Shown here piece after piece: positions 1-64,000 of a stretch of 64,000 nucleotides of DNA. The translations under genes were made by a program, and so were the position numbers. The DNA lies in contig NZ_CP071446.1 in the NCBI RefSeq assembly GCF_017358165.1, positions 992,001 to 1,056,000 on the forward strand, written 5' to 3'. This DNA is from Thermosipho ferrireducens. Its GTDB lineage: Bacteria > Thermotogota > Thermotogae > Thermotogales > Fervidobacteriaceae. The notes beneath the pieces are model-generated. The model had not been told where the DNA came from, searched no databases, and was given only the letters and a program-made list of their open reading frames with translations. Position 1 is the stretch's first letter, and every line of letters starts with the position of its first letter.

Positions 1-970
1 CGTGCAATCTAATGTTTTCGTGTATTTTAGCTGTTATATGAATACCATAATCTATTCCAAGCCCCAAAAGCATAGCATTAACAAAAGAAGTGATAATATT
101 AATCTTTTTAAACAATAAAACAATAATACCCATACTTATTCCCATGCTAAGAAGCATTGAAACGAAAAGGAAAAGCATTGTAGAAGTACTTCCATAAGAT
201 AACAATAAAAGTAAAGAGATTCCAAAAAGAGAAATAAGAGTAGTTATTTGAAAATCTTTAGTAACCTGAATATTTCCCTCATAGTTGCTCATTGCTGAAC
301 CGCTAAATAAAATTTGACTATTCCATTTTTCTGATATTTTTTTTGATAAATTTTTTAAATAAGGAATTGCTTTGTTGACAAAATTAACATCTGTTACAGG
401 CTTTGCCATAGAAAAATTCATCAATAAGATGTCTTTATCTGAAGATATTAAATAGTATTTTTTTATGCCGCTTCTTGAAAGAAAAGCGTTAGCAAAGCTT
501 GTAACATTATAAAGTGCTGTTCCAACATTTCTCCAGAAGCGAAAATCTATGATTGATCTTGGTTCTATAAAAAATAATGATTTATAGTAATTTATGACAT
601 TATTCAAGTTTTTTTTGTCAACTGCAAAGAGTCCGTATTTTATCAATGTTTCAGGATTATCAAAAGGTTCCGCCATAGATACATAGGGAGTATTCTCAAA
701 CATTTCTTTTAGTTCAAAAACAAACTTATCTATGTCGTTGACGTTTGAAACTTTTGCTACCACAAGCAATGTATTGGATATCACTTTCTCTGCTGTAAAT
801 TTTAGCTGATCGTTGAAATCTGCCTCATCAGCTGGGGCAAGTTGAGTTAACTCCGCATCTACTTTTAAGTTTAAAAGGCTGTAGAGTCCTAAAAAACTTC
901 CCAGTATAAAAATTATAAGTATTACTATTTTTGAGTTTTTTATAATAAAATTTGAGATAATATTGACCAA
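1..970 (-). CDS. RND/MMPL-family exporter, N-terminal part
   Basis: About 320 residues of a larger RND-superfamily membrane protein are visible; the C-terminus lies beyond the window edge. Residues 5-28 form a transmembrane helix, followed by a roughly 200-residue extracytoplasmic domain and then a cluster of helices that carries the family signature LGLGIDYGIH near the edge. I chose the TTG at 970 because GGGGGTGAC lies just upstream; it overlaps the preceding gene by 31 bases. RND/MMPL proteins export lipids or hydrophobic compounds using the proton gradient, but the substrate here is unknown. It is the last visible gene of the operon containing ctpA. Confidence 0.82.
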   Translation of the reverse strand, partial: MVNIISNFIIKNSKIVILIIFILGSFLGLYSLLNLKVDAELTQLAPADEADFNDQLKFTAEKVISNTLLVVAKVSNVNDIDKFVFELKEMFENTPYVSMAEPFDNPETLIKYGLFAVDKKNLNNVINYYKSLFFIEPRSIIDFRFWRNVGTALYNVTSFANAFLSRSGIKKYYLISSDKDILLMNFSMAKPVTDVNFVNKAIPYLKNLSKKISEKWNSQILFSGSAMSNYEGNIQVTKDFQITTLISLFGISLLLLLSYGSTSTMLFLFVSMLLSMGISMGIIVLLFKKINIITSFVNAMLLGLGIDYGIHITAKIHENIRLH

Positions 971-1359
971 TTAGTTGTCACCCCCGTCAAAAAAATTAAT
1001 AAAGCGCCTGCCCTTACTATGATAACCCAGAGTCGTTTTTCAAAATTCGCTTTATACGTATTCGAAATTACAAAACATATAATAAACGAGAAATATACAT
1101 TTGCATTTATCAGATTTAATAAATATGCGAACACCGGGACGAAAATATATACCCAGAATCTTTCTATTTCTGCAAATAAAAATTCTTTACCTTTGACACT
1201 TACAATAAAACTGAATAAAATGAAATATATGGAATAGAATATTAATATCATCTTTTGAACAGTGAATAAATTCACTTTCAGGGCGTATGAGGATACCACA
1301 TAACTTAAAAAAGAAAATAGCAATATTAAAATCGTATACTGCCACTTTTTCTGCTTCAT
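940..1359 (-). CDS. Small integral membrane protein of unknown function
   Basis: This 139-residue protein is strongly hydrophobic, with about four predicted membrane helices (roughly residues 8-28, 35-55, 68-98 and 108-130) and short charged loops. I recognise no family. The gene overlaps the start of the RND exporter by 31 bases and the stop of the 181-residue gene upstream by 4 bases, so the three are almost certainly co-translated. That suggests an accessory role with the exporter, but this is inference from position only. Confidence 0.7.
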   Translation of the reverse strand: MKQKKWQYTILILLFSFLSYVVSSYALKVNLFTVQKMILIFYSIYFILFSFIVSVKGKEFLFAEIERFWVYIFVPVFAYLLNLINANVYFSFIICFVISNTYKANFEKRLWVIIVRAGALLIFLTGVTTNWSILSQILL

Positions 1360-1901
1360 TTTATTTCAACTCCGTATCTTTTTAAAATTGTTTTTAAAGT
1401 TTTATTCTCCTCGATGTCTAAATTCAGTTTCTGCGGTATACCTTTGAGAGCAGAAACCACTGCTTTTCCAACGTTTTTGGTCCCGTTTTCATCAAAGGTT
1501 AAATTTGGAATGTAATAAAAGATTTTGCCATTAACATTTATATAAATTATTTTATATGTTTTTCCCCACCACAATGTTTTTGTTTTTTCACTTTTTTTGT
1601 AATGAATCCCGAATCTTTTTATAGCCTGTTCAAGTTCAGATAGCTTTTTTACATTTTCAACTAAATAGGCTTGTTTCCCAACCAGATTAAATTCAGATAT
1701 AAGTTTTTGAGATATCATTTGCTTTTTTATATTGAGAAAGTAATCTCTGAAAGGGTTATTCAATAGAACTTGAGGAGGAGAAAGTATTTCCATACTTTCT
1801 CCTTCCTGCATAATTATTGTTTTGGTCAATATTAAAAATGCAAAGGTAATAAGTAAGAGTATAAATACTCCAAATGTGCCTTTCATTTTAACGATTTTCA
1901 A
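1356..1901 (-). CDS. Signal-anchored protein of unknown function
   Basis: The 181-residue product has one N-terminal hydrophobic segment (residues 9-31), so it is either membrane-anchored or secreted with most of the chain outside the cytoplasm. The remainder is a mixed alpha/beta, lysine-rich domain with no motif I can name. The start overlaps the end of ctpA by 14 bases and the end overlaps the next gene by 4 bases. The grouping with an exporter and a periplasmic protease suggests an envelope role. Function unknown. Confidence 0.68.
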   Translation of the reverse strand: MKIVKMKGTFGVFILLLITFAFLILTKTIIMQEGESMEILSPPQVLLNNPFRDYFLNIKKQMISQKLISEFNLVGKQAYLVENVKKLSELEQAIKRFGIHYKKSEKTKTLWWGKTYKIIYINVNGKIFYYIPNLTFDENGTKNVGKAVVSALKGIPQKLNLDIEENKTLKTILKRYGVEIK

Positions 1902-3096
1902 TTAAATATTTTAAGGCTTCCTTAATGTAAGGATCGTCGACATTAACACTTATATGAGTTTTTGTGTACTCAACAACTTCTTGCTTGTGGTTGTTTTCAG
2001 TAGCATCTGAAGTTATCCATATGTTTGGTTCTATTCCGACTTTGTGAATATCCTTCCCGCTTGGTGTTTGATAATGTGCAATTGTTAAAAATGCCACACC
2101 GCCGTTACTTAACGGGAAGCCTCTTTGAACTGAACCTTTACCAAATGTTTTTTTACCTATAACTATTGCTCTGTTGTTTTCTTTGAGCGCTGCGGTAACA
2201 ATTTCAGAAGCTGAAGCTGAACCTTCGTTGACGAGTAAAACCAAAGGTACCTCCGGGAAGTTATTTCCTTTGCTCACATATCTTTCTTCAGCACCTACTT
2301 TTGGCTTTACAGTGACTATCAGTTTATTTGCATCAAGAAACATGCTTGCCACATCAACTGCTGTATCTAAAAGACCTCCGGGATTATTTCGAAGGTCAAA
2401 TATCAGTGCAACGATTCCCTTTTCATAAACGGTTTTTAGCACTTTTTCCAGTTCTTTTGTAGCAGGTTCGTTGAATTTTGTTAATCTTACATATCCAATT
2501 CTACCAATATCGCTTTCTATAAAACCATATTTTACGGGAATTAAATGAATTTTTTCGCGAGTTATTTCAAACGTAAGTGTTTCTTCTCCACGAAGTATAG
2601 TGAGCTTTACTTTGGTTCCAGGTTCCCCTCTCATCATATTAATTGCTTCCATATAGGAAATATTTTTTACAGGTGTTCCATCAACTTCTATTATTAAGTC
2701 TCCGCTTTTAAGACCGGCTTTCCAGGCTGGTGTTCCGTACATGGGACTTATTACTTTAATTGCTTTGTATTCAGAATCATACGTTACCTCAATACCGAGT
2801 CCTCCATATTCTCCCTTTGTATCAATTGATTGTTCTTCATAGGCCTGCTGGTTGTAATAATAACTGAAATCATCTCCTAATCCTTTTATTAACCCATCTA
2901 TTCCATAGTCAACAACTTTATTTACATCCAAATTATCGCTTCCGTAATAATAGTTCATTATGTAGTATAGAGTTTCCGCAATAGGAGCCAAATTATTTTG
3001 AAACGCTTTTTCACTTGCTCCGGTAAGTATGAGGCTTCCAAGAATTACAGTTAAAATAATGCTCATTATGCCTATAAATCTTTTTTTAGAAGTCAT
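1888..3096 (-). CDS. ctpA: C-terminal processing protease, S41A family
   Basis: CtpA-type serine proteases trim or degrade proteins outside the cytoplasm by recognising C-terminal residues. The 402-residue protein begins with a signal anchor (about residues 8-26). A PDZ domain follows (about 85-170, containing GGLGIEV and the substrate-loop region SGDLIIEVDG), then the catalytic tail-specific protease domain. The nucleophile serine sits in NEGSASASEIV and the general-base lysine in the TFGKGSVQ motif, about 25 residues later, as in the family. The ATG at 3096 follows GGAGGTG and shares one base with the trmI stop. Its neighbours are envelope genes. Confidence 0.95.
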   Translation of the reverse strand: MTSKKRFIGIMSIILTVILGSLILTGASEKAFQNNLAPIAETLYYIMNYYYGSDNLDVNKVVDYGIDGLIKGLGDDFSYYYNQQAYEEQSIDTKGEYGGLGIEVTYDSEYKAIKVISPMYGTPAWKAGLKSGDLIIEVDGTPVKNISYMEAINMMRGEPGTKVKLTILRGEETLTFEITREKIHLIPVKYGFIESDIGRIGYVRLTKFNEPATKELEKVLKTVYEKGIVALIFDLRNNPGGLLDTAVDVASMFLDANKLIVTVKPKVGAEERYVSKGNNFPEVPLVLLVNEGSASASEIVTAALKENNRAIVIGKKTFGKGSVQRGFPLSNGGVAFLTIAHYQTPSGKDIHKVGIEPNIWITSDATENNHKQEVVEYTKTHISVNVDDPYIKEALKYLIENR

Positions 3097-3881
3097 TATA
3101 AAACACCTCCAGTTTTCTCTAAAACTTTTGTAGCGAAAATCATATATGTAGTGTGGGCAACCATTCGGTCAACTGGTCGAAGTCTTTGTGGAACAGGCTT
3201 GTATTTTCGCATTAAATTTTCCCACACTTCAATTTCCACGAAAGGAAGTTCATAAAGTTTTTCCAGCGTTTCCTGAACTTGATTTGTTGTAGGGCAAATT
3301 ATCCCAATTTTTCCTCCACCGGTAAGAGCTTCCCAGCACTTTTCAAGATAATTATAAGGATCAGGTACGTCAAGAAGTAATGCGTTGACTTCTTTTTCAT
3401 CGAAACCATATATTATGTCTCTCAATTTGATTTCAACGTTTTCAAGCAATCCCCATTCTTTTAAATTTTTTTGCGCAAGTGCGTAAAAATCTTTCCTTTT
3501 TTCGTAGCCATACACCTTTCCGTGTGGTCCTACTACTCTTGCAAAAGCCCCACACATTGCGCCACTGCCTACTCCTGTATCAATTATTCTATCGCCTGGC
3601 TTTACATCGAGCTTAAAAAGGATATAAGAGGCATCTTTTGGATAAATTATCTGAGTTTTCCTTTTCATAGAAAATATAAGGTCTATGAATGTCGGCTTTA
3701 AAAGAAAAAATTTCTTTCTTTTTTTCCCAATATGAATGATTTCTCCAAATTTTTTTCCAATAAGCTCCTCCATATCAATATGTCCTAAGTGTGTTCCCTT
3801 TTTTTTGTTGGCTTCTACTGTTATAATAAATTTACTGCCATCTTCTCCATAAAGTAAAACTTTATCCCCTTCTTTAATCAA
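3096..3881 (-). CDS. trmI: tRNA (adenine-58-N1)-methyltransferase TrmI
   Basis: TrmI methylates N1 of adenine 58 in the T-loop of tRNA using S-adenosylmethionine, a modification linked to tRNA stability at high temperature. The 261-residue protein has a small N-terminal beta domain (about 1-75) followed by a Rossmann-type SAM-binding domain. Motif I is DTGVGSGAMCGAFA (about residue 103), and LLLDVPDPYNYLE supplies the later catalytic-side motif. The start is TTG at 3881 behind GGAGGATC. It sits between an outer-membrane-like protein and ctpA. Confidence 0.93.
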   Translation of the reverse strand: MIKEGDKVLLYGEDGSKFIITVEANKKKGTHLGHIDMEELIGKKFGEIIHIGKKRKKFFLLKPTFIDLIFSMKRKTQIIYPKDASYILFKLDVKPGDRIIDTGVGSGAMCGAFARVVGPHGKVYGYEKRKDFYALAQKNLKEWGLLENVEIKLRDIIYGFDEKEVNALLLDVPDPYNYLEKCWEALTGGGKIGIICPTTNQVQETLEKLYELPFVEIEVWENLMRKYKPVPQRLRPVDRMVAHTTYMIFATKVLEKTGGVL

Positions 3882-3896
3882 CTTTGATCCTCCTTG

Positions 3897-4382
3897 CTAA
3901 AAATGAATTCCTATTTCTATAGGAATGATATCTAATTTAATATCGTTGTAAAGATACAAAACTGAGTAGTTAAAGCCGATAAAAAAGTTTGTTACATAAT
4001 ATCTTGCACCTGCGGAAACAAGATATCCTGTAGAGGAAAAGTCAAAATTTAACGGAAATATTCCCCCTCCCTTACCGTATATTGAGAATGTTCCAAATGA
4101 TGTTTCCGTGTAATATTTGCCATATGAGGAAAAACCAATAAAACCTGTTTCAGTAGCTGTTTCAATATTAAGATATTCCAGAGATATTCCAAAGTCTGTA
4201 TTTTTAGAATCGTTTAGAGAAATAAAAAAGGCTGCACCAAAAAAGCTTTTATAAGATGTATCCTGTGAAATGTTCCAGTTCCAGTTCACTGAAAGGTCAA
4301 ATCCAAAAGCTGTTAAAGAAGATAACAGAACCAGGTTTATTATAACTATGAAAAAAGATATTTTATAGTTATTGTTTTGCAT
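3897..4382 (-). CDS. Small secreted beta-barrel (outer membrane-like) protein
   Basis: The 161-residue product starts with a signal peptide (about residues 1-28, ending AFGF). The remainder alternates polar and aromatic or hydrophobic residues in short stretches divided by turns (for example around NWNWN, GKGGGIF and ARYYVTNFF). It ends in phenylalanine (IGIHF), the usual C-terminal signal of outer membrane barrels. About eight strands fit the length. I moved the start from an upstream ATG at 4403 to the ATG at 4382 because AGGAGGT lies directly before it. It could be a toga or outer membrane porin-like protein; no named family is recognised. Confidence 0.6.
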   Translation of the reverse strand: MQNNNYKISFFIVIINLVLLSSLTAFGFDLSVNWNWNISQDTSYKSFFGAAFFISLNDSKNTDFGISLEYLNIETATETGFIGFSSYGKYYTETSFGTFSIYGKGGGIFPLNFDFSSTGYLVSAGARYYVTNFFIGFNYSVLYLYNDIKLDIIPIEIGIHF

Positions 4383-4386
4383 ATTC

Positions 4387-5064
4387 TTACCTCCTAAATG
4401 CATTCTTTAGACTATCTATTGCTTCTACATCTATGTAGATTCTTTCGTAAGTCTTTTGCCCTACAGTGATTTTTACAGGTTTCTCTGTTAATGTTGGTAA
4501 ATCATAGTTTCTAATGTTGTAATTTCTGAAAGCATAGAGTAACTTTGCAAGAGCTGGAGCTGTTAAAGTGGTATCGGGTCTTAACGCTTTTATTATTCCG
4601 TTAAACTTGAAATAGTCTGTGTATTTTAACCCTCTTTTGGAAAGTATCCTGAAAAAATCGTTAAGATTGTTTGTGGAAATATTCAAAGAATCTGTTAATG
4701 TATTAAAACCAGTATCGTTTAGAATGACGTAGTAATTATACGAGCTTTGTATATCTAATAATGACTGTAAAAGATTTAAAGCAGATAAAGGGCTGTTTAT
4801 GTCTATAGAATGGTTGGTTGTTGGATCGTAAGTGTATTCTTTGATTTTTACAATGTAAACTACACGTTTGTCACCATCGATTCTTATAAAATATCCGATG
4901 TCTTTGTTTACGAGCAAATAATGGGAAATAAAAGAAGCGTTGAATTCGGGAGAATTTTTTACAGAATACACTTTAAAAACTCCCGCCCCAATGAGTATAC
5001 CTGCTATCACAATAGCTAATACTATCCACAGTCCTTTAGTATCTTTTCTTTTTCTTCTTCTCAT
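4387..5064 (-). CDS. Membrane-anchored protein, possibly LytR-CpsA-Psr-like
   Basis: The 225-residue protein has a basic N-terminus (RRRKRKD), one membrane helix (about 11-32) and an external domain of about 190 residues. The pattern YYVILNDTGFNTLTDSL recalls the LCP wall-polymer transferase fold. Its place directly downstream of yqeK matches the common yqeK-lytR gene order. However, the arginine and aspartate motifs expected for LCP catalysis are not evident and the protein is short, so this may be a degenerate LCP homologue or something unrelated. The ATG at 5064 follows AGGAGG. Confidence 0.55.
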   Translation of the reverse strand: MRRRKRKDTKGLWIVLAIVIAGILIGAGVFKVYSVKNSPEFNASFISHYLLVNKDIGYFIRIDGDKRVVYIVKIKEYTYDPTTNHSIDINSPLSALNLLQSLLDIQSSYNYYVILNDTGFNTLTDSLNISTNNLNDFFRILSKRGLKYTDYFKFNGIIKALRPDTTLTAPALAKLLYAFRNYNIRNYDLPTLTEKPVKITVGQKTYERIYIDVEAIDSLKNAFRR

Positions 5065-5076
5065 AAAAAACCTCCT

Positions 5077-5664
5077 TTACATATTTCTTTTTATTACTGA
5101 CTCATTCCAGGCTTCAACGGTTTCCGGTAATACTAAGAGATCCCTTGAAACAGCGTAAGAAATTTTGTTTCTCAAAACTTCATAGAAGGCCATGTCCAGG
5201 TCTTTGTAAGCGAGCAGTCTTAGTTCGTCTATTTTAGGATATATTCGAGTTTCTTCCAGCGAATCTGCTAAAAAAAGAATTTTTCCGTAAGTTCCAAAAT
5301 CTTTATACCCTGAGGTATGATAAGATATTCCAGACAGGATATCTTCCTCTTCTATTTTGAATCTTTTTTTAATAAAGAGCGCTGCTATCTTTCCATGTAA
5401 TAAAACTGGTCGAACTTTATCCTGAATGTTTGTTTTTATTCCATAAATTTTTGCTATTTTTAAAAGTTTAGACCAATCAACCTCTCTAAACAGATCGTGC
5501 GCATAACCCATAAACTCCGCTACATTTTCGTTAAATCCGTGAATTCTTGCAAGTGTAGTGGCAAACTTAACGGTACCAATAACATGTGGCATTCGTTTTT
5601 TGGAAACCATAATTTGGGCATAATTTTTTATTTTTTCTATTTTTGCTATTGGTATTTCAATCAC
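5077..5664 (-). CDS. yqeK: YqeK-family HD-domain hydrolase
   Basis: YqeK proteins are HD-domain phosphohydrolases; characterised members cleave symmetric diadenosine tetraphosphate. The 195-residue protein shows the metal-ligand series in order: MPHVIGTVKFA (His), YAHDLFRE (His-Asp), LLHGKIAA (His), SYHTSG (His) and the typical FLADSLEETR (Asp). The start is GTG at 5664, overlapping the stop of the DUF503 gene by 4 bases. It lies upstream of the putative LCP-like gene. Confidence 0.88.
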   Translation of the reverse strand: MIEIPIAKIEKIKNYAQIMVSKKRMPHVIGTVKFATTLARIHGFNENVAEFMGYAHDLFREVDWSKLLKIAKIYGIKTNIQDKVRPVLLHGKIAALFIKKRFKIEEEDILSGISYHTSGYKDFGTYGKILFLADSLEETRIYPKIDELRLLAYKDLDMAFYEVLRNKISYAVSRDLLVLPETVEAWNESVIKRNM

Positions 5665-5939
5665 CCATATACCTCCCTTATAACGTCTTCTACTGTGTAT
5701 TGGGTTTCCAGAAAATTCTCGATTTTTTCCATGGTATTATAAATTAAATCATAATTTAGATTGACCATAGAAATTCCCAGGCAAATGTACTGTTTTGAAT
5801 CCTGCATATCACCTTCGATAGCCGAAACGTTGAAATGTGATCTAACACTATTTAAAATTCTTTTTACGAGCGAACGTTTTTCTTTCAAAGAATTTATGCC
5901 AAATATACGAATCTTTATCTTTATAAATCCCACAACCAT
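5661..5939 (-). CDS. DUF503 (YlxP-like) small protein
   Basis: The 92-residue protein matches the pattern of the DUF503 family: an N-terminal beta strand, then NSLKEKRSLVKRIL with the conserved KEKR motif, then a short helix and strands ending in an extended C-terminus. YlxP-type proteins are often found near translation genes and one has been linked to ribosome maturation, but the role is not firmly settled. The ATG at 5939 directly follows the hslV stop, with GAGGAG inside the end of hslV. It overlaps yqeK by 4 bases. Confidence 0.8.
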   Translation of the reverse strand: MVVGFIKIKIRIFGINSLKEKRSLVKRILNSVRSHFNVSAIEGDMQDSKQYICLGISMVNLNYDLIYNTMEKIENFLETQYTVEDVIREVYG

Positions 5940-6488
5940 TTATAACTCCTCGATCGTAAAATTGTTATTGGTATATATGCAGATTTCACTTGCAATTTTT
6001 ATTGATTCAAGAGCTAATGTTTTTGCGTCTAAATCGGTGTATCTAAGTAATGCTCTTCCAGCAGCCAGAGCATATGGAGAACCGGAGCCTATTGCGGCTA
6101 TATCATCTTCTGGTTGAATAACCTCACCAGTTCCTGAAATTATAAAAGTGTATTCTCTGTCAGCTACTAACAGTAGCGCTTCTAATCTTCTCAATATTTT
6201 ATCCATTCTCCAATCTTTGGCAAGTTCCACGGCAGCTTTCAGGAGATTTCCGCCCCACTCTCTGTATTTTGCTTCAAATCTATCAAAAAGAGCCATAGCA
6301 TCAGCAACTGAACCTGCAAATCCAGCTAAAACTTTTCCGTCTCCCATTTTTCTAACCTTTTTTGCATTTCCTTTTAAAATGGTGTTACCGTATGTTACCT
6401 GTCCATCAGAAATCATAGCTACTTTTCCATTTCTTCTGACACATACTACAGTTGTAGAATGCCAGTCCTGTTTAAACGAATCAATCAT
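5940..6488 (-). CDS. hslV: ATP-dependent protease peptidase subunit HslV
   Basis: HslV (ClpQ) forms the proteolytic double ring of the HslUV protease. The 182-residue chain has an 11-residue propeptide; the mature form would begin at the threonine nucleophile in HS-TTVV. Further family features are [19 protein letters not shown] and [10 protein letters not shown] with the active-site lysine region, and the conserved [14 protein letters not shown]. The ATG at 6488 follows GGGGGTGA. The partner ATPase gene hslU is not adjacent and is not in the window, although it usually follows hslV. Confidence 0.95.
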
Positions 6489-6492
6489 TCGT

Positions 6493-7491
6493 TCACCCCC
6501 ATTTTTTAGCTGCTTTTTTTAATCGATTCATTACAGAAAATAGTATACCACGTTCTTCAAATGCTTCGACAAATGCTAAATCACAATCCAGCTTATCTAT
6601 TTTTCGCAGTGTTTTAAAAAGATTTTGGGCAATTGTATATGGTTTTTTTAATGACCCCAGAATTACTACTTTATTTTTTGGATATAAGTGTGCATGTTCT
6701 TCTGGACAGATGACAACAGCGTTTAAGTCATTTATTTTGTCAATAATATCTTTCTCGTTTTCTATTAAATATAGCGGTTTTTCTGGGGCATAGTGTCTGT
6801 ATTTCATACCAGGTGCTTCTGGGGTTGTTACGCTTTTAGCTTTTTTTACAAATTCGGGTACTTCAAGATCGTCGAACAATTCTTTCAATGTTTCTATAGT
6901 TATTGGACCTGGTCGAAGTAATATTGGTTTATCTTTTGAAATGTCTATAATAGATGATTCTATTCCAAAAGGAGTTTCACCGGAGTCTATGATACATTCT
7001 ATTTTGTTCATCAAATCTTCTATTACAGCTTTACCATCAGTTGGGCTTGGTTTTCCAGAAATATTTGCACTTGGTGCAGCAATTGGCCCTGCACATAAGC
7101 AGAGTTTCTGAGCGACAGGATGAGCTGGAATTCTAATGCCAACAGTTGGCAATCCGGCAGTTGCGATGTCAGGTACAATTTCTTTTCTTTTTACCACAAA
7201 AGTGATAGGACCCGGGGTTAATTTTTCCACGATTTTTCGATATTTTTTTTCAAGAAACCCGACTTTTTCTAATTGGTTAATATTTCCCACATGTATTATT
7301 AATGGATTATCTTGTGGTCGACCTTTTACTGTAAAAATTTTTGAGATTGCTTTTTGTTCATAAATGGTGGCTCCCAATCCATAGACAGTTTCAGTTGGAA
7401 AAGCAACTAATCCCCCGGTTTTTAGGATTTCACATGGAATAGTTATGTCAAAGTCATGTGCTGGATTAATTTTCAATACTATCGTTTCCAT
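6493..7491 (-). CDS. tsaC: Threonylcarbamoyl-AMP synthase, long Sua5 type
   Basis: This enzyme makes threonylcarbamoyl-AMP from threonine, bicarbonate and ATP, the first step of the t6A37 modification of ANN-decoding tRNAs. The N-terminal YrdC domain (about residues 10-205) shows [28 protein letters not shown] and the [11 protein letters not shown] motif. At 332 residues it also has the extra C-terminal Sua5 domain (about 230-332), joined through [10 protein letters not shown]. The ATG at 7491 follows GGAGGTACAATA and overlaps the preceding gene by 26 bases. Confidence 0.93.
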
Positions 7492-8338
7492 TATTGTACC
7501 TCCACAAAAATTGGAAAATCTTTAGATATTCGTTTAAGTAGTTATTTGTTTTGTAAATTATTTCAAGGTTCCTTGTTAAACCACTTATAGTGTAATTAGC
7601 TGAGCCAACAATGATTTTATCATCTATAATTATAAATTTATGGTGAAGCATTGGATTTGAAATTATTTTAACGTTTCCATTAGGGAACTTTTCCAGTGGT
7701 GAGTTTTTAAACCATTTGTCGGTAACTATTTTCACATCTAACCCTGAAGATTCTTTGTACTTAAGTAATGTGTAGATTTTGGGATTTGTAAATGCATAAA
7801 CTGCAAGAAGTATTCTTTTTTTTGCTTTTGATATTTCAGTTAAAATGTAATTTTCCATATTATTCGCACTTGTTACAATAAATGGAAAAGGTAGTACTGT
7901 TTCTTTTTCAAACCATAGACTTTCGAAAAAGTTTTTAAGATTTTGCTGGTATTTACTCATAACCAGGATATCATTAAACCCTGTTATCAAACCACTTTCT
8001 GTGAAATTAGCTGAGCCAAACAGAATGCCATTTTCGTTGACCATAAATTTTGCATGGTGCAAACTTTTTTCCATATCTATTTTTACAAACTTTCCAAGTT
8101 CTGGTACAGGCTTTTCAGAGATTATTTTTACATCTACATCTTTTTTAATGGCGCTTTTTATGGCGTTAATAACATCTGGTTCAGAAATACTATATGAGGA
8201 TATATAGAGAAATTTTTTCGAGCTTTCAATAAAGGAAACTATTAAATTAGTTAAAGGACCATATTCTGTGAAATAAACCTGAGCTGTTAGAAGATATGTT
8301 AACATTATGCATATAGAAAGTGTATAAAAACGTATCAA
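7466..8338 (-). CDS. Secreted phospholipase D-like protein
   Basis: The 290-residue protein has an N-terminal signal sequence (about residues 1-19) and two PLD-superfamily half-sites. The second is a full HKD motif (HHKFIIIDD followed by GSANYT). In the first, HHAKFMVNEN followed by GSANFT, the usual aspartate position carries glutamate. Each half is about 120 residues. PLD-like enzymes cut phosphodiester bonds in lipids or nucleic acids; the substrate cannot be told here. Export suggests a periplasmic or surface role. The TTG start at 8338 overlaps the lepA stop (TTGA). Confidence 0.82.
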   Translation of the reverse strand: MIRFYTLSICIMLTYLLTAQVYFTEYGPLTNLIVSFIESSKKFLYISSYSISEPDVINAIKSAIKKDVDVKIISEKPVPELGKFVKIDMEKSLHHAKFMVNENGILFGSANFTESGLITGFNDILVMSKYQQNLKNFFESLWFEKETVLPFPFIVTSANNMENYILTEISKAKKRILLAVYAFTNPKIYTLLKYKESSGLDVKIVTDKWFKNSPLEKFPNGNVKIISNPMLHHKFIIIDDKIIVGSANYTISGLTRNLEIIYKTNNYLNEYLKIFQFLWRYNNGNDSIEN

Positions 8339-10140
8339 TTGTCTTCATCTCCTATTCTTAACATAGCGAGAAAAGCTTCTTGAGGAATACTCACTCGTCC
8401 AATTTCTCTCATGCGTTTTTTACCTTCTTTTTGTTTTTCAAGAAGTTTCATTTTTCTTGTAACATCACCACCGTAACATTTAGCAAGTACATCTTTTCTT
8501 AGGGCCTTTATGGTGGAACGCGCAATAATTCTTCCTCCGGCTTTTGCCTGAATAGGAATTTCAAACTGATGTTGTGGGATTAGTTCGGCAAGTTTATCAA
8601 CAAGTTTACGGGCAACTGTATAAGCTTTGCTTTTGTGGGCAATGATAGAAAGAGCATCTACAGGTTCTTTGTTGACCAGTACGGCGACCTTTACGAGATC
8701 GCTTTTTCTGTATCCTATGAATTCATAATCCATTGAAGCGTATCCTCGACTTACGGCTTTCATCCTATCAAAGAAATCGAAAACGATTTCTGCAAGAGGA
8801 ACTTCAAAAATTAATACGACTCTTTCATGCCCGGCGTTTTCCGTGGAAATCATAACACCGCGTCTTTCAGTCTGGACAAGATTCATAAGTTTTCCTATGT
8901 ATTCTGGCGGGGTTATAATTGAAAGTTTTATATATGGTTCATAGATTTCCTGAATTTCACCTTCTTCTGGAAACTTGGCGGGATCATTTATTAAAATTTC
9001 AGTTCCATCTTTCAAGATAATTTTATATTCAACATTAGGAGCAGTTAGTATTACTGTCATATCAAATTCTCTTGTTAGTCTTTCTTTTACAACATCCATA
9101 TGTAATAACCCTAAAAAACCGCAGCGAAATCCAAATCCCAGCGCTGGAGAATGATCAGGCTTATAAACTAATGCTGAGTCGTTGAGTTTGAGTTTTTCCA
9201 GAGCCTTTCTGAGTTCTTCGTAATATTCAGGTACACCTGGGTACATTCCTGCATAAACCATTGGTTTTATCTCCTGATAACCTGGTAGTGGTGTTTCAAT
9301 TGGTTCAATCGCACTTGTTATAGTATCACCAACACGTGCGAGAGAAACTTCTTTTATTCCTGCTATTATGTATCCTATATCTCCAGCTTTGAGAGATTTG
9401 GTAGGAGTCATTTCAGGAGTAAAGGCGCCAACTTCACTTACTTCGTATGTCTGGCGATTTGAAAAAATCATTATTTTGTCTCCAGGTTTTACAATTCCAT
9501 CAAAAACGCGGACATATATAATAACTCCCCTATATTTATCATATTTTGCATCAAATATTAGTGCTTTAAGTTTATTTGATTCGTTACCTGTTGGTGCAGG
9601 TATTTTTTCTAAAATTAGTTCGAGAAGTTCTTCTACGCCAGTTCCTTCTTTTGCGCTAATTTTATGGATTTCATCTCTTGGAATTCCTATAAGATCTTCT
9701 ATCTCTGATTCTGTCTCTTCTATGTTTGCATTTGGAAGATCTATTTTATTAATCACTGGAATAATTTCAAGGTCATGTTCCAGAGCTTTATATGTATTTG
9801 CAACTGTCTGTGCCTGCACACCTTGTGTGGCATCAACAAGGAGGATAGCACCTTCGACTGCAGCCATACTTCGGTCGACTTCGTAAGTGAAGTCCACGTG
9901 TCCAGGTGTATCCACTATATTTATTTCGTACAACTCTCCCTTCTTTGATTTATAAAAAACACGAAGTGGATGTGATTTTATGGTTATACCTCTTTCCCTT
10001 TCTATATCCATACTATCTAAGTATTGCTCACGCATTTTACGAGGTTCTATTGCACCTGTGATTTCCAGAATTCTGTCACTGAGAGTAGTTTTCCCGTGAT
10101 CTATATGTGCGATAATGCATATATTTTTAATGTTTTTCAA
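8335..10140 (-). CDS. lepA: Elongation factor 4 (LepA), translational GTPase
   Basis: LepA binds the ribosome and acts in initiation or back-translocation under stress. At 601 residues it has the usual length. The GTPase motifs are in order: AHIDHGKTTL (G1), the switch region RERGIT, VDTPGH (G3) and NKIDLP (G4). The EF-G-like domains follow, and the C-terminus carries the LepA-specific domain with KAGGRIIARSTI and KCYGGDVTRK. The TTG start at 10140 lies inside the end of murD (4-base overlap) behind GGAGGCGG. Confidence 0.98.
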   Translation of the reverse strand: MKNIKNICIIAHIDHGKTTLSDRILEITGAIEPRKMREQYLDSMDIERERGITIKSHPLRVFYKSKKGELYEINIVDTPGHVDFTYEVDRSMAAVEGAILLVDATQGVQAQTVANTYKALEHDLEIIPVINKIDLPNANIEETESEIEDLIGIPRDEIHKISAKEGTGVEELLELILEKIPAPTGNESNKLKALIFDAKYDKYRGVIIYVRVFDGIVKPGDKIMIFSNRQTYEVSEVGAFTPEMTPTKSLKAGDIGYIIAGIKEVSLARVGDTITSAIEPIETPLPGYQEIKPMVYAGMYPGVPEYYEELRKALEKLKLNDSALVYKPDHSPALGFGFRCGFLGLLHMDVVKERLTREFDMTVILTAPNVEYKIILKDGTEILINDPAKFPEEGEIQEIYEPYIKLSIITPPEYIGKLMNLVQTERRGVMISTENAGHERVVLIFEVPLAEIVFDFFDRMKAVSRGYASMDYEFIGYRKSDLVKVAVLVNKEPVDALSIIAHKSKAYTVARKLVDKLAELIPQHQFEIPIQAKAGGRIIARSTIKALRKDVLAKCYGGDVTRKMKLLEKQKEGKKRMREIGRVSIPQEAFLAMLRIGDEDN

Positions 10141-11414
10141 AATTCCGCCTCCTTAAGACTTTCAACAATTTTTTTAAAATGGGCTCCTCGTTCCTCAAAA
10201 TTTTTGTAAGCATCAAAACTTGCGCCAGCAGGGCTTAAAAGTATTACGTCACCTTTTTGAGCGTTTTGAAAACAAAAATTTACAGCTTTTTCTATATCGG
10301 GGAATTCTTTATAAAATATTCCAATGTTCTCCAGATAGGGTTTCAAATTTTTTGCAATGGGACCAACAATAGTTACGAATTTTGCATGGTTTTTAATTGT
10401 ATTAACGAGTTCGGTGTAGTCTTCATTTTTACCTACGCCAGCAAGTATTAAAAGAAGATTTTCATCAAAATTTTCTATAGCTTTTATAACTGCAGCGGCG
10501 TTTGTTGCTTTAGAATCATTAAAAAATTTTATACCGTTAATTTCCGAAACATACTCCATACGGTGCGGAAGATTCTTAAAGTCTTTTAAATAGTCTATGT
10601 TAAATTTGAACCCAATACTTTCTATTATTACCTTTGCAGCAGTGATATTTTCTATGTTTTGTTTGTAACGTAAATGAGGAGGTAAGTTGGAGAATTCAAG
10701 TTCAGGATAGAATGGAATTTTTTTTGCTTTAACAATTGATAATTTTTTGAAAATTTCAGGATCATATGCGTTGTAAACAAATATGTCATTTCTATTCTGA
10801 AAAGCAGTAATTTTGAACTTTGACATTACATAATGTTCCATATCGGGATGCCAATTTAGATGATTCGGGTATATATTTAAAATGGCAGCGACATCTGGCT
10901 TGAAATAATCTGACCAGTAAAGTTGAAAACTACTTACTTCTAATACAAGGTATTCTGTTCTTATGTTGTTATTCAAAAGTGTTGAAACAGGTATTCCAAT
11001 ATTACCTCCTATAGTAGAAGATGTTTGCTTTAATAGAACATGATTAATTATAGAAACAGTTGTGCTCTTACCTACAGAGCCAGTTACTGCTATGATTTTC
11101 GGTGACCAACCTGTATTTTTTAGTTCATTGATACAGAAAGACAATTCTGTAGAGATTTTAATGTTTTCTTTTAATGCATTTTCAATTATTGGATGGTTGT
11201 ATATAATCCCTGGACTTACCAAAATAATATCTGCATTTAACACTTTATTGGTGTGTCCCAGCTCTTCAAAGTCGATTCCATGTTTTATTAAAAATTTTCT
11301 ATCTGAATCTTTTAATTTTTTCGCTTCGCTGACGAAAATTTCTACTTTTTTTCCCAAAAGATACTTAAGAATTTCTTTATTACTAAGCCCAAAACCAAGC
11401 AGGGAATATTTCAT
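10137..11414 (-). CDS. murD: UDP-N-acetylmuramoylalanine--D-glutamate ligase
   Basis: MurD adds D-glutamate to UDP-MurNAc-L-alanine in cytoplasmic peptidoglycan synthesis. The 425-residue protein has the Mur-ligase P-loop as AVTGSVGKSTTVSII (about residue 110), the central-domain ILNIYPNHLNWH motif and the C-terminal FNDSKATNAAA motif that positions the substrate. It is separate from the murE-mraY block at 41-44 kb, so the wall genes are dispersed. It is the first gene of its operon, with its own promoter-like sequence about 35 bases upstream. Confidence 0.96.
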   Translation of the reverse strand: MKYSLLGFGLSNKEILKYLLGKKVEIFVSEAKKLKDSDRKFLIKHGIDFEELGHTNKVLNADIILVSPGIIYNHPIIENALKENIKISTELSFCINELKNTGWSPKIIAVTGSVGKSTTVSIINHVLLKQTSSTIGGNIGIPVSTLLNNNIRTEYLVLEVSSFQLYWSDYFKPDVAAILNIYPNHLNWHPDMEHYVMSKFKITAFQNRNDIFVYNAYDPEIFKKLSIVKAKKIPFYPELEFSNLPPHLRYKQNIENITAAKVIIESIGFKFNIDYLKDFKNLPHRMEYVSEINGIKFFNDSKATNAAAVIKAIENFDENLLLILAGVGKNEDYTELVNTIKNHAKFVTIVGPIAKNLKPYLENIGIFYKEFPDIEKAVNFCFQNAQKGDVILLSPAGASFDAYKNFEERGAHFKKIVESLKEAEF

Positions 11415-11447
11415 GTTTTTCCACTCCTGACTTTTGTTTCTCTCACA

Positions 11448-11475
11448 ATTTTAACATACAAACATAAGTTAACAA
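11448..11475 (-). promoter_or_regulatory. Putative promoter for murD-lepA operon
   Basis: On the minus strand TTGTTA (11470-11475) is followed after 16 bases by TAAAAT (11448-11453), about 34 bases upstream of the murD ATG. It lies just after the trmFO hairpin, which fits a transcription unit boundary. Confidence 0.5.
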
Positions 11476-11503
11476 AGAAAAAGTTTCTGTAAAGGTACAG
11501 AAA
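11471..11503 (-). terminator. Putative rho-independent terminator after trmFO
   Basis: A perfect 8-base inverted repeat, TTTCTGTA / TACAGAAA with a 4-base loop (11484-11503), is followed on the minus strand by a T-rich run (CTTTTTCTTTG). It lies 36 bases beyond the trmFO stop. The stem is AT-rich, so the strength is uncertain. Confidence 0.5.
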
Positions 11504-11539
11504 TAGTTATAGGAATGATAATTCAGAAAATTTGAATGT

Positions 11540-12856
11540 TTATATACAAAGTTCATTTTTCACAAAGTTTCTCATTATCTCCAGGCAACGATTAGACAAA
11601 TATTTTCTTCTATCATTTTTGTTTTTTATAATTTTTTCCAGAGGAAGAAGGCCAAAATTAGCATACATGGGTTTTAATTCTTTTGCAGATGTTATGTAAT
11701 CTAACAATGCGCCAATCATGGTCTTTTTTGGAAAAGGTAACATTTTTTCACCTGTTAAAATTCTTCGTATGTTTATTCCAACATAAATGCCTGTTGCTGC
11801 TGATTCTGCGTATCCTTCTACCCCTGTAATTTGTCCTGCAAAGAAAAGGTTTTTGTATTTTTTGTGTCTCAAAAATTTGTCTAAAACGTGTGGTGAATCG
11901 ATATAGGTGTTTCTATGCATTACACCATAGCGTAAAATCTCAGCATTCTCAAGTCCCGGGATCATTTTAATGATTCTGGATTGTTCTTTCCATTTGAGCC
12001 TTGTTTGGAATCCAACTATATTGTACATTGTTCCTTCTTCATTTTCTTTTCTTAGTTGAACAACTGCGTACGGTTTCTTACCACTTTTAGGGTCTGTTAT
12101 TCCCACTGGTTTCATTGGTCCGTATCTAAGTGAATCTATCCCAGTCTTTGCAATTTCCTCTATTGGTTGACATCTTTCGAACAAAAGCTTTCTATCAAAC
12201 CCCTCTATTTTTACAATTTGAGAAGATATAAGAGCATTATAAAATCTCTCGTATTCCTTTTTTGTTAAGGGGCAATTTATATAATCACCTGTTCCGACTC
12301 CATACCTATCGCCAAAGAAGCAAATGTCATAGTTTATGCTTTCTGCAGAAATTATAGGGGATACAGCGTCGAAAAAATTTAGAAAACCATTGGTTATTTT
12401 AGAGAGCCATTCTGCTAATTTTCCATCGGTAGTAGGACCTGTAGCGATAACCCATATTTTGCTGGGATTGGATAAGTCGATTTCTGTAATCTCTTTTCTA
12501 ATGATTTCAACGTTTGGTAAGAGTTTTATTTTATTTGTTATGCATTCTGAAAATAATTTTCTATCAACAGCTAAGGCTTTACCAGCTGGGATTCTTGTTT
12601 TTTTAGCGCATTTTATTACTAAAGAATCCAGCATTTCCATTTCAGCTTTTAAAACGCCTTCTGCATTTTCTAACTTTTCAGATTTTAACGAATTGCTGCA
12701 TACAAGTTCTGCGAAATTTTCAGAACTGTGAACCGGTGAAAATTTTACAGGTTTTTGCTCAAAAAGTTTAATTTCAATATTGTTGTATTTAGATAGTTGC
12801 CAGGCTACTTCCACCCCAGCTAAACCAGCTCCAATGATATTTACTTCAAGATTCAA
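11540..12856 (-). CDS. trmFO: Folate-dependent tRNA (uracil-54-C5)-methyltransferase TrmFO
   Basis: TrmFO methylates U54 of the tRNA T-loop using methylene-tetrahydrofolate and FAD. The N-terminus has the FAD-binding IIGAGLAGVEVAWQL motif. The family cysteine regions are seen in ELVCSNSLKS and the C-terminal GQITGVEGYAESAATGI. The 438-residue length is normal for the family. I moved the start from an in-frame GTG that lies inside the ribosome-binding site to the TTG at 12856, five bases after AAGGTGA. It overlaps the end of fmt by 11 bases. Confidence 0.95.
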   Translation of the reverse strand: MNLEVNIIGAGLAGVEVAWQLSKYNNIEIKLFEQKPVKFSPVHSSENFAELVCSNSLKSEKLENAEGVLKAEMEMLDSLVIKCAKKTRIPAGKALAVDRKLFSECITNKIKLLPNVEIIRKEITEIDLSNPSKIWVIATGPTTDGKLAEWLSKITNGFLNFFDAVSPIISAESINYDICFFGDRYGVGTGDYINCPLTKKEYERFYNALISSQIVKIEGFDRKLLFERCQPIEEIAKTGIDSLRYGPMKPVGITDPKSGKKPYAVVQLRKENEEGTMYNIVGFQTRLKWKEQSRIIKMIPGLENAEILRYGVMHRNTYIDSPHVLDKFLRHKKYKNLFFAGQITGVEGYAESAATGIYVGINIRRILTGEKMLPFPKKTMIGALLDYITSAKELKPMYANFGLLPLEKIIKNKNDRRKYLSNRCLEIMRNFVKNELCI

Positions 12857-13763
12857 ATATGTCACCTTCCTTTATTAATTTTCCGTTTTTAGCTTCAAAG
12901 AATGTTATTTTCTTTTTCCCTGGAAATTGGATATATTTAACTTTTATAATTCCATCATTACAACAGATAGTAGCTCCTTCTTTTGATATATTTATAATCT
13001 TTCCTGGAGCAAATTGTAATTTTTCAGGTGCGTGGTAAAAAACATGAAAAACTTTTACATTTTTTCCATGAATAAATGTTTGAGCTCCCGGGAATGGATC
13101 ATAAGCCCTGATTTTGTTTTTCACTTTTTCAAAACTATTGTGAAAATCTATTTTTAAGTCGCTTTTTGATATTTTAGGAGCATAAGTGGCAAGATGTTCA
13201 TCTTGAGGAGTTAATTTTAAAGGGTATTTTTCTAAAAACTCTATAAGCAGTTCTTTTCCAATAATGATAAGTTTTTCATAAAGTTCTCCGTATGTTTCGT
13301 ACATTCCAATTTTTGTTTCTTTTTTTAATGCAATTGGTCCATTGTCCATTCCTTCTCCTATTTTGAAAATAGTTATACCTGTTTTGTTTTCGCCATTTTC
13401 TAAAGCTCTTTGAATAGGAGCGGCTCCACGATATTTTGGTAAGAGTGATGCATGAATATTATAAAAAGGTATCTGGTCTAAAAATGGTTGTTTTAAAAGT
13501 TTACCGTAAGCAACAACAATGCCTATGTCTGGTTTTGTTTCATCGATTATTTTTATCCCTTCTTTTGAAAGGGATTTTGGTTGAAATACAGGGATTTTAA
13601 ATCTTTGAGCAATTGTTTTTACCGGCGTTGGCTCCAGTTTTTTCCCACGGCCTCTTGGTTTATCCGGTTGTGATATTACACCTACCACATTGTATTTTTT
13701 TTCTAATAAGTATTTTAAGTGTTCTGCTGCAAATTCAGGGGTACCAAGAAAAAGAATTTTCAC
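12846..13763 (-). CDS. fmt: Methionyl-tRNA formyltransferase
   Basis: Fmt formylates initiator Met-tRNA using 10-formyl-tetrahydrofolate. The 305-residue protein shows the N-terminal LFLGTPEFAAEH, the folate and catalytic motif NIHASLLPKYRGAAPIQ with the catalytic Asn and His, and the following aspartate in the GITIFKIGEGMDNG region. A C-terminal OB-like domain (about 205-305) binds tRNA. The GTG start at 13763 follows AGGAGGGAG. It lies between rsmA and trmFO in a translation-linked operon. Confidence 0.96.
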   Translation of the reverse strand: MKILFLGTPEFAAEHLKYLLEKKYNVVGVISQPDKPRGRGKKLEPTPVKTIAQRFKIPVFQPKSLSKEGIKIIDETKPDIGIVVAYGKLLKQPFLDQIPFYNIHASLLPKYRGAAPIQRALENGENKTGITIFKIGEGMDNGPIALKKETKIGMYETYGELYEKLIIIGKELLIEFLEKYPLKLTPQDEHLATYAPKISKSDLKIDFHNSFEKVKNKIRAYDPFPGAQTFIHGKNVKVFHVFYHAPEKLQFAPGKIINISKEGATICCNDGIIKVKYIQFPGKKKITFFEAKNGKLIKEGDIFES

Positions 13764-13790
13764 AAAACTCCCTCCTATTTTTTAAAATCT

Positions 13791-13810
13791 AAGCCCCTTT
13801 ATAGGGGCTT
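13791..13810 (-). terminator. Hairpin at the end of rsmA, possible terminator
   Basis: A 7-base GC-rich stem, AAGCCCC / GGGGCTT with a 6-base loop, overlaps the rsmA stop codon. On the minus strand only AGATTTTAAAAAA follows, so it may stall or reduce transcription into fmt rather than end it. On the plus strand it is followed by five Ts, but no plus-strand gene ends here. Confidence 0.35.
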
Positions 13811-14599
13811 TTTGTACACGATTTTCCACATTTTTAGAAAATCTCTTTCGCTGATATCTTCCGGTCTTTTCGTTAAATCTATTTCTTTTTCAAGGAGTTC
13901 AATTTGTTCTTTGTTCAAAAACGTTTTCAGGTTATTTCTTAAAGTTTTTCTTTTTTGTCTAAAACAATTAGAAACAAATTGCCAATAAAGTTCAAGGTTT
14001 TCGTTTTTAAGGCTTTCTTTCTTTTTTTTAAAGAAAATAACACTACTGTCGATTTCCGGATTTGGAACGAAGTTACTTTTTGAGACATTAAGAACTTTTT
14101 TGATTTCACAGATACTTTGAACAACTACAGTTAAAAAGCCTCTATTTGAATCTCCAGGTTTAGAAAGCAATCTTTCCCCTACTTCTTTTTGAACCATTAA
14201 ATATGCATCAAAAAAATTTGAAAATAATATTTTTTTTATAACATGTCCAGTTATAGAGTATGGAATATTGGAAATACACCTGAAATTTTCTGGTAAAAAT
14301 GAAAGGTCCAGTTTTAAAATATCATCAAATATGAGGTGTAAATTTTTATAGTGTTTAAGCCTGTAAAGGACATCTTTTAATTGTAAGTCAATTTCCACAG
14401 CATATACAAATGCTCCCGTTTTCAAGAGCGCTTCTGTGAGCGTTCCAGCTCCTGCTCCTATTTCTAAAATAACATCATCGTCTTTTACGTTTGCAATATT
14501 TACTATTTTTTCGGCAACTGAAATGTTACTCAAAAAATTTTGCCCCAGATTTTTATTTAATTTTATTCCATAAAGTTTAAGTAGTTCGGAAGTTTTCAT
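13799..14599 (-). CDS. rsmA: 16S rRNA dimethyladenosine transferase RsmA (KsgA)
   Basis: RsmA dimethylates the two adjacent adenosines in the 3'-terminal hairpin of 16S rRNA late in small-subunit assembly. The 266-residue protein has the family N-terminus KLNKNLGQNFL, the SAM motif ILEIGAGAGTLTEAL (about 43-57), and the catalytic motif IV as SNIPYSIT in place of the usual NLPY. A helical C-terminal domain follows. The ATG at 14599 overlaps the stop of the upstream gene by 4 bases. A GC-rich hairpin covers its stop codon. Confidence 0.95.
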   Translation of the reverse strand: MKTSELLKLYGIKLNKNLGQNFLSNISVAEKIVNIANVKDDDVILEIGAGAGTLTEALLKTGAFVYAVEIDLQLKDVLYRLKHYKNLHLIFDDILKLDLSFLPENFRCISNIPYSITGHVIKKILFSNFFDAYLMVQKEVGERLLSKPGDSNRGFLTVVVQSICEIKKVLNVSKSNFVPNPEIDSSVIFFKKKKESLKNENLELYWQFVSNCFRQKRKTLRNNLKTFLNKEQIELLEKEIDLTKRPEDISERDFLKMWKIVYKKPL

Positions 14600-15207
14600 C
14601 TTAAACTCCTCTCCACAGTCACAAAACCCGGAAATTCCATTTTTACAATTCCAGATTCATCTTTTTCAATATTAACTTTTTCGTTTTTGTATAAAAGTTG
14701 AAAAGAATCATCAAGTTTTTTCAGGGTTGCGATTCCTACTGCGTCTTTTGTTTTTCCTGGGTTAAAAAGGGCTTGAGGAATTACTATTTCAAAAATAGGC
14801 GACGGAGTTTCAAGAAGTTTTTCATAATGTGGAATCATAAAATTATTATCAAGTATAATTAGATTTTTTTTAGTCAACTTAAATGTTTTTGAACTTTGAG
14901 GCGTTTCGAAAACAAATAATGCTTCTGTACCATCGTATTGTCCAGATATTTTAGCGGTTACAGTACCATCTACTGTAAAAGTTACCAGATAATTTTTGAA
15001 GAATTCTCCGTTGTATGTAGTTGTGGATTCTACTGTGTAAACTATACCGTAATCTATAGTTGTAGTTACATGGTAACTTTCTGGAGAAATCTTATTGACA
15101 ATAGATGTACCAAGAATAGTGTCCCCTATTCTGATAGTGTAAGTTTCTGCGTTTACTAATGTTAGAAAAAGAATGCTTACTATAAGTAATACCAGAATTT
15201 TTTTCAC
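14596..15207 (-). CDS. Secreted protein of unknown function
   Basis: The 203-residue product has a clear signal peptide (about residues 1-20, MKKILVLL then cleavage near VNA-ET). The mature part looks all-beta, rich in threonine, tyrosine and valine, with no cysteines and no motif I can name. The GTG start at 15207 follows GAGGAGGG. It is the first gene of the rsmA-fmt-trmFO operon and has a promoter-like sequence upstream, so it may be periplasmic or surface-exposed in an otherwise cytoplasmic operon. Function unknown. Confidence 0.7.
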   Translation of the reverse strand: MKKILVLLIVSILFLTLVNAETYTIRIGDTILGTSIVNKISPESYHVTTTIDYGIVYTVESTTTYNGEFFKNYLVTFTVDGTVTAKISGQYDGTEALFVFETPQSSKTFKLTKKNLIILDNNFMIPHYEKLLETPSPIFEIVIPQALFNPGKTKDAVGIATLKKLDDSFQLLYKNEKVNIEKDESGIVKMEFPGFVTVERSLR

Positions 15208-15224
15208 AAAATCCCTCCTCGTGT

Positions 15225-15253
15225 ATAATGTAGTAGAAAAATTTGCAAATCAA
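15225..15253 (-). promoter_or_regulatory. Putative promoter with nearby palindromes
   Basis: On the minus strand TTGATT (15248-15253) is separated by 17 bases from CATTAT (15225-15230), shortly before the ribosome-binding site of the secreted-protein gene. The palindrome ATTTGCAAAT (15241-15250) lies within the promoter, and an AGTTAT-CAT-ATAACT inverted repeat (15264-15278) lies just upstream. Either could be an operator. Confidence 0.35.
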
Positions 15254-15325
15254 TCCAACTCTGAGTTATCATATAACTAAAGTAATTCAGGTCCTCCCTG
15301 CACATGAATGCTTGGTTTAGTCTGA

Positions 15326-16321
15326 CTATATTGATATCATGTCAGTTACGCAAAAAGCTGTGATGCACTTTCCTTCTGATTCCGGGTATATATTATTTCC
15401 AGTTTTGAATTTAAGACTTACCGGACATTTTAAAATGGAAGTTAAGCTTTCTGATATCTGTGTTCTAAATTTACCGAGCATAAAACCTGAAATAATAACA
15501 CAATCTACATTTATTGGAAAAAAGCCTTTTTCTTTTACTAAGCGTAACACATCGAGTAACATCTTTTTACTGCTGAAGCCTTTTGGTGTAACAGATTTTG
15601 GGAATAATTCACCTATGTCTTTCTGTAAAGAAACGCCAACTATCGAATCTATTATGCTATGAATTATTACATCTGCGTCTGAGTGACCTTCGAGACCAAA
15701 ATCCGCAGGTATCTGAACACCACCTAAAAAGAGTTTTTTGTTTTTTGTTGTGGGATGTGTATCCCAGCCTATTCCACTAATTGTTCTATAGCGTGTTGTT
15801 CTAAACATTCTTGTCATAATTTTATTTGGTTTTCCACTTAAAATGAATCCTAAATTTTTGTATTTTTCTACTTCTTCTTCAAGTATGTCTGTTATGATTC
15901 TTGAGAACTCAAACTGTCTTATAAGTATGTATAATAATTCAGCTGTAATGTCAGGGGTTTTTCCTACAAGTGATATTATATATACATCATCTGTGCTAAA
16001 ATCTATAAGAATTTGACCAATAACTGATGCTAATTTTATACCAGTACCTAAAACTTTTAGACCAAGAATTCTGAACCACCTTTCGTATCGATGTCTAAAC
16101 GCTTCTTTAGTGGCGTAAAGGAGTATCCCCAGAACTTCTCCATCCTCGTTTTCCAGCACTATAGAGTTTTCTGATAAAAATGGCGGAATGTTTAAAGAAA
16201 GAGCTTTTTCTAAAACAAAACTTGCATTTTTGAAAAGATAATCATAATAATTTTTCTTTTCTTTATAAATTAGTTCTGCACACATTTTTATGTTGTTTTT
16301 GTTTATTTTTGTTATTCTCAT
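15326..16321 (-). CDS. ispF: Fusion: GNAT-like domain + IspF (MEcPP synthase)
   Basis: The C-terminal half (about residues 180-331) is 2-C-methyl-D-erythritol 2,4-cyclodiphosphate synthase, of the MEP isoprenoid pathway. The zinc ligands are present as GWDTHP (Asp, His) and GHSDADVIIH (His), with DIGELFP and INVDCVIIS following. The usual Thr-Thr-x-Glu loop near the C-terminus is replaced by KTGNNIYPESEG. The first 175 residues are not IspF; they have the beta/alpha layout and IVLENEDGEVLGILLY strand pair of an acetyltransferase (GNAT) fold, but this is tentative. Normal IspF is about 155 residues. dxs of the same pathway starts the same gene run. Confidence 0.85.
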   Translation of the reverse strand: MRITKINKNNIKMCAELIYKEKKNYYDYLFKNASFVLEKALSLNIPPFLSENSIVLENEDGEVLGILLYATKEAFRHRYERWFRILGLKVLGTGIKLASVIGQILIDFSTDDVYIISLVGKTPDITAELLYILIRQFEFSRIITDILEEEVEKYKNLGFILSGKPNKIMTRMFRTTRYRTISGIGWDTHPTTKNKKLFLGGVQIPADFGLEGHSDADVIIHSIIDSIVGVSLQKDIGELFPKSVTPKGFSSKKMLLDVLRLVKEKGFFPINVDCVIISGFMLGKFRTQISESLTSILKCPVSLKFKTGNNIYPESEGKCITAFCVTDMISI

Positions 16322-16340
16322 TTTTACACCTCGTTTGTAA

Positions 16341-17330
16341 CTAAAGAATTTTAAGTATGTATAATATTATAATCAGGAAACCAGCAAAAAACATAGTAGT
16401 CAGGAATGCTATAAGGAGTTCTGAACCGGTAAATACAGGGGAATGAGAAGGGCGTATAACTTTAATTTTTCCATGGGTTTTAATTTCTTCAACTCTTTTT
16501 GAGCTTTTTAGTAAAGTTTCATCATGTAGTAATTTTAGGCTTGGGCTTACGACAAACTTTCCGATTATATTTTCTCCAAGGTCGATTTTTATTAAAAAGA
16601 GATTTCCTTTTTTCGTTTTTATGATTTCTTTTCCTATGATCTTTCCAGGGAAAGGTTTGATTTTCGAACCTGAAAAATTGTTAGGATATACTTCCTTTAA
16701 TTTTTCTTCCGTTGAACTTATATCTACAGGTACGACATATAATATATCTTCTATATCAAACTTGGTTATGGAAACTCCGTTGATTGGATCAATTACCGGG
16801 AAAAATTCCGGAATGTTTTCTAAGTCTGGTCGTTTGTAAATTTTTGCTATCTCTTCATCCTCAAAGTCTCCTTTCATTTCTAAAACGGTTAGTGCGGAAT
16901 ATTCCTCCAGACTTATACCATCAAAAGCTATTTTCAACTCAGCTTTTGGAGACCAATCTTCTATGAGGTTGGAGATAATGAGTTCAAGAACACCTTCATC
17001 ATTTTCTTTTACTGCCGTTGTAAATTCTATGCCAAGTGCAAGTTTGCCACGTTTGTTCATCATGGTATTTAAAAATGTGTTGAAGGATAATGTAAGATCA
17101 GATACTACAGTTTCCTCTTCTAAAAGGTCTTTTTTTAGTTTTTCGAGTTTTTCTCGAAATTCGATGATATTTTCTTCCATAGTAAAAGAATCCAGATGTT
17201 CAGAGAACCTCATGGGAACTATTATAAAATCATATTCCGGAGCATTGTTTGCTTTTCCGAAGAAATATCCTATGAACTCTTCAGCAGTTGCTTTGCTTCT
17301 TCCCTTCACTTTCACAAAGTATAAATCCAC
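16341..17330 (-). CDS. Tail-anchored protein of unknown function
   Basis: The 329-residue product is mostly soluble and acidic, with a single hydrophobic helix at the extreme C-terminus (about residues 305-327), the layout of a tail-anchored membrane protein. A coiled-coil-like stretch lies near residues 55-75 (EFREKLEKLKKDLLEEE). I recognise no catalytic motif; it may correspond to a Thermotogota-restricted DUF family. The GTG start at 17330 is ten bases after AAGGAGG. It lies between glgC and the ispF fusion. Function unknown. Confidence 0.7.
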   Translation of the reverse strand: MDLYFVKVKGRSKATAEEFIGYFFGKANNAPEYDFIIVPMRFSEHLDSFTMEENIIEFREKLEKLKKDLLEEETVVSDLTLSFNTFLNTMMNKRGKLALGIEFTTAVKENDEGVLELIISNLIEDWSPKAELKIAFDGISLEEYSALTVLEMKGDFEDEEIAKIYKRPDLENIPEFFPVIDPINGVSITKFDIEDILYVVPVDISSTEEKLKEVYPNNFSGSKIKPFPGKIIGKEIIKTKKGNLFLIKIDLGENIIGKFVVSPSLKLLHDETLLKSSKRVEEIKTHGKIKVIRPSHSPVFTGSELLIAFLTTMFFAGFLIIILYILKIL

Positions 17331-17354
17331 TCTTGAATAACCTCCTTAGAATGG

Positions 17355-18599
17355 TTAAAAGTATCCACCTGATGGTATCTTAGTATTATTGGTTATTGTT
17401 TTTTCTACACCAACCACACAATTTTTCCCTATGGTTACGTTTTGTTTTATAACACTATCCATTCCTATCACAGTAATTTCTGAATTATAAATTTTGTTGT
17501 CAAGTTTGCTTTTTGAGAAATCTCCGACACCTATTTTGACATTGTCTTCTATCACACAGTTTTCTGCGACTATGGTATTTTCAATGTAACAATTGTTTCC
17601 GATTTTTACCTTTGTCATTATTACAGAATTTTTTATTATGGTATTTTTTCCTACTTCCACTCCCTGAGAAAGAACAGAGTTTTCAACTTGTCCGTAAATT
17701 TCACAACCCTCACTTATTATTGAATTTCTAATGTAAGTATCGTTAGATATATATGCAGGGGGCATTTCTTCTGAGTGTGTATATATTCTCCAATTTTTAT
17801 CGTAAATATTAAAGGGTGGTATTGGTCTTGTTAATTCTAAATTGGCTTCCCAATAGGATTTTATAGTTCCTACGTCTTTCCAGTATCCTTCAAAAGGAAA
17901 GGCAAAAACTTTGTTGGTTTCTATAATTTTTGGAATTATATTTTTTCCAAAATCATGTGAACTTTCCGGATTTCTGGCATCCTCAATTAAAACCTGTTTG
18001 ATAAAATCCCACTGGAATACATAAATTCCAAGTGAAGCAAGTGTTGATTTTGGTTTTTCAGGTTTTTCTTGAAATTCTATTATTCTGTCTTCCAGATCCG
18101 TAACCATTATTCCAAATCTGCTGGCTTCATTTAAAGGTACTTCTATGCAAGCGACTGTTGCTACACCACCTTTAGATATATTAAAATCTATAAGTTCGTT
18201 ATAATCCATGGAATAAACATGATCACCAGAAAGCACCAGAATATATTCTGGATCGTATTCATCTACAAATTCTATATTTTGATAAACAGCATCTGCTGTA
18301 CCGTTGAACCACACTTTTTGTTTTTCAGTGAAAAAAGGCTGAAGGATCGTAACTCCACCGTCTTTACGGTCGAGATCCCATGGTTTTCCAATACCAATGT
18401 GTTTATTGAGAAGATGGGGTTTATATTGTGTTAGAACCCCAACTTTGTAGATACCTGAGTTGACACAGTTGCTTAGTGTGAAATCAATTAATCTATATTT
18501 ACCACCAAACTGCACGGCGGGTTTTGCTATTTTATCTGTTAAAACGCCCAGGCGTGTTCCCTGACCACCGGCAAGTATAAGTGCAACTATATTTCTCAT
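17355..18599 (-). CDS. glgC: Glucose-1-phosphate adenylyltransferase, GlgC subunit
   Basis: GlgC makes ADP-glucose from ATP and glucose-1-phosphate for glycogen synthesis. The nucleotide-binding loop [15 protein letters not shown], the [15 protein letters not shown] motif and the substrate-binding [10 protein letters not shown] lysine region are intact, indicating the catalytic subunit. The C-terminal third (about 290-414) is a left-handed beta helix of hexapeptide repeats such as [14 protein letters not shown]. At 414 residues it has normal length. The ATG follows TTTAGGAGTGAT. It lies 11 bases downstream of glgD. Confidence 0.96.
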
Positions 18600-18610
18600 T
18601 TAAATCACTC

Positions 18611-19726
18611 CTAAAGTACCATTCTTTTTTCCATAACTACAGGTTCAAAATCGCCTATGAGTTTTTGTTCTGATCTGATAATGCAGTTTTTATCTAAAAT
18701 TGCATTTCTAACTACTGCTCCTTCTTCAACAATTGAATCCTGCATTATTATTGAGTTTTCTATGCAAGCACCTGCTTTTACAACAACCCCTCGAAAAAGA
18801 ATTGAGTTTTCAACAGTTCCAGATACAATACAACCGTCTGCTATTATTGAATTTTTTATTTTGGAGGTAGAAGTGAATTTAGCCGGTGGATAATCTTTTA
18901 ATTTTGTGTATACTTTTCCATGTCTATAAAAAAGCTCCCTTCTAATTTCTTTATTCAGGAGTATTTCCATGTTTGTTTTAAAATATTCGTTTATTCCTTT
19001 TTTTATATTTCTCCAATAGCCGTTAAAATCATATGCAAAAACTCTAAGTTCTTTAAGTCTTGGTATTATGATATCAAGAAGCAGATCATTCCCACCTGCT
19101 GGAACAGAAGAATACAAGAGTTCCATTAAAAGATGTTTGTTTATAAAGTATACCCCCAGAAAAGCTCTGTTTGAAGGAGGGTTTTTAACTTTTTCACGAA
19201 TGTCAATTATTCGCATGTCCTTGTCAACTATTACACTTCCATAATCTGACATATTATAGCTTTCATCCAGATTTTTTGTCAGAAGCGTTACGTCGGCAGA
19301 TTTTTGAAAGTGGAACATATACAAATTGTTGTAGATCATTTTATAAATATGATCTCCTGATCCTATAAGAACGTAATCTTCTTCACTTCTTTTTAAAACT
19401 GACATATTTTGAAAAATGGCATCAGCAGTGCCTTTATACCAATATTCTCCAGTCAACCCCAGATACGGTTGAAGAATATATAACCCACCTTTTTTTCTGT
19501 CCAGGTTCCACTCTTTCCCCGAACCAAGATGATCCATAAGACTTCTTGGATTATACTGAGTTAGAACTCCTACTTTTATTATGTCAGAGTTAACCATATT
19601 GCTAAGAGTAAAATCAATTGCACGGTATTTCCCGGCAATAGGAACAGCAGCACTTGCTCTTTTATAAACGAGTTTTCCCAATCTTTCACTTTTACCACCG
19701 GCTAAAATCAGTCCGAGGACTTTCAA
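18611..19726 (-). CDS. glgD: Glucose-1-phosphate adenylyltransferase, GlgD subunit
   Basis: GlgD is the regulatory partner of GlgC in a heteromeric ADP-glucose pyrophosphorylase. The 371-residue protein keeps the fold (LILAGGKSERLGKL, AGKYRAIDF) but its P-loop and catalytic surroundings differ from GlgC, for example KRASAAVP instead of KPAVQF. A short hexapeptide-repeat beta helix forms the C-terminus (about 280-360). The TTG start at 19726 follows GGGGTGAT. The pairing with glgC supports a two-subunit enzyme. Confidence 0.93.
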   Translation of the reverse strand: MKVLGLILAGGKSERLGKLVYKRASAAVPIAGKYRAIDFTLSNMVNSDIIKVGVLTQYNPRSLMDHLGSGKEWNLDRKKGGLYILQPYLGLTGEYWYKGTADAIFQNMSVLKRSEEDYVLIGSGDHIYKMIYNNLYMFHFQKSADVTLLTKNLDESYNMSDYGSVIVDKDMRIIDIREKVKNPPSNRAFLGVYFINKHLLMELLYSSVPAGGNDLLLDIIIPRLKELRVFAYDFNGYWRNIKKGINEYFKTNMEILLNKEIRRELFYRHGKVYTKLKDYPPAKFTSTSKIKNSIIADGCIVSGTVENSILFRGVVVKAGACIENSIIMQDSIVEEGAVVRNAILDKNCIIRSEQKLIGDFEPVVMEKRMVL

Positions 19727-19730
19727 TCTA

Positions 19731-20450
19731 TCACCCCTTGATTATTTGAACACCAGAACTCGTTCCTATACTGTTAGCCCCTGCCTTGATCATATTAAGT
19801 GCGTCCTGATAACTTTTAACACCTCCTGAAGCCTTTACTCCCATGTTGTCTCCCACGCACCACCTCATTAATTGAATGTCTTCAACTTTTGCACCAGCAG
19901 TACCGAAACCTGTAGATGTCTTAACAAAAGCGGCACCAGCTTCTTTTGATATAACACAGGCTGCTATTTTTTCTTCGGTTGTTAAATAACATGTTTCAAT
20001 TATAACTTTGACAGGTACATTTGCTGCATTAACAACTTTTTTGATTTCTTCATAGACGTAATCGTAATTTTTAGCTTTGAGATGTCCAATGTGTAACACC
20101 ATGTCTACTTCATCGGCGCCTGCCAGTACCACCGATGAAGTTTCCTGAACTTTTACCTCTGAAAGTGTGCTTCCCAATGGAAATCCCACTACTGTAACTA
20201 TTTTTACATCCGTTCCATTTAATATATTTTTTACTAAGCTTACAAAAGATGGATTTACACATACACCTCTGAAAGAATATTTTATAGCTTCCTCGCATAA
20301 TTTTTTGATATCTTCTTCGGTAGCGGTTGGTTTGAGATTAGTGTGTTCAATATATTTTGCAACATCCACATTTTCTGTTGAAAATTCCTTTGGAGCATAG
20401 TTTTTCCTGTATTCATTGATTTTCGCTTCAATTTTGTCGAGAATTGTCAT
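19731..20450 (-). CDS. deoC: Deoxyribose-phosphate aldolase
   Basis: DeoC cleaves 2-deoxyribose-5-phosphate to glyceraldehyde-3-phosphate and acetaldehyde in deoxynucleoside breakdown. The 239-residue class I aldolase has the Schiff-base lysine in FVKTSTGFGT, the second active-site lysine in VKASGGVKS, and EVDMVLHIG on an early barrel strand. An N-terminal extension of about 25 residues precedes the DVAKYIEHTNLKP motif. The ATG follows AGGAGGGA. It is 4 bases upstream of the glgD start in the same operon. Confidence 0.96.
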   Translation of the reverse strand: MTILDKIEAKINEYRKNYAPKEFSTENVDVAKYIEHTNLKPTATEEDIKKLCEEAIKYSFRGVCVNPSFVSLVKNILNGTDVKIVTVVGFPLGSTLSEVKVQETSSVVLAGADEVDMVLHIGHLKAKNYDYVYEEIKKVVNAANVPVKVIIETCYLTTEEKIAACVISKEAGAAFVKTSTGFGTAGAKVEDIQLMRWCVGDNMGVKASGGVKSYQDALNMIKAGANSIGTSSGVQIIKG

Positions 20451-20462
20451 GAAATTTCCCTC

Positions 20463-20912
20463 CTATCTTTTCTTTTTTAAATATTCTTTCATTCTTTTGT
20501 TTATTTCTTTTTTCTTGATTTCTTCGCGTTTGTCGTACAATTTTTTACCTTTAGCTACGGCAATTTCTACTTTTGCAAGATTTCGATTATTGAAATAGAT
20601 TTTTGTCGGTATTATCGTTAATCCCTGTTCTTTTACTTTGCCCATTAATCTATGAATTTCTTTTTTGTGTAATAAAAGTTTTCGGGGTCTTTCTGGATCG
20701 TGATTAAATATATTTCCACTTTTATACGGTGGTATGTTTAAATTTAGCAAAAAAATTTCTCCATTTTTGATTCTACAAAAACTGTCTTTGAAATTTGCCC
20801 CTGCTTCTCGTAAAGATTTAACTTCTGTACCTTTTAATTCAATACCTGCTTCATAAGTTTCAAGCAAGTGATAATCTGTGTATGCTTTTTTATTTTTAGC
20901 TATTATTTTCAT
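20463..20912 (-). CDS. smpB: SsrA (tmRNA)-binding protein SmpB
   Basis: SmpB delivers tmRNA to stalled ribosomes for trans-translation. The 149-residue protein begins with the typical [22 protein letters not shown] strand region and [11 protein letters not shown]. It shows the [24 protein letters not shown] motif in the oligonucleotide-binding barrel (quoted in parts). It ends with a lysine-rich helical tail that reads the mRNA channel. The ATG follows AAGGAGGATT. No tmRNA gene is in the window. Confidence 0.96.
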
Positions 20913-20931
20913 TGAAAATCCTCCTTGAAAA

Positions 20932-21354
20932 TCAAAGATCTGTAATTCCTTTTTGGTGAAAGATTTTATTCTTATGAACTTTTATAGCATCTATTCTGGT
21001 TCTGGAATAAACAAAATTTCTGTTATAGTTCATATAAAACTCTGCCACTCTTTCTATTTTTGATATTTTTTGATTGGTTATTCTTTCAAAAGGATCTACT
21101 TTGTCGCTATTTCCCGATTTTACTTCTATAAAAACTAAAGTATCATCGTCTAACGCGATAATATCTATTTCGCCAAATTTAGTCCTGAAATTTCTGGATA
21201 ATATTTTATATCCTTTTCTTTTCAAAAAAGATATTGCAGCATTTTCGGCTGATTTCCAAGAGAACCTTGTTGAGTTATTTGTGGATTCCTGGGATTTTAA
21301 TAAATCTTTCTTCTTTTTCAGGAAAGTTTTGAATAATTTTTTCTGTGTTTTCAA
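20932..21354 (-). CDS. yraN: UPF0102 (YraN) endonuclease-like protein
   Basis: The core (about residues 33-140) shows the restriction-endonuclease-like motif of the YraN family: [21 protein letters not shown], ending in the E-x-K signature after the conserved aspartate. The biological role of the family is not settled. The first usable start is TTG at 21354, which adds an unusual lysine-rich extension of about 27 residues and overlaps gatC by 80 bases. No strong ribosome-binding site precedes it, so the true N-terminus is uncertain. Confidence 0.82.
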
Positions 21355-21556
21355 AACATATCACATCATTCCCTCTCAAAGTAGTGGGAGTTTCTATAGG
21401 ATTGTACATAGGAGTTTCGTCAGAAACATCCAGTTCCGATAGAATTTCAAAGTAATCCACAATTTTTTGCATTTCTCTTTTAAATAATTCTACATCATCT
21501 ATTTTAATTCTTGCGAGCATTGCCGTATCGTGAACAATTTTATCGTTTATTATCAA
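21275..21556 (-). CDS. gatC: Asp/Glu-tRNA amidotransferase subunit C
   Basis: GatC is the small subunit that bridges GatA and GatB in the amidotransferase making Gln-tRNA (and sometimes Asn-tRNA). The 93-residue protein shows the family layout: an N-terminal helix with [11 protein letters not shown], the [19 protein letters not shown] helix, then the TTLRGNDV loop. gatA and gatB are not in the window. As asnS is present at 39.9 kb, Gln-tRNA formation is the likelier need. The TTG start at 21556 follows GGAGGTGACC and overlaps the csrA end by 17 bases. Confidence 0.88.
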
Positions 21557-21770
21557 ATTTGGTCACCTCCGATATGTCTTTTAAATCGAATTCAATAGCT
21601 TTTCTGTTTTCTTCAAGAAGTTGATCATATATTTCTTTTCTATAAACTTTTATAGTTCTGGGAGCATTGATACCCAGTTTGACTGTGTTTCCATCAATCC
21701 TTATTACTACAATTTCTATGTTATTTCCAACAATTATACTTTCCCCTATTTTTCTTGACAGTACAAGCAC
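21540..21770 (-). CDS. csrA: Carbon storage / translational regulator CsrA
   Basis: CsrA binds GGA motifs in mRNA leaders and represses translation, notably of flagellin. I set the start at the GTG at 21770, which gives the canonical N-terminus [12 protein letters not shown]; a GTG three codons upstream sits in the ribosome-binding site. The 76-residue protein also has [17 protein letters not shown] and the [11 protein letters not shown] strand-helix. AGAGGTGA includes the stop codon of fliW, so the two genes are coupled. FliW is its known antagonist. Confidence 0.96.
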
Positions 21771-21775
21771 ATGCG

Positions 21776-22222
21776 TCACCTCTTCTGCTGACTTCTAACA
21801 AGTTCTCTCAAATGATGCTTTATAGTATATTTTTCCGTATTGAGTATGATCTGTTTGCCGATTCCTTTTTTTATATTTATTACAATAGGTGCTAAAAGAT
21901 TTATTGTGGTTTCTTTTGGTTTTCCTTTTGGAATAGTAAGAACAGCCCAGATAGCTATGTCTTCTTCAGAATTTATTTGTAATTCTTTTATATCTTCTTC
22001 AGAAATTTCAAATTCATAATCTTTTAAAAAAATCCATGGATCCACAATAGGTAATGTAATGTTTGAGTCTTCTAAAGATACGAGCCACAGTATAGGAGAA
22101 GTATTTTCAAAAGAAATTATTGCAAACTTTCTTAGGTTATCAAATCCTGGTAATCCATTTGGAAATGTTATGATTTCATTTTCTTGAAGATCTATTTCTC
22201 CAAACTTTGTTTTGAATATCAA
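21776..22222 (-). CDS. fliW: Flagellar assembly factor FliW
   Basis: FliW binds flagellin and sequesters CsrA, tying flagellin translation to filament assembly. The 148-residue protein shows the family pattern: [30 protein letters not shown], seen here in parts, then [20 protein letters not shown] and a C-terminal [21 protein letters not shown] set the start at TTG 22222 because AGGTGA, which includes the stop of the hydrolase gene, lies five bases before it. Its pairing with csrA indicates a motile, flagellated organism. Confidence 0.95.
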
Positions 22223-22227
22223 AAGTG

Positions 22228-22998
22228 TCACCTCTTTTCTGCATGTTCTTCTAACCAATTGTATATAATATTGTAAAACTCTTCACCATGTTCGGGATCT
22301 TCGAAAAGTTCGTGAAATCCTCCATCAAACCGAATAATTTTCTTATCCATTACTTGAAGATCATTATAAAATAGTATACTTCCTGTTATAGGGGTTATTC
22401 TGTCTTTAGTTCCAACAAGTAAAAGAGTTGGAGTAAAAATTAATCCTACTTTTTCATGAGCAAGCTTTATATTTTTGAGCAAACTTTTCCCTAACCTAAC
22501 GCTAATCCTGTCGTGTACCAATTCATCAGACAAATAGTTTTCAACAGCTTCTTTGTTTCTTGATAATAATTCAGGGTCAATTCCGTTTGACATAGTAATA
22601 GATGGTACAAACAAGTCCAGAACGTTTGAAAGGAATTTTTTTAATGAAGTGGTTTTTATATGTAGCGCAGGCGAAGAAGCAATGAGCCCACGTATTTTAT
22701 TATTGTTTTCCTGCGCATATCTAATAGCAATTAATCCCCCAAGACTATGGCCAAATATAAAAAACTTATCGATTGTGTCTGTAAGTTCATCTATTATCTT
22801 TAAAACTTTTTCAATTGATGTATGACCCCTCTTCCCGGGACTTTTACCATGTCCGGGAAGGTCAAAACCTATTACACCAAAGTTTCTATTTACTAAATTG
22901 GAAACTAATTTTTCGTATCTTCCAATATGTTCACCCAGTCCATGAATTAAAACGACCCAACCTTTTTCTGGAGTTCCTTTTTTGAAAGAATGAAGCAC
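22228..22998 (-). CDS. Alpha/beta hydrolase, monoacylglycerol-lipase-like
   Basis: The 256-residue protein is a serine hydrolase of the alpha/beta fold: the oxyanion motif VLIHGLGEHIGRY, the GFDLPGHGKSPG loop typical of lysophospholipase or monoglyceride lipase relatives, the nucleophile elbow FGHSLGGLIA, then an acid residue region LLVGTKDRITP and a C-terminal histidine in GGFHELFED. The triad is therefore complete. The substrate is probably a lipid ester but this is not certain. The GTG start at 22998 follows GGGGGGAAG. Confidence 0.9.
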   Translation of the reverse strand: MLHSFKKGTPEKGWVVLIHGLGEHIGRYEKLVSNLVNRNFGVIGFDLPGHGKSPGKRGHTSIEKVLKIIDELTDTIDKFFIFGHSLGGLIAIRYAQENNNKIRGLIASSPALHIKTTSLKKFLSNVLDLFVPSITMSNGIDPELLSRNKEAVENYLSDELVHDRISVRLGKSLLKNIKLAHEKVGLIFTPTLLLVGTKDRITPITGSILFYNDLQVMDKKIIRFDGGFHELFEDPEHGEEFYNIIYNWLEEHAEKR

Positions 22999-23020
22999 AG
23001 CTTCCCCCCTCTTCCCCTTT

Positions 23021-23410
23021 CTAATCTTTTTTTACTTCTATGATCTCAGGAGAATACTTCTTTTCTAAAAAATAATTTTGGACAAAAGCCAGAGACATGA
23101 AAATAAAACCTATCCCGAAACTTTCAATGTCGTTTAAAGAAAAGAGATAACCAATACCCATTCCAGTGATTAAAGCAATAATTGGTAATCCGTAGAGAAA
23201 AAACGCAACTGCTGCACCGCGCAGTTTTATATCAACAACCACTTCATCCCCTGGGGTAACTTGAACATCTGAACTTTTTTTAACTTTTATTTCACTTTTA
23301 CTTTTTACACTACAACTTCCAGAAAGTTGACAGCTTCCACAAGCTGATAAATCTTTCTCAAGGTATATATATTGTTCGTCAACTCTTGAAACTTTTAAAA
23401 TCTCCTTCAA
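23021..23410 (-). CDS. RseC/MucC-family membrane protein
   Basis: The 129-residue protein matches the RseC/MucC family: an N-terminal domain with a cysteine cluster (SACGSCQLSGSCS), then two membrane helices (about residues 68-88 and 94-112). Family members act in SoxR reduction or sigma-E control in proteobacteria and as parts of redox systems elsewhere; the role here is unknown. The TTG start at 23410 follows GGAGGTATAAAA. It lies 12 bases downstream of the FakA-like gene. Confidence 0.82.
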   Translation of the reverse strand: MKEILKVSRVDEQYIYLEKDLSACGSCQLSGSCSVKSKSEIKVKKSSDVQVTPGDEVVVDIKLRGAAVAFFLYGLPIIALITGMGIGYLFSLNDIESFGIGFIFMSLAFVQNYFLEKKYSPEIIEVKKD

Positions 23411-23422
23411 TTTTATACCTCC

Positions 23423-25042
23423 TCATTCTATCATTATAAGAAAAGGATAATGAGGTTGTCCGCCTTCGTATGTTTCAAGTTCTAAGTGATTGTATTGTTC
23501 ATCAATAATCTTTCTTAATATATTGTTTTCTATTGGAGTAGCGTCTTTTCCGACAAATACTGTTATAATTTCACGCTCTGATATGTCTCCAATCTTTTCG
23601 AATGTTTTTAGCAAAGCAGCTTTGAAATCAAGATTGTGACTTGAAAGTTTGTTGTCGAGAAATACCAGGTACTCGTTCTTTTTGATTTTTTCTCCGTTGA
23701 GTTTTGCATCCCTAACAGCGCGGGTTATAGATATTGTTATTATTTCTTTAATTGCTTCTTCAAAAGTTTTTATAAGTATATCACTATCTTCCTCAGGAAT
23801 ATATCTTATCAGTGCAGCGACACATTGTTGAACGTTTTTTGTTGGTATTACGTGAACATTTTTGTCTTCTATACTTTTTGCTACCTGCTGAGCTGCAAGT
23901 ATGATATTTGAATTATTTGGAAATACATAAATGTTTTCAGCATTGACTGCTTCAACAGCTATTTTTATATCTGCTGTACTTGGATTCATTGTTTGACCAC
24001 CAATTACTATGGAATCAACTCCAAAGTCTGTGAAAATTTTTGATATTCCTTCACTGGGAGACACTGCAACTAATCCATTTTTCTTTTTCTGGAGTTCCTC
24101 TTTTAAATCCGTGGAAACGAAATGCTCATGTTGAAGTTTCATATTGTCTATTTTTACTTTTACAAGTTCACCAAAAGTAATAAGTTTTTCTATAACATTT
24201 CCCGGGTTATTCGTATGTACATGAAGTTTGAAGATATTATCCTGGACAAAAAATACAACAGAATTTCCTATCCTGTGTAAAAAGTCTCTGATTTCTTCTA
24301 CAGTGTTATTTTCGACTTCTCCATAAGATTTTACAACAAGTTCTGTACAATATTGATAGGTAAGATCCTCAGGTATCATCTGAATTTCTTCAACAGGTTT
24401 TGCTGTAGTTTTTATGTCGAGGTCGATAGTTGTATCCCCTTTTATGTATTTATAAAAACCTTCTATTATATAATAAAATCCTTTCGCTCCGGCATCTACT
24501 ACTCCAGCATCTCGCAATTTTTTTAACATAGTTGGGGTGTCATGGACAGCTTTTTTCAAAATTTCTACCATTTTTTCAAAAAGACTTTCATAATCAGGTT
24601 GACTGTTTAACAATTCAACATTTTCAGCCAGGTACCTAACTGCCGTTAAAATTGTCCCTTCTACGGGTTTCATAACTGCTCCATAAGCAACTTCTTTAGC
24701 AGATTTTATAGCATGCGAAAATTCTGAAATAGAAATCTGTTTTTTTCCTTTTAACGAGTCGCAAAAGCCCCTGAAAATTTGCGAAAGTATGACTCCTGAG
24801 TTTCCTCTGGCACCCATAAGGGTTCCATTTTTTATCGCATCTAATATGGAACTCATATCTTTTGTCTCAAGTGATTCTAAATATTTACATCCTTCCAGCA
24901 TTGTAGCTGACATGTTAGAACCTGTATCCCCATCGGGTACGGGGAAAACATTTAATGCATTTATTTCATCTTTGTGCATTAAAAGATTTTCTGTCCCTTT
25001 CATAAAACAAAACATCAGCTTTTCGGGTGTAAGCTTTTTCAA
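23423..25042 (-). CDS. FakA/YloV-like DAK2-domain kinase
   Basis: FakA phosphorylates fatty acids held by a FakB protein. The 539-residue protein has an N-terminal DAK2 (dihydroxyacetone-kinase-like) domain with NVFPVPDGDTGSNMSATM, whose aspartates bind the metal ions, and LMGARGNSGVILSQIFRGF (both within residues 1-100). A middle and C-terminal domain follows, with a conserved VSPSEGISKIF-type repeat. The length and order match YloV/FakA. The Asp23-like gene directly upstream is the usual neighbour. The TTG start follows AAGGAGGGTC. No fakB is in the window. Confidence 0.92.
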   Translation of the reverse strand: MKKLTPEKLMFCFMKGTENLLMHKDEINALNVFPVPDGDTGSNMSATMLEGCKYLESLETKDMSSILDAIKNGTLMGARGNSGVILSQIFRGFCDSLKGKKQISISEFSHAIKSAKEVAYGAVMKPVEGTILTAVRYLAENVELLNSQPDYESLFEKMVEILKKAVHDTPTMLKKLRDAGVVDAGAKGFYYIIEGFYKYIKGDTTIDLDIKTTAKPVEEIQMIPEDLTYQYCTELVVKSYGEVENNTVEEIRDFLHRIGNSVVFFVQDNIFKLHVHTNNPGNVIEKLITFGELVKVKIDNMKLQHEHFVSTDLKEELQKKKNGLVAVSPSEGISKIFTDFGVDSIVIGGQTMNPSTADIKIAVEAVNAENIYVFPNNSNIILAAQQVAKSIEDKNVHVIPTKNVQQCVAALIRYIPEEDSDILIKTFEEAIKEIITISITRAVRDAKLNGEKIKKNEYLVFLDNKLSSHNLDFKAALLKTFEKIGDISEREIITVFVGKDATPIENNILRKIIDEQYNHLELETYEGGQPHYPFLIMIE

Positions 25043-25055
25043 AATGAGACCCTCC

Positions 25056-25385
25056 TTATTTTACATCTATTACATGGACATTAACTTCAACATTATCGCA
25101 ACCTGCGAGTGTCTTAAGTTTGTGTTTTACATTTTCAATAATATTCCTTCCAACTTCTGAAATTTTTGTTCCATACTCAAGTTCGACAAAAGCGTCAACT
25201 TTTATATGTCCAAACTCATCTTCTTGAATTTTTACCCTTCCCTCTTCACTACTAACCAATTTTGAGAACCAGCTATCTGAAGAAATATTCACAGGTCCAT
25301 AAGTTTCTAAAATGGCAAAATATACCAATTTTCTTATAGCATTTAGAGTAATATCAAGTTCACCAAATTCTGTTTGCATTTTCAT
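25056..25385 (-). CDS. Asp23/Gls24-family (YloU-like) protein
   Basis: The 109-residue protein has the Asp23 family pattern: a leading strand MQTEFGELDITLNAIRKLV, then VSSEEGRVKI and a C-terminal VDAFVELEYGTKISEVGRNIIENVKHKL segment, noted in parts, ending in VNVHVIDVK. In Firmicutes the same gene precedes the FakA-like kinase. Its role, possibly in envelope stress, is not well defined. I set the start at the ATG at 25385, behind AAAGGGGG, giving a 26-base overlap with dxs. Confidence 0.85.
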   Translation of the reverse strand: MKMQTEFGELDITLNAIRKLVYFAILETYGPVNISSDSWFSKLVSSEEGRVKIQEDEFGHIKVDAFVELEYGTKISEVGRNIIENVKHKLKTLAGCDNVEVNVHVIDVK

Positions 25386-27201
25386 AATATTGCCCCCTTT
25401 CAATAGATTCAAATATTTTAGTTTCTATGCCATCTTTATCGAGTTTTAAAAATTTCAAAAGTTCTCTCCTGCTTCCATGAGTCGGAAAAATATCCTCTAT
25501 ACCCAGGATTGTAACTTTTCCGTATCGCGCCACGCTTTCACCAAATCCTCCATAGGTTGTACCTTCTTCAAGGGTAAAAACATAATTATGGTTATTTAAA
25601 ACCCATTTTATTGTGTTAATATCTACAGGCTTAATGGAACGAGCAAAAACTACAGTCCAATTATTTTTTTGAGCAGCTTTAACTGCTTCTTGGGTAATTG
25701 TCCCGGTTGAGATTATAGCTACATTTTTTCCTGTTCTTAGGATCTCCCATTTATAAAGTTCTACAAGTTGTATTTTATCATAAATCTTTTTAAAGTCTCC
25801 AAATTCTGAATCTCGGGGATATCTTATAGCTATAGGAGCGTCTATTGGAAATTTGAACACGGTATAAATTGTGTTAACTAAATCCTGAATATTCATGGGG
25901 GCCAGTATTCGAATATTTGGTATCATTTTTAAGTAAGCAATATCAAATAGTCCGTGGTGAGTTGGTCCATCTTCACCGACTACGCCTGCTCTATCTATTG
26001 CAAATATTACAGGAAGGTTTTGCAAAGCAATATCGTGTATTAGTTGATCAAAACCTCTTTGCAAAAATGTTGAATATACCGCAAAGACAGGTTTAAATCC
26101 GGAAATAGCCAGACCTCCAGCGAAAGTTACACACGATTGTTCAGTTATTCCCAGATCAAAAAATCTGTCAGGAAATTTTTGAGCAAACAAAGATAATCCA
26201 GTACCTGTTTTCATTGCAGCTGTTATAGCAATTATATGTTCGTCTTTTTCAGCAAGTTTAACAAGAATATTTCCAAAAGCTTCACTATATGATATGAAAC
26301 CACTTTTACTTAAAAATGTTCCAGAAGAAATATCAAATTTGCTGGCACTGTGAAAGGATTCGGGATCATCTTCCGATGAATTGTATCCCTTCCCTTTTAT
26401 AGTGTTAACTGTTATAACTGTGGGATAATCATAATCTTTGACTCGTGTGAACACTTTTTCCATTTCCTGAATGTTATGTCCATTTAAAGGCCCAAGGTGT
26501 TTTAAACCAAGAGCTTCAAAAAAGTCGTCACCGGAAAACGTAACTTTTATTGCGTCTCTTATCCTTTTTAATTCATCCTCTAACGGTTCACTGATATTCC
26601 GTTTCATAATATTTTTTATATCAAGGTAAACTTTACTTGTTCTCAGGTTATCGAGAAAATGAGAAAGTCCCCCAACGTTTTTTGATATAGACATTGAGTT
26701 ACTATTTACAATTATTTTTATCTTTGAATTTAAAGATTTTATTTGATTTAAAGCTTCAAGAGCTTCGCCGGAAGTGAAGGCTCCGTCTCCTATCACTACA
26801 ACAACATTTACTTTTTTATTTTCTTTTCTCAAAGCTTGTTCAATTCCTAAGGCTGCCGCTATTGATGTTCCTACATGGCCAGCCCCAAACCTATCAGCCT
26901 GGGACTCTGCTATATTTGTGTATCCACTGATTCCTCCAAACTTTCTAATGGAAGGGAACAGCTCCCATCGACCGGTTAACAATTTATGGGTATATGTCTG
27001 GTGACCGGTATCCCATATTATGTAATCTTCAAATGGGTTAAAAACTCTATAAAGAGCTATTGTAAGCTCTACAACACCTAAATTTGATGCAAGATGACCG
27101 CCATTCCTGGAAATCACATCTATGATATATTCTCGAATCTGCTGAGCAAATTTATTCAAATCTTTATAATTCATTTCACGGATTTTTTTAATATAATCCA
27201 T
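25360..27201 (-). CDS. dxs: 1-deoxy-D-xylulose-5-phosphate synthase
   Basis: Dxs condenses pyruvate and glyceraldehyde-3-phosphate with thiamine diphosphate, the first step of the MEP isoprenoid pathway. The 613-residue protein has NGGHLASNLGVVELTIAL, the TDP motif GDGAFTSGEALEALNQ, DGPTHHGLFD and the transketolase C-domain. I set the start at the ATG at 27201; the in-frame codons upstream coincide with the untranslated leader and its GAGGAGG site. The spacing of about 15 bases is long. ispF, another MEP gene, closes the same gene run. Confidence 0.96.
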   Translation of the reverse strand: MDYIKKIREMNYKDLNKFAQQIREYIIDVISRNGGHLASNLGVVELTIALYRVFNPFEDYIIWDTGHQTYTHKLLTGRWELFPSIRKFGGISGYTNIAESQADRFGAGHVGTSIAAALGIEQALRKENKKVNVVVVIGDGAFTSGEALEALNQIKSLNSKIKIIVNSNSMSISKNVGGLSHFLDNLRTSKVYLDIKNIMKRNISEPLEDELKRIRDAIKVTFSGDDFFEALGLKHLGPLNGHNIQEMEKVFTRVKDYDYPTVITVNTIKGKGYNSSEDDPESFHSASKFDISSGTFLSKSGFISYSEAFGNILVKLAEKDEHIIAITAAMKTGTGLSLFAQKFPDRFFDLGITEQSCVTFAGGLAISGFKPVFAVYSTFLQRGFDQLIHDIALQNLPVIFAIDRAGVVGEDGPTHHGLFDIAYLKMIPNIRILAPMNIQDLVNTIYTVFKFPIDAPIAIRYPRDSEFGDFKKIYDKIQLVELYKWEILRTGKNVAIISTGTITQEAVKAAQKNNWTVVFARSIKPVDINTIKWVLNNHNYVFTLEEGTTYGGFGESVARYGKVTILGIEDIFPTHGSRRELLKFLKLDKDGIETKIFESIERGQYYENANRIW

Positions 27202-27265
27202 TGTAATTGGTTTTATCCTCCTCGCAATTTTTTTGCATTTATATTTTACCATAAAGTCATTATTA

Positions 27266-27290
27266 AACCCGCTTTCAGGCCAAGCGGGTT
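27266..27290 (-). terminator. Rho-independent terminator after serS
   Basis: A perfect 9-base stem AACCCGCTT / AAGCGGGTT with a 7-base loop begins 7 bases after the serS stop. On the minus strand it is followed by TAATAATGAC, a weak T tract. It separates the leuS-serS operon from dxs. Confidence 0.65.
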
Positions 27291-27297
27291 CATTTTA

Positions 27298-28572
27298 TTA
27301 AGGTATTCTTTCTGTTCCCATATAAGGTACGAGTACTTCTGGAACTGTAATTGAGCCGTCAGGATTTTGATAGTTTTCAATTACAGCGACAAGTGTCCTT
27401 CCAATGGCGAGTCCGGAACCATTTAATGTGTGTGTGAAGTGGAGTTTGTTGTCTGAGCCTCGGTATCTTATATTTGCTCGCCGTGACTGAAAATCAGTGT
27501 CATTGCTACATGAAGAAACTTCTTTATAATCATTATAAGATGGTAACCAGACTTCCAGATCGTACGTTTTAGCAGCTGCAAATCCAAGATCCCCTGTACA
27601 CAAAGAGACGACTCTATAAGGGAGTTTCAGTAATTGCAATATTTTTTCTGCATTTTCAGTTAATGTTTCCAGGTCTTCAAAAGAAGTTTCTGGTGTGGTA
27701 ATCCATACAAGCTCAACTTTATCAAATTGATGTTGTCTAATTATTCCTCTTACGTCTTTTCCATAACTGCCTGCCTCTCTACGATAGGATGGGGTGTAAG
27801 CTACGTATTTTTTTGGCAGTTCTTTTTCCGCCAATATTTCTTCTGCGTGAAGGGCAACTAAAGGCACTTCAGCTGTTGGGATTAAGAATAAATCATCTTT
27901 TTCTATAAGATACGCTTCTTCTTCAAATTTTGGTAATTTACCGGTCCAGAGCATTACGTCTCTTTTTACAAGATGTGGGAGCCAGACTTCTGTGTATCCA
28001 TGTTCTTTTATGTGAACATCTAACATAAATTGAACTAAAGCTCTTTCAAGGCGAGCAAGCCAACCATACATGACAGCGAATCTTGCTCCACTTAATTTAG
28101 CAGCGCGTTCAAAATCCATAAGACCAAGCTCAGGACCTAAGTCCCAGTGGGCTTTTGGAGTAAAATCAAATTTTCTGGGAGTCCCCCATGTTCTAACAAC
28201 AATGTTTTCATTTTCGTCTTTTCCATAAGGCACACTTTCGTGCGGAATGTTAGGAATATTTAAAGCAAGTGTTTCTATTTCATCTTCGATTAGTCGTTGC
28301 TTTTCTTCTACCTGTTTTATTTTTTCTCCTATTTCTTTACTTTCATCAATAATTCTTTTTGCTTCTGATTCATTTTTTTCGGCTTTTGCTTTGGCAACCA
28401 ATTTTGAGAGGGTGTTTCGTTTTGCTTTTAGTTCATTGACTTTTGTGGTAAGTTCGCGCCACTCTTTGTCTAATTTTAATATTTTGCTGATTACATCACT
28501 ACTCGTGTTCCGCTTACTTAAAGCTTCTTTAAATATTTCTGGATTTTTTCTTAAAAGTTTAATATCTATCAT
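27298..28572 (-). CDS. serS: Seryl-tRNA synthetase
   Basis: A class II synthetase charging tRNA-Ser. The N-terminal arm (about residues 25-105) is a lysine- and glutamate-rich antiparallel coiled coil. The catalytic domain has motif 2 as SYRREAGSYGKDVRGIIRQHQF (noted in part) and motif 3 as NGSGLAIGRTLVAVIENYQ. At 424 residues it is normal length. I set the start at the ATG at 28572 because GAGGAGTGAT, which includes the mtnA stop codon, lies just before it. A terminator follows. Confidence 0.97.
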   Translation of the reverse strand: MIDIKLLRKNPEIFKEALSKRNTSSDVISKILKLDKEWRELTTKVNELKAKRNTLSKLVAKAKAEKNESEAKRIIDESKEIGEKIKQVEEKQRLIEDEIETLALNIPNIPHESVPYGKDENENIVVRTWGTPRKFDFTPKAHWDLGPELGLMDFERAAKLSGARFAVMYGWLARLERALVQFMLDVHIKEHGYTEVWLPHLVKRDVMLWTGKLPKFEEEAYLIEKDDLFLIPTAEVPLVALHAEEILAEKELPKKYVAYTPSYRREAGSYGKDVRGIIRQHQFDKVELVWITTPETSFEDLETLTENAEKILQLLKLPYRVVSLCTGDLGFAAAKTYDLEVWLPSYNDYKEVSSCSNDTDFQSRRANIRYRGSDNKLHFTHTLNGSGLAIGRTLVAVIENYQNPDGSITVPEVLVPYMGTERIP

Positions 28573-28576
28573 AAGA

Positions 28577-29623
28577 TCACTCCTCAAAAAGCTTTTTTAA
28601 ATTTTCATTATATGGAGGATAAACAATTCCTTTTTCCGTTATAATTGCCGTTACTAATTCAGCATCTGTTACATCAAATGCTGGATTGAAAACATTTACA
28701 TTTTCCGGGGCGATTCTTTTACCACCACAGTGAGTGACTTCTTTATGATTTCTTTCTTCTATAGGAATATCTTTTCCAGTTGGTGTATTTAAATCTATAG
28801 TACTCGTTGGTGCTGCGACATAGAAGGGAATTCCATGTCTTTTTGCAAGTACCGCAACCATGTACGTACCTATTTTATTTGCAACATCACCATTTGCGGC
28901 AATCCTGTCAGCACCTACTATCACTGCATTTATTTTCCCCAGCTTCATCGCCCATCCAGCCATATTATCACTTATTAGAGTTACTTCTATACCATCTTTC
29001 ATAAGTTCCCACGCAGTTAATCTGGCGCCCTGGAGGTAAGGTCGAGTTTCATCAGCAAAAACTTTTATTTTTTTCCCCTGTTCAACGGCGGCTCTTATTA
29101 CGCCAAGTGCTGTCCCGTAATCTACTGTGGCTAATGCTCCAGCGTTGCAATGTGTAAGTACAGTATCACCATCCTTTAACAGGCTGGCTCCGTAAGCACC
29201 CATCTGTTTGTTTGCGGTTATGTCTTCATTAGCAATATTTATAGCTTCATTTTCTAATACTTCTAATATTTTTTCAAAATAACCATAATTTTTTAATGTT
29301 TTTTCCATTCTATTTAATGCCCAGAAAAGATTAACGGCAGTTGGTCTGGTATTTGCTAAAGTTTCTTTGACTTCATTCATTTTTTCTAAAAAAATCTCGA
29401 AAGAACTGCTGGTATTAATGTATTCTCTGGCTCCAAGTACGAATCCAAAAGCTGCAGTTGCACCTATTGCAGGTGCTCCGCGAACAACCATTTCTTTAAT
29501 AGCAGTAGCTACTTCCTTGTAATTTGTGCATTCTATATATGTTTCTTCAAGTGGTATTTTTCGTTGATCTATGAGTATAAGAGATTCCCCAGTCCATTCT
29601 AAAGTCATAGTTTTAAGTTTCAA
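28577..29623 (-). CDS. mtnA: S-methyl-5-thioribose-1-phosphate isomerase
   Basis: MtnA converts methylthioribose-1-phosphate to methylthioribulose-1-phosphate in methionine salvage. The 348-residue protein has the family motifs [36 protein letters not shown] with the catalytic cysteine, the [17 protein letters not shown] loop, and [18 protein letters not shown] with the catalytic aspartate. The TTG start at 29623 follows GGAGGG. Close relatives act on ribose-1,5-bisphosphate, but the motifs favour MtnA. Confidence 0.94.
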
Positions 29624-29641
29624 AACTAATCCCTCCTCTGT

Positions 29642-30676
29642 TTATTTCTTGGTTTCGATGTTATAAAAAATCTTAATATCACTTTGCTGTTTGAATTTCG
29701 AAAATTCATTGTCTATAAATTTTGCCCAGATTTTACTTTGCTTCTCATTCAATATAATACTGATTATGTCGTTTTTCACGTCTTCTAATTTTTTTGTTTG
29801 AGCTGGAATAACATTTAACAGTCTAATTAAATAATATTTTCCATCAGCTTCGATGGGTCCAAGTATGGAACCGGGAAGTGAGTTTCTGATGTAATTCCAG
29901 ATCTTTTCCGGGATGAGTTTATTTCCGTCTTCAATTTTTTCTAAAAGTGGGTTATTAATCCCATAATTCCCTGCAATATTTTCGAAAGATTCGCCGGAAA
30001 GGAGCTTTTGCTTTGCAGCATTTGCTTCAATGTTGCTGTTAAAGTTTAGTAAGTATAAATCATATTGAGCAGGGGTAGAAAAACGCGTTATATTGTTTTC
30101 ATAATAGATTTTTATTTCTTCGTTTGTAACAGTAGCGTTTTTAGCCACAAAATCGTATAAATTTTTGAGTGAGAGATTTACTAAAGTATTGAAATAGAGT
30201 CTTTTTTTAAAGTCTTCCAATGAGCCCATGTTTGCATATTTTAAATAGGAATCAAATGTTTGTTCGTCTATTCCCTGAGAAGTTAAATATTCTTTAACTT
30301 GCTTATTAACAAGGTTTGTAACTTCTATATCAGATGGTCTTAAGTTGTATTTCTGAGCAAATTGAACTATTAACAGCTTTTGAACCATATTATCAAGGAC
30401 GGCTCTTTTATATCGCATTATTAAATTAATGCCTTCTTGAGTGTTTGTCAAAACATTGAAAAAAGTTTCATTGACCTGATTTATGCTGATGAGGAGATTT
30501 TGAATATTTGCTTCGGAGTTAAGGATATCTAATGTTATAGGTTCACCATTAACAAGTGCTACAACTGTTGTGGCGTTACTGGTTGTAGTGGTAGCTGTTT
30601 TTGAAGAAGTATCCACTGCGAAAATTGTTGTTGATAAAATTCCGATCAGAAAAACTACCATAAAAAATTTCTTCAT
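29642..30676 (-). CDS. SurA/PpiC-like exported peptidyl-prolyl isomerase
   Basis: The 344-residue protein has a signal peptide (about residues 1-20, ending IFAVD). A SurA-type helical N-domain follows (about 40-190, with VNGEPITLDIL near its start). A diverged parvulin domain comes next (about 205-310), where SGESFENIAGNYG and the paired GPIEADGKYYLIRLL motif mark the fold. A C-terminal helix returns to the chaperone domain. It is likely a periplasmic foldase for outer envelope proteins. The ATG follows GGAGGCGATC. It lies between leuS and mtnA. Confidence 0.85.
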   Translation of the reverse strand: MKKFFMVVFLIGILSTTIFAVDTSSKTATTTTSNATTVVALVNGEPITLDILNSEANIQNLLISINQVNETFFNVLTNTQEGINLIMRYKRAVLDNMVQKLLIVQFAQKYNLRPSDIEVTNLVNKQVKEYLTSQGIDEQTFDSYLKYANMGSLEDFKKRLYFNTLVNLSLKNLYDFVAKNATVTNEEIKIYYENNITRFSTPAQYDLYLLNFNSNIEANAAKQKLLSGESFENIAGNYGINNPLLEKIEDGNKLIPEKIWNYIRNSLPGSILGPIEADGKYYLIRLLNVIPAQTKKLEDVKNDIISIILNEKQSKIWAKFIDNEFSKFKQQSDIKIFYNIETKK

Positions 30677-30697
30677 TAAGATCGCCTCCTAATAATT

Positions 30698-33175
30698 TTA
30701 TTTAACAACGATATTCATGAGTTTATTTGGTACAAATATTATTTTTATAATCTGCTTATTTTTAGTATATGAAGCTATTTTAGGATTTTGAAGAGCAGCC
30801 TTTTTGATATTTTCTTCTGTTTCATTAGCAGGCACAACTACTTTGCCACGAACTTTTCCGTTTATCTGTACTACTATAGTAATTTCATCAATTTCCAGTG
30901 CATTTTTATCATAAGACGGCCAATTTTCTTTAACTATAAAGGTTGATTTTCCTAAATCATGCCACATTTCTTCTGCCATATGAGGAGCAAATGGTGAAAG
31001 TATTAAACAGAGATTTTCCCCTATTTCTTTTAATAAAGGAACATTCCATTCGTTTTGTGGCGTGCTGTTTAAATATTCACTTAAATGATTATTAAATTCC
31101 ATGAGACCGGCGATTGCTGTGTTGAATTTAAAGCCTCCTTCTATGTCTTCTGTTATTTTCTTTATCGATTGGTGAAGCTTTCTTCTGAGCTCTTTTTCTG
31201 CTTTATTTTTGACCAAGACATTTTCTGAAGTTTCTTCTTTTATTGCAGGAAGAATGGTATAGAAGTTATTCCAGAGCCTTTTTAAAAATCTGTGAACCCC
31301 TTCTATTCCAGCTTCACTCCATTCGGCATCTTTTTCAGGAGGCGCCATGAATAAGATGTAAGTTCTTAACGTATCGGCTCCATACTTTAATATCATATCA
31401 TCTGGAGAAACTACATTCCCCTTTGATTTACTCATTTTCCACCCATCTTTGTAAATCATACCTTGGGTGAAAAGGTTGGTGAAAGGTTCTTCAAAATTCA
31501 CATAACCTAAATCATAAAGTACTTTTGTAATAAATCGAGAATAGAGCAAATGGAGCACTGCATGTTCAACGCCTCCTATATACTGATCTACCGGGAGCCA
31601 GTAGTTCACATCTTCAGTTTTGAAAGCCATATCATCGAGGCGAGGATTTATATATCTCAGGTAATACCAGGAACTATCTACAAAAGTATCCATTGTATCT
31701 ACATCACGTTTTGCGGGTTTTCCACATTTAGGGCAAACTGTGTTTATAAATTGTTGATTTGAAAGCAGCGGAGATTTACCTGTAGGCAAAAACTCCACAT
31801 TTTTCGGAAGTTTTACGGGTAAGTCTTTTTCAGGCACGGGTACTGTTCCACACTCATCACAGTAAATTATAGGTATAGGTGCGCCCCAATATCTTTGCCT
31901 TGATATGAGCCAGTCTCTTAATTTGTATTGAACACTTTTTTTTCCAATTCCCTTTTCTTCAAGATATTTTGTAATTTTATCTATAGCTTCTTTATTATTA
32001 ATTCCATCAAAAGGCCCAGAGTTAATCATTATGCCATCACTTTCATATGCACCATTCATGGTATCTGGTTCAAGGTGTTTTTCTGGATTATCTATAACCA
32101 CTCTAATTGGTAAATTATATTTTCTTGCAAATTCAAAATCTCTTTGATCATGTGCAGGCACTGCCATTATAGCGCCTGTGCCGTATTCATAAAGTATGTA
32201 GTTCGCAACATAAATAGGTATGTGTTCTCCGTTAACGGGGTTAATAGCATATCTTCCCAGAAAATATCCTTCTTTTTCAGCCTCTGTACTTGTGCGTTTA
32301 AATCTATCTTCAAGGGATACCTTTTTTAGAAATTTTTCAAGCCCTTCTTTTCTGTCGTCGGTTACTAAAAGTTCAACGAGGGGTGATTCAGGAGCCAGAG
32401 CCATAAAAGTAACTCCCCAGAGTGTATCCGGTCGTGTTGTAAAAACTCTGATTTTCATATCAAGATCCTTTACCGGAAAATCAATTTCTGCTCCGACACT
32501 TTTTCCTATCCAATTTTTTTGCATTGTTTTAACGTGTTCAGGCCATCCTTTGAGCTTTTCTATATCTTTTAATAGTCTTTCCGCATACTCTGTTATTTTA
32601 AAATACCACTGCTCTAAATGTTTTATTGTAACTTCTGTGCCGCATCTTTCACATTTTCCGTCTTTAACCTGTTCATTTGCTAAAACTGTTTGACAGCTGG
32701 GGCACCAATTTACTGCACCTTTTTTCTTATATGCGAGCCCTTTCTCATAAAGTTTTAAAAATAGCCATTGTGTCCATTTATAATAATCTTCAGAGCAAGT
32801 TTTAATTTCTCTATTCCAGTCATAACTTATACCTATCTTTTTGATCTGATTTCTTATTGTTTCGATGTTTTTTAATGTCCAGTCTTCAGGATGGATTCTA
32901 TTTTTTATAGCGGCATTTTCTGCTGGAAGTCCAAAAGCGTCATAGCCGAAAGGATGAAGCACGTTAAATCCTTTCATTTTTTTGTATCTGGCTACTATAT
33001 CTCCTATTACATAATTTTTAACGTGTCCAACGTGTAATGTGCCAGAAGGATAAGGAAACATTACAAGAACATAGTATTTATCTTTATCAGAAAACTGAGG
33101 AGTTTCAAACATTTTCTCTTCTTCCCAAATTTTTTGCCATTTTTGTTCTATTTTTGCGGGTGTGTATTCTTTCAT
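30698..33175 (-). CDS. leuS: Leucyl-tRNA synthetase
   Basis: A class I synthetase charging tRNA-Leu. The HIGH motif appears as YPSGTLHVGHVKNY near residue 42 and KMSKSKG as the second signature near residue 580. Between them are a zinc-type knot (CPSCQ and CERCG) and the CP1 editing domain with the TTRPDTLWG motif. At 825 residues it is bacterial length. I set the start at the ATG at 33175, after AGGAGGGATTGT; an upstream in-frame ATG lies in the leader. A promoter lies about 50 bases upstream. Confidence 0.98.
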   Translation of the reverse strand: MKEYTPAKIEQKWQKIWEEEKMFETPQFSDKDKYYVLVMFPYPSGTLHVGHVKNYVIGDIVARYKKMKGFNVLHPFGYDAFGLPAENAAIKNRIHPEDWTLKNIETIRNQIKKIGISYDWNREIKTCSEDYYKWTQWLFLKLYEKGLAYKKKGAVNWCPSCQTVLANEQVKDGKCERCGTEVTIKHLEQWYFKITEYAERLLKDIEKLKGWPEHVKTMQKNWIGKSVGAEIDFPVKDLDMKIRVFTTRPDTLWGVTFMALAPESPLVELLVTDDRKEGLEKFLKKVSLEDRFKRTSTEAEKEGYFLGRYAINPVNGEHIPIYVANYILYEYGTGAIMAVPAHDQRDFEFARKYNLPIRVVIDNPEKHLEPDTMNGAYESDGIMINSGPFDGINNKEAIDKITKYLEEKGIGKKSVQYKLRDWLISRQRYWGAPIPIIYCDECGTVPVPEKDLPVKLPKNVEFLPTGKSPLLSNQQFINTVCPKCGKPAKRDVDTMDTFVDSSWYYLRYINPRLDDMAFKTEDVNYWLPVDQYIGGVEHAVLHLLYSRFITKVLYDLGYVNFEEPFTNLFTQGMIYKDGWKMSKSKGNVVSPDDMILKYGADTLRTYILFMAPPEKDAEWSEAGIEGVHRFLKRLWNNFYTILPAIKEETSENVLVKNKAEKELRRKLHQSIKKITEDIEGGFKFNTAIAGLMEFNNHLSEYLNSTPQNEWNVPLLKEIGENLCLILSPFAPHMAEEMWHDLGKSTFIVKENWPSYDKNALEIDEITIVVQINGKVRGKVVVPANETEENIKKAALQNPKIASYTKNKQIIKIIFVPNKLMNIVVK

Positions 33176-33220
33176 ACAATCCCTCCTGATAAGCATTTTT
33201 TTAGTCATTATATCATGGAA

Positions 33221-33249
33221 ATTATACTACAAACAACTGATTTACACAA
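33221..33249 (-). promoter_or_regulatory. Putative promoter for leuS operon
   Basis: On the minus strand TTGTGT (33244-33249) is followed after 17 bases by a perfect TATAAT (33221-33226). A second TATAAT (33207-33212) is 8 bases further on. The 33176-33473 gap between the divergent leuS and rsmE holds this and the rsmE promoter; I see no gene in it. Confidence 0.6.
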
Positions 33250-33434
33250 ATTTTGAATATTCAAAGTCTCTGCCAGTAGAATGTGAATTGTTTTATTAAG
33301 TTTGTTAGGTAAAAATTTCTCGTTGTTACGTTTTGTGAAACGAATAAGAAAATATTATATTATCAAATGCTAAACGTTAATTTTTTTAACAAAAATATTT
33401 ATTTTGAACAGTTTATTTCGTGGTATAAGTTTAG

Positions 33435-33440
33435 TATAAT
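33435..33440 (+). promoter_or_regulatory. Putative -10 element for rsmE
   Basis: A perfect TATAAT at 33435-33440 lies 33 bases before the rsmE ATG. The -35 region (TTTATT at 33412) is poor, so only the -10 is supported. Confidence 0.4.
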
Positions 33441-33473
33441 TTATTTTAGGAAAAGTTTTGAAGGAGTGATTAG

Positions 33474-34154
33474 ATGCCAAACATTTTTTTTGGAAATACT
33501 AAATATGATATAATATATTTCGACAAACATGAAACAGAACATTTAAAAGTGCTTCGAATTAAATTAGATGATATAGTGGAATGTACAGATGGAAAAGGGA
33601 ATTTGTATAAGGTGAAAATAAAAAAAATAGGTAAAAAGGAATCTTTTGGAGAAATAGTTGAGTCTAAATATGTAGGTAATAAAGTTAACATTAAATTAAC
33701 TTTTTTTGCTCCAGCTGGTCGTTGGGAAAGGTTAAGATGGTTGCTGGAAAAATCTGTAGAATTGGGAGTGGATAAAATTTATATAATGCATACGGAATAT
33801 TCTAATAGAAAATATTTTGAAAAAATGGAAAAAATCAATCTGGTTGTAAGGGACAGTTGTAAACAGTGTGTAAGGTATGTTTTTCCTGAAGTTCGTGCGA
33901 TAAGTTTTTCTGAAGTAACAAAGTTTGCTCCGAAATCTACTTTTTATCTGGATTTTAATGGAAAGCGATTTCCAGAACAATTCACAGGTGATGTTGGTTT
34001 AATAGTTGGACCTGAAGGTGGATTTTCTTCTCAGGAAAAGGAAATTTTGCAATCCAGGTATATTCCAGTCTCACTTGGAGATAAAGTGTTAAGATACGAA
34101 ACGGCAGCCCTTCTCGGCCTTGGGATGTTGGCATATAAACTTTCGAAAATTTGA
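33474..34154 (+). CDS. rsmE: 16S rRNA (uracil-1498-N3)-methyltransferase RsmE
   Basis: RsmE methylates U1498 of 16S rRNA. The 226-residue SPOUT-class protein has an N-terminal PUA-like domain (about 1-70) and the trefoil-knot SAM-binding domain. The conserved LIVGPEGGFSSQE and SLGDKVLRYETAALLGL motifs at the C-terminal side are diagnostic. The ATG follows AAGGAGTGATT. It starts a short plus-strand operon with one small unknown gene. Confidence 0.95.
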   Translation: MPNIFFGNTKYDIIYFDKHETEHLKVLRIKLDDIVECTDGKGNLYKVKIKKIGKKESFGEIVESKYVGNKVNIKLTFFAPAGRWERLRWLLEKSVELGVDKIYIMHTEYSNRKYFEKMEKINLVVRDSCKQCVRYVFPEVRAISFSEVTKFAPKSTFYLDFNGKRFPEQFTGDVGLIVGPEGGFSSQEKEILQSRYIPVSLGDKVLRYETAALLGLGMLAYKLSKI

Positions 34155-34177
34155 TGAAAGGAGAAAGGGGTGGAATT

Positions 34178-34537
34178 ATGAGAAATAGTGAAAAAATGAT
34201 GTCTTACGTAAAATATGAGCATGAGCTTGAATCTGAGTATAGAGAGAGACTAACAGAGGCGAAAAGAAAATCGGAAGTAAGAGAAGTGTTTGCAGATTTT
34301 GTATTAACGTTATTGGAAAAGATAGGAGAAAATATTGATAGCTCCTTTAGAGAGTATATCACTTTTTCAAAAGATGGATATGGATTCCATGGAAGGTTAA
34401 AGGAGGTAATGGAAAAATACTTTGAAAATAGCGATTTAAAAGCTATTATAGATAGATTTTATCATACAGCATTTCATCGATATTTAAAAATAGAGAATGA
34501 TGAAAATACAAATTATTTTAATATGAGAAATGTTTAG
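34178..34537 (+). CDS. Small protein of unknown function
   Basis: The 119-residue product is highly charged and helical (for example ESEYRERLTEAKRKSEVREVF), with no membrane segment, cysteine motif or family that I recognise. I set the start at the ATG at 34178, behind AGGGGTGG, rather than the upstream ATG overlapping rsmE. A strong bidirectional terminator follows 15 bases after the stop. Its link with rsmE is positional only. Confidence 0.65.
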   Translation: MRNSEKMMSYVKYEHELESEYRERLTEAKRKSEVREVFADFVLTLLEKIGENIDSSFREYITFSKDGYGFHGRLKEVMEKYFENSDLKAIIDRFYHTAFHRYLKIENDENTNYFNMRNV

Positions 34538-34552
34538 GTTAAATAATGTCGA

Positions 34553-34582
34553 AAAAGGGTGGTCATTTTTGACCACCCTTTT
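34553..34582. terminator. Bidirectional rho-independent terminator
   Basis: A 13-base stem AAAAGGGTGGTCA / TGACCACCCTTTT with a TTTT loop, bounded by A-rich and T-rich arms, lies between the convergent 119-residue gene and the FAD oxidoreductase. It can terminate both transcripts. This is the strongest terminator in the window. Confidence 0.9.
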
Positions 34583-35725
34583 TTATACTACATTTTTCTC
34601 AATTTCTGTGGCTTTTGATAAACGATCTGTGTTCAGGTGTGATATATCGTTGTGAATGGATTTTCCAAAGGTTATTAGCTCTGCTACAGCTTCACCGACA
34701 GCAGGGGCAAGCATAAATCCGTGACCCGAGAATCCTACTGCGTAATAATACCCTTTTATGTCTTTGCTTTCTCCTATTATGGGCTGGGCATCTGGTGACA
34801 TATTGTATTCACCTGACCAGTGTCTTAAGATCCTTAAATTTTTTAAAAACGGAAAAATACGTGTCATTTTTCTGGCCATTTCTTTTTCAAATTTAAAAGT
34901 TACATTTTCATTTATGCCGGGCTTCTCGTCTTTGTCACCCTGTCCCATTATGAATTGTCCATGTAAAGCCTGTCTCATATAAAAGTTACCTGAAAAACTG
35001 ATAGCCATGAATGGGAAGAAATATTCTAAAGGCTCTGTTACAAAGATCTGGTGCCTGTAGCTTTCTGTTGGAATATTAAGATTTGCCATTTTGCCTACAT
35101 CTTTTGACCATGCGCCTGCGGCGTTTACAACTATTTCACATTCGAAAAATCCCTTCGAAGTGTGAACTCCCTTAACGGTTTTGTTTACAATATCTATTCC
35201 AAATACCTCTGTGTGCGTGAAAATATCTGCTCCCATTGTTTTAGCGGCTTTTGCGTATCCAAACGTTGCTTTATGTGGGTTTGCGTGACCGTCAGTCTGG
35301 CAAAAAGTTGCCAGAACAAGTTTTTCAGTGTTTATAAATGGATATTTTTTCTTAACAGTTTTTGGGGATATGATTTCAACATTAAGGCCTTCTTCCCGCT
35401 GTAATTTAACATTTTTTTCGAACTGTTCAGCTTCCTCTTCAGAATAGGATAAAAGGAGATAACCTCCCTGAGTATATTCAATGTCCATTCCTATATCCTC
35501 TTTGTATCTTTCAAACAGCTTTACACTTCGCATAGCCAATTTTACATTTGCTTTTGTGCTCCATTGCTGACGAATTCCTCCCCCGCATCTTCCAGTAGCT
35601 CCAGATGATAAATATCTTTTCTCAAAAATTGCTACGGATGTTTCTCCCAATCTGCAAAGATTGTAGGCAATAGCAGTTCCTATTATTCCACCACCAATTA
35701 TACAAACTTTATATTTTTTACTCAT
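34583..35725 (-). CDS. FAD-dependent amino acid dehydrogenase subunit (HcnC/PDH-beta type)
   Basis: The 380-residue protein belongs to the glycine/D-amino acid oxidase family. It has the FAD dinucleotide motif VCIIGGGIIGTAIAYNL, SSGATGRCGGGIR after the second strand, and the C-terminal GYYYAVGFSGHGFMLAPAVGE flavin-contact loop. It is probably the amine-oxidising subunit of the three-gene dehydrogenase here; proline, sarcosine, glycine or opines are possible substrates. I set the start at the ATG at 35725, which overlaps the upstream gene by 8 bases, behind GGAGAGG. The shared terminator follows. Confidence 0.87.
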   Translation of the reverse strand: MSKKYKVCIIGGGIIGTAIAYNLCRLGETSVAIFEKRYLSSGATGRCGGGIRQQWSTKANVKLAMRSVKLFERYKEDIGMDIEYTQGGYLLLSYSEEEAEQFEKNVKLQREEGLNVEIISPKTVKKKYPFINTEKLVLATFCQTDGHANPHKATFGYAKAAKTMGADIFTHTEVFGIDIVNKTVKGVHTSKGFFECEIVVNAAGAWSKDVGKMANLNIPTESYRHQIFVTEPLEYFFPFMAISFSGNFYMRQALHGQFIMGQGDKDEKPGINENVTFKFEKEMARKMTRIFPFLKNLRILRHWSGEYNMSPDAQPIIGESKDIKGYYYAVGFSGHGFMLAPAVGEAVAELITFGKSIHNDISHLNTDRLSKATEIEKNVV

Positions 35726-37523
35726 TTTTATCATCCTCTCCATTTAGTATAGCTTTAAATGAAAGAGGGATACTGGGAGGCCTGTATCGGCCGGAATCCA
35801 GTTCACTTATAGGGATTCCTGTTTTTTCTGAGATTATCGATAGCGTTTGTAATCTACAAACACGTCCTCCACAGGGCCCCATGGAAATTCGGAGATAGCG
35901 CCGTAACTCTTCAAAATCTGTAAAGCCCTCTTCTATGGCGTCTTCAATTTCTTTACGTGTTATGCTTTCACATCTACAAATAATTTCTTCATAGTTTTTC
36001 ACTATTTTTTTGAAATGTCTGACATCATTTTCAAATCCTTTAGGAATGTTAAGAAAGACTATATGAGTGTGGAATCTATTGTTTTTCACTATTTTTTCAA
36101 CTTTTCCATAACCTATTTCATTACCGTTTTTATCGAGCAAGATAACTTTTTCGTTTTCATCTGGTAATTCAAATTCATATGGGATACCAACAATAGAACT
36201 TTTTTCAAATTCCTGGATAAGGAATATAGCAAGGCCCGGGCATTTTGTGACACATATACCGCAGCCAATACATTTATCATAGTCCACATGAGGTATGCCA
36301 TTTATATTTTCACCTACAGTTATTGCTCCAGTCGGGCAGGAAGTTTCACAGGGATTACATGGGATATTTTGCGGGCATTCTATTTTTACACGTAATTTTC
36401 CAACAGGTTCTTCGTTGTTCTGAATTTTTGTTCTATAACCTCCTTCGGAAAAACTTATATTAAAATGTTTAAGGCCTTCGCGGACTTTTTGCGAGAAAGG
36501 ACCTTTTCTAAATTCGACAAGTTCTCGTTTCATTTTGGTAATTTGTTCAGAAAAATCTTTTCCTGTTATTTTTTGAGCAATGTTGTAACCTGCAATATAA
36601 CCTTCTATCATAGCTGTTGTAGCTTCTTCTATACTTGCAAGATCGCCAGCGATATAAACATTCTCAAGGCTGGTTTTCATATTTTCGTCCCTGTATGGAA
36701 CATATCCTCCAAGTTTTGGAACATATTCTATTCTGGCTCCGATTTGTGCAGCAAGTTCAACATTAGGTTGTAAGCCCACTGCAAGGCAAATGGTATCAAC
36801 GACAAATTCACGTTCAGTTCCAGGAATTGGCTTAAAACTTGCATCCACTTTTGCAATTATTGCCCCATTGACTTTTTCCTCACCAATTGCCTCTACAATA
36901 GTGTGGTTCAATATTATAGGAACTCCCATACGTTTAATTTTGTTAGCATGAACTGCATAACCACCAACTTTAGAAGAAGCCTCTATAATAGCTTTAACGT
37001 TAGCACCTGCCTGCAAAAGTTGATATCCAAGGATGAGTCCAATATTTCCGGCACCGATTATTATGAAATTTTTCCCTGGAAGAGTTCTATATTGATTCAT
37101 CAAAGTTTGAACCGCTCCAGCACCATAAATACCAGGTAAATAATTCTTTTTAAAGGAAATAAATTTTTCTGAAGCACCTGTAGCGATAAGTATGTAATCA
37201 ACTTTTAGTTCCTGAGTCTTTTCAAGTTCTCTATTATAAAGAACTATAGCATCTTCGTATATACCTGCGACTGTTGTTTTTAAAAGTAGCTTTACCCCAT
37301 TTTTTCTGGCGCGTTCTATTAAAATTTTCCCTATTTCAAATCCTCTTAATGAGGCAAAAAATCCTTCATGTCCAAAAAATTTATGGGTTTGTTTTGGTAA
37401 TTGACCCCCAGGTTCTAAACCTTCATCTACAACGAGAACATCCACACCATTTTCAGCCATTGCGATTGCTCCACATAAGCCTGCAGGGCCAGCTCCGATA
37501 ACTAATGCCTGATGTTTTACCAT
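35718..37523 (-). CDS. FAD/iron-sulfur oxidoreductase subunit (HcnB/PDH-alpha type)
   Basis: The 601-residue protein has a pyridine-nucleotide-disulfide-reductase-like half (about 1-330) with VIGAGPAGLCGAIAMAENG and the second dinucleotide motif IIGAGNIGLILGYQLL. A ferredoxin-like part follows (about 385-440), with CNPCETSCPTG and a complete CIGCGICVTKCPG 4Fe-4S motif. A BFD-type 2Fe-2S segment (about 525-570) contains ICRCE and GPCGGRVC. It probably accepts electrons from the partner amine dehydrogenase. The combination of all three modules is larger than in classical HcnB. Confidence 0.87.
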   Translation of the reverse strand: MVKHQALVIGAGPAGLCGAIAMAENGVDVLVVDEGLEPGGQLPKQTHKFFGHEGFFASLRGFEIGKILIERARKNGVKLLLKTTVAGIYEDAIVLYNRELEKTQELKVDYILIATGASEKFISFKKNYLPGIYGAGAVQTLMNQYRTLPGKNFIIIGAGNIGLILGYQLLQAGANVKAIIEASSKVGGYAVHANKIKRMGVPIILNHTIVEAIGEEKVNGAIIAKVDASFKPIPGTEREFVVDTICLAVGLQPNVELAAQIGARIEYVPKLGGYVPYRDENMKTSLENVYIAGDLASIEEATTAMIEGYIAGYNIAQKITGKDFSEQITKMKRELVEFRKGPFSQKVREGLKHFNISFSEGGYRTKIQNNEEPVGKLRVKIECPQNIPCNPCETSCPTGAITVGENINGIPHVDYDKCIGCGICVTKCPGLAIFLIQEFEKSSIVGIPYEFELPDENEKVILLDKNGNEIGYGKVEKIVKNNRFHTHIVFLNIPKGFENDVRHFKKIVKNYEEIICRCESITRKEIEDAIEEGFTDFEELRRYLRISMGPCGGRVCRLQTLSIISEKTGIPISELDSGRYRPPSIPLSFKAILNGEDDKNE

Positions 37524-37834
37524 GTTGGTTTCCCCTTTCCTTTTTGTCGTTTAACTTTTATCCCGTTTTTTACAGGAGTTATACACGCTCTTATGTTCGG
37601 GATACCGTTGACTTCTACAAGGCAGGATGAACATTTGCCAATTGCACAGAAAAGTCCACGAGGTTTTCCTGAAGAGGAGAATCCAAATATGTCTATTCCG
37701 TTTGCTATTAATGCGCTTGCAATGGTGTCATCAGGATAAGCTTTTAACTTTTCTCCTTCAAAGAAAAATTCAATTTCTTCCCTGTGGTCGGTTTTATGTC
37801 CGAGTATTGGATGGTCAAGTACACGTCTTTTCAA
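37517..37834 (-). CDS. 2Fe-2S ferredoxin-like subunit (HcnA type)
   Basis: The 105-residue protein has a plant-type 2Fe-2S binding pattern, LFCAIGKCSSCLVEV followed by IRACITPV, as found at the N-terminus of sarcosine oxidase alpha and in HcnA. It likely relays electrons within the three-subunit dehydrogenase. Three start codons are possible (TTG 37840, GTG 37837, TTG 37834). I chose 37834 because it lies seven bases after the G-rich site. It overlaps the next gene by 7 bases. Confidence 0.85.
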   Translation of the reverse strand: MKRRVLDHPILGHKTDHREEIEFFFEGEKLKAYPDDTIASALIANGIDIFGFSSSGKPRGLFCAIGKCSSCLVEVNGIPNIRACITPVKNGIKVKRQKGKGKPTW

Positions 37835-37986
37835 CACCAATCCCCCCCTGGTATTTTTAAAGATTGTACAACTTAATTATATATTTTTGATGTAATAAAA
37901 GTGAAATATAGAGCAAAGGAGCATACCGTAATATTTGCGATGTTTTTGGCCAGAAATGTTTTTTTTAGCCATTTGAGAAAGATTGA

Positions 37987-37995
37987 TGGTATAAT
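37987..37995 (+). promoter_or_regulatory. Extended -10 promoter for mgsA
   Basis: TGG directly before TATAAT (37990-37995) makes an extended -10 element 29 bases before the mgsA ATG. The -35 region is not recognisable, as is common with extended -10 promoters. Confidence 0.55.
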
Positions 37996-38024
37996 GTTTT
38001 TGAAGAGGAGAAGGAGGGGGTGCA

Positions 38025-38408
38025 ATGTTAGAAATAGCTTTAATAGCTCACGATAAGAAAAAATTAGATCTTGCGATGTTTGTAAAAGAATGGAAGGAAG
38101 TATTTGAGAAATGCGATTTATATGCTACAAGATCTACAGGAAGAATTTTAGAAGAAAAAATAGGACTTTTAGTTAATAAAATGGAATCAGGTCCATATGG
38201 TGGAGATTTACAAATAGGTTCATTAATTGTTGAAGGTAAAATTAACTTTGTTATATTTTTGAGAGATCCGTTGACTGCCCAACCTCATGAACCAGATGTA
38301 TCCGCATTGTTAAGGGTTTGTGATGTTCATAACATTCCACTCGCAACAAATCTTGCAACTGCAGAAGGGCTTGTGCTTGAGATAAAAAAGAAATTAGAAA
38401 AAATTTAG
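38025..38408 (+). CDS. mgsA: Methylglyoxal synthase
   Basis: MgsA converts dihydroxyacetone phosphate to methylglyoxal and phosphate, a bypass used when phosphate is short. The 127-residue protein has normal length and the family motifs [21 protein letters not shown], the phosphate-binding [11 protein letters not shown] with its catalytic aspartate, [20 protein letters not shown] with the active-site histidine, and [10 protein letters not shown]. The ATG follows GGAGGGGGTGCA. A Cof-type phosphatase gene follows 13 bases on. Confidence 0.96.
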
Positions 38409-38421
38409 CGGGAGGTAAAAA

Positions 38422-39225
38422 ATGGTTTTTGTTTTCGATCTTGATGGAACATTGCTTTTAAAAAACTACAGAATATCTGAAAATATGACAGGAATAATAA
38501 ATAAGTTAGATAGAGATGGACATGTTGTTATTTTTGCAAGTGGGAGAATGTTGATTTCTGTAAAAAAAATAATTTTAAGCCATTTCAAAAAAGAATTTCC
38601 AGTAATCGCATATAACGGTTCTATTGTCTGGCATCCTGAAAAAGGTATTATTTTTGAAACGGGGTTAGATTTTGATACAAGTGTTAAAATCATACAGTTT
38701 TTGAGAGAGAAAAAAATTCACAGGCAAATTTATATAAATGATAAGTTGTATTCAGAAGAAGACAATGATGAAATAAAGATGTATGCCAGACACGCGAATG
38801 TTGATTATTATTTGTGCGAAGATTTATTGGAATTAATTAAAGACGAAAAGAGAAAGGCTACTAAGATTCTTGCAATTGGTGAGCCTGATATGCTGGATAA
38901 AATAAAAAAGGATTTGACTGATTTCAAATTAAGTGTGGATATTTTTAAGAGTATGAAAAATTTTCTGGATATAGTTCCACGTGGAATTAATAAAGCAGTT
39001 GCTTTGAAAGTGATGTTGGAAGAATCTGGAAAAGAGAATGAAAAAATAATAGCTTTTGGAGATAACCATAACGATGTTCCTTTATTTGAAGTAGCAAATG
39101 TTGGAGTTGCTGTAAAAAATGCGGTTAAAGAGTTAAAAGAGGTGGCTGATTATGTTGTACCGTCCAATGATGAAGATGGTATATATAGCTTTTTTGTTAA
39201 TTTCTTCCCTGAGCTTATCGATTGA
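38422..39225 (+). CDS. Cof-type HAD phosphatase
   Basis: The 267-residue protein is a HAD-superfamily hydrolase of the Cof/IIB type: motif I FDLDGTLL with the nucleophile aspartate, motif II FASGRM, motif III lysine in GINKAVALK, and motif IV FGDNHNDVPLFE. A cap domain (about 85-195) sits between motifs II and III. Substrates of this class are sugar phosphates or flavin phosphates; none can be chosen here. The ATG follows GGGAGGTAAAA. The 3' end overlaps the next gene by 74 bases. Confidence 0.92.
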   Translation: MVFVFDLDGTLLLKNYRISENMTGIINKLDRDGHVVIFASGRMLISVKKIILSHFKKEFPVIAYNGSIVWHPEKGIIFETGLDFDTSVKIIQFLREKKIHRQIYINDKLYSEEDNDEIKMYARHANVDYYLCEDLLELIKDEKRKATKILAIGEPDMLDKIKKDLTDFKLSVDIFKSMKNFLDIVPRGINKAVALKVMLEESGKENEKIIAFGDNHNDVPLFEVANVGVAVKNAVKELKEVADYVVPSNDEDGIYSFFVNFFPELID

Positions 39226-39898
39226 TATTTCTTTCGCTCCACTGCAAGATATACTAAAAAACGTGTCTTTAATGACCTTGGGGAGCCTGGGCGATTTAAC
39301 TCTGGCATTTGAAGCGGGTTATTATACAGGCGTTATTTTAAAAAGTAAAGGATATGACTATTATGTTATAGGAAGTCTTGATACTTTAAGTCAGGACGAC
39401 GCAACTCCTTTAAATAGAGTTAATGCATCACCGTTTATAACTGCTTATGTGTATGAGCTCATGGGAAAGGGTTTGTCAGCTGCGGGGGTTGTACCAATAA
39501 TTGATGGACGTGGAAAAATAGAAAAATCTATTGTGGTGTCTCTTGTAACCAGAAAGGCTATGTTTCCTGTTCTTGTTGAGAATCAATCAAAAAAATTGTA
39601 TCTGGAAAATCTTGGATACAAAGGTAGAATCTTAATTTACGATAGTTTGGAAAGCTCTGTTGAGAGGTTAAAATTTTTCTGGACACCTATATATAATAGA
39701 CAGGACATAGAAAAAACAAGATTAGAGATATTGCTGAATTCAATAGTTATGATTTCCAGAGGCGGGGATGTTCACGTAAAGGAGCCTTTTGTTAAAGATG
39801 GGATATTGGTTTTTTCAGATGAGCCAGAAATTATTTCAAGAGCTTATGATGTATTAAAAGGTTATGAAACAGCACCAGGAAGGATTCCATGGAAATGA
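39152..39898 (+). CDS. Secreted GH3-like protein lacking the catalytic motif
   Basis: The 248-residue product has a signal sequence (about residues 8-29). The segment AFEAGYYTGVILKSKGYDYYVIGSLD then SPFITAYVYELMGKGLSAAGVV (noted in parts) follows the pattern of glycoside hydrolase 3 N-acetylglucosaminidases (EAG...LRALGIN...P..D; ...GL..AGV). The catalytic loop KHFPGHG is replaced by IDGRGK. It is shorter than NagZ. I infer a degenerate GH3 relative that may bind rather than cut. The ATG at 39152 follows AGAGGTGG and overlaps the phosphatase gene by 74 bases. Confidence 0.55.
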   Translation: MLYRPMMKMVYIAFLLISSLSLSIDISFAPLQDILKNVSLMTLGSLGDLTLAFEAGYYTGVILKSKGYDYYVIGSLDTLSQDDATPLNRVNASPFITAYVYELMGKGLSAAGVVPIIDGRGKIEKSIVVSLVTRKAMFPVLVENQSKKLYLENLGYKGRILIYDSLESSVERLKFFWTPIYNRQDIEKTRLEILLNSIVMISRGGDVHVKEPFVKDGILVFSDEPEIISRAYDVLKGYETAPGRIPWK

Positions 39899-39940
39899 TG
39901 ATTAATAGTTATAAATGTCGATAGTTTGGAGGTGGCTTTC

Positions 39941-41236
39941 GTGTGGGTTTATGTTAAGGATTTGAAAAAACATATAGGCAAAGAAGTGGAATTGAGAGGA
40001 TGGGTATGGAGAAGTAGAAGTAGTGGAAAAATTGCGTTTGTAAACCTGCGGGATGGTACAGGGATAGTTCAGGTTGTTGTAGAGGCATCCAGTGTATCGC
40101 CAGAAGTTTTTAAAAATACTAAAATGTTAAGATTGGAATCTTCACTTATAGTAAGGGGTAAGGTAAAAGAAGAGCCTCGGGCTCCAGGTGGTATTGAAAT
40201 ATTTGCAAGTGAAGTTGAACCCATTCAGATTCCTAAGGATGATTTTCCCATACAGAAGCCGGATCACAGTATAGATTATTTAATGGAACACAGACATCTC
40301 TGGATTCGTTCAAGGCGACAGGTGCACATATTAAATATCAGAGATGCTGTGTTAAAGGCAATAAGAAAATTTTACTGGGAGAGAGGTTTTGTTCAGGTGG
40401 ATACTCCCATTTTTACCGGGGCAATTGGTGAAGCGGCTGGTAATTTATTTGAATTAGATTATTTTGATTACGGTAAAGTATATCTTGCACAAACTGGTCA
40501 GTTATATCTTGAGGCTGCCTGCATGGCTTTAGGAAAGGTGTACAATTTAGGTCCAACATTTAGAGCGGAAAAGTCAAAAACAAGGCGCCATTTAATAGAA
40601 TTCTGGATGAACGAGGCGGAAGTGGCTTATTATGAACATGATGACAATTTGAAACTTCAGGAAGATTTAGTAAGTTATATAGTTAAATATGTGATAGAAA
40701 ACGCTGGAGAACATTTGAAGGCCCTTGGAAGAGACATTACAAAACTTGAGAAAGTAGAAGCACCTTTCCCGAGGATTACTTACACTGAAGCGGTGAAATT
40801 TCTTCAAAAGAAAGGATACGATATTGAATGGGGAAAAGATTTCGGTGGCGATGAGGAAACTGAAATAGCTAAACAATTTGAGAAACCTGTTTTTGTTACA
40901 CATTATCCCAGAAAAGCCAAAGCATTTTATATGCAACCTGATCCGGATAATCCAGAAGTGGTCTTATGTGATGACTTACTTGCCCCTGAGGGTTATGGAG
41001 AGATAATAGGAGCTTCTCAAAGAATACATGATTATGATTTGCTTTTAGAAAGGTTAAAAGAATTTAATTTACCTGTAGAAGCTTACGACTGGTATCTTGA
41101 TCTCAGAAAATTTGGAACAGTTCCTCACAGTGGATTTGGATTGGGAGTAGAAAGGACTATTGCATGGATAGCGGGACTTGAGCATATTAGAGAAGCCATA
41201 CCTTTTGCAAGAACACTTTATAGAGTTTATCCATAA
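39941..41236 (+). CDS. asnS: Asparaginyl-tRNA synthetase
   Basis: A class IIb synthetase charging tRNA-Asn. The N-terminal OB anticodon-binding domain (about 1-105) has VELRGWVWRSRSSGKIAFVNLRDG, noted in part. The catalytic domain shows motif 2 with GPTFRAEKSKTRRHLIEFWM and motif 3 FGLGVERTIAWIAGLEHIREAIPF. The ending RTLYRVYP resembles AsnS rather than AspS. At 431 residues it is normal. I set the start at GTG 39941, five bases after GGAGGTGG; the TTG upstream lies inside that site. Confidence 0.93.
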   Translation: MWVYVKDLKKHIGKEVELRGWVWRSRSSGKIAFVNLRDGTGIVQVVVEASSVSPEVFKNTKMLRLESSLIVRGKVKEEPRAPGGIEIFASEVEPIQIPKDDFPIQKPDHSIDYLMEHRHLWIRSRRQVHILNIRDAVLKAIRKFYWERGFVQVDTPIFTGAIGEAAGNLFELDYFDYGKVYLAQTGQLYLEAACMALGKVYNLGPTFRAEKSKTRRHLIEFWMNEAEVAYYEHDDNLKLQEDLVSYIVKYVIENAGEHLKALGRDITKLEKVEAPFPRITYTEAVKFLQKKGYDIEWGKDFGGDEETEIAKQFEKPVFVTHYPRKAKAFYMQPDPDNPEVVLCDDLLAPEGYGEIIGASQRIHDYDLLLERLKEFNLPVEAYDWYLDLRKFGTVPHSGFGLGVERTIAWIAGLEHIREAIPFARTLYRVYP

Positions 41237-41257
41237 AGGCGAGTTTTCTCGCCTTTT
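41235..41257 (+). terminator. Rho-independent terminator after asnS
   Basis: A 9-base stem AAAGGCGAG / CTCGCCTTT with a TTTT loop overlaps the asnS stop codon and runs into TTTTAAT. It separates asnS from the murE promoter. Confidence 0.8.
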
Positions 41258-41323
41258 AATGTTAAATACATTTTATGATTTATCAAAAATCTTTTAGTTT
41301 AAACTGTTTCTAAATATTTACTC

Positions 41324-41352
41324 TTGAATAATTTAAAAAATCATTATATAAT
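41324..41352 (+). promoter_or_regulatory. Putative promoter for murE operon
   Basis: TTGAAT (41324-41329), a 17-base spacer and a perfect TATAAT (41347-41352) lie 41 bases before the murE start. It follows the asnS terminator, which supports a new transcription unit. Confidence 0.7.
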
Positions 41353-41392
41353 ATTAACAAGACACTACCTTCCCTTTAAGGAGTGATAATTT

Positions 41393-42871
41393 TTGAATAT
41401 TTCCACCCTTTTAGATTTGTTACAGCCTCTTATTTTAAAAGTTAATTGTGATAATAACTTAGAGATTTCTCACATTTCTTCGGATTCTCGAGAGGTGAGA
41501 GAGGGGACGCTTTTTATATGTCGTGAAGGATATTCTTTTGACTCCCATGCGATAATAGATAAAGTGTACCAGCAAGGAGCTACAGCCTTCATAGTTGAAA
41601 AGGATGTTTCAAAAGAATTTCCACATATTCAGGTTGTTGATTCAAGAATTGCAGAGGCAGTTTTAGCAGGTGAGTTTTATGGAAAACCTTATGAAAAACT
41701 TATTACTTTTGGTGTTACTGGAACAAATGGTAAAACTACATGTGTGCATTTATTTCATCATGTAATGCATATGTTTGGAAACAGAGGAAGTATTAGCGGA
41801 ACAGTGATGAATGACATCATGGGAGATAAGTTTTATCATCAAAATACCACACCAAGTGCCATTGAAATTCTTAGAAACATGGCAAAAACGTTGAATGATG
41901 GAGGAGAATATTATGGAATGGAAGTTTCTTCCCATGCACTTGATCAGTATAGGGTTGAAAGTATAAGATACGATATTGTTGGATTAACTAATATTACCAG
42001 GGATCACTTGGATTTTCATATTACTTTTGAAAATTATAAGAGAGCGAAGCTCCATATTATTGATTTGCTTAAACCTAACGGAATAGCGGTAATAAACTAT
42101 GATTATTTTAGTGATGTAAGAAACGGTAATTTGCGCATAATAACTTTTGGAACAAATAGTAAAGCACATTACGTGATAAAGGATGTTAACACTAATTGGT
42201 CAGGTACAAATTTTATTCTTGAAACACCTTATGGGGCTAAAAGAGTTTATACACAACTAATAGGAGGATACAATGCCTACAATGTAACCCTGGTTATTGC
42301 TGGTCTTGTTGAAATCGGTTATGATATAGATGAAGTAATAGAAGCTGTGAAAACCTTTAGAGGCGTGGATGGACGGTTTGAAGTGATTCCAGAAGCGAAA
42401 AAACTGGGAATAGAAGTGGTAATTGATTTTGCCCATACACCAGATGCCCTGGAAAAGGTTATAATATCTTTGAGAAAGCTTTCAAAAGGAAGGATAATAG
42501 TAGTTTTTGGTGCAGGGGGCCAATCAGATAAAGGAAAAAGACCAATGATGGGGGAGATAGTTTCAAAATATGCTGATATAACCATTGTAACAACCGATGA
42601 TCCAAGGGGGGAAGATCCAAGAGAAATAATCAGTGATATTGAGAAAGGATTGATTCCAAACAGTTTACATTTATCTATTATCGATAGGAAAGAGGCCATA
42701 GATACTGCTATAACGCTTGCGAATAAAGGAGACGTTGTTCTTATAGCCGGGCGTGGTCATGAACCTTATCAGGTTTTTGATGATCACCGAAAAATCCATT
42801 TTAAAGATAGAGATGTTGCCATGGATATAATTCTTCATAAAATAAATAAGGGAGAAAAAAGTTTTAGATGA
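41393..42871 (+). CDS. murE: UDP-MurNAc-tripeptide synthetase
   Basis: MurE adds the third amino acid of the peptidoglycan stem peptide. The 492-residue protein has the N-terminal SSDSREVREGTLF uridine-binding region, the P-loop VTGTNGKTTCVHLF (about 109-122), the central NITRDHLDFH motif and the C-terminal specificity motif DDPRGEDP. DNPR marks diaminopimelate enzymes; DDPR is known from the T. maritima enzyme, which accepts lysine. The TTG start at 41393 follows AAGGAGTGAT. It overlaps the next gene by 4 bases. Confidence 0.95.
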   Translation: MNISTLLDLLQPLILKVNCDNNLEISHISSDSREVREGTLFICREGYSFDSHAIIDKVYQQGATAFIVEKDVSKEFPHIQVVDSRIAEAVLAGEFYGKPYEKLITFGVTGTNGKTTCVHLFHHVMHMFGNRGSISGTVMNDIMGDKFYHQNTTPSAIEILRNMAKTLNDGGEYYGMEVSSHALDQYRVESIRYDIVGLTNITRDHLDFHITFENYKRAKLHIIDLLKPNGIAVINYDYFSDVRNGNLRIITFGTNSKAHYVIKDVNTNWSGTNFILETPYGAKRVYTQLIGGYNAYNVTLVIAGLVEIGYDIDEVIEAVKTFRGVDGRFEVIPEAKKLGIEVVIDFAHTPDALEKVIISLRKLSKGRIIVVFGAGGQSDKGKRPMMGEIVSKYADITIVTTDDPRGEDPREIISDIEKGLIPNSLHLSIIDRKEAIDTAITLANKGDVVLIAGRGHEPYQVFDDHRKIHFKDRDVAMDIILHKINKGEKSFR

Positions 42872-43335
42872 AAATAATAGGACTTCTGGGGTTAAGTGCC
42901 GAACTTATATGTAAATACTCTGGAATAAAAATACCTGTTTTTTCACATGAAGATTTAAAAAAGTCGAAAACTTTATATGAGAACGTTCCTTTTGGATTTG
43001 TGGAATTTAAGGAAATTAACGATGCAAGAAAAAGTAATGGTGAAAAAATAGATTATTTAATTGCAAAAAAAGATCTTATTCATTTAAAATCGGGCAAAAT
43101 AATCGATTCCGATGTTGTAATAATTAGGGACATTGCAAACTTAGAAATAGCAGGCTTTATAGGTATAAATTCCGGGGATTATAGTATTGCAGATTTTAAA
43201 AGTTCTGATAATTTTTTTAGATATATTGTAAAAATGAGAAACGAAAAAGGAATATTTATTTTCAGAAAAATGCTTTCTAATGATGAAATCCTTCATTTTT
43301 TGGTATCTGTTTTTCTCACAGCGGAATTATTATAA
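42868..43335 (+). CDS. Unknown protein between murE and mraY
   Basis: The 155-residue product has no signal peptide, membrane segment, P-loop or Mur-ligase motif. It begins MKIIGLLGLSAELICK and looks like a soluble alpha/beta protein. murF commonly occupies this place, but this protein is about a third of the size of MurF and shares none of its motifs. The 4-base overlap with murE (ATGA) indicates coupled translation, so a role in wall precursor synthesis is plausible. Function unknown. Confidence 0.65.
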   Translation: MKIIGLLGLSAELICKYSGIKIPVFSHEDLKKSKTLYENVPFGFVEFKEINDARKSNGEKIDYLIAKKDLIHLKSGKIIDSDVVIIRDIANLEIAGFIGINSGDYSIADFKSSDNFFRYIVKMRNEKGIFIFRKMLSNDEILHFLVSVFLTAELL

Positions 43336-43390
43336 GAGTGGAGGGGGTAGAATTTTACCTCCTGAAATTTTATTAAAAGGAAGGGATGAA

Positions 43391-44278
43391 ATGGAAGCAT
43401 ATTTTATAGGTTTATCGTTTGTTCTTGCGGCGATTCTTTATCCTTTATTTATAAGGATGTTAAAGATAAAAAACATAGGTCAATATATAAGAGAAGAAGG
43501 TCCAGATCTACACAATTACAAAACAGGAACTCCCACAGCTGGGGGAATTTTGTTTATTTTAATTTCAGTATTATTCGGAGTTATATTAAAAGTTCCCCTG
43601 GTGTTTTTGCTTTCCCTATCGCTTTTCGGCCTTATTGGATTTATGGATGATGTAGCAAGTATTTATAAAAAAGATGCGTTAGGTCTCAAAGCCTGGCAAA
43701 AATTTTTATTGCAAATTATTTTTGCTTTTGGACTTGTAAGTTTAGAAAGTACAAAACCGATTTTTGGAGTAGAAGTTTCAAGAACTTTGTATAATATTTT
43801 CTGGATTTTTGTAATAGTGGGAGCTTCGAATGCTGTAAATCTTACTGATGGTTTAGATGGTTTGGCGGGCTGGGTGTTTATAACAGCTATTTTACCATTT
43901 GGATTTTTGAAACAGGACATTTTCGCAATAATAGTGGCTGCGGCAGTATTGTCTTTTTTGCTTTATAATACAAGACCAGCTTCTATTTTTATGGGAGATA
44001 CTGGCTCACTTGCTCTGGGAGCGTTTCTGGCAACATTTGCAATGCATTACAACGCAGAAGACGCGTTAGTATTTACATCCACTATATTTATTGTAGAGAC
44101 TCTTAGTGTTATTATACAGGTTTCTTCTTTCAAACTTTTTAATAAAAGACTATTTAAAATGTCTCCTATTCATCATCACTTTGAGCTTCTGGGATGGAAA
44201 GAGGAGAAAATTGTTGGGATATTCGCAGGAATTAACTTATTGATTGCTTTAACTTTCATTGTTTACAAGATGTGGTGA
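43391..44278 (+). CDS. mraY: Phospho-MurNAc-pentapeptide transferase
   Basis: MraY transfers phospho-MurNAc-pentapeptide to undecaprenyl phosphate, forming lipid I. The 295-residue membrane protein has about ten helices and the family motifs TPTAGGILFI, FMDDVASIYKKDALGLKAWQK with the catalytic aspartates, NAVNLTDGLDGLA, FMGDTGSLALGA and the histidine motif SPIHHHFELLGW. I set the start at the ATG at 43391 after AAGGAAGGGATGAA; the upstream in-frame codons overlap the previous gene. Confidence 0.96.
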   Translation: MEAYFIGLSFVLAAILYPLFIRMLKIKNIGQYIREEGPDLHNYKTGTPTAGGILFILISVLFGVILKVPLVFLLSLSLFGLIGFMDDVASIYKKDALGLKAWQKFLLQIIFAFGLVSLESTKPIFGVEVSRTLYNIFWIFVIVGASNAVNLTDGLDGLAGWVFITAILPFGFLKQDIFAIIVAAAVLSFLLYNTRPASIFMGDTGSLALGAFLATFAMHYNAEDALVFTSTIFIVETLSVIIQVSSFKLFNKRLFKMSPIHHHFELLGWKEEKIVGIFAGINLLIALTFIVYKMW

Positions 44279-45162
44279 TTTTGGTGGGATATATTTTATT
44301 CACTTTATCGTTAACGTTTACTGTGATATTTTATTGGGTGTCCAGAAAACTGAATGTTTTTATAGATTACCCTACCGATAGGAAAAATCACCAAAAGCCT
44401 ACTCCGCAAATAGGAGGTATTGTTTTATTTTTGGTTTATCTTGTCACCGCAGTAGTTAACAATAGAAACCTGGATTTAGGACTTATAGCGGCTTTCGCTG
44501 CGGGATTTTTAGATGATATGTTACATTTAACGTATAAGTTAAAATTTTTTTTAGGAAGTGTTGTGGCATTTATATTTGTTTTACAAAATGACATGACTCT
44601 ATTTAGTTTCCATGGAAACCTGGTATATATAATTACGTTTTTCTGGTTTCTTGCTGTAACTAATGGATTTAATATGGTTGATGGGTTAAATGGACTTTCT
44701 ACCGGAATTTTTATCATTTATTTTTTATTGACGGGAAATGTGACGTGGATATGGACTATATTCCCGGTATTTTTATTTAATATTTATGGGAAGATTTTCC
44801 TTGGTGATTCAGGAACGTTTTTTCTTTCCTATATGATCATAAAATTTTCCACAGAAATAAGCAATGATCTTTTGTATCTAACAATATTTTTTGGTTATCC
44901 TTCATACGAAGTTGCTTCCAGTTTTTTGAGAAGAATATTTTCAAAGAAAAATCCATTTTTAGCAGATCGCGGACATCTGCATCATGTGTTTACAAAGAAA
45001 ATTGGTGAACGTTTATTCCTGGTCATGGCGTATTCATTAGCGTTGTTTTTTGGTGTTTTACCCCATAAATTCTATAGTATCATTATCTACATTGGTGTTT
45101 GCTTTTTTATCTATTCCTTCCAGAGAAAATTTGAGAGCGGCAATAGCCACTTCAATTTGTGA
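44272..45162 (+). CDS. WecA/TagO-like polyprenyl-phosphate sugar-phosphate transferase
   Basis: The 296-residue membrane protein is a second member of the MraY/WecA superfamily. It has PQIGGIVLFL, AGFLDDMLHL, NGFNMVDGLNGLSTG, FLGDSGTFFLSY and the ADRGHLHHVF motif typical of WecA/TagO/RgpG rather than MraY. It likely starts assembly of a surface polysaccharide on undecaprenyl phosphate. Several start codons are possible (GTG 44272, 44275 or 44284, TTG 44281). The first overlaps mraY by 7 bases. The last 105 bases overlap a convergent gene. Confidence 0.9.
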   Translation: MVILVGYILFTLSLTFTVIFYWVSRKLNVFIDYPTDRKNHQKPTPQIGGIVLFLVYLVTAVVNNRNLDLGLIAAFAAGFLDDMLHLTYKLKFFLGSVVAFIFVLQNDMTLFSFHGNLVYIITFFWFLAVTNGFNMVDGLNGLSTGIFIIYFLLTGNVTWIWTIFPVFLFNIYGKIFLGDSGTFFLSYMIIKFSTEISNDLLYLTIFFGYPSYEVASSFLRRIFSKKNPFLADRGHLHHVFTKKIGERLFLVMAYSLALFFGVLPHKFYSIIIYIGVCFFIYSFQRKFESGNSHFNL

Positions 45163-45939
45163 ATTATCGGGCTCAGCAGTTGTAAGCTTTTGAAGGATTA
45201 GTCCTGGAAATGATAAAAAACTCAGGAATTTGAATTTGTCAAAAAATTTTAAAAACTCATACGATATAGAGGCAACAATTGGTATAAACACTATTCTGAT
45301 TAATATTCTTTCCAATCCATTGAGTGGTTTGTAAAATCCAAATAAACTAAAAATTATAACAGCTACAATTAAAAATATCATTATAAAATTTGTTCCACAT
45401 CTTGGATGTATGGTGGTATATTTCTTAACGTTTTCGGGTAAAAGCTGTTCGTTTTTTTCAAAAGCATGTATAGTTTTGTGTTCCGCTCCATGGTATTGAA
45501 ATACTCTCTTTACATCTTTAAAAAAGGAAATAACCCAGACGTATATGAGGAAAAAAGATATTCGTAGAAAACCATCAACGAGCGAAAAGGTAAATTCGTT
45601 ATTTTTAAAACCCAAAAGTTGTGTTATCCACACAGGTAATATAACAAAGAGTCCTATACCTAAAACTAAAGCTATTAGAAATGAAAAAACTGTTTCTGAT
45701 TTTTTCATTTCTTCTCCCGTTGCTATTTCTGCAGAGCGATCCAGGGCCTTTATGCCAAAATATAAAGAATAAAAAAGGCTGAAAAGTCCTCTAATGAACG
45801 GAATTTTAAGAAATTTTGTTTTTTTGATTTTTCCTATCTCTTCAGTGACAATTTCACCATCTTTATTTCTAACAGCGATTGCTACTCGTTTTCCCATCAT
45901 TAATACACCTTCAATGATTGCCTGACCACCTATTTTCAT
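45058..45939 (-). CDS. DUF1385 (YqhQ-like) membrane protein
   Basis: The 293-residue protein matches the DUF1385 family: the N-terminal GGQAIIEGVLMMG, the conserved RVFQYHGAEHKTIHAFE, the TIHPRCGTNFI motif and the C-terminal LTTAEPDNSQIEVAIAAL. There are about four membrane helices between. The biochemical role is unknown, though the conserved His, Glu and Cys suggest catalysis or metal binding. I set the start at the ATG at 45939 behind GGAGGGAAAAG. Its last 35 codons overlap the WecA-like gene on the other strand. Confidence 0.88.
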   Translation of the reverse strand: MKIGGQAIIEGVLMMGKRVAIAVRNKDGEIVTEEIGKIKKTKFLKIPFIRGLFSLFYSLYFGIKALDRSAEIATGEEMKKSETVFSFLIALVLGIGLFVILPVWITQLLGFKNNEFTFSLVDGFLRISFFLIYVWVISFFKDVKRVFQYHGAEHKTIHAFEKNEQLLPENVKKYTTIHPRCGTNFIMIFLIVAVIIFSLFGFYKPLNGLERILIRIVFIPIVASISYEFLKFFDKFKFLSFLSFPGLILQKLTTAEPDNSQIEVAIAALKFSLEGIDKKANTNVDNDTIEFMG

Positions 45940-45970
45940 CTTTTCCCTCCATTTCCAATAGAAAAGGGTG

Positions 45971-46204
45971 CTATTTGCACCCAATAAATTCTAAAATTTT
46001 TAACGCGTTCTTATCTTTTAAAATAACTTTAAAAAATTTGTAGGCCTCTTGATCTTCTTCACTGTTTTTTAATAAAAAATACTTGCGAACTTTTATCGCA
46101 AACTCTTCTTTTTCTTCTGGAGTCATTTTCGCAACATCTTTTACTATTTTTAACAATCTTTCATCTTTTTTACATGCATCAGAAATAGCTCTGAGTTCAT
46201 CCAT
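45971..46204 (-). CDS. Small helical protein of unknown function
   Basis: The 77-residue product is charged and predicted all-helical (for example TPEEKEEFAIKVRKYF), with two cysteines and no signal or membrane segment. I recognise no family. It begins 8 bases after the spoVS stop and ends 31 bases before the yqhQ-like start, so the three are probably one operon. The ATG at 46204 lies within the end of the spoVS message; no strong separate ribosome-binding site is evident. Confidence 0.55.
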   Translation of the reverse strand: MDELRAISDACKKDERLLKIVKDVAKMTPEEKEEFAIKVRKYFLLKNSEEDQEAYKFFKVILKDKNALKILEFIGCK

Positions 46205-46212
46205 TAATTTTT

Positions 46213-46488
46213 TTATCCAGCCTTCTTTTTAGTTAAATATACTTTAAATGAAATACCCGTTCTCGTTTCTCCATCAATTTCAACCTCAATAAACCCTGGA
46301 ATTGCATAAAGATCCTTACCATCTTCTGAAAGGAATCTTCTTGCTACTGCCAAGGCTTTAGATGCCTGGTTTACGGCACCTGCTCCTATCGCCTGAAGTT
46401 CAAGTTTTTCGTTTTTTGAAAGTGACCCCACAATAGCCCCCGCAACTTTGTTAGGATTGGATTTTGAACTAACTTTAAGAGTTTCCAT
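46213..46488 (-). CDS. spoVS: Stage V sporulation protein S homologue
   Basis: The 91-residue protein is a clear SpoVS: LKVSSKSNPNKVAGAIVGSL, LQAIGAGAVNQASKALAVAR and a C-terminal TGISFKVYLTKK. In sporulating Firmicutes it affects coat assembly and septation. Non-sporulating lineages, including Thermotogota, also carry it, where the fold resembles the nucleic-acid-binding Alba type. The role here is unknown. A strong promoter lies upstream. Confidence 0.95.
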   Translation of the reverse strand: METLKVSSKSNPNKVAGAIVGSLSKNEKLELQAIGAGAVNQASKALAVARRFLSEDGKDLYAIPGFIEVEIDGETRTGISFKVYLTKKKAG

Positions 46489-46548
46489 AAATCTACCACT
46501 CCTCCTTGATATGATGAATTAGAAAGACTGTTAATTTCCTATGGGTAT

Positions 46549-46576
46549 ATTTTAACATAAAATTACAAAATGTCAA
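46549..46576 (-). promoter_or_regulatory. Putative strong promoter for spoVS
   Basis: On the minus strand a consensus TTGACA (46571-46576) is followed after 16 bases by TAAAAT (46549-46554), about 60 bases before the spoVS ATG. The remaining intergenic sequence to 46696 shows no gene and no clear terminator for polC. Confidence 0.7.
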
Positions 46577-46696
46577 AATTTTAAAAAGAATGTGTAATGA
46601 AATAAGATTCTTGTTAACTAATTTACAAAGTTGACTTCTTAAAATATTTAAATGAAAAGGTAAAAAACAGTGGACACGAAAGCTCTATTAATTAAT

Positions 46697-49600
46697 TTAG
46701 AACAATGTTTGTTGATCTGTTTCTGGTAGATCCTCTAACAGTTTTAATTTTTTCATTGTCTGTAAATGTGCTTTACTTAGTTTTGTTCTTCTTTTTAAAT
46801 CATCTATCGATGTGAAAATTTTTTCTTTTCGAGCATTAATTATTGAAAGTGCAACATTATCTCCTATTCCAGGTATTCTATTTAATGGTATTCGTAATTT
46901 TTTGTTTTCTATAATAAATTTTTTATAATCACTTTTTATAATATCTGGTGGTAAAAACGAGAATCCTCTCAAATACATCTCCAGAGCAGCTTCTAAAACT
47001 TTTTCTTCGCTCTTTTCTTTAACGTCTTTTTTCAGTTGAGATTTTAGTTCGACTAATCGTTTTTTTATGTGGGTTGGACCTCTTAAAATTAGTTCAGTGT
47101 TAAACTCGTCACCTTTTATTGAAAAAAAGGCAGCATAGTAAGCTAAAGGATAATGAACTTTGAAATAAGCTATTCTAAAAGCCATGCTTACATATGCAAC
47201 TGCATGGGCTTTAGGGAATAAATATTTAATTTTTTTACAGGAATTTATGAACCATTCAGGAACTTTGTGTTTTTTCATTAATTTTTCTTCGTCTTCTGTT
47301 ATTCCTTTCCCTTTTCTTACTTTTTCCATGATCTTGAAAGAAGTTGATTCATCAATTCCGTGGTGGATAAGATAGTTCATAATGTCATCACGGCAGGATA
47401 TAACCTCTTTTAATGTTGCTTTCTTTGAACGTATAATTTCCTGGGCGTTGTTGAGCCAGACGTCAGTACCGTGAGAAAGCCCGGAAATTCTCACTAATTC
47501 TGAAAATGTTTTGGGCCGAGTTTCTTTTAACATCTCTTGAACAAAACTTGTTCCAAATTCTGGTATTCCAATTGTACCAACGTCCGTTCCTAAATCTGAT
47601 GGTTTGATCTTTAATGGTTGAAGAGAGGAGAAAATTTTCAGTGTTTTTCTATCATCCATTGGGATAGTAGTCGGATCTATTCCTGTGTATTCCTTTAGTA
47701 ATTTAAGCATAGTTGGATCATCGTGACCAAGCGCATCTAACTTTACTAAATCATCATGGATAGATTCGTAAGCAAAATGTGTTGTACACATTTCAGAATC
47801 TTTTTTATTAGCAGGATATTGTATAGGAGTAAAATCGTATACAGATTTATCTTTTGGAACTATCATTAATCCACCTGGATGCTGCCCTGTTGTTCTTTTT
47901 ACTCCTGTGACCATATTGGCAAGTCTACGCATTTCTGCTTTGTTTATTTTTTCTCCGGTTAATTCCGCATAAGATTTTACATAGCCGATAGCACTTCTTT
48001 CCGCAATGGTGCTTATTGTACCTGCTCTGTAAACATTGTCTTTTCCAAATAATTCAACAATGTATTTATGAGCCTTATCCTGATATTCACCGGAAAAATT
48101 TAGGTCTATGTCAGGAATTTTATCTCCGTGGAATCCCATGAAGACCTCAAAAGGTATATCTTGACCAAGTTTTGAAAGGTTAGTGCCACAATTTGGGCAT
48201 TTTTTATCTGGCAAGTCATAGCCAGAACCAACATCTTCAAAAAACTCTATATATTTGCAATTTTTGCAGAGATAATGTGGTGGAAGCGGATTTACTTCAG
48301 TTATTCCCATTAAGTAGGCAACAAAAGACGAACCAACAGAACCTCTTGAACCAACGACGTATCCATCTTCGTTTGCTTTTTTAACTATTAGATGGGCAAT
48401 TTCGTAAAGAACAGCATAGCCGTGATCTATTATGCTTTTAAGTTCTTTTTCCAGTCTCTCCTTGATTTTTTCAGGCAAAGGCTTACCGTAAATCTCTATG
48501 GCTTTTTGGTATGATAACCTTTTTACTTTTTCATCAGCTCCTTCGATGATGGGGGGATTTAACTGTTTCTTTACAGGAGTAATATTTTCAATCATTTCAT
48601 TTATTATCTCAGGATTTTTTATGACTACTTCTTCAGCTATTTCTTCACTTTCAAATATTTCAAACGCTGCGTCTATCATTTCTTCGGTGGTTCTGAGGAA
48701 ATAATTTGAATTTTTGTCTTTAAGATCTTCATCATTCGGCTTGTCGCTTTCTTTGGGAGATAAAAGAACATGCCGTCCTTTTATATCTTCGGGATCTATG
48801 TAGTGAACATTTCCAGCCATTACAACGGGTAAATTTAACCGCTTTGCCAAATTATACAGTCTTTTATAGACTTCTTTTGCTTGCTCTCTATCAATAGTTG
48901 AAATTGTATCTAAAGGAAATATTTCAACATAGTTGTAATCTTTGAGTATTTCTATTATTTCTTCATCAGTAGCAGAACCTGTTAAACTTTTAAATACTTC
49001 GCCATTTTCACAACCTGTTCCAAATAATAGACCGTCTTTATATTTTTTCAAAACATTTTTTGGAACGAAAGGAACGTATTTAAAGTATTTAATATGTGCA
49101 TCGGAAACTAAATGGTAAAGATTTTTGAGCCCTTTTTTATTTTGAACAAGAATGGTTATATGATTAAAAACGTGTTTTGTTCTGATGTTTGATATCCTTT
49201 GCTTATTTTTTAGATTATTTAGTTGTCTAATAGTTTTTATACCTCGTTTAATGGCTAAATCAAGTAACTTATTGAATATTTCTGCTGTGACAGTAGCATC
49301 TTCCAGAGCTCTGTGATGCTTAAATGACCCTACATTGAAATATTCAACCAGTTTATCGAGGCCAAATGATTTAATTTTGTTTTTCAACAATGCCCGAGCA
49401 AGTTTCAAAGTATCAATATAAACGTAGTAGAATTCTTTGTGAAAAAGCTTTCTATACCATTCACGTACAAATCCATAATCGAATTCTGCGTTGTGCGCAA
49501 CAAGTACGGTACCTTCGATGAACCGTAAAAACTCTGGAAAAACTTCCTGAATAGAGCGTTCATTTTCAAGCATTTCATTTGTTATTCCAGTTAGTTTTTT

Positions 49601-50833
49601 TGTAAAGTCACTTATCTTTTTTGAAGGTTTTATTAAAGCGCTAAATTTATCTATAATTTTTCCATTTTTATATTTTACAGCACCTATTTCTATTATTTCA
49701 TCAAATTTAGCGTTTGTTCCAGTAGTTTCCAGATCGAATACTGTGAAAGTAATATTTTCGAATTCTTCTTCGAAATCAAGATTTTTTACTATATCTCCTT
49801 CTTCATTTAAAACATACATCTCTGTTCCAAAAATTGGCTTTATTCCAGCTGCTGTTGCTTTTTCAAAAAGGTATGGGATTGCCTGAACATTTCCATGATC
49901 AGTTATGGCAATTGCTTTCCATCCCCATTGGGCTGCTTTTTTAACATAGTCTGAAATATCCAGAATAGCGTCAAGATCGCTCATTTTCGAATGGGCATGT
50001 AATTCTATCCGTTTGACCGGGTATTTATCTATTCTTTCTGGAGGTGAGTCATCTATAAAGGCCTCTTTTATTTGAAAATACATTTCTCCATTTTTGTCTG
50101 TGTTTATAGTTCCTTTAAAGAAGTACCATTTGTTCTGTTCTAATAGCTCAAGCAACTTTATTGCATTTTTATCAAATGCTTTTGCAACTATAGAATTTTT
50201 TTTATCTGTTATATAAACAGTGAGAACAGTTTTTCCATATTCAGACACTTCAATGTTAAAAACTTTTCCTTGCAATAGTATATTTTTGACGGAAAAGTCA
50301 ATGTTTGAAGGGGTATAATATTTAACTTCTTTTTTGTTCAATTTTGGCAAAACATTACCTGTGATTTTCGGGGCCTCGATACTTGCAGAAGGTAATATAG
50401 CTTTTTCTTTTTGTTCCTCGATTTCTATTAACACTTCTTTTCTTAATTTATTATTTATACTGGGTAGTTTTTGTTTTATAATTGCGGCGGAAAATTCACT
50501 GAAAGTTTTAATTATTATTTTCGATTCGTAAATTTCTATATCTTTCACATATGGAACGTTTCCATTCAAAAGTTTTAAAAGTTCATTCTTTAGCGTTTCA
50601 GAATTGTGATTTATATTTTCAATATTTGTTTTTACTTTAAAAAATTCTGACAGCTTGTTTTCCAGAAATTCTATTTTCTTATGATCTGATTCAGTCACAT
50701 CGACGAAAAAATAAAGGGTACGTTTCCGTGAATCGTAGAGAACTTCGTTGATTGTTCCAGATATGTTTTTTAAATCAAATTTTTGTGCAACGTGAGAAAT
50801 AGGTACTTTTAAATTTTTAAAGCGGTATTTCAT
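46697..50833 (-). CDS. polC: DNA polymerase III alpha subunit, PolC type
   Basis: PolC is the replicative polymerase of low-GC Gram-positives and Thermotogota, with its own proofreading exonuclease. The 1378-residue protein has an N-terminal domain (1-180), an OB fold (about 185-270) and a PHP domain starting at [13 protein letters not shown] (about 278). The exonuclease is inserted in the PHP domain (about 362-530, [14 protein letters not shown] and [13 protein letters not shown]). The polymerase core has a four-cysteine zinc knot (CKNCKY, CPNCG), the catalytic [10 protein letters not shown] and a tandem HhH near the C-terminus. It overlaps ruvC by 4 bases. Confidence 0.97.
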
Positions 50834-51309
50834 TTAGTTATTCCTCCTTCAACCGCGATACACCACGCTACTGCTAAAGCATCTGCAGCGTCATCTGGCT
50901 GTGGAATTTCATCGAGATTTAAAAGTATTTTCATCATTTTCTGGACTTGCTTTTTGTCTGCTCTCCCGTAACCAGTAACATTGTTTTTTACTTGATAAGG
51001 AGTAAATTCTTTTAAAGGTATTTTGTTTTGAGCAAGTGCAAGAAGTACAACTCCGCGTGCTTCTCCGACGTGTATGGCGGTTGTTACATTCCTATAAAAA
51101 AACAACTTTTCCATTGCGCATACATCTGGAGAATGTTTTTTTATTATATCTAATAATCTGTTATAAATAAGTTCCATTCGCCTGGGAACGGAGAAATTTT
51201 TGGGGGTTGTTATTACACCATGTTCAACATGTCTTATTTTATTTTTTATGACTTCAAGGATTCCGAAACCTAATATTCCATAGCCTGGATCTATGCCTAA
51301 TATTTTCAT
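50830..51309 (-). CDS. ruvC: Holliday junction resolvase RuvC
   Basis: RuvC cuts Holliday junctions in recombination and repair. The 159-residue protein has the catalytic acidic residues in [13 protein letters not shown] (Asp), [10 protein letters not shown] (Glu) and the C-terminal [12 protein letters not shown] pair, plus the [18 protein letters not shown] helix that contacts DNA. The ATG at 51309 follows TTGGAGGCC. It is co-translated with polC (ATGA overlap), an unusual replication-recombination pairing. Confidence 0.95.
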
Positions 51310-51421
51310 AAAAAGAGGCCTCCAAGAACAAATTATACATTTTTTGTATTACTTGCTCTTTAAGATTAAACAAAAATTCCATAGTTTTTTATAGTAAATG
51401 TTTTCAAATGTCTAATTCATG

Positions 51422-52534
51422 CTATTTTTGAATTTTGACAGTAAGTAAATGGTAGGTTATTAATACAATTATAGCGGAAAAACTGGCCGAGAGCATCATA
51501 AACATAACGTTGTTTCCAAAAATAGCAGAATATCCACTGGAGAGGAAACTTCCAATTGCCCATGAAAACCCCATGGATATTGAGGAAGCGAGTGCTTTTT
51601 TTCCTGGAAGGAGCTTTTGAGCAGCTACAATGTTCGATGACATTGTGAAAAAGCTAAAACCGTCGTAAAGTATGAACATTAACACTTTTACAGAAATTTG
51701 GGGTATGAACACAAAGGATAAACCCGAGACTGCCATGCCAACTAATCCTATACTGTTTGTAAGCTTTTCATTAGTTTTTTCCAGAACCATGGTTCCAAGA
51801 TAGTTTGTTATGACACCAAAGATCATTCCCATCGTTAGAACAGAGCCGCCTATTACTAGAGATTTACTTACTTCGTTCATGTAGATAGGTATATAAGTGT
51901 GAAAGACATCCATAGAAAAGCTTCTTCCAGTAACAAGTGCAAAAATTGGCAGCAATTTAAACAAATCTCCTTTTATTGAAAGCTTTTTATGCTTTAAATT
52001 ATGCTCTTTTTTGTATTTTAAAAGTTTCCCTGAAAAAAGCAATGTTATAAAAATAAGAGGAATTGTTACAAAATAGAGTTCTGTTATATTAGCATATTTT
52101 ACATAAGATGTTATAAATACCGGTCCAAGTGCGGCGCCAAATGTACCAGCTATTGAAAAGAAAGCGACATTTTTTCCTTTGTTGTGTCTACCAGCAAAGC
52201 CAGCACTGACAGGGTGAAAAGCTGAATTTAATAGACGGACTATGGTAATTATAAGAAATGTTAGAAAAAATGAATTAAATATTCCAAGAAAGCTGATAAA
52301 AATTAATTCAAGAACTACTATGAAAACGATATATAATCCATCACGTGATTTTTTATCAAAGTAAGCCCCAAAAAAAATCTGTACAAGGGAAGTTATTCCA
52401 CCTAAGAGTGCAATTAAACTGGCAAAAGTTTTATTGTCCAGGCCAAATTTTTCAATAAAATACGGGGCTAATGGTTTTGCAAATGCGTTGGTGAAATCTG
52501 CTATAAAGTGATAAAAAGCGGTGGAAAGTTCCAT
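51422..52534 (-). CDS. Major facilitator superfamily transporter
   Basis: The 370-residue protein has about 11-12 membrane helices in two halves separated by a charged loop (KYKKEHNLKHKKLSIKG, about 173-189). FGAYFDKKSRDG between helices 2 and 3 is a variant of the MFS motif A. The layout resembles Fsr/fosmidomycin-resistance-type or sugar efflux permeases, but the substrate cannot be assigned. The ATG follows AAAGGGTGAT. It has its own strong promoter. Confidence 0.83.
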   Translation of the reverse strand: MELSTAFYHFIADFTNAFAKPLAPYFIEKFGLDNKTFASLIALLGGITSLVQIFFGAYFDKKSRDGLYIVFIVVLELIFISFLGIFNSFFLTFLIITIVRLLNSAFHPVSAGFAGRHNKGKNVAFFSIAGTFGAALGPVFITSYVKYANITELYFVTIPLIFITLLFSGKLLKYKKEHNLKHKKLSIKGDLFKLLPIFALVTGRSFSMDVFHTYIPIYMNEVSKSLVIGGSVLTMGMIFGVITNYLGTMVLEKTNEKLTNSIGLVGMAVSGLSFVFIPQISVKVLMFILYDGFSFFTMSSNIVAAQKLLPGKKALASSISMGFSWAIGSFLSSGYSAIFGNNVMFMMLSASFSAIIVLITYHLLTVKIQK

Positions 52535-52571
52535 ACAAAATCACCCTTTCGATAATTTCGTACTACGAACA

Positions 52572-52600
52572 ATTATAGCAATTTTCTTCAAAAATGTCTA
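52572..52600 (-). promoter_or_regulatory. Putative promoter for MFS transporter
   Basis: On the minus strand TAGACA (52595-52600), a 17-base spacer ending TGC, and TATAAT (52572-52577) give a near-consensus extended -10 promoter 37 bases before the MFS ATG. Confidence 0.7.
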
Positions 52601-52786
52601 TGTATAAAAATAGGAAAATTTTGAAATTAATAGATTTAAGTGTAAAATATGATAAAGCAAAGTATGAATTTGCAAATAAAAAGCTTCAAAAAAATTATCA
52701 TAATTGGGAATGTAGAAAATAGAAAATGTAATTTCAGGGGCTGATGTTTTGATTTTAGAAAAATAACATTAACAAAAATTTTTCAT

Positions 52787-52811
52787 TATAATGAAAGTAA
52801 AATGGTAAAAT
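52787..52811 (+). promoter_or_regulatory. Putative -10 elements for rplU operon
   Basis: TATAAT (52787-52792) and TGG-TAAAAT (52806-52811) are two candidate -10 elements just upstream of the rplU leader. The -35 regions are poor. The rest of the 52535-52909 gap between MFS and rplU holds the MFS promoter and the structured leader; I find no convincing gene there. Confidence 0.45.
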
Positions 52812-52827
52812 ACTAAGGGTTAATGTG

Positions 52828-52873
52828 CGCCTGGGACGTGTTAAAAACGCCAAAAAGGCTACATGTTCCAGCG
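52828..52873 (+). ncRNA. Structured leader of rplU, L21-leader-like
   Basis: A 10-base stem (TGGGACGTGT at 52832-52841 with ACATGTTCCA at 52861-52870, two G-U pairs) is extended by CGC/GCG across one bulged C. It encloses a small GCC-AAAAA-GGC hairpin (52849-52859). The element ends 22 bases before the GGAGGTGG site of rplU. L21 leaders that bind L21 and repress the operon are known in Firmicutes. The placement suggests the same role here, but I cannot match the consensus without a covariance search. Confidence 0.55.
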
Positions 52874-52909
52874 GTTGTTTATTTCAAAATCTACGAGGAG
52901 GTGGAGTTA

Positions 52910-53230
52910 GTGTACGCGATTGTGGAAAGCGGTGGCAAACAGTATCGAGTTGAGCCAGGAAAAGTATTTTTTACAGAAAGACTTGTTGGAAAGTCAGAAG
53001 GTGAAACGGTTACTTTTGACAGAGTGTTGATGGTGAAAACAGATGACGGAAAAACCCTGGTAGGAAAACCTTACCTGGATAATGTTGAGATTGTTGGATC
53101 TGTTATAGAACATGGCAGAGCCAGGAAGGTTATTGTTATGAAATATAGGCCAAGAAAGAATTACAGACGAAACCTGGGGCATCGTCAGTGGTATACAGCA
53201 GTGAAAGTGGAGAAGATTGAAATAAAATGA
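52910..53230 (+). CDS. rplU: 50S ribosomal protein L21
   Basis: L21 binds 23S rRNA in the large subunit. The 106-residue protein starts [17 protein letters not shown] and contains the family C-terminal [19 protein letters not shown]. An in-frame extension upstream (52823) corresponds to the leader RNA and is not protein. I set the start at GTG 52910 behind GAGGAGGTGG. It is the first gene of the cluster that runs to rpsI and overlaps prp by 4 bases. Confidence 0.97.
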
Positions 53231-53535
53231 TAAAGTGTGTATTTGTAAAACGTGGGTTTTTTGAAAAGTTTGAAATAACGGGGCATTCTTTGTATGCTAA
53301 AAAAGGAGAAGATATAGTTTGTGCAGCGGTTAGTACAGTTGTACAGCATACCGCAAGATTTTTGAAAAAAAATGGAGCTAAAGTCAAAGTTGATGAGGGA
53401 TATTTATTGGTAAAAGATATAGTTAACAATGAAATATCGCAGATATTTGTTGAAGAACTTTTTCAAACGTTGCAGGATTTACAGTCTCAATATCCAAAAT
53501 ATGTTAAGGTGGAGGTGAAGCATAATGAGAATTAA
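53227..53535 (+). CDS. prp: Ribosomal-processing cysteine protease Prp
   Basis: Prp removes the N-terminal extension of ribosomal protein L27 in bacteria that make L27 as a precursor. The 102-residue protein has the catalytic histidine in [12 protein letters not shown] and the catalytic cysteine in [12 protein letters not shown], with the correct spacing. It sits between rplU and rpmA, the normal position. The ATG overlaps the rplU stop (ATGA), and its end overlaps rpmA by 11 bases. The substrate extension is visible in rpmA. Confidence 0.95.
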
Positions 53536-53788
53536 TATACAGTTGTTTGCTAAAAGCAGTAGTGCAAGAAATGGAAGAGATAGTAATCCCAAATTTCTTG
53601 GTGTAAAACGACATGATGGCCAAAAAGTATTGGCGGGTAACATAATAGTCAGACAGAGAGGAACAAAATTTTGGCCTGGAAAAAATGTTGGAATGGGAAG
53701 GGATTTCACACTTTTTGCTTTAAAGAATGGCGTTGTGAGATTTGAGGTTAGAAACAATAAGAAATTTGTGAATGTTTATGAAGAATAA
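53525..53788 (+). CDS. rpmA: 50S ribosomal protein L27 with cleavable N-terminus
   Basis: L27 reaches the peptidyl-transferase centre with its N-terminal tail. The 87-residue protein starts [12 protein letters not shown], an extension resembling the Firmicute precursor with the N-x-Q-F/L-F-A site cut by Prp, followed by the mature [18 protein letters not shown]. The rest ([27 protein letters not shown]) is standard L27. The nearby prp supports processing. The ATG overlaps prp by 11 bases. Confidence 0.97.
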
Positions 53789-53802
53789 TCAGGAGTGGAA
53801 TT

Positions 53803-54336
53803 ATGTCTAATGCCAAAAGAGTTGCAATTGTTGGTGTGTTTTCCGCTTTAGCATTTGTAATAATGTTTGTGGAGTTTCCCATTTTCCCAGCGGTAAATTT
53901 TTTAAAGTATGATCCAAGTGATATATTAGCTTTGCTTATATCTTTTATATATTCTCCGATTATGGGGATTCTGGTTTTAGCTATAAAAGATATTCTGTTT
54001 TATATTTTTAAGTCTGGCGATATAGTAGGAATTGCAATGAATTTTGTGGCTGGTTTTCTTTTTGTATACCCAACAGCGCTTATATATTCCAGAAAAGGAA
54101 GAATGAGGGAAATATTGGGTTATGTAGTTGGTATCACAGCAGCAACAGGCGGGATGGCGCTTTTAAATATTTTAGTTGTGCCGTTGTACTGGAAAGTACC
54201 TTTAAGTACAGTTTTTGCGCTTTTACCATGGATTATTGGGTTTAATGCTATTAAGTTCACCATAGATTCGGTTGTAAATTATATTATTCATGGAAGAGTT
54301 GCAAAAATATTGGAACCAAATAAGGAGAGATTATAA
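53803..54336 (+). CDS. ribU: Riboflavin ECF transporter substrate-binding subunit
   Basis: RibU is the membrane S-component that binds riboflavin for import by the ECF module (EcfA, EcfA', EcfT). The 177-residue protein has about six helices, the N-terminal RVAIVGVFSALAFVIMFVE with a small-residue helix for docking, and LKYDPSDILALL as in riboflavin S-components. The ATG follows AGGAGTGG. No FMN riboswitch precedes it; it lies inside a ribosomal protein operon. The energising ECF genes are not in the window. Confidence 0.9.
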   Translation: MSNAKRVAIVGVFSALAFVIMFVEFPIFPAVNFLKYDPSDILALLISFIYSPIMGILVLAIKDILFYIFKSGDIVGIAMNFVAGFLFVYPTALIYSRKGRMREILGYVVGITAATGGMALLNILVVPLYWKVPLSTVFALLPWIIGFNAIKFTIDSVVNYIIHGRVAKILEPNKERL

Positions 54337-54352
54337 GGAGGGAGGAATAAAA

Positions 54353-54802
54353 ATGGCAAGGCAATTGCCTATACAAAAGACAACTTTATTAAAAAAGGAA
54401 AACGTGCAAAGGAAATGGTATGTGATAGATGTTGCAAATCAATCTCTGGGAAGAATTGCAACAAGAATAGCATTGGTTCTAATGGGAAAGAATGATCCAA
54501 ATTGGACACCACACATAGATTGTGGGAATTTTGTGATAGTTGTAAATGCAGATAAAGTTAAATTGACAGGAAAAAAGATAGATCAGAAAAAGTATTACAG
54601 GCATTCTGGATATCCTGGTGGAATCAAAGAATTTACAGCAAGACAAATTTTACAGAAACATCCAGAAAGACTTATAGAACTTGCCGTTAAAAGAATGCTT
54701 CCAAAAACTGTTCTCGGGAGAAGAGCCTTGAGAAGATTGAAAGTTTACGCAGGAAGTGAGCATCCGCATAGTGCACAAAAACCGGAAGTCTTGAATTTTT
54801 AA
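54353..54802 (+). CDS. rplM: 50S ribosomal protein L13
   Basis: L13 is an early-assembling large-subunit protein. The 149-residue protein has KWYVIDVANQSLGRIATRIA, LTGKKIDQKKYYRHSGYPGG, noted in parts, and AVKRMLPKTVLGRRALRRLKVYAG. I set the start at the ATG at 54353 after AAGGAGGGAGG; the in-frame upstream codons overlap ribU. It pairs with rpsI as in nearly all bacteria. Confidence 0.97.
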   Translation: MARQLPIQKTTLLKKENVQRKWYVIDVANQSLGRIATRIALVLMGKNDPNWTPHIDCGNFVIVVNADKVKLTGKKIDQKKYYRHSGYPGGIKEFTARQILQKHPERLIELAVKRMLPKTVLGRRALRRLKVYAGSEHPHSAQKPEVLNF

Positions 54803-54818
54803 TTGAGGAGGGGTAAGA

Positions 54819-55217
54819 ATGGCAAATTATTACTACGGAACCGGGAGAAGAAAAACATCCGTGGCAAGGGTTTATTTAAAAGAAGGTAATGGAAAAGTAA
54901 TAGTTAACGATAAAGAATATGAGGATTTAAATGGATACCTGAATAATTCTGTATGGACTTTACATGCAATGGAACCTTTGAAAGTTGTTGGTCTGGAAGG
55001 AAAGTTTGATATGGTTATCAGAGTTTCCGGCGGTGGAAAATCCGGACAATCCGGAGCAATTCGCCTGGGAATAGCAAGAGCTCTTCTTCAGTATGATGCA
55101 GAACTTAAAGTTAAGTTAAAAGAAAAAGGATTGCTCACAAGAGACCCAAGAATGGTAGAAAGGAAAAAATACGGTCTTAGAAAAGCCAGAAGAGCTCCAC
55201 AATTTTCGAAACGTTAA
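54819..55217 (+). CDS. rpsI: 30S ribosomal protein S9
   Basis: S9 binds 16S rRNA near the P-site, its C-terminal tail contacting tRNA. The 132-residue protein starts with [21 protein letters not shown] and has [21 protein letters not shown] and the C-terminal [18 protein letters not shown]. The usual terminal lysine-arginine is present. The ATG follows GAGGAGGGG. A terminator lies 30 bases downstream, before dnaG. Confidence 0.98.
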
Positions 55218-55246
55218 TGTTTTAGGAGAAAAGTTAGAATATATAT

Positions 55247-55277
55247 TGTGGCAGCGATTGCTGCCACAGATTTGTTT
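55247..55277 (+). terminator. Rho-independent terminator between rpsI and dnaG
   Basis: A perfect 9-base stem TGTGGCAGC / GCTGCCACA with a 4-base loop (55247-55268) is followed by GATTTG and six Ts. It lies between the rpsI stop and the dnaG ATG. No separate promoter for dnaG is evident, so it may be a partial terminator setting the ratio of ribosomal protein to primase and sigma mRNA. Confidence 0.8.
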
Positions 55278-55295
55278 TTTAATCGAGGTGTTGAA

Positions 55296-56927
55296 ATGAT
55301 ATCCAGGGAGCTCATTGAAAAGATAAAGTCTCGAGTCGATATTGTGGATGTAGTTTCGCGATATGTTAGCCTCCAAAAAGTGGGGAATAATTATAGAGCT
55401 TTATGTCCATTTCACACAGAAACAACTCCTTCGTTTTATGTAAATCCCTCTTTTAAATCATACCATTGTTTTGGTTGTGGTGCGTCTGGTGATGTCATAA
55501 ATTTTTTGAAAGAGATAGAAGGGATTTCTTTTATTGATGCTTTAAAGAGATTAGCTCAAGAGGCTGGTATAGATATAACACCTGGAGAAAAAAACACTTT
55601 CAGAGAACTTTATTTAAGATTTTATAAAGAACTTCACGAAATGTATATGAAAAGTTTAAACGATGCTGCTATAAGTTATTTGTTAAATAGAGGTTTGAGT
55701 TTAGAGGATATAAAAAAATATGAATTTGGTTACTCGCCTATAAACGCTGAATTTCCAGGTAAAGTTGCGAAAAAATTAAAAATAAAAGCGCTGAAGCAGT
55801 TGGGATTTGTAGGATTTAAAGACCCATTTGCAGGTAGAGTAATAATACCTATAAAAGACGAACAGGGGAATGTAATAGCTTTCGGTGGAAGAATATTGGG
55901 AGACGGTCAACCAAAATATTTAAATTCTTTTGAAACTCAATTTTTTAAGAAATCTGCCACTTTTTTTATGTTTGATAGGGCAAAAGAATATATAAAAAGT
56001 TCAGATTTTGCGATAATATGTGAAGGTTACTTTGATGCAATAGCGTTTCATAGGGCAGAACTTACAAATTCGATTGCAACACTGGGGACTGCTTTTACAA
56101 AATATCATGCTTATAAGCTGAAAAAGTTAACCACAAATGTTGTATTATCTTTTGATATGGACGATGCAGGTATTAAGGCAGCACTTAATAGTATAAAAGT
56201 AATGTTGTCAATGGGGTTTAATATTGTTGTTATGCAGTATGAGAAACAAAAAGATCCAGATGAGATTCTCCAGAAATTTGGAAAAGAGTACCTTGTGGAA
56301 CTTGTAAAAAAGGCAATTCCTGTAGAACAATTTATTCCCGTTGTCTTATCAAAAAAGTATGATCTTTCAAATACAAGCGCTGTGAATTTATATCTTAAAG
56401 AAGTGGAATTGTGGAGTAATATTTTTTCTAAATTTCCCAAAAGGTATGAAAAGTTTAAAGAAATTGTTGGTCAGCTTGCAGGTATAAAAAATCTAAATTT
56501 TAAAGTCAAAAAAAGAAGTTTTGTTCAAAAAGCGAAAACATTCCCAACTCTTGAAGATATATTGATTTTTTTGTATTTTAATTTGCCGTTTGCAGTAAAA
56601 AAGTTGAACGTAGATGTAAATATTCTTGATGAAAAAGCAAAGGAATTTTTCAATTGTGTAAAATCTTTTGAAGAGGAGAACTTTTCAATATCAAATTTGT
56701 CTAAAGATTTGGCAGAATATGTTAAGGAAGCATTGGAAAGGACGAGAAATTTACAGGCCGATGATGCACTTTTAAAATCAGTGGAAAAAAAGCTTACAAT
56801 AAGAAAAGTAGAAATGAGAATAAAAGAAATTGATGAATTTCTCAAAACAGCATCTCCTACAGAAAAAAAGGTGCTTTTAAAAGCACGAATGGATTTGGTA
56901 CGTAATTTAAAAAACATGGGGAGGTGA
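55296..56927 (+). CDS. dnaG: DNA primase
   Basis: DnaG makes RNA primers for replication. The 543-residue protein has the CHC2 zinc site (CPFHTETTPSF and HCFGCGASGD, residues about 36-65), the RNA polymerase domain with FAGRVIIPIKDEQGNVIAFGGR, and the Toprim motifs AIICEGYFDAIAFH, LGTAFT and SFDMDDAG. The last 150 residues are helical and poorly conserved, as expected for the helicase-binding end. I set the start at the ATG at 55296 after GAGGTG; codons upstream coincide with the terminator. Confidence 0.96.
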   Translation: MISRELIEKIKSRVDIVDVVSRYVSLQKVGNNYRALCPFHTETTPSFYVNPSFKSYHCFGCGASGDVINFLKEIEGISFIDALKRLAQEAGIDITPGEKNTFRELYLRFYKELHEMYMKSLNDAAISYLLNRGLSLEDIKKYEFGYSPINAEFPGKVAKKLKIKALKQLGFVGFKDPFAGRVIIPIKDEQGNVIAFGGRILGDGQPKYLNSFETQFFKKSATFFMFDRAKEYIKSSDFAIICEGYFDAIAFHRAELTNSIATLGTAFTKYHAYKLKKLTTNVVLSFDMDDAGIKAALNSIKVMLSMGFNIVVMQYEKQKDPDEILQKFGKEYLVELVKKAIPVEQFIPVVLSKKYDLSNTSAVNLYLKEVELWSNIFSKFPKRYEKFKEIVGQLAGIKNLNFKVKKRSFVQKAKTFPTLEDILIFLYFNLPFAVKKLNVDVNILDEKAKEFFNCVKSFEEENFSISNLSKDLAEYVKEALERTRNLQADDALLKSVEKKLTIRKVEMRIKEIDEFLKTASPTEKKVLLKARMDLVRNLKNMGR

Positions 56928-56936
56928 CCTCCTTAA

Positions 56937-58040
56937 ATGGGAAGAAAAGCAGATAGTGTGGATACAAAGATTTCCAAGCTTGTGCGAATAGGAAAAGAAA
57001 AGGGATTTGTAACTTACGATGATATAGACAAGATGTTTCCCCCGGAAAAGGCCGAAGATTTTGATGGAAATTTGTTAGAAAAAGTTTATGAAGAGTTGGA
57101 AAAAAATGGAATCACAATAACTGATTCATCAGCAATAGATACCGAAATAGATGTTAAAGATTTTCTGGAAGAATCCCCAAAATTTTACGATAACATGGCC
57201 CCAAAAGATCTTATAAAAATGTATCTGAGAGATATAGGAAAGATACCATTACTTAATCAATCTATGGAGAGAGAGCTTGCAAGAAGGGCCCAGAATGGAG
57301 ACGAACGAGCAAAGCAAAAGTTAGTTGAGTCAAATTTAAGATTGGTTGTTAGTATAGCAAAAAGATACGTGGGCAAAGGCTTGTCTTTCCTGGATTTAAT
57401 TCAGGAAGGTAATGTTGGATTATTGAAGGCTGTAGAAAAATTCGATTGGAAAAAGGGGTATAAATTTTCTACGTATGCAACCTGGTGGATACGTCAGGCT
57501 ATTACTCGGGCAATAGCTGATCAGGCGAGAACTATACGAGTCCCTGTTCATATGGTTGAAACCATAAATAAGATGCAGAAAATAATGAGAGAGTACTATC
57601 AAGAGCATGGAGAAGAAATTCCAATAGAAGAGCTTGCAAAGGCACTTGATAAACCTGTCGAAAAGGTTGAAGAGATCATGCAGGCTGCAAGAGAGACTAC
57701 ATCTCTTGAAGCTCCTGTAGGAGAAGATGAAGATTCCACAGTGGGAGATTTTGTTCGAGATGAATCTATTGCTTCACCCAAAAAAGAAGCTATGAGAATG
57801 TTAATAAGGGAAGAAGTTGAAAAAGTTCTCGAGACGCTTAACGATAGAGAGAAACTTGTATTGAAAATGCGGTATGGTCTTACTGATGGAAAAGCAAAGA
57901 CGCTTGAAGAAGTTGGGCAATATTTTAACGTAACACGTGAAAGAATAAGACAAATAGAGGTTAAAGCGTTAAGAAAATTAAGGCATCCCTCCAGAAGTAG
58001 GTATCTTAAAGTATTATTTAAAATGCTTGATGAAGACTAA
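56937..58040 (+). CDS. rpoD: Primary sigma factor RpoD (SigA)
   Basis: The 367-residue housekeeping sigma factor has a short region 1.1, region 1.2-2 with [41 protein letters not shown] and the -10 recognition helix [17 protein letters not shown]. It also has region 3 and region 4.2 with [26 protein letters not shown] for the -35 element. Recognition helices are canonical, consistent with the TTGACA/TATAAT promoters seen here. The ATG follows GGGGAGGTGACC. It lies 9 bases downstream of dnaG. Confidence 0.98.
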
Positions 58041-58046
58041 TAAGTT

Positions 58047-58071
58047 ACCGCACTTTACGTGCGGTTTTTTC
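58047..58071 (+). terminator. Rho-independent terminator after rpoD
   Basis: A 7-base GC-rich stem ACCGCAC / GTGCGGT with a 5-base loop (58047-58065) is followed by TTTTTC, just after the rpoD stop. It ends the rplU-rpoD gene cluster. Confidence 0.85.
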
Positions 58072-58184
58072 TTATGAAAAGATGATATTTTACTTTATAA
58101 AAATGTGAAAAATGAGCCTAAAATGACTGTTAAAATTAGGCATATAATTGTTTTCCAAGATCGAGAAAAATATGAGGTGGTTAT

Positions 58185-60749
58185 ATGATATTTAAAATTG
58201 CAGCTCGTAATTTTTTGAGGAACTGGAAGATATCTGTTCTTGTTATTTTGGGTACTATGATAGCAACGATGCTTATTGTTGGAGCACTTTCACTAAACGA
58301 TTCAGTTAACAGTTGGTTTGAGAAAAAGATTGAAAATAATTTTGGAAAAATTGATTTAATACTTAAAGACAAGAGCGATTCTTTTTTCTTTCCAAAACCA
58401 CTGGATGTTAAATTCGTTTCTGAATATTTAGAAAAAATGAAAAAGGAGAAAATAGTTAAAGATTATACATATGCGGCATTAGTTTCAGCACGGGTAAAAG
58501 TTAACAAACAATTTTTTGATATATTCGCCATTGGTTATGATGACGATTTTATCAGGTTTACTCAAAAAAATTACAATGGTGTAGTTATTTCCAGGGATTT
58601 TGTTAAAACTCTATCACTTACACAGAATAGCACGGTAACTCTTATTACAATGTCTGGAAAACATATTATAAAGATTGACTATGTCGGTCTCCAGGAGTTT
58701 AATTTTCGCGGAGAAACTGCTATGACAAATGGATCTGTTTTCATGCCCTGGAGTCTTATAAAAAAATATAGACTTTATACATTTAATGCTCCAAATATAT
58801 TTTTCATAAGTCTTTCTTTGCCTGTTGAGAAACACAGGGATATTGCCGAAAAAATATCCAAAGATTTGGGAGTACGTGTTGTTGCCACCAAGTATGAGCT
58901 GAGATATTCCCCTTTGAACAAGGTTATTGGTTATTTGTTTTTAGGGTTTAGTGGCTTTGCGCTTTTAAGTAGTTTTTTATTTATTTCTAACTTTTTTGGT
59001 GTGCTTGCGGAAGATAGGCGTAGAACTTTTGGAATCTTAAGAGCAATAGGTTTTTCTAAATTTCAAATAGCAAGTGTATTGTTTGTAGAAGGAACAATGT
59101 ATCTTATAGCCTCTGCAGGTGTAGGTGCTTTTGCGGGAATTTATTTTGGTAAGTACCTTCTTACACTTGTTAATAGAATACCTGCAGTTCTGGCTTCTGA
59201 AACTGCCCTTACAGAAAAAATATCTCATGTGATAACTTTAAAAACCATCTTTGTTGGAGGTATTTTTTCAATAATTTTGCCAGTTTTGATACTTTTAATG
59301 AGAAGTAAATCTTTTTCCAAGCTCTCTCCCGTGGTACTTTTATCGGATGCTGAAATATTACCACGAAAATTTTTAAAATATTTGTTCTTATTATTGCCAT
59401 TGATAACTTTGAGTGTTGATCCATATTATGCATTAATAGTTTCAATAATGATAATTCCCATTTTTTTGAAGAATAATCTGTTGCAGTTGCTTTCTGGGAG
59501 TTTGGTTTTAGTACTTTCTTATTTTATATTAGGAACAGGTGGGCGCTGGGGGTATCTTAGTAGGGCCGGGTTTTTTTTAATAGGAAGTGTGTATATAGTA
59601 TTTGGGTTGGTGCCTTATTTAAAAAAATATTTAAAAAGATATATTAAAGTCTCTACAATTTTAGCTCTTTCATATATTGAAAAGCAAAAATGGAGAAATT
59701 TTGTAGTGTTTCTTGTGTACTCTGTTATTACGTTGGTGATACTTTTAACGGCAGTTCTACCAACAAGCATTTTCACGTACATAAACAATAAACTTCAAAC
59801 AGGTATTCTTGGCTATAATTTTCTTATAGTGGAAAATCCTCTGAAAATATTCTTTTCTGGGGACTATTATACAAAAAATAGTGAATTCACTTCTTTGTTT
59901 GAAGATATTGTAAATATACAGCTTGTAAATGGAAAAGTTGGAAGTAAAGAAGGTGTTTTTATATTATCAAATGAAGAGATATTGAAGTCATTAAAATTGG
60001 GAAATAAAAATATTGAGGCAAAACTCTATGATGTAGTTGGAAGTTCCAGGGTGTTTTCAAAAAAAGGTATGGTTGATGTGATTCTTAAAGGGGTTCTTCC
60101 TGGAATATCTGGGAAGGTTAAAGAAACGTTTAACGTAATAGATACGTATGATCCAAGGGAACTGGTCGTGCCTTTTGATGGAATTATCCTTTATGATAAA
60201 AAAATATCTGGCTCTCTTCGGGGTTATGCAGGAATTGTAAGGAATTTCGAAGCTGCTAAAAAAGCAAAAAATATTGTTTATGAACGTTTCGATGGTCCAA
60301 TTTTTGTTACTGAGGAACTTGATAAGATATTTAGTAGTATACGACATTTTGTAAATATAGCCATTCAGCTTTTTTATTTTGGTTTTGTCAGCGGTTTTTC
60401 GGGTCTTACGATTGTTAGCATTAAAAATGTTTATTCGAGAAAAAGAATTGTTGGATCTTTGAAAGCTATAGGTGTTATGAAGAAAGAAATATTCGGCTTT
60501 TTCTTATTGGAAGCGTTGATAATAGTAACTATGGCAATATTAACAGCTTTAATAGCAGCAACGTTTATAACAATAGACCTCACTTCTGTGATAACTTCTG
60601 AATTACCAGATTTTTCTATCGTAATTCCATGGGGACAATTATCTTTGATTATAATTGGTGTGTATGCGATAACTATTATTTTTACGCTATATCCTGCAAA
60701 TCTTGCTCAAAAAATTAATCCTTCTGATGCGATACGGGTGTACGATTGA
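58185..60749 (+). CDS. FtsX-family ABC permease, two-repeat type
   Basis: The 854-residue membrane protein starts AARNFLRNWKISVLVILGTMIATM, typical of MacB/FtsX permeases. A periplasmic domain (about 45-240) leads to an FtsX helix trio (about 245-380, with RRTFGILRAIGFSKFQI). Further helices follow (about 395-485, 500-525), then a second external domain and a C-terminal FtsX trio with RKRIVGSLKAIGVMKKEIFGFF. It resembles LolCE or antimicrobial-peptide exporters. No ATP-binding subunit gene is adjacent. The ATG follows GAGGTGG. Terminators bound the gene upstream but not downstream. Confidence 0.85.
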   Translation: MIFKIAARNFLRNWKISVLVILGTMIATMLIVGALSLNDSVNSWFEKKIENNFGKIDLILKDKSDSFFFPKPLDVKFVSEYLEKMKKEKIVKDYTYAALVSARVKVNKQFFDIFAIGYDDDFIRFTQKNYNGVVISRDFVKTLSLTQNSTVTLITMSGKHIIKIDYVGLQEFNFRGETAMTNGSVFMPWSLIKKYRLYTFNAPNIFFISLSLPVEKHRDIAEKISKDLGVRVVATKYELRYSPLNKVIGYLFLGFSGFALLSSFLFISNFFGVLAEDRRRTFGILRAIGFSKFQIASVLFVEGTMYLIASAGVGAFAGIYFGKYLLTLVNRIPAVLASETALTEKISHVITLKTIFVGGIFSIILPVLILLMRSKSFSKLSPVVLLSDAEILPRKFLKYLFLLLPLITLSVDPYYALIVSIMIIPIFLKNNLLQLLSGSLVLVLSYFILGTGGRWGYLSRAGFFLIGSVYIVFGLVPYLKKYLKRYIKVSTILALSYIEKQKWRNFVVFLVYSVITLVILLTAVLPTSIFTYINNKLQTGILGYNFLIVENPLKIFFSGDYYTKNSEFTSLFEDIVNIQLVNGKVGSKEGVFILSNEEILKSLKLGNKNIEAKLYDVVGSSRVFSKKGMVDVILKGVLPGISGKVKETFNVIDTYDPRELVVPFDGIILYDKKISGSLRGYAGIVRNFEAAKKAKNIVYERFDGPIFVTEELDKIFSSIRHFVNIAIQLFYFGFVSGFSGLTIVSIKNVYSRKRIVGSLKAIGVMKKEIFGFFLLEALIIVTMAILTALIAATFITIDLTSVITSELPDFSIVIPWGQLSLIIIGVYAITIIFTLYPANLAQKINPSDAIRVYD

Positions 60750-60778
60750 CATGAAACAGAGTTTTTACATTTAAAAAA

Positions 60779-60807
60779 TTGACACTAATGTTTTGAGCGT
60801 GTAAAAT
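60779..60807 (+). promoter_or_regulatory. Strong putative promoter for rpmB
   Basis: A consensus TTGACA (60779-60784), a 17-base spacer and TAAAAT (60802-60807) lie 67 bases upstream of the rpmB ATG. A second TATAAT (60832-60837) may serve an alternative start. Confidence 0.75.
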
Positions 60808-60873
60808 ATACTTTGTATTGGTGTCGAGAAGTATAATATATATAAAATATAGAAAGGAAGGGAGAGGTATAAT

Positions 60874-61095
60874 ATGGCAAAATGTCAAGTTTGTGGTAAA
60901 AGACCTGTTGCTGGTAAAAATGTTAGTCATTCTAACAGAAAAACGAACAGATGGTTCAAACCAAATGTTCAGAAAGTAAGAGTTTTGTTGGAAGACGGAA
61001 CTATAAAAAGAATGTGGGTGTGCACAGATTGTTTGAGTTCTGGGAAAGTTAAGAGATACGTTAGTACACCAAAATCGGAAGTCATGGAGGCATAA
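60874..61095 (+). CDS. rpmB: 50S ribosomal protein L28, zinc-ribbon form
   Basis: L28 is a small large-subunit protein. The 73-residue form here has two cysteine pairs (CQVCGKRP and CTDC), giving the zinc-ribbon version, along with [15 protein letters not shown] and [15 protein letters not shown]. The ATG follows GGGAGAGGTATAAT. It is a single-gene unit with its own promoter and a close terminator. Confidence 0.96.
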
Positions 61096-61096
61096 G

Positions 61097-61119
61097 AAGC
61101 GGGTTATCCCGCTTTTTTT
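61097..61119 (+). terminator. Rho-independent terminator after rpmB
   Basis: A 7-base stem AAGCGGG / CCCGCTT with a TTAT loop and seven consecutive Ts follows the rpmB stop by one base. Confidence 0.85.
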
Positions 61120-61145
61120 CTATGCAGGTGTATAAGGTAACGTGG

Positions 61146-61496
61146 ATGTATCGTTTAATAGTTTCGCTTATTTTTGTAATAGTTATTTTAGTTGATATTT
61201 ACCTCTTTTTCCTTCCGATTTCGCCAATTATAGTACTGTTTTTAGTCGGAAATACTTTCATAATAAGTTATCTGCTTTTAGAGGCTTATATGTTAAAAAT
61301 AACGATTGACTTCCATAAAATTGTAATTTCCTCCGTTTTTAGCAAAAAAATTATACAATTGGATGATATATCAGATATATTATTTTCAGCTTTTCATGTT
61401 AAAATTAAACTTGTTAGCGATACAATGAATTTTCCTCCGCTAAAAAACATTGAAAATCTGAGGGAGATTGTTAGGAGGGGATTTTACGGAAAGTAG
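61146..61496 (+). CDS. Small membrane protein with PH-like domain
   Basis: The product (116 residues from this start) has two membrane helices (about residues 4-24 and 27-50) followed by a short beta-rich domain (LKITIDFHKIVISSVFSKKIIQLDDISDI, noted in parts) that resembles bacterial PH domains. I recognise no specific family. An ATG at 61122 is also in frame, but AAGGTAA at 61134-61140 supports 61146. It follows a terminator closely, so its promoter is unclear. It overlaps the alr reading frame at its end. Confidence 0.6.
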   Translation: MYRLIVSLIFVIVILVDIYLFFLPISPIIVLFLVGNTFIISYLLLEAYMLKITIDFHKIVISSVFSKKIIQLDDISDILFSAFHVKIKLVSDTMNFPPLKNIENLREIVRRGFYGK

Positions 61497-62577
61497 AAAC
61501 ACATTTGCAGTTATAGACGTTAGAAATTATATACACAATTTAGAATATTTTCAGGAAAAGTGTGCTCCTGCAAAAGTAATGCCAGTAATAAAAGCGAATG
61601 CTTATGGTCACGGAGCTGTGATGCTTGCAAAATCAGCTGAAAAATGGGGGATAGATTATTTTGCTGTGGCTTTTTTAGAAGAGGCGATTGAATTAAGGAA
61701 AAATGGTATAAGTTCTGACATATTGGTATTTAATTACGTGGAACCAGATTTTTTGACGATTGCTGTGGAGAACAATATAACGATTACCATGTATTCATGG
61801 GAACAGTTAGAAAAATATAGTGTTGTTTCAAAAAAGCCAAAAGTGCATGTTAATGTTGACACAGGGATGAACAGAGTGGGAATAAAACCACAGCATGTTA
61901 AAGATTATATTTTTAAATTGAAACAGGATGGTTTTAACGTGGAAGGTTTATATACTCATTTTGCTGTGGCAGATTCAGATGATATAGAAGATATTAAATT
62001 TACAGAGCAGCAATACAAATTATTCGAAGCCATTGATGTTGATGTGTCTATAAAACATGTGTGTAATAGCGCTGCTGCTATAGCTGGAAGGATTCCCTGC
62101 CATAATTATGTTAGAGTTGGAATAGCAGGTTATGGGTTAATGCCCGGGAAGAGAATTTATAGAAATTTGAAACCTGTTTTAAGCTGGAAAACAGCGGTTT
62201 CTCATGTGAAATACATAGAAAAGGGAGAATCTATAAGCTATGGGAGGACGTTTGTAGCAGATAAAAGAATGAAAGTTGCCACTATTCCAGTTGGTTACGC
62301 TGATGGATACTGGAGGCATCTTTCAAACAAAGGTGAAGTTTTGATAAGAGGAAAAAGATGCAGGATACTTGGCAGGGTGTGCATGGATCAGTTTGTGGTA
62401 GATGTTTCTCATTTGGAGAATGTAAATTCAGGCGATGAAGTTGTACTCATTGGAGAGCAGTTGAATGAAAATATTTCTGCAGAAGAAATAGCCGAACTTG
62501 TTGGAACGATAAATTATGAGGTCACGTGTAGAATCTCTGAGCGTGTACCAAGAATATACAGAGGAGTGGAATTGTGA
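61468..62577 (+). CDS. alr: Alanine racemase
   Basis: Alr makes D-alanine for peptidoglycan with pyridoxal phosphate. The PLP lysine is in MPVIKANAYGHGAV, the DTGMNRVG motif is present, and the catalytic tyrosine of the other face is in ESISYGRTF. The length is about 363-369 residues. No ATG or GTG lies near the expected N-terminus. TTG at 61468 is one base from the nearest purine-rich site, while AGGAGG at 61473 points to ACG at 61486 as a non-standard start. The end overlaps yhaM by 4 bases. Confidence 0.93.
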   Translation: MLGGDFTESRNTFAVIDVRNYIHNLEYFQEKCAPAKVMPVIKANAYGHGAVMLAKSAEKWGIDYFAVAFLEEAIELRKNGISSDILVFNYVEPDFLTIAVENNITITMYSWEQLEKYSVVSKKPKVHVNVDTGMNRVGIKPQHVKDYIFKLKQDGFNVEGLYTHFAVADSDDIEDIKFTEQQYKLFEAIDVDVSIKHVCNSAAAIAGRIPCHNYVRVGIAGYGLMPGKRIYRNLKPVLSWKTAVSHVKYIEKGESISYGRTFVADKRMKVATIPVGYADGYWRHLSNKGEVLIRGKRCRILGRVCMDQFVVDVSHLENVNSGDEVVLIGEQLNENISAEEIAELVGTINYEVTCRISERVPRIYRGVEL

Positions 62578-63593
62578 AATTGCCCAAGGAATTGATTGAA
62601 AAGTATAGAGAGCCTTACATTTCTGAGTTGAATAATTATATCAATACCGGGGTAGAGTTGATTGTAAAAGTAAAGAGTAAAAGGCTAATGGAAACCCGGA
62701 ATGGTCAAAAATATCTTTTAATGACTTTTGAAGATCGTTCTGGTATGGTGAGGGCAATTGATTGGTATAACGCAGAAAAAAATGATACAAAGGTGGATGT
62801 TGGTAGTGTAATAAGAGTTTCAGGCAAGGTTGTTATTTATGATGGGCGTTTGCAGTTTAATCTTTCAGAGAATATTCCTTTAATTGTGCTTAAAGAAGGT
62901 GAATATGATCTTGAGCGCTTCGTACTTCGAGGGAAAAAGGATCCAGAGGAAATCCTAAAAGAAATACTGTCTTTGATAAATACTATACACAATGAGAAAC
63001 TTAATCAACTTTTAAAAGAATTCTTTGAAAAAGATGAGAAATTTATTGTGCAATTTAAAAATTGTCCTGCTGGAGCAAGGGTTCATCATAATTACGTAGG
63101 GGGACTTGCAGAGCATTCTTATACTGTGGCACAGCTCTGTGATAACGTTTGTAAAGTTTATATGTGGTTAGACAGAGATCTATTAATAGCTGGAGCACTT
63201 TTACACGATATTGGAAAAGTAAAAGACTATGAAATAACTCCCAGAGGGATAGAAGTTACTACTCAGGGTGAGTTAATTGGTCACATAGTTTCCGGGTATG
63301 AAATGGTAAGGAAAAAACTTAATAAAATTAACGCTGATGAGGGATTATCACTTCGCTTGTTGCATATAATCCTTTCTCATCATGGAGAACTTGAATGGGG
63401 TTCACCGGTGGTTCCAAAAACTCCTGAAGCTTATGTTTTACATATGATTGAGAATATGGATTCGAAACTTAATAGAATATCTTTTATAAAAGAAAGGGAA
63501 TTAGAAATAGATCCGAAGAAAAACTGGAGCGATTATGATACAAATCTTGGAAGAAGGTTTTTCTTAAAACACGAAATACAAAAAGAGCAATAA
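62574..63593 (+). CDS. yhaM: YhaM-like 3'-5' exoribonuclease
   Basis: YhaM family proteins are metal-dependent 3'-5' exonucleases acting on RNA and DNA ends. The 339-residue protein has an N-terminal OB fold (about 20-115) and a C-terminal HD domain with VHHNYVGGLAEHSYTVAQL, GALLHDIGKVKDYE, LIGHIVSGYEMV and LSHHGELEWGSP. The order of HD metal ligands is complete. The GTG start overlaps the alr stop (GTGA). Confidence 0.9.
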   Translation: MKLPKELIEKYREPYISELNNYINTGVELIVKVKSKRLMETRNGQKYLLMTFEDRSGMVRAIDWYNAEKNDTKVDVGSVIRVSGKVVIYDGRLQFNLSENIPLIVLKEGEYDLERFVLRGKKDPEEILKEILSLINTIHNEKLNQLLKEFFEKDEKFIVQFKNCPAGARVHHNYVGGLAEHSYTVAQLCDNVCKVYMWLDRDLLIAGALLHDIGKVKDYEITPRGIEVTTQGELIGHIVSGYEMVRKKLNKINADEGLSLRLLHIILSHHGELEWGSPVVPKTPEAYVLHMIENMDSKLNRISFIKERELEIDPKKNWSDYDTNLGRRFFLKHEIQKEQ

Positions 63594-63612
63594 TTATGAA
63601 AGGAGAAAAATT

Positions 63613-64000
63613 GTGGCGGAGAAAGTTATTATTGTAGAATCACCTGCAAAAGCGAAAACTATAGAGAAAATACTGGGAAATAAATATAAAGTTATTTCTT
63701 CAAAAGGGCATATTAGAGATTTGCCTCAAAAAAGATTTGGTGTAAAGCTGGATAGTTTTGAACCAGAATTTGAAATAATTCCAGGCAAGGAAACTGTTGT
63801 TGACTTTATAAAAAAGCAGGCAGATGGTAAAGAAGTTTTACTTGCTTCAGATATGGATAGAGAAGGTGAAGCAATTGCGTGGCATATAGCACAGATATTG
63901 GGACTCAATATGAATGGCAAGAATCGGGTAGTGTTTACAGAAATTACCCCTGAAACTATAAAAAAGTCTGTTCAGAATCCTCGTGCTATTGATCTCAGTA
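63613..64000 (+). CDS. topA: DNA topoisomerase I, N-terminal part
   Basis: TopA relaxes negative supercoils. The window holds the first 129 codons: the Toprim motif KVIIVESPAKAKTIEKIL, SSKGHIRDLP, and the acidic ASDMDREGEAIAWHIAQIL. The rest, including the catalytic tyrosine, lies beyond the window. The GTG at 63613 follows AAGGAG with a short spacer. It follows yhaM by 19 bases. Confidence 0.95.
   Translation, partial: MAEKVIIVESPAKAKTIEKILGNKYKVISSKGHIRDLPQKRFGVKLDSFEPEFEIIPGKETVVDFIKKQADGKEVLLASDMDREGEAIAWHIAQILGLNMNGKNRVVFTEITPETIKKSVQNPRAIDLS

Follow-up and report, generated by a model that had tools for sequence, protein, structure and literature searches.

IspF is a drug target and, through MEcDP, a flux and stress node of the MEP pathway; to our knowledge, its only well-known fusion partner is IspD. 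The question raised by this locus of Thermosipho ferrireducens is what the additional N-terminal domain of its IspF is, and whether it couples an acetyltransferase to the MEP pathway. The gene lies within the window, that is, the whole stretch of 64,000 nucleotides that was analysed. It is a complete open reading frame at 15326..16321 on the minus strand, exactly the coordinates given in an earlier note on this DNA, and it reads as a single uninterrupted frame of 331 amino acids from an ATG start at 16321. A ribosome-binding site, GAGGTG, can be read directly 5' of this ATG at 16327..16332 on the same strand. The note had also claimed an extra N-terminal domain of about 175 residues, which is confirmed: residues 1-177 lie outside the Pfam IspF match.

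The fusion is not peculiar to one assembly. Each of the 20 genomes searched in the window's family, five genera by database labels, encodes it at full length and without stops; among the members that a DNA search brought up, those with names are Thermosipho, Fervidobacterium and a single Thermotogota MAG. Since the same stop-free frame is found in 20/20 assemblies, chance joining is ruled out, and an assembly or sequencing error that joined two genes is refuted, with practically no probability left to it. Conservation of the fusion in related genomes, which had been suggested as a check, thus holds throughout the family as searched. Outside this family, IspF is a stand-alone protein in the Thermotogota, also in families f2 and f3, which are sister families within its order; most of the frames there measure 155-190 codons, and only family f8, discussed below, departs from this. 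The longer IspF frames inspected outside the window's family (genomes G029 and G045) had no match to the N-domain, and a collection-wide search for this domain, made with narrow peptide patterns, returned six family members only. At one further locus (G089:C7:407989-408445), IspF is broken into three short frames, probably by assembly frameshifts.

As for the surroundings of the gene, a DUF4899 gene (16341-17330, minus strand; E 1.8e-93) ends 19 bases upstream of the fusion gene on the same strand; it is present in Fervidobacterium-type loci, whereas three Thermosipho MAGs (L066-L068) lack it in the interval from the glgC-like gene to ispF. Two adjoining genes for GlgC-like nucleotidyltransferases lie further upstream at 17355-19726 (minus strand), the second of them diverged (GlgD-like), and these are kept beside ispF in the family. 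GlgC-like genes are found upstream in all six flanked loci, joined by deoC where the contig extends far enough, and ksgA/fmt lie downstream of the fusion in Thermosipho MAGs. The gene neighborhood of the fusion is, in sum, partly conserved.

The sole Pfam match in the whole protein is YgbB/IspF (PF02542) at residues 183-326, with E 2.3e-36 and a score of 125.9 bits that passes the cut-off of 26.7. The IspF domain, which also matches IspF entries of the PDB, can be placed at residues 182-331 (15329..15778, minus strand). Over the same residues 183-326, the equivalog model TIGR00151 scores 102.2 bits, below its cut-off of 116.45, so that the name IspF rests on the Pfam match, on the metal ligands and on the fact that each genome of the window's family has one IspF, the fused protein. 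The complete zinc site that the earlier note had reported is indeed there. In the alignment to B. subtilis IspF (5iwx), D187, H189 and H221 correspond to the metal ligands Asp9, His11 and His43, and D235 and G237 are the CMP-ribose contacts, the B. subtilis residues being as named in PMC5821942; the metal site is encoded at 15755..15763 (D187-T188-H189) and 15659..15661 (H221), both on the minus strand. None of these residues varies across our alignment of seven proteins. Judged from its sequence, this part of the protein is a diverged but recognisable IspF.

One deviation was observed in the IspF half. At residues 304-309 (15395-15412, minus strand), KFKTGN replaces the usual phosphate-binding motif KATT(T)E, with Asn at the position of the Glu. 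Stand-alone IspF proteins from this order (L022-L030) have KFK[ST]xN at this place, as do the f8 genomes; the change is independent of the fusion.

What, then, is the domain in front of IspF (residues 1-177; 15791..16321, minus strand)? An AlphaFold2 model based on a seven-sequence alignment has pLDDT values mostly of 81-95 at residues 1-70 and 111-170, and of 51-65 at residues 71-110. The IspF half of the model is of low confidence, probably because the alignment is shallow; a single-sequence model of the N-domain alone (pLDDT 38) was meaningless and was disregarded. The order of elements in the predicted N-domain, β1-α1-α1′-α2-β2-β3-α-β4-α3-β5-α4-β6-β7, is the GNAT topology. In a Foldseek search of the PDB, GNATs rank first (4m85, 1u6m, 4bmh and 2qec, E 7e-6 to 1e-4), with E 6.8e-6 and a TM score by target of 0.67 for 4m85, and the top matches among viral models are likewise acetyltransferase domains. 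Pfam gave no match over its cut-offs, GNAT models included, in the N-terminal ~177 residues; scans of 14 N-domains returned chance matches only, apart from one sub-threshold Acetyltransf_7 (E 0.15), and a profile search of PDB sequences with the N-domain returned only a chance match (2f1l, E 0.23). The GNAT assignment is for this reason based on the fold search and on profile-profile comparison, in which hhalign matched the 20 fused domains to 25 stand-alone Thermotogota GNATs with E 1.2e-12 over 174 columns. When the fused-domain profile was searched across the phylum, the best non-fused match (E 8e-5) was a stand-alone GNAT of 193 residues in a relative, a protein that Pfam names Acetyltransf_7/_1. 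On the strength of the model and the profiles, the N-domain is homologous to GNATs and is predicted to have their fold. The GNAT-like layout claimed earlier is thereby borne out by element order, Foldseek matches and profile comparison, and a GNAT fold is the outcome of the structure prediction and fold search that had been proposed for it.

A GNAT fold does not by itself make an acetyltransferase. In GNATs, the loop between β4 and α3 holds the pyrophosphate of CoA. The R/QxxGxG/A motif of the acetyl-CoA loop is found in 0/20 fused domains versus 25/25 stand-alone Thermotogota GNATs, a set gathered with a motif-bearing query, so that the 25/25 is partly by construction while the 0/20 is not. 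When the two sets are aligned together, the sequence from β4 to α3 is YISNIAVDxxxRGxGxGxxL in the stand-alone proteins and YIVSLAGE...LLY, about 10 residues shorter, in the fused ones; in the protein studied here, this shortened turn spans residues 116-126 (15944..15976, minus strand). The fused domains are also shorter at β5-α4 (NxxAxxLY in the stand-alones) and at the β6-β7 hairpin, and no residue is invariant in what used to be the cofactor elements (residues 120-124 and α4). The protein is not classed as a GNAT acetyltransferase, since the cofactor motif that defines such enzymes was looked for and is absent. The check for acetyl-CoA-binding residues that the earlier note recommended therefore came out negative, the pyrophosphate loop being absent in all 20 members, and the acetyltransferase activity that it implied for the MEP pathway is unsupported. 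The N-domain is probably non-catalytic, as the lost loop suggests.

Conservation in the N-domain peaks elsewhere, at residues 44-52 and 72-88 (7/17 invariant). The first peak includes a loop, I45-P46-P47-F48 (16178..16189, minus strand), that is near-invariant among the fused proteins, and the second includes the most conserved stretch of the domain, K72xxFR(H/R)xYxxW82 (16076..16108, minus strand). The conserved polar and aromatic residues are Y19, K22, D27, K72, R76, Y79 and W82; Y114 and D145, which are conserved in stand-alone GNATs too, are retained. Read on the GNAT template, conservation is relocated to the half opposite the cofactor side. In close pairs, dN/dS is 0.07-0.12 for the N-domain versus 0.03-0.15 for the IspF part, values which indicate that the N-domain is under purifying selection, and its mean pairwise identity (0.52 versus 0.63 for IspF) shows that it evolves faster. 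Distances in the two parts correlate at 0.92, and in a tree with stand-alone GNATs the fused domains form one clade, on a very long branch and with an arbitrary root. From the correlation and the single clade, the simplest history would be that the pseudo-GNAT was recruited once, in the ancestor of the window's family, and then descended vertically.

The reading that we favor, with somewhat better than even confidence, is that this GNAT-derived domain without an acetyl-CoA site serves IspF as a module for regulation, ligand binding or docking, with no catalysis of its own. Its ancestor would have been a GNAT acetyltransferase whose acetyl-CoA site was lost on the way to this role. By analogy, IspF would trimerise and make MEcDP in the usual way, while the three appended pseudo-GNATs would bind a ligand or partner through the retained acceptor-side half (the IPPF loop and KxxFR(H/R)xYxxW), and this binding would tune, stabilise or localise IspF. 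Inhibition of the E. coli IspF-MEP complex by FDP has been reported, as has a build-up of MEcDP under oxidative stress (PMC13001223); as IspF is known to be modulated by FDP, a control domain is plausible.

A more specific version, which we put forward only tentatively, is a pseudo-acetyltransferase sensor whose acceptor-side pocket is kept as an allosteric ligand site controlling IspF, with a possible independent recruitment in the distant family f8. Two genomes of that family, G049 (L032:1936-2790, minus strand) and G055 (L031:2131-2925, plus strand), encode IspF with N-terminal extensions of ~115-125 residues which, by eye, resemble loop-less GNAT cores. The best match of the G055 extension is weak, an ElaA-like GNAT (E 8.6e-4) in one genome of the 103 searched, and hhalign of the G049/G055 extension against the GNAT set reached only E 0.03. 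It may be that a different loop-less GNAT was joined to IspF in family f8, in a separate event.

The main rival, rather doubtful in our judgment, is a passive role, in which the pseudo-GNAT would only stabilise or solubilise IspF in thermophiles, without ligand or signal. Such a role would leave similar traces in the sequences, and it agrees with the faster evolution of the N-domain and with the hosts, which are thermophiles; however, the sister families f2 and f3 do with a stand-alone IspF, and the seven conserved polar and aromatic residues exceed the needs of a core. Unlikely, in comparison, is an active acetyltransferase that binds acetyl-CoA in an unusual manner and acetylates IspF, other MEP enzymes or a metabolite. 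The predicted fold and the retained Y114 and D145 would suit it, but the cofactor loop is gone from every fused domain, the α4 region is shortened and unconserved, and the domain stays under every Pfam GNAT threshold. That the N-domain is a decayed IspD, and the protein a bifunctional IspDF, has next to no probability and is refuted by the GNAT fold found by Foldseek and by the separate ispD gene of 60/61 relatives (the exception is a 60%-complete genome), for although IspDF fusions are common (PMC13001223), Pfam has no IspD match in the N-domain and the match to PRK09382, the IspDF model of NCBIfam, begins only at residue 175. IspE, IspG and IspH are all present in the window's genome.

Compared with stand-alone IspF (2-C-methyl-D-erythritol 2,4-cyclodiphosphate synthase), the fused protein has the same catalytic domain, Asp-His-His site and CMP-ribose Asp/Gly, and differs by its ~177-residue N-terminal domain and the TIGR00151 shortfall. 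The bifunctional IspD-IspF proteins of Campylobacter (1w55) and Helicobacter (8xhu) likewise bear an extra N-terminal domain, but there it is the cytidylyltransferase IspD, whereas the Thermosipho protein has a GNAT fold and IspD is separate. Stand-alone Thermotogota GNATs (~195-205 aa; e.g., L074, L078 and L088) are homologous over the whole N-domain and keep the acetyl-CoA loop that the fused domain lost. In human O-GlcNAcase, a C-terminal GNAT/HAT-fold domain, termed pseudo histone acetyltransferase by its depositors (PDB 3zj0), is likewise fused to an unrelated enzyme; that fusion is unrelated to the one described here, and the likeness is structural only.

The recognised fusion of IspF is IspDF (PMC10663253, PMC13001223). 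In literature on IspF together with GNAT or Thermosipho, within a coverage that left out most subscription journals, the present fusion was not found, and IspF with a pseudo-GNAT domain is apparently unreported. In annotation, the protein should be labelled neither IspDF nor acetyltransferase. The fusion offers a clean bacterial case of a pseudo-GNAT, testable with one purified protein, and the presence of an inactivated acetyltransferase on IspF throughout the family hints at a way of controlling IspF that has so far gone unrecognised.
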